7,451 bases of DNA. Source: a bacterium (lineage in GTDB: Bacteria > SM23-31 > JAUVVT01). Shown here one piece after another: positions 1-7,451 of this stretch. Where the stretch lies: NCBI GenBank assembly GCA_030616165.1, contig JAUWXV010000186.1, positions 1 to 7,451 of the forward strand. The letters are read 5' to 3'. Position 1 is the first letter of the stretch, and each line of letters begins with the position of its first letter. A model generated the notes under the pieces. The model had not been told where the DNA came from and did no database searches. It worked only from the letters and a program-made list of their open reading frames with translations. Made by a program: the position numbers and the translations under genes.

Positions 1-558
1 TGATTTTCCTCCTTTAACAATATTATGAACAGATATATCTACCTTGTAAGAATCCGTTTCAAACGAAATGATTTTCAACAATAAATCAAATCCAGAATAA
101 TCTATTTCATTATCAAAGTCTTCGGCAACAGTAGGACCATAAAATGTGACAAGACCATTTTTCACCAACATTGAAATCTCTAAAGCGGTTAAATCACTAT
201 ATCCCACAAATATTTTGGGATTTTTTTTTATCAGTTCAAAGTCAATATATTTTAGAATCCTGATACTTCCATATCCACCTCTTGAACAAAAAACAGCCTT
301 CACAGAATTATCACAGAACAATTCATGCAAATCAGATGCCCTCTCTTCATCCGTTCCAGAGAGATATCCCCTTTCACCATATACATGCTTTCCAAGTTTA
401 ACATTAAATCCAAGATTTTTAAGATAATTGATGCCTTTATCCAGTTTCTCTTTGAAAATCGGACTTGCAGGGGAAATAATACCTATTGTATCTCCTATAT
501 TTAGCCTTTCAGGTTTTATTATCTTTTTTATCCCAAATAATAATATTAAAAAATAATA
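1..558 (-). CDS. LD-carboxypeptidase (peptidase S66), N-terminal part, start codon unresolved
   Basis: S66 enzymes cut the L,D bond that releases the terminal D-Ala of tetrapeptide muropeptides; the MccF branch cleaves microcin C-type peptides. The open frame gives 186 residues and leaves the window at position 1. It shows the family opening (KPERL, then IGDTIGIISPASP, residues 15-33), GTDEERASDLHE (68-79), the loop SRGGYGSIRIL (92-102), and GYSDLT (119-124), where Ser121 (codon 196-198) is the expected nucleophile, followed by a YGP motif. The catalytic Glu and His of the family lie further C-terminal, outside the window; full members are about 300 residues. The frame is closed upstream by TAA at 559-561, and no ATG, GTG or TTG occurs between that stop and the conserved domain. 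Either a rare start (ATA/ATT) is used or the frame was broken by the 13-bp duplication beside it. Family call is strong; the 5' end given is only the open limit. Confidence 0.88.
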
Positions 559-564
559 TTAAAA
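539..564. repeat. Perfect 13-bp tandem duplication at the 5' end of the LD-carboxypeptidase gene
   Basis: The plus-strand unit AATAATATTAAAA occurs twice with no gap, at 539-551 and 552-564. It lies exactly where the LD-carboxypeptidase reading frame should begin. Because 13 is not a multiple of three, gain or loss of one unit shifts the frame. With one unit removed, the enzyme frame continues upstream to a TTG at 569-571 (minus strand), encoding a short hydrophobic N-terminus (VFLILLFGIKK) that runs into the domain. Confidence 0.9.
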
Positions 565-829
565 ATACCAAACTTAGAGCAAAATATCTTTATATTGATA
601 TTTAAAGAAATACCTTAAAAACCTTACCTAACAATATAAAAAAAAATAATTTAAAATCAAAGTAAAAAAAATTTTAAAAAAGGTGTGAAATAAGAAGATT
701 TTTGACTTCTATAATATTAATTTTTTGAAAAATAAGAAGTTAAATCGAGATTTTTAATAATCATCGGTAGGTAAAAACCTATTTTACCGTATTTCATAAA
801 ATTACATTGATTGTTACAAAAGGTATATT
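559..829. other. AT-rich intergenic spacer
   Basis: This spacer separates the AMMECR1-type gene from the LD-carboxypeptidase gene, both transcribed leftward. It is rich in A and T runs. It contains a weak stem (GGTAAAA 770-776 with TTTTACC 782-788) and a six-base inverted pair (ACTTCT 705-710, AGAAGT 735-740). Neither is followed by a convincing U tract. No gene is recognisable in it. Confidence 0.6.
631..660 (-). promoter_or_regulatory. Possible promoter for the LD-carboxypeptidase gene
   Basis: Reading the minus strand, TTGATT (660-655) is followed after 16 bases by TATATT (638-633), a passable sigma-70-like pair about 60 bases before the likely gene start. The spacer is A/T homopolymer. 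In such AT-rich sequence pairs like this arise easily by chance, so this is only a candidate. Confidence 0.22.
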
Positions 830-1387
830 TTATTCCGAATGCTTTCTTTCGCCAAAGACTTCCGCAGAAAATATTTTTATAACCGTATCTGATTCCTTCC
901 ATGCATTTTTTTCCAGTCCTGCTTTATAACATGTTTGTTCAAGAAACTTTATCCTGTCCCACTTATATTCCGTTGCAACCTGCGGAAGCAATAATCCCTT
1001 ATATCCCCACCTCTCTATTAGAAGACCATGTTTACCAACCTCTATCTCGGAAATATCTTTAACTTCTTCAAGGAGGGATAAAACAGAAATTCCAATTTCT
1101 ATATCATTTAGTTCCTCTTCAGTTAACGGGGGAAATCTTGGGTCATGTAAAGCGGCGGATTGTGCAACTTCACTGACTATCTTATGAAGGCTGTCGATTG
1201 GAAATGAATACCCTATGCATCCCCTCAAGTTCCCTTTCTTTGTAATTGTAACGAATGCCCCCCGGTTCTCTTTTAATTGGTCACTCTTTACAGTAAAATC
1301 GGGTGTCTTCTCCCCTTTTACTGCACAGTATATCGATTCTTTTGCTATTTTCATTAATTCTTCTTTTTCTTCATCAGATAAACTCAT
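830..1387 (-). CDS. AMMECR1-domain protein (AmmeMemoRadiSam system protein A type)
   Basis: This is a complete 185-residue protein covering one AMMECR1 domain, the usual length for bacterial and archaeal members. Diagnostic motifs are LRGCIGY (54-60, with the conserved Cys57), HDPRFPPLTEEEL (81-93), the GISVLS strand (99-104), GLLLPQVA (131-138) and FLEQTCYKAGL (148-158). There is no signal peptide or membrane segment, so it should be cytoplasmic. In many prokaryotes this domain is encoded with or fused to a MEMO1-like protein and a radical SAM protein; the biochemical role of the domain is not settled. Neither partner is in this window. The ATG at 1387 is preceded by a good ribosome binding site, which supports the start. 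The gene is 179 bp downstream of the giant secreted-protein gene on the same strand and has its own hairpin-bearing leader, so it may be transcribed separately. Family assignment is firm; function is not. Confidence 0.95.
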   Translation of the reverse strand: MSLSDEEKEELMKIAKESIYCAVKGEKTPDFTVKSDQLKENRGAFVTITKKGNLRGCIGYSFPIDSLHKIVSEVAQSAALHDPRFPPLTEEELNDIEIGISVLSLLEEVKDISEIEVGKHGLLIERWGYKGLLLPQVATEYKWDRIKFLEQTCYKAGLEKNAWKESDTVIKIFSAEVFGERKHSE

Positions 1388-1391
1388 ATTT

Positions 1392-1398
1392 CTTCCTT
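1392..1398 (-). promoter_or_regulatory. Ribosome binding site of the AMMECR1-type gene
   Basis: The minus strand reads AAGGAAG about five bases before the ATG at 1387. It is the only clear Shine-Dalgarno sequence near a start in this window and fixes the start of the 185-residue protein. Confidence 0.7.
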
Positions 1399-1408
1399 TC
1401 TATCAGAT

Positions 1409-1433
1409 AATCCCCTGACTAAAGTCAGGGATT
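1409..1433. repeat. Hairpin-forming inverted repeat in the AMMECR1 gene leader
   Basis: CCCTGACT (1413-1420) and AGTCAGGG (1423-1430) are perfect inverted arms around AA. The stem extends by AAT/ATT (1409-1411 with 1431-1433) past a bulged C at 1412. It is strikingly GC-rich for its surroundings. In the leftward transcript it ends about ten bases before the ribosome binding site of the AMMECR1-type gene and begins 134 bases after the stop of the giant gene. No U tract follows on either strand, so it is not a standard terminator. It could be a leader hairpin, a processing site or a small dispersed palindrome. Confidence 0.75.
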
Positions 1434-1566
1434 AATGATTATTTATTCTATAAAACAAAATAAATAAAAAAAGTTTATTTCCAAAGATTTTTTATTAATT
1501 ATTAAAAATATTGTAAAAGACTTGGAGAGAACTTTATGAGCGGGAATATTTTTTTTTAGTAAAATG

Positions 1567-4500
1567 TTACTTAAGGAAGAGCATCTTTTTGGTGATATAA
1601 AAGTTTTTGGCAGTTATTGAATACATATAAATTCCGGAGGCAACATATCCGCCGAATTTATCCCTTCCATCCCACCTCACAAAATACCATCCAGGATTCT
1701 GGACATTCTCTACAAGAGTTGCTACTTCCTGACCGAGCAGATTGAAGATTTTAATGGAGATATAACTCGTTTGGGGAACAGAATATTCAATAATTGTCTC
1801 AGCGTTAAATGGATTCGGATAATTCTGGAGTAATGTAAATTTATTCGGCAGCCCACTTTCAAAATTATCATCATCTACTCCAGATACCACACCAAGTGTA
1901 AAACTCCAATCCTCTCTGCTGTATGTAATAAGATTATTATTGTTCCTGGAAATAATTCGCCAGTAATAAACATTCGGCTGAAACAAAGAGGCAGAGATAC
2001 TTATAAAATTCGAATCTGAAGGAATATTATTCCTTGAATAAATTATAAAACCCTCATTAAATGTTGTATCAGAAGATATTTCAATAGTATAAGTTATACT
2101 CAAAAGAGGGTCTGGATCTATAGACTTTTCCCATCTAAAAACTATCTCTTCAGGAATAGGATTAAAAGATGCATTATCAAGAGGCGAAATCAAACCAAAT
2201 GGAGGAGGTGGATCGTTTTTGTTATTAGTGAAAAATTTCTGAACATCAGACCATTCAGATGTTGCATTTTCATCATCTATAGTCTTTATTCGATAAAACC
2301 AGGCTTTTTCATTTTCCAGAAAATCAGAAACAGTAATTGAATTAATACCTATCTCTGTTGTATCCTGATAAAATATAATAGTGGTGAAGGTGCTGTCAAT
2401 TGATAATTGAATCCAATATCTTAAATTCTCTACATTATCACTGACGTCAGGGTCAACTGCTGGATACCAGCTTATCTCGGGATTTAAATCTATTACAATT
2501 TCACCATTAGAAGGTGAAAATTCCATAGTTACAGGGTAAGGATTATCATTTTTAAGATTAACAATAAAACTGTCCAAGCCAGCAGTATACGAAGAACTAC
2601 CTCCGCCGGTGTCAAACGACTTTATCCTCCAGTAATATAAAATATCATCAATTAGAGAATCATATCCTGAAAGTTCATCCAATTTTATTGCCACTGTTTC
2701 AACACTCTCTTCGGTTTGAGGCTGGACAATCTTTTTCAAATTATCAGAATCTTTTGCTCTTTTACTCATTGATATAACAGGAGTTATATTGTTTTCTACT
2801 ATTTCGGGTGTTACAAAATCAGGATTACTATCTATCTCCAGAATATACTTTACGGTATCCTCAACATTTGGGTCATAAGATTTTGTCCATACAAAGTAAG
2901 ATGTTGGATGTATCTCTTCTCCGGATGAAGGAAAGATAATTTTTGGTTTTAAAGGAGCGACATTATAGTTTAAAACATTTATAACTGTTACTGCAGTATC
3001 TGCACCGCCGTAAGCATCAACAACTTCAAATGAAACAGAGTATATTCCCTGCTGGCGCAGGTTTGGAGTCCATTCAAACTTATAGGTTTCATCTTTTAGA
3101 AAAACTTCTGCTCCATCAGGAATGTTTATGCCGTTTACTGTAAAAGAATCATCATCCGGGTCACTGGCATTAATAGAAATAACAAGAGATTGATTTTCAT
3201 AAATAGATGTATCTGAAATAACAATTATGACTGGATTCCGATTAACATTGATAACACTGATATTAACCTCAATTATATCAGAGCCTCCTCTATTATCACT
3301 TACACTGAATTTTACAACATAATTACCCATTTGCGTAATATCGGGAGTCCATTTAAAATATGGAGCAGGAGAAGCTGTTGAATTAAAAATTGCTCCAGGG
3401 GGCAGTGGACCTATTACATCATAAAAAAGGGAGTCGAGGTTAGGGTCGTTCGCTACAACAGCAAAGATTAACTCATCATTTTCACCAATGGTTTTATCTT
3501 CGATAGGTGAAAATTCAGGTGGAAAATTCTGATCAGTAACCATAATTATAGTTGTTGTACTGTCTGAGCCACCTGATTGGTCTATAACTTTGAATTTAAC
3601 GGAGTAGGTATCAATCTGTTCCGATGTGGGCGTCCAGGTGAATACCTGTGTCAGCGAATCGAATGCAGCCCCAGAAGGCAAATTTGATGCACTAAATGTC
3701 AATTTTTCATTGTCAATGTCTGATGCTTTAACCAAAAATTGAAGGATTTTTCCCACATTAACTGCTTTTGTGGTAATAAACTCAATAACCGGGGGCTGGT
3801 TTACATTTTTTACAGTGATTTGAACCACTGCTTCGTCATATCCATATTTCCCATCAGCGACCGTCAATTTTATAGAATAGTTACCGCTGGAATAATAATC
3901 CGGACGCCAGTTAAAAATTATACTACCTTCAGTAGAGACTGACGCCCCTACGGGGATATCAGAAACACTATAAATCAAAGCATCTCCGTCCAGATCAATT
4001 GCAGATAAGGTAAAATAAATGTAGTCATTTTCGAATACTGAAATATCACCTATTGCATTAAAAGCAGGCGGATGATTAACAACAATTGTGACATTAACAA
4101 AATCGTTTCCACCTCTCCCATCCTCAACATTAAACTTAAGATAATATGTTCCGAATTGAGAAAAATCGGGAATCCAGCGGAATTTACGTGTTAAGATTCT
4201 ATCATAACTTGCTCCTGGCGGTTTTCCTGCAAGATTATAAGAAAGCAAATCTCCGTCAGGGTCTTCGGCATCAATATAGAAGATAAGGCTGTCACTGACA
4301 TTAACATAAAAGGTCGTATCGGAAATATTTGTTATAACAGGTGCCCGATTAGCATCAACAACGATTATGTTTACAGAATCCTTTGTAATTGCTCCCCTTG
4401 CGTCCTTTAATATAAAAATAATCTTGTAGTTTCCACTATCTGTGTAAGATGGAATCCAGGTAAAGAAATGAGAGGAAATAGAATCAAAACTTGCTCTATT

Positions 4501-6282
4501 CATTGTCGAGAGACCTTCGGTATGATATTCGATTTCATCGAGGTCAAGGTCCTGCGCTTTAACCTCGAACTCAAGTGCATGTCCCTCATTTACCGCCAGT
4601 GAATCCGGGAGTTCAACAAATTCTGGAGGTCGATTAACATCAATAACTTTAATCTGGATTGTCTCCAAATCTGAACCACTCATATTATCAGAAACAGTGA
4701 ATGTCAAATAATATACAACATTCATCTGACTTTTGCTCACCACATCATAATCGGGAATCCACCTGAATATTCCACTGGAGCTGAAAGATGCTTCCTCAGG
4801 AAGTTGTGCGGTTTGACCCGACGGATAAATGGTGGAAACATAATAATTCAATGTATCACCATCCGGGTCAGTTGCAGATAAAGTAAAATATAAAGAATCC
4901 CCTTCATTAACTATTTTATTGCCAATTGTTGTAAGAACCGGATTCCGATTAACATTTATAATCACGGTATCCCTGTCAATCCCCCCTCTTTGGTCCATAA
5001 CCGTAAATATCACTGTATCATATCCAACCTGGGTGAAATCCGGTGTCCATCTGAACTTTCTATCATACAAATGATCAAACTGTTGTCCGGCAATTAGAGT
5101 ATCGACCGAATAAATTAGAGTTTCAGTTTCACCAGAATCCGGGTCAACAGCGATAACGTCAAAAACAAGTGTATTACCCACCGTTATTTTCTGGTCAGGA
5201 ATATCTTCTATAACAGGAACACGGTTTCCTGTATAAACAAATATACCCTCTGCCTGAGTTCCAGCATATATATCGATTGGTCTTTCAGGATTAACTTCAA
5301 GGCACTGAACAATTGTAACACCTATTGTAAGTCCAGCATTAATTGCCGTCCAGGACGCATCTGTCTCAAGTTTTTTATAAACTCCGCGATATTCAGTCCC
5401 TGTATATATTTTCGTAATAGAAGACGTATCTATTGCTAAAGATGTAATCCTTGGATAGGGAAAAGGCAATCCAGAGGTAATACTTGTAAAGGTTACTCCC
5501 CTGTTATCACTGTGAAAAACACCGCTGTTCTGAGTTCCTACATATAATTTATTTGGATTTTTGGGGTCAACTACTATTGTTGTGATATTCGGAGAACCGC
5601 TTATCTGACTGGCAAGACTCCAGTTATTTCCGGCATTCTCTGTTTTATATATCTTACCAGTTGATGTGCCTCCATAAAGAATATTGGGATTTACCTTATC
5701 AATAGCAATGTACTTAATGTCAACGCTATCCTGCTGAAGACCATTATTAACTGAAAACCAGGTATTCCCAAAATCTATTGTTTTATAAACACCACTGTCT
5801 GCACTAACATATAAAATTTCAGTATTGACGGGGTTTAATACCAAAGATGATATAGTAGTATCCACCAACCCATAGGCAGGCTTTCCTACCTTTGTCCATA
5901 TTGCACCGCCATCATAACTTCTATAAACACCTCCACTATCAGAAGCTGCAAACAGTGTGTCGGGGAAATTAGGGTCTATTACTATTCCAATAACTTTTTT
6001 ATCTTTTCCAATCCCTTCAATTTCGAATCTTATTCCATTTAATATACTCCAGCTTTTTCCCCCATTTGTTGATTTAAATATAGTTGAAGTATCATTCCCA
6101 GCATAAATTATGTTCAAATTTAATGGATTTATAGCTATCGACCATATAGTCTCCGTTGGCTTCAGAAACATATCTCCAGTAAAACTCCATTGGTCTTTTC
6201 CAGCAAATAACTTTTCTGAAATAATAAAAAATAATGAAACAAAAACTATAAATATATAATAAAAATATTCTTTTCTATCCAT
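1567..6282 (-). CDS. Giant secreted propeller / Ig-like / FN3-like protein with FlgD-like sorting-type C-terminus
   Basis: This 1571-residue protein is built for export and binding rather than catalysis. In order: signal peptide (1-28); seven propeller blades of the sortilin/BNR type (about 47-353); eight tandem cadherin/Ig-like modules of 90-105 residues (354-1107); three FN3-like modules (1108-1464); an acidic linker (GVDDDNFE); and a FlgD-like/type A sorting-type module (1480-1571). It is nearly free of cysteine and has no transmembrane segment after the signal peptide. In FCB bacteria such C-termini usually direct passage through the type IX system, with surface attachment or release; that role is inferred here because no secretion genes are in view. 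Likely jobs are adhesion, matrix or glycan binding. The ATG at 6282 has no Shine-Dalgarno sequence, but the signal peptide follows it directly, so the start is credible. It diverges from the TonB-like/winged-helix gene at 6526. Confidence 0.9.
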   Translation of the reverse strand: MDRKEYFYYIFIVFVSLFFIISEKLFAGKDQWSFTGDMFLKPTETIWSIAINPLNLNIIYAGNDTSTIFKSTNGGKSWSILNGIRFEIEGIGKDKKVIGIVIDPNFPDTLFAASDSGGVYRSYDGGAIWTKVGKPAYGLVDTTISSLVLNPVNTEILYVSADSGVYKTIDFGNTWFSVNNGLQQDSVDIKYIAIDKVNPNILYGGTSTGKIYKTENAGNNWSLASQISGSPNITTIVVDPKNPNKLYVGTQNSGVFHSDNRGVTFTSITSGLPFPYPRITSLAIDTSSITKIYTGTEYRGVYKKLETDASWTAINAGLTIGVTIVQCLEVNPERPIDIYAGTQAEGIFVYTGNRVPVIEDIPDQKITVGNTLVFDVIAVDPDSGETETLIYSVDTLIAGQQFDHLYDRKFRWTPDFTQVGYDTVIFTVMDQRGGIDRDTVIINVNRNPVLTTIGNKIVNEGDSLYFTLSATDPDGDTLNYYVSTIYPSGQTAQLPEEASFSSSGIFRWIPDYDVVSKSQMNVVYYLTFTVSDNMSGSDLETIQIKVIDVNRPPEFVELPDSLAVNEGHALEFEVKAQDLDLDEIEYHTEGLSTMNRASFDSISSHFFTWIPSYTDSGNYKIIFILKDARGAITKDSVNIIVVDANRAPVITNISDTTFYVNVSDSLIFYIDAEDPDGDLLSYNLAGKPPGASYDRILTRKFRWIPDFSQFGTYYLKFNVEDGRGGNDFVNVTIVVNHPPAFNAIGDISVFENDYIYFTLSAIDLDGDALIYSVSDIPVGASVSTEGSIIFNWRPDYYSSGNYSIKLTVADGKYGYDEAVVQITVKNVNQPPVIEFITTKAVNVGKILQFLVKASDIDNEKLTFSASNLPSGAAFDSLTQVFTWTPTSEQIDTYSVKFKVIDQSGGSDSTTTIIMVTDQNFPPEFSPIEDKTIGENDELIFAVVANDPNLDSLFYDVIGPLPPGAIFNSTASPAPYFKWTPDITQMGNYVVKFSVSDNRGGSDIIEVNISVINVNRNPVIIVISDTSIYENQSLVISINASDPDDDSFTVNGINIPDGAEVFLKDETYKFEWTPNLRQQGIYSVSFEVVDAYGGADTAVTVINVLNYNVAPLKPKIIFPSSGEEIHPTSYFVWTKSYDPNVEDTVKYILEIDSNPDFVTPEIVENNITPVISMSKRAKDSDNLKKIVQPQTEESVETVAIKLDELSGYDSLIDDILYYWRIKSFDTGGGSSSYTAGLDSFIVNLKNDNPYPVTMEFSPSNGEIVIDLNPEISWYPAVDPDVSDNVENLRYWIQLSIDSTFTTIIFYQDTTEIGINSITVSDFLENEKAWFYRIKTIDDENATSEWSDVQKFFTNNKNDPPPPFGLISPLDNASFNPIPEEIVFRWEKSIDPDPLLSITYTIEISSDTTFNEGFIIYSRNNIPSDSNFISISASLFQPNVYYWRIISRNNNNLITYSREDWSFTLGVVSGVDDDNFESGLPNKFTLLQNYPNPFNAETIIEYSVPQTSYISIKIFNLLGQEVATLVENVQNPGWYFVRWDGRDKFGGYVASGIYMYSITAKNFYITKKMLFLK
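1570..1845 (-). other. FlgD-like / type A sorting-type C-terminal module
   Basis: Residues 1480-1571 contain FTLLQNYPNPFN, then TIIEYSVP, IKIFNLLGQEVATLV, RWDGRD, SGIYMYSI and the terminal TKKMLFLK. This is the classic order of the FlgD-Ig / type IX sorting-type domain in FCB-group proteins and ends flush with the protein. It implies export to or past the outer membrane. Confidence 0.9.
1891..2961 (-). other. Three FN3-like modules
   Basis: Residues about 1108-1245, 1246-1357 and 1358-1464 share the FN3 style of FCB surface proteins: a P..P or SP.(N/S) opening, (F/S).W.(K/P)..DPD, a Y..(E/Q)(I/L)S.D..F strand and a (Y/F)YWRI or FYRI strand near the end (YYWRI 1216-1220, FYRI 1329-1332, YYWRI 1439-1443). 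The first module carries an unusual charged insert of about 40 residues (roughly 1170-1210). Confidence 0.7.
2962..5223 (-). repeat. Eight tandem cadherin/Ig-like modules
   Basis: Modules begin near residues 354, 446, 551, 646, 737, 829, 920 and 1015. Each opens with an N(R/H/Q/F).P linker, has an N-terminal strand ending in an Asp-rich turn (for example DPDGD, DLDGD, DPDDD), a central F.W.P(D/S) strand, and a closing strand like Y.(V/I)KF.V.D..GG.D. This is the putative-Ig / cadherin-like pattern of bacterial surface proteins. The acidic turns resemble calcium sites. The modules are clearly diverged from one another, so the array is old rather than a recent expansion. Confidence 0.85.
5224..6144 (-). 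repeat. Seven-bladed sortilin/BNR-type beta-propeller region
   Basis: Seven protein-level repeats of about 45 residues follow one pattern: a hydrophobic strand with I(D/N)P, then a (L/I)Y.GT strand, then G(V/I)(Y/F)(K/R)(S/T), then GG..W. Anchors are SIAINP (48-53), GIVIDP (99-104), SLVLNP (146-151), YIAIDK (191-196), TIVVDP (235-240), SLAIDT (281-286) and CLEVNP (327-332). Blade tips include NGGKSW, DGGAIW, FGNTW and AGNNW. Such propellers resemble sortilin, xyloglucanase and Ycf48-type folds. Without catalytic acids that can be pointed to, a binding role is more likely than hydrolysis. Confidence 0.82.
6199..6282 (-). other. Signal peptide of the giant secreted protein
   Basis: Residues 1-28 show a charged start (MDRKE), a long hydrophobic core (YFYYIFIVFVSLFFII) and a polar end (SEKLFAG) before KDQW. 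Cleavage after the Ala or Gly near residues 27-28 is plausible. There is no lipobox cysteine, so this looks like signal peptidase I processing. Confidence 0.8.
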
Positions 6283-6307
6283 CTATTAATAAAGGGGTTA
6301 TTAAATA

Positions 6308-6349
6308 TTTTCAATTTTACATTATAATATATATATTTTTTCAATTTTA
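6308..6349. repeat. Spaced 12-bp direct repeat in the divergent promoter region
   Basis: TTTTCAATTTTA occurs at 6308-6319 and again, exactly, at 6338-6349. Start-to-start distance is 30 bases, close to three helical turns. The copies flank the candidate TATAAT of the giant gene, as paired protein-binding sites might. Confidence 0.6.
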
Positions 6350-6350
6350 A
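6321..6350 (-). promoter_or_regulatory. Possible promoter for the giant secreted-protein gene
   Basis: On the minus strand, TTAAAA (6350-6345) is followed after 18 bases by a perfect TATAAT (6326-6321), which would place a transcript start about 30 bases before the ATG at 6282. The surroundings are extremely AT-rich, so chance matches are likely. Confidence 0.33.
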
Positions 6351-6446
6351 TATCGACACTAATTTTTTTTAACTTTAATAAAACAGAGAACATAAATTAT
6401 AATTTTTTCTTTATAAATTTATTATTTTTGTTATATTATAAAGGTC

Positions 6447-6463
6447 TGATAATTCGATTATCA
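6447..6463. promoter_or_regulatory. Palindrome, candidate operator
   Basis: TGATAAT (6447-6453) and ATTATCA (6457-6463) are perfect inverted arms around TCG, in the intergenic region between two divergent genes and 63 bases before the ATG at 6526. A weak TATTAT (6434-6439) lies just upstream, so a protein bound here would cover the likely transcript start of the rightward gene. The motif does not contain the TACA/TGTA core of known BlaI or CopY operators. Confidence 0.45.
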
Positions 6464-6525
6464 TTGAAAATATAAAAATACTTTAAAAAAATTCTAATAT
6501 TCAGATTTCACATAAAATATCGATA

Positions 6526-7451
6526 ATGAGTGACCTAAAAAAATCGTGGATAATTTCAATATTAATTCACATTATTACTGCTTTAATATTATTTTCAATA
6601 AATATCCAGATTGAAAGAAAAGTTCAAAAGTTACCCCTTGAAATAACGTATGTATCTCCGCCGGAAGAACCACCGAAAATTGAAGCAGAAAAAAAAGCAG
6701 ATGTTGTTCTGCCACGAAAAGAAATAATACGACCCAAAAAGGGAATTATTCTTCCAGAAAGGAGAACACCAAAATATATCCCAAAAACTTTACCCCGACT
6801 CTTTATTACACCAGAGGATTCAATTAGATTATGGGAAAAAGATATAAGGAGATATTTTAAAGAGAAGGAAATAGTACCCTTCGCTGGCAACAAGTTTGAA
6901 TTTCTTAACTACGACCATAATGAAAAATATAAAAAAGCATTGGAACAAGATTCAGTAAAGATGCTTGAAAAAATACTCGCTGCAAACCTCGAAAAGTTTG
7001 CCTTGAGTGATGAAGAGATAAAGAATTTACAGACATTCTCTGACCCCACTGAGGAATGGTTGTTTCGCAGGCAGGGTGGTTCTCAAGTTCTCCCCATTTT
7101 ACCACTGATTGCTAAAGGGATACAATTAGCTCAGGAAGCCCTAAGAAAGATATTCTCGAAAGAAAATCCGGTCAGTGCAAACTTATTTTTAAGTGATATT
7201 GAAATTCAAATCCTTAAAATAATCTGGGCAAAAAGAGTTGTAACACCATCAACATTATATAAAAGCCTGCCAGTTGGCATAAACCTGAGACTTTCAAGTC
7301 TGGCAAGCATACTTATAGAATTAGAATCTAAAAATATTTTAATTTCAAAAAAGGGACTTCATGAATATCTTTATATGCCAGTGGTGAGTAAAAGGGATGT
7401 TTCTGAATATTACATTAGAAATTTGATAGAACTTGAAGATGCAGAACAAAA
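6526..7451 (+). CDS. TonB-like membrane anchor fused to a BlaI-like winged-helix domain, 3' end outside window
   Basis: The frame runs from ATG 6526 to the window edge (308 codons plus two bases) without a stop. Residues 1-7 are short and basic. Residues 8-25 form one hydrophobic helix carrying a Ser-x3-His pair (S11, H15), as in the TonB N-terminal anchor. Residues 44-92 are rich in Pro, Lys, Glu and Arg (PPEEPPK, RPKK, PERRTPK), like a TonB periplasmic stalk. Residues 95-215 are charged and mostly helical in character, and I do not recognise them. Residues 222-290 resemble the BlaI/MecI/CopY winged helix (LSDIEIQILKIIWAKR, then LASILIELESKNILISKKG, then EYLYMPVVSKRD). No TonB C-terminal domain is visible so far. 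There is no Shine-Dalgarno sequence, but TAA at 6484-6486 closes the frame upstream and no earlier start exists. Anchor and frame are clear; the winged-helix call is by pattern only. Confidence 0.8.
   Translation, partial: MSDLKKSWIISILIHIITALILFSINIQIERKVQKLPLEITYVSPPEEPPKIEAEKKADVVLPRKEIIRPKKGIILPERRTPKYIPKTLPRLFITPEDSIRLWEKDIRRYFKEKEIVPFAGNKFEFLNYDHNEKYKKALEQDSVKMLEKILAANLEKFALSDEEIKNLQTFSDPTEEWLFRRQGGSQVLPILPLIAKGIQLAQEALRKIFSKENPVSANLFLSDIEIQILKIIWAKRVVTPSTLYKSLPVGINLRLSSLASILIELESKNILISKKGLHEYLYMPVVSKRDVSEYYIRNLIELEDAEQ
7189..7395 (+). other. BlaI/MecI/CopY-like winged-helix domain
   Basis: Residues 222-290 match the layout of penicillinase-repressor domains: helix 1 with S-x-E-x2-IL-x-IIW, a short helix around TPSTLYKSLP, a recognition-helix-like LSSLASILIELESKN, then a wing ending in EYLYMP-VSK. 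There is no ATG, GTG or TTG close before the domain, so it is not a separate gene; it is made as part of the fusion. Confidence 0.6.

Follow-up and report, generated by a model that had tools for sequence, protein, structure and literature searches.

The window, i.e., the whole stretch of DNA that was analysed, is an entire contig (C43, 7451 bases) of a 3.74 Mb genome that is 90% complete (G000). At its right end lies a gene on the forward strand, open from 6526 to 7449 (+) over 308 codons with zero stops, which runs off the contig. With this gene and its relatives, a little-studied bacterial phylum has a conserved membrane protein with a TonB-like start and a repressor-family fold at its end. 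The parts of the gene are as follows.

6526..7451, + strand: whole coding frame, 308 codons seen, with the 3' end lost at the contig end
6526..6612, + strand: basic N-terminus (K5, K6) and signal-anchor helix, residues 1-29, with S11-x3-H15-x6-L22, a TonB/TolA SHLS-type motif in which the last Ser is replaced by Asn
6613..6801, + strand: Pro/Lys/Glu-rich stalk, residues 30-92, the least conserved part
6802..7077, + strand: region without a family match, residues 93-184, probably helical, with conserved D98-S99, P118, L127 and D142
7078..7170, + strand: conserved amphipathic helix, residues 185-215, with V-x-P-I-x-P-L-I-x-K-G-I-x-L-A
7189..7416, + strand: BlaI/MecI/CopY-type winged helix, residues 222-297, matching PF03965 positions 1-76 of 115
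7279..7329, + strand: recognition-helix segment, residues 252-268, in which the BlaI block A-Y-T-T-x-x-T is lost
7417..7451, + strand: start of a C-terminal tail in place of the BlaI dimerisation part, assigned by comparison with the orthologues

The gene and its relatives

Judged against a 335-residue orthologue (L002), the window protein is short of about 27 residues. Of the five other genomes from this small phylum, four encode a full-length orthologue (L002, L003, L004 and L005), with identities to the window protein of 66%, 31%, 25% and 23%, respectively, and each of them is encoded in one frame with its parts in the same order as in the window protein. Across the five proteins just 24 positions are invariant, among them K5, S11 and H15. 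The fifth other genome of the phylum, which is 76% complete, yielded no orthologue; it has only ordinary BlaI proteins and a short PadR-like ORF (L089), which was considered as a sixth-genome candidate and rejected as a family member.

The dN/dS ratio between the two nearest orthologues, 0.13 for the whole comparison and about 0.2 for the winged helix alone, shows that purifying selection acts between them. From the four full-length orthologues and the dN/dS of 0.13 it follows that the gene is neither a frameshift artefact nor a linker. The initial annotation had described one uninterrupted frame, as is found also in each orthologue, and had allowed that a frameshift might have joined two genes; this possibility, and with it that of a chimera or of a chance arrangement, is excluded by the common order of parts and the purifying selection. 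The architecture of a TonB-type anchor with a BlaI winged helix is real and conserved, and the homologues found to share it, which had been thought worth searching for, are all from the same phylum.

Neither 380 genomes drawn from across the domain, of which 136 have T9SS-type tails, nor 345 genomes of one large T9SS-bearing phylum gave a full-length match; with a few genomes present in more than one set, this amounts to about 720 genomes outside the phylum, and a further search covered one genome. The lone match of the contig search (L018) is an ordinary BlaI with M56 and not the fused protein. In the open-access literature, no paper was found on a fusion of a TonB-type anchor with a BlaI winged helix.

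The fused gene is a solitary one. Its divergent neighbour, in both the window and L002, encodes a large secreted protein with propeller-like and Ig-like repeats and a sorting-tail-like end, an arrangement common only to these two nearest relatives, and the neighbours differ in L090, L091 and L092 (a channel protein; CorC-type proteins and homoserine dehydrogenase; a DNA methylase), so that no conserved neighbour was found. Nor does an M56, ExbB/ExbD, tol or protease gene adjoin it in the flanks seen, which for the window genome means the 5' flank. The secreted protein of the window (1567-6282, -) has 1,571 residues; its N-terminus is propeller-like, its repeats are numerous and Ig/cadherin-like, and its tail is of FlgD-like/T9SS type.

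The anchor, the stalk and the middle region

A single N-terminal membrane helix with a Ser-x3-His pair, followed by a Pro/Lys/Glu-rich stalk, had been described from the letters of the window, and both descriptions hold. The sole strong hydrophobic stretch of the window protein is residues 9-27, where the 19-residue Kyte-Doolittle (KD) mean is 2.50, and the KD mean of the anchor helix ranges from 1.95 to 2.56 across the five family members. All five share M1, K5, S11 and H15, while the rest of the helix varies, and the P/K/E-rich composition extends over residues 43-92. The SHLS motif of TonB and TolA is defined as S-x3-H-x6-L-x3-S; its Ser and His touch ExbB/TolQ in the Ton and Tol motors solved by cryo-EM, and the His is indispensable (PMC12215075). 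In the window protein, which reads S-H-L-N, L22 completes the S-H-L part of the motif; S-H-L is present in four of the five proteins, and the full S-H-L-S in that of G003.

The Ser-x3-His pair is found in 19 of 84 ORFs with an N-terminal transmembrane helix, taken from the phylum and the other fetched loci. Three of the 19 belong to this family and sixteen are TonB-type proteins, where TonB-type means a TonB_C match or a place behind exbB/exbD, and one of these sixteen has the motif ahead of the helix. The anchor reads ISILIHI in the window protein and ISIALHI in the TonB encoded behind exbB/exbD in the same genome.

The family thus resembles TonB in its Ser-x3-His signal anchor, its basic N-terminus and its Pro/Lys/Glu stalk, and it occurs in the same genomes as ExbB/ExbD and true TonBs. 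It differs from TonB in that its C-terminal end is a winged helix, in having an extra conserved helical region, and in that its gene is not beside exbB/exbD. TonB and TolA carry a beta-rich C-terminal domain. It had been considered that the full gene might end in the standard domain of TonB, but none of the five members matches TonB_C (PF03544) or TonB_2 at E 1.

The family anchor is also very close to that of E. coli TolA (IISAVLHVILFAAL), and both proteins have a helical middle part. The anchor of E. coli TolA is KLKRAIIISAVLHVILF (PMC12215075). If the protein were the phylum's stand-in for TolA in Tol-Pal, and not a TonB that serves uptake, this similarity, the full S-H-L-S in G003 and the helical middle region would all be accounted for. 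The C-terminal domain is, however, unrelated to that of TolA, the five members have no Pfam match to a TolA domain, and the gene lies outside a tol operon, with no tol genes in the flanks. Such a role, which is a narrower version of the explanation preferred below, is rather improbable.

For the middle region the initial annotation had proposed a helical part of no recognised family, which agrees with the lack of any family match found for residues 93-184 and with their probable helicity. A search for homologues of this region in 386 genomes gave nothing beyond the five known proteins. Two weak matches were discarded as chance, one of which (L099) sits on an Obg GTPase, the other being L100.

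A winged-helix core without the BlaI recognition block

The BlaI/MecI/CopY-like domain suggested for the end of the protein is recovered by a PF03965 match at residues 222-297 with E 1.1e-9 and 39.1 bits, against a curated cut-off of 22.6 that is exceeded by all five orthologous proteins. The match and the four orthologues contradict the alternative that residues 222-290 are an ordinary linker. When the family profile is compared with solved winged helices, it matches 2k4b with E 6e-11, BlaI (1p6r) with E 1.6e-8 and MecI (1okr) with E 0.004. AlphaFold2 models from single sequences, with a pLDDT of 42.5 for the window protein and 51.2 for its last 122 residues, are of too low a quality for use, so that it is from profiles and motifs that fold and topology are assigned. 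The fused protein is the sole PF03965 match in the 90% complete window genome, although as many as four ordinary BlaI proteins are encoded in related genomes.

Consider now how the five domains compare with 14 ordinary BlaI proteins, most of them from the same genomes. At twelve core positions (222, 226, 229, 230, 234, 244, 266, 269, 272, 276, 283 and 285), 47 of 60 cells agree with the BlaI consensus; the residues shared with the BlaI/MecI/CopY family include L222, E226, W234, L266, K269, Y283 and P285 in window numbering. In the recognition block A-Y-T-T-x-x-T (residues 255-258 and 261), with its consensus derived from the same 14 proteins, 1 of 25 cells agrees. Residues 257-261 show no common replacement (SSLAS, SNIVN, ETLKV, IDVLG and SDVVM), and acidic residues are gained in the block of three of the five proteins. 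Lys269 and part of the wing lysines are retained, and with net charges of +5, +6, +5, +8 and -1 the five winged helices resemble ordinary BlaI. The winged-helix core is therefore kept while the recognition-helix block of BlaI is lost, and what is new here is that this holds in all five proteins. The wing of the G005 orthologue (L005 1109-1400) also contains an insertion of 23 residues, which resembles a local duplication of a K-x-E-x-x-Y-x-P segment.

MecI contacts DNA with Lys43, Thr44, Arg46 and Thr47. BlaI reads its operator with residues of the recognition helix, and as a dimer (PMC3506622). In all five family members the PF03965 match stops at positions 65-80 of 115, ahead of the dimerisation part, and the C-terminal tail, which has about 40 residues in the orthologues and ends K-I/L-x-x-L-S/N, shows no alignment to the BlaI dimerisation helices. 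These losses suggest that the domain may no longer read DNA. If it does not, a PF03965 match by itself is no proof of a repressor.

The family thus differs from BlaI/MecI/CopY in that it is membrane anchored, has lost A-Y-T-T-x-x-T, lacks the dimerisation part and has no M56/BlaR1 neighbour in the flanks seen. Operons of the same phylum that encode BlaI and an M56-TonB_C protein (L103 and L104) likewise bring BlaI-type and TonB-type parts together, but in two genes, one for a soluble ordinary BlaI and the other for an M56 protein that passes the membrane several times and has TonB_C repeats. They could be the origin of the parts of the fused protein. In L103 (G005:C72:500-6000) the two genes occupy 457-4038, and the M56/BlaR1-type protein, encoded directly after BlaI and 1,052 residues long, has an ExbD-like stretch and five TonB_C domains, an unusual repeat number; in L104, BlaI is likewise followed by an M56 protein with TonB_C.

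Topology and the role of the end domain

The flanking charges had been said to leave the topology ambiguous, and they do, with a charge count that clearly favours N-in in one orthologue only. Besides the anchor, none of the five proteins has a strong transmembrane helix. The stretch that comes closest, 188-206, is amphipathic, with a KD of 0.8-1.4 and a hydrophobic moment of 0.40-0.56 over helix 185-215 in the orthologues; it was rejected as a membrane passage, as its hydrophobicity lies below the usual threshold of 1.6 in all five. An N-in/C-out topology is favoured because the Ser-His pair is invariant, the stalk is TonB-like and a second membrane helix is lacking, and the stalk then probably lies in the periplasm. 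Lack of cysteine is common in periplasmic proteins, and the absence of cysteine from all 1,673 residues of the family agrees weakly with such a location; cysteine is nearly absent from the ordinary BlaI proteins of the comparison as well.

With the anchor inserted N-out instead, or with 188-206 as a second membrane passage, the winged helix would be cytoplasmic and the protein could be a membrane-tethered regulator, in which an envelope signal alters DNA binding. No role other than DNA binding is known for BlaI-type winged helices, the charges permit either orientation, four of the five proteins have a positive charge on the domain, and 188-206 is conserved and moderately hydrophobic. Such a protein would be similar to the ToxR/CadC type, where a winged helix and one transmembrane helix are likewise on a single chain, but with the parts reversed: ToxR/CadC proteins have an N-terminal, cytoplasmic winged helix of OmpR/PhoB type, whereas here it is C-terminal, of BlaI type and behind a TonB-type anchor. 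The tethered regulator is nevertheless unlikely: the recognition block is lost without a conserved substitute, the dimerisation part is missing, 188-206 falls short of a transmembrane helix in every member, and it is hard to see what purpose the TonB-type Ser-His pair would serve. That a proton-driven ExbB/TolQ-type motor or the state of the envelope should be coupled, in one piece and through a TonB anchor, to a cytoplasmic winged helix that still touches nucleic acid is quite improbable. Very improbable is a regulator that is membrane-bound at rest and cut by a site-1/site-2-type or M56 protease, so that the fragment acts on DNA; related genomes do have BlaI beside M56 proteases, but a periplasmic domain cannot reach DNA without an N-out topology, the available flanks have no adjoining protease gene, and the recognition-helix residues are lost.

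Three mechanisms had been left open by the initial annotation, and a periplasmic winged helix for protein contact is now favoured over a one-piece envelope-to-DNA regulator by the Ser-His pair, which stays invariant down to orthologues of 23-31% identity, the single transmembrane helix, with no second one to return the domain to the cytoplasm, and the loss of the DNA-reading and dimerisation parts. The preferred explanation, with a probability of about 0.5, is a TonB/TolA-type, probably ExbB/ExbD-coupled protein with a periplasmic, repressor-derived domain by which DNA is no longer read. The protein would be an inner-membrane protein with its N-terminus in the cytoplasm, and its signal-anchor helix would dock on an ExbB/TolQ-type motor via Ser11 and His15, while stalk, helical region and C-terminal domain would extend into the periplasm. 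Because the DNA-reading residues are lost, the fold probably has a new use in protein contact: a winged helix taken over from a BlaI/CopY repressor would most likely serve as contact domain where TonB and TolA have their beta-rich end, with an outer-membrane protein, a peptidoglycan-associated protein or a lipoprotein as candidate partner. Topology, ExbB/ExbD coupling, loss of DNA binding and contact role are all parts that we infer. Against them count the ambiguous charges, the lack of an adjoining exbB/exbD, the BlaI-like net charge, the retained Lys269 and wing lysines and the low pLDDT of the models; to our knowledge there is also no close precedent for a BlaI-type domain that works in the periplasm.

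If the periplasmic contact role is true, a transcription-factor fold has left the cytoplasm to become the functional end of an envelope protein that transmits force, with the fold preserved in spite of the loss of its DNA-reading residues, and the end domains on anchors of TonB/TolA type are of widely different origins. This is relevant to the question of what is pulled by the several ExbB/ExbD motors of poorly studied phyla. ExbB-type motors and TonB_C proteins are present in all six genomes of the phylum, where some of the PF01618 matches are MotA of the flagellar motor and not ExbB. In the window genome, one ExbB, two ExbD and two TonB genes lie in a row (L093/L049, G000:C165), and the second TonB is without the His of Ser-x3-His. 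Elsewhere in the same genome (L101, G000:C286:2000-9000), a frame of 1,194 residues at 1345-4926 has an apparent signal peptide and three TonB_C-type domains without an evident TonB anchor, and a similar, shorter protein is found in L102.
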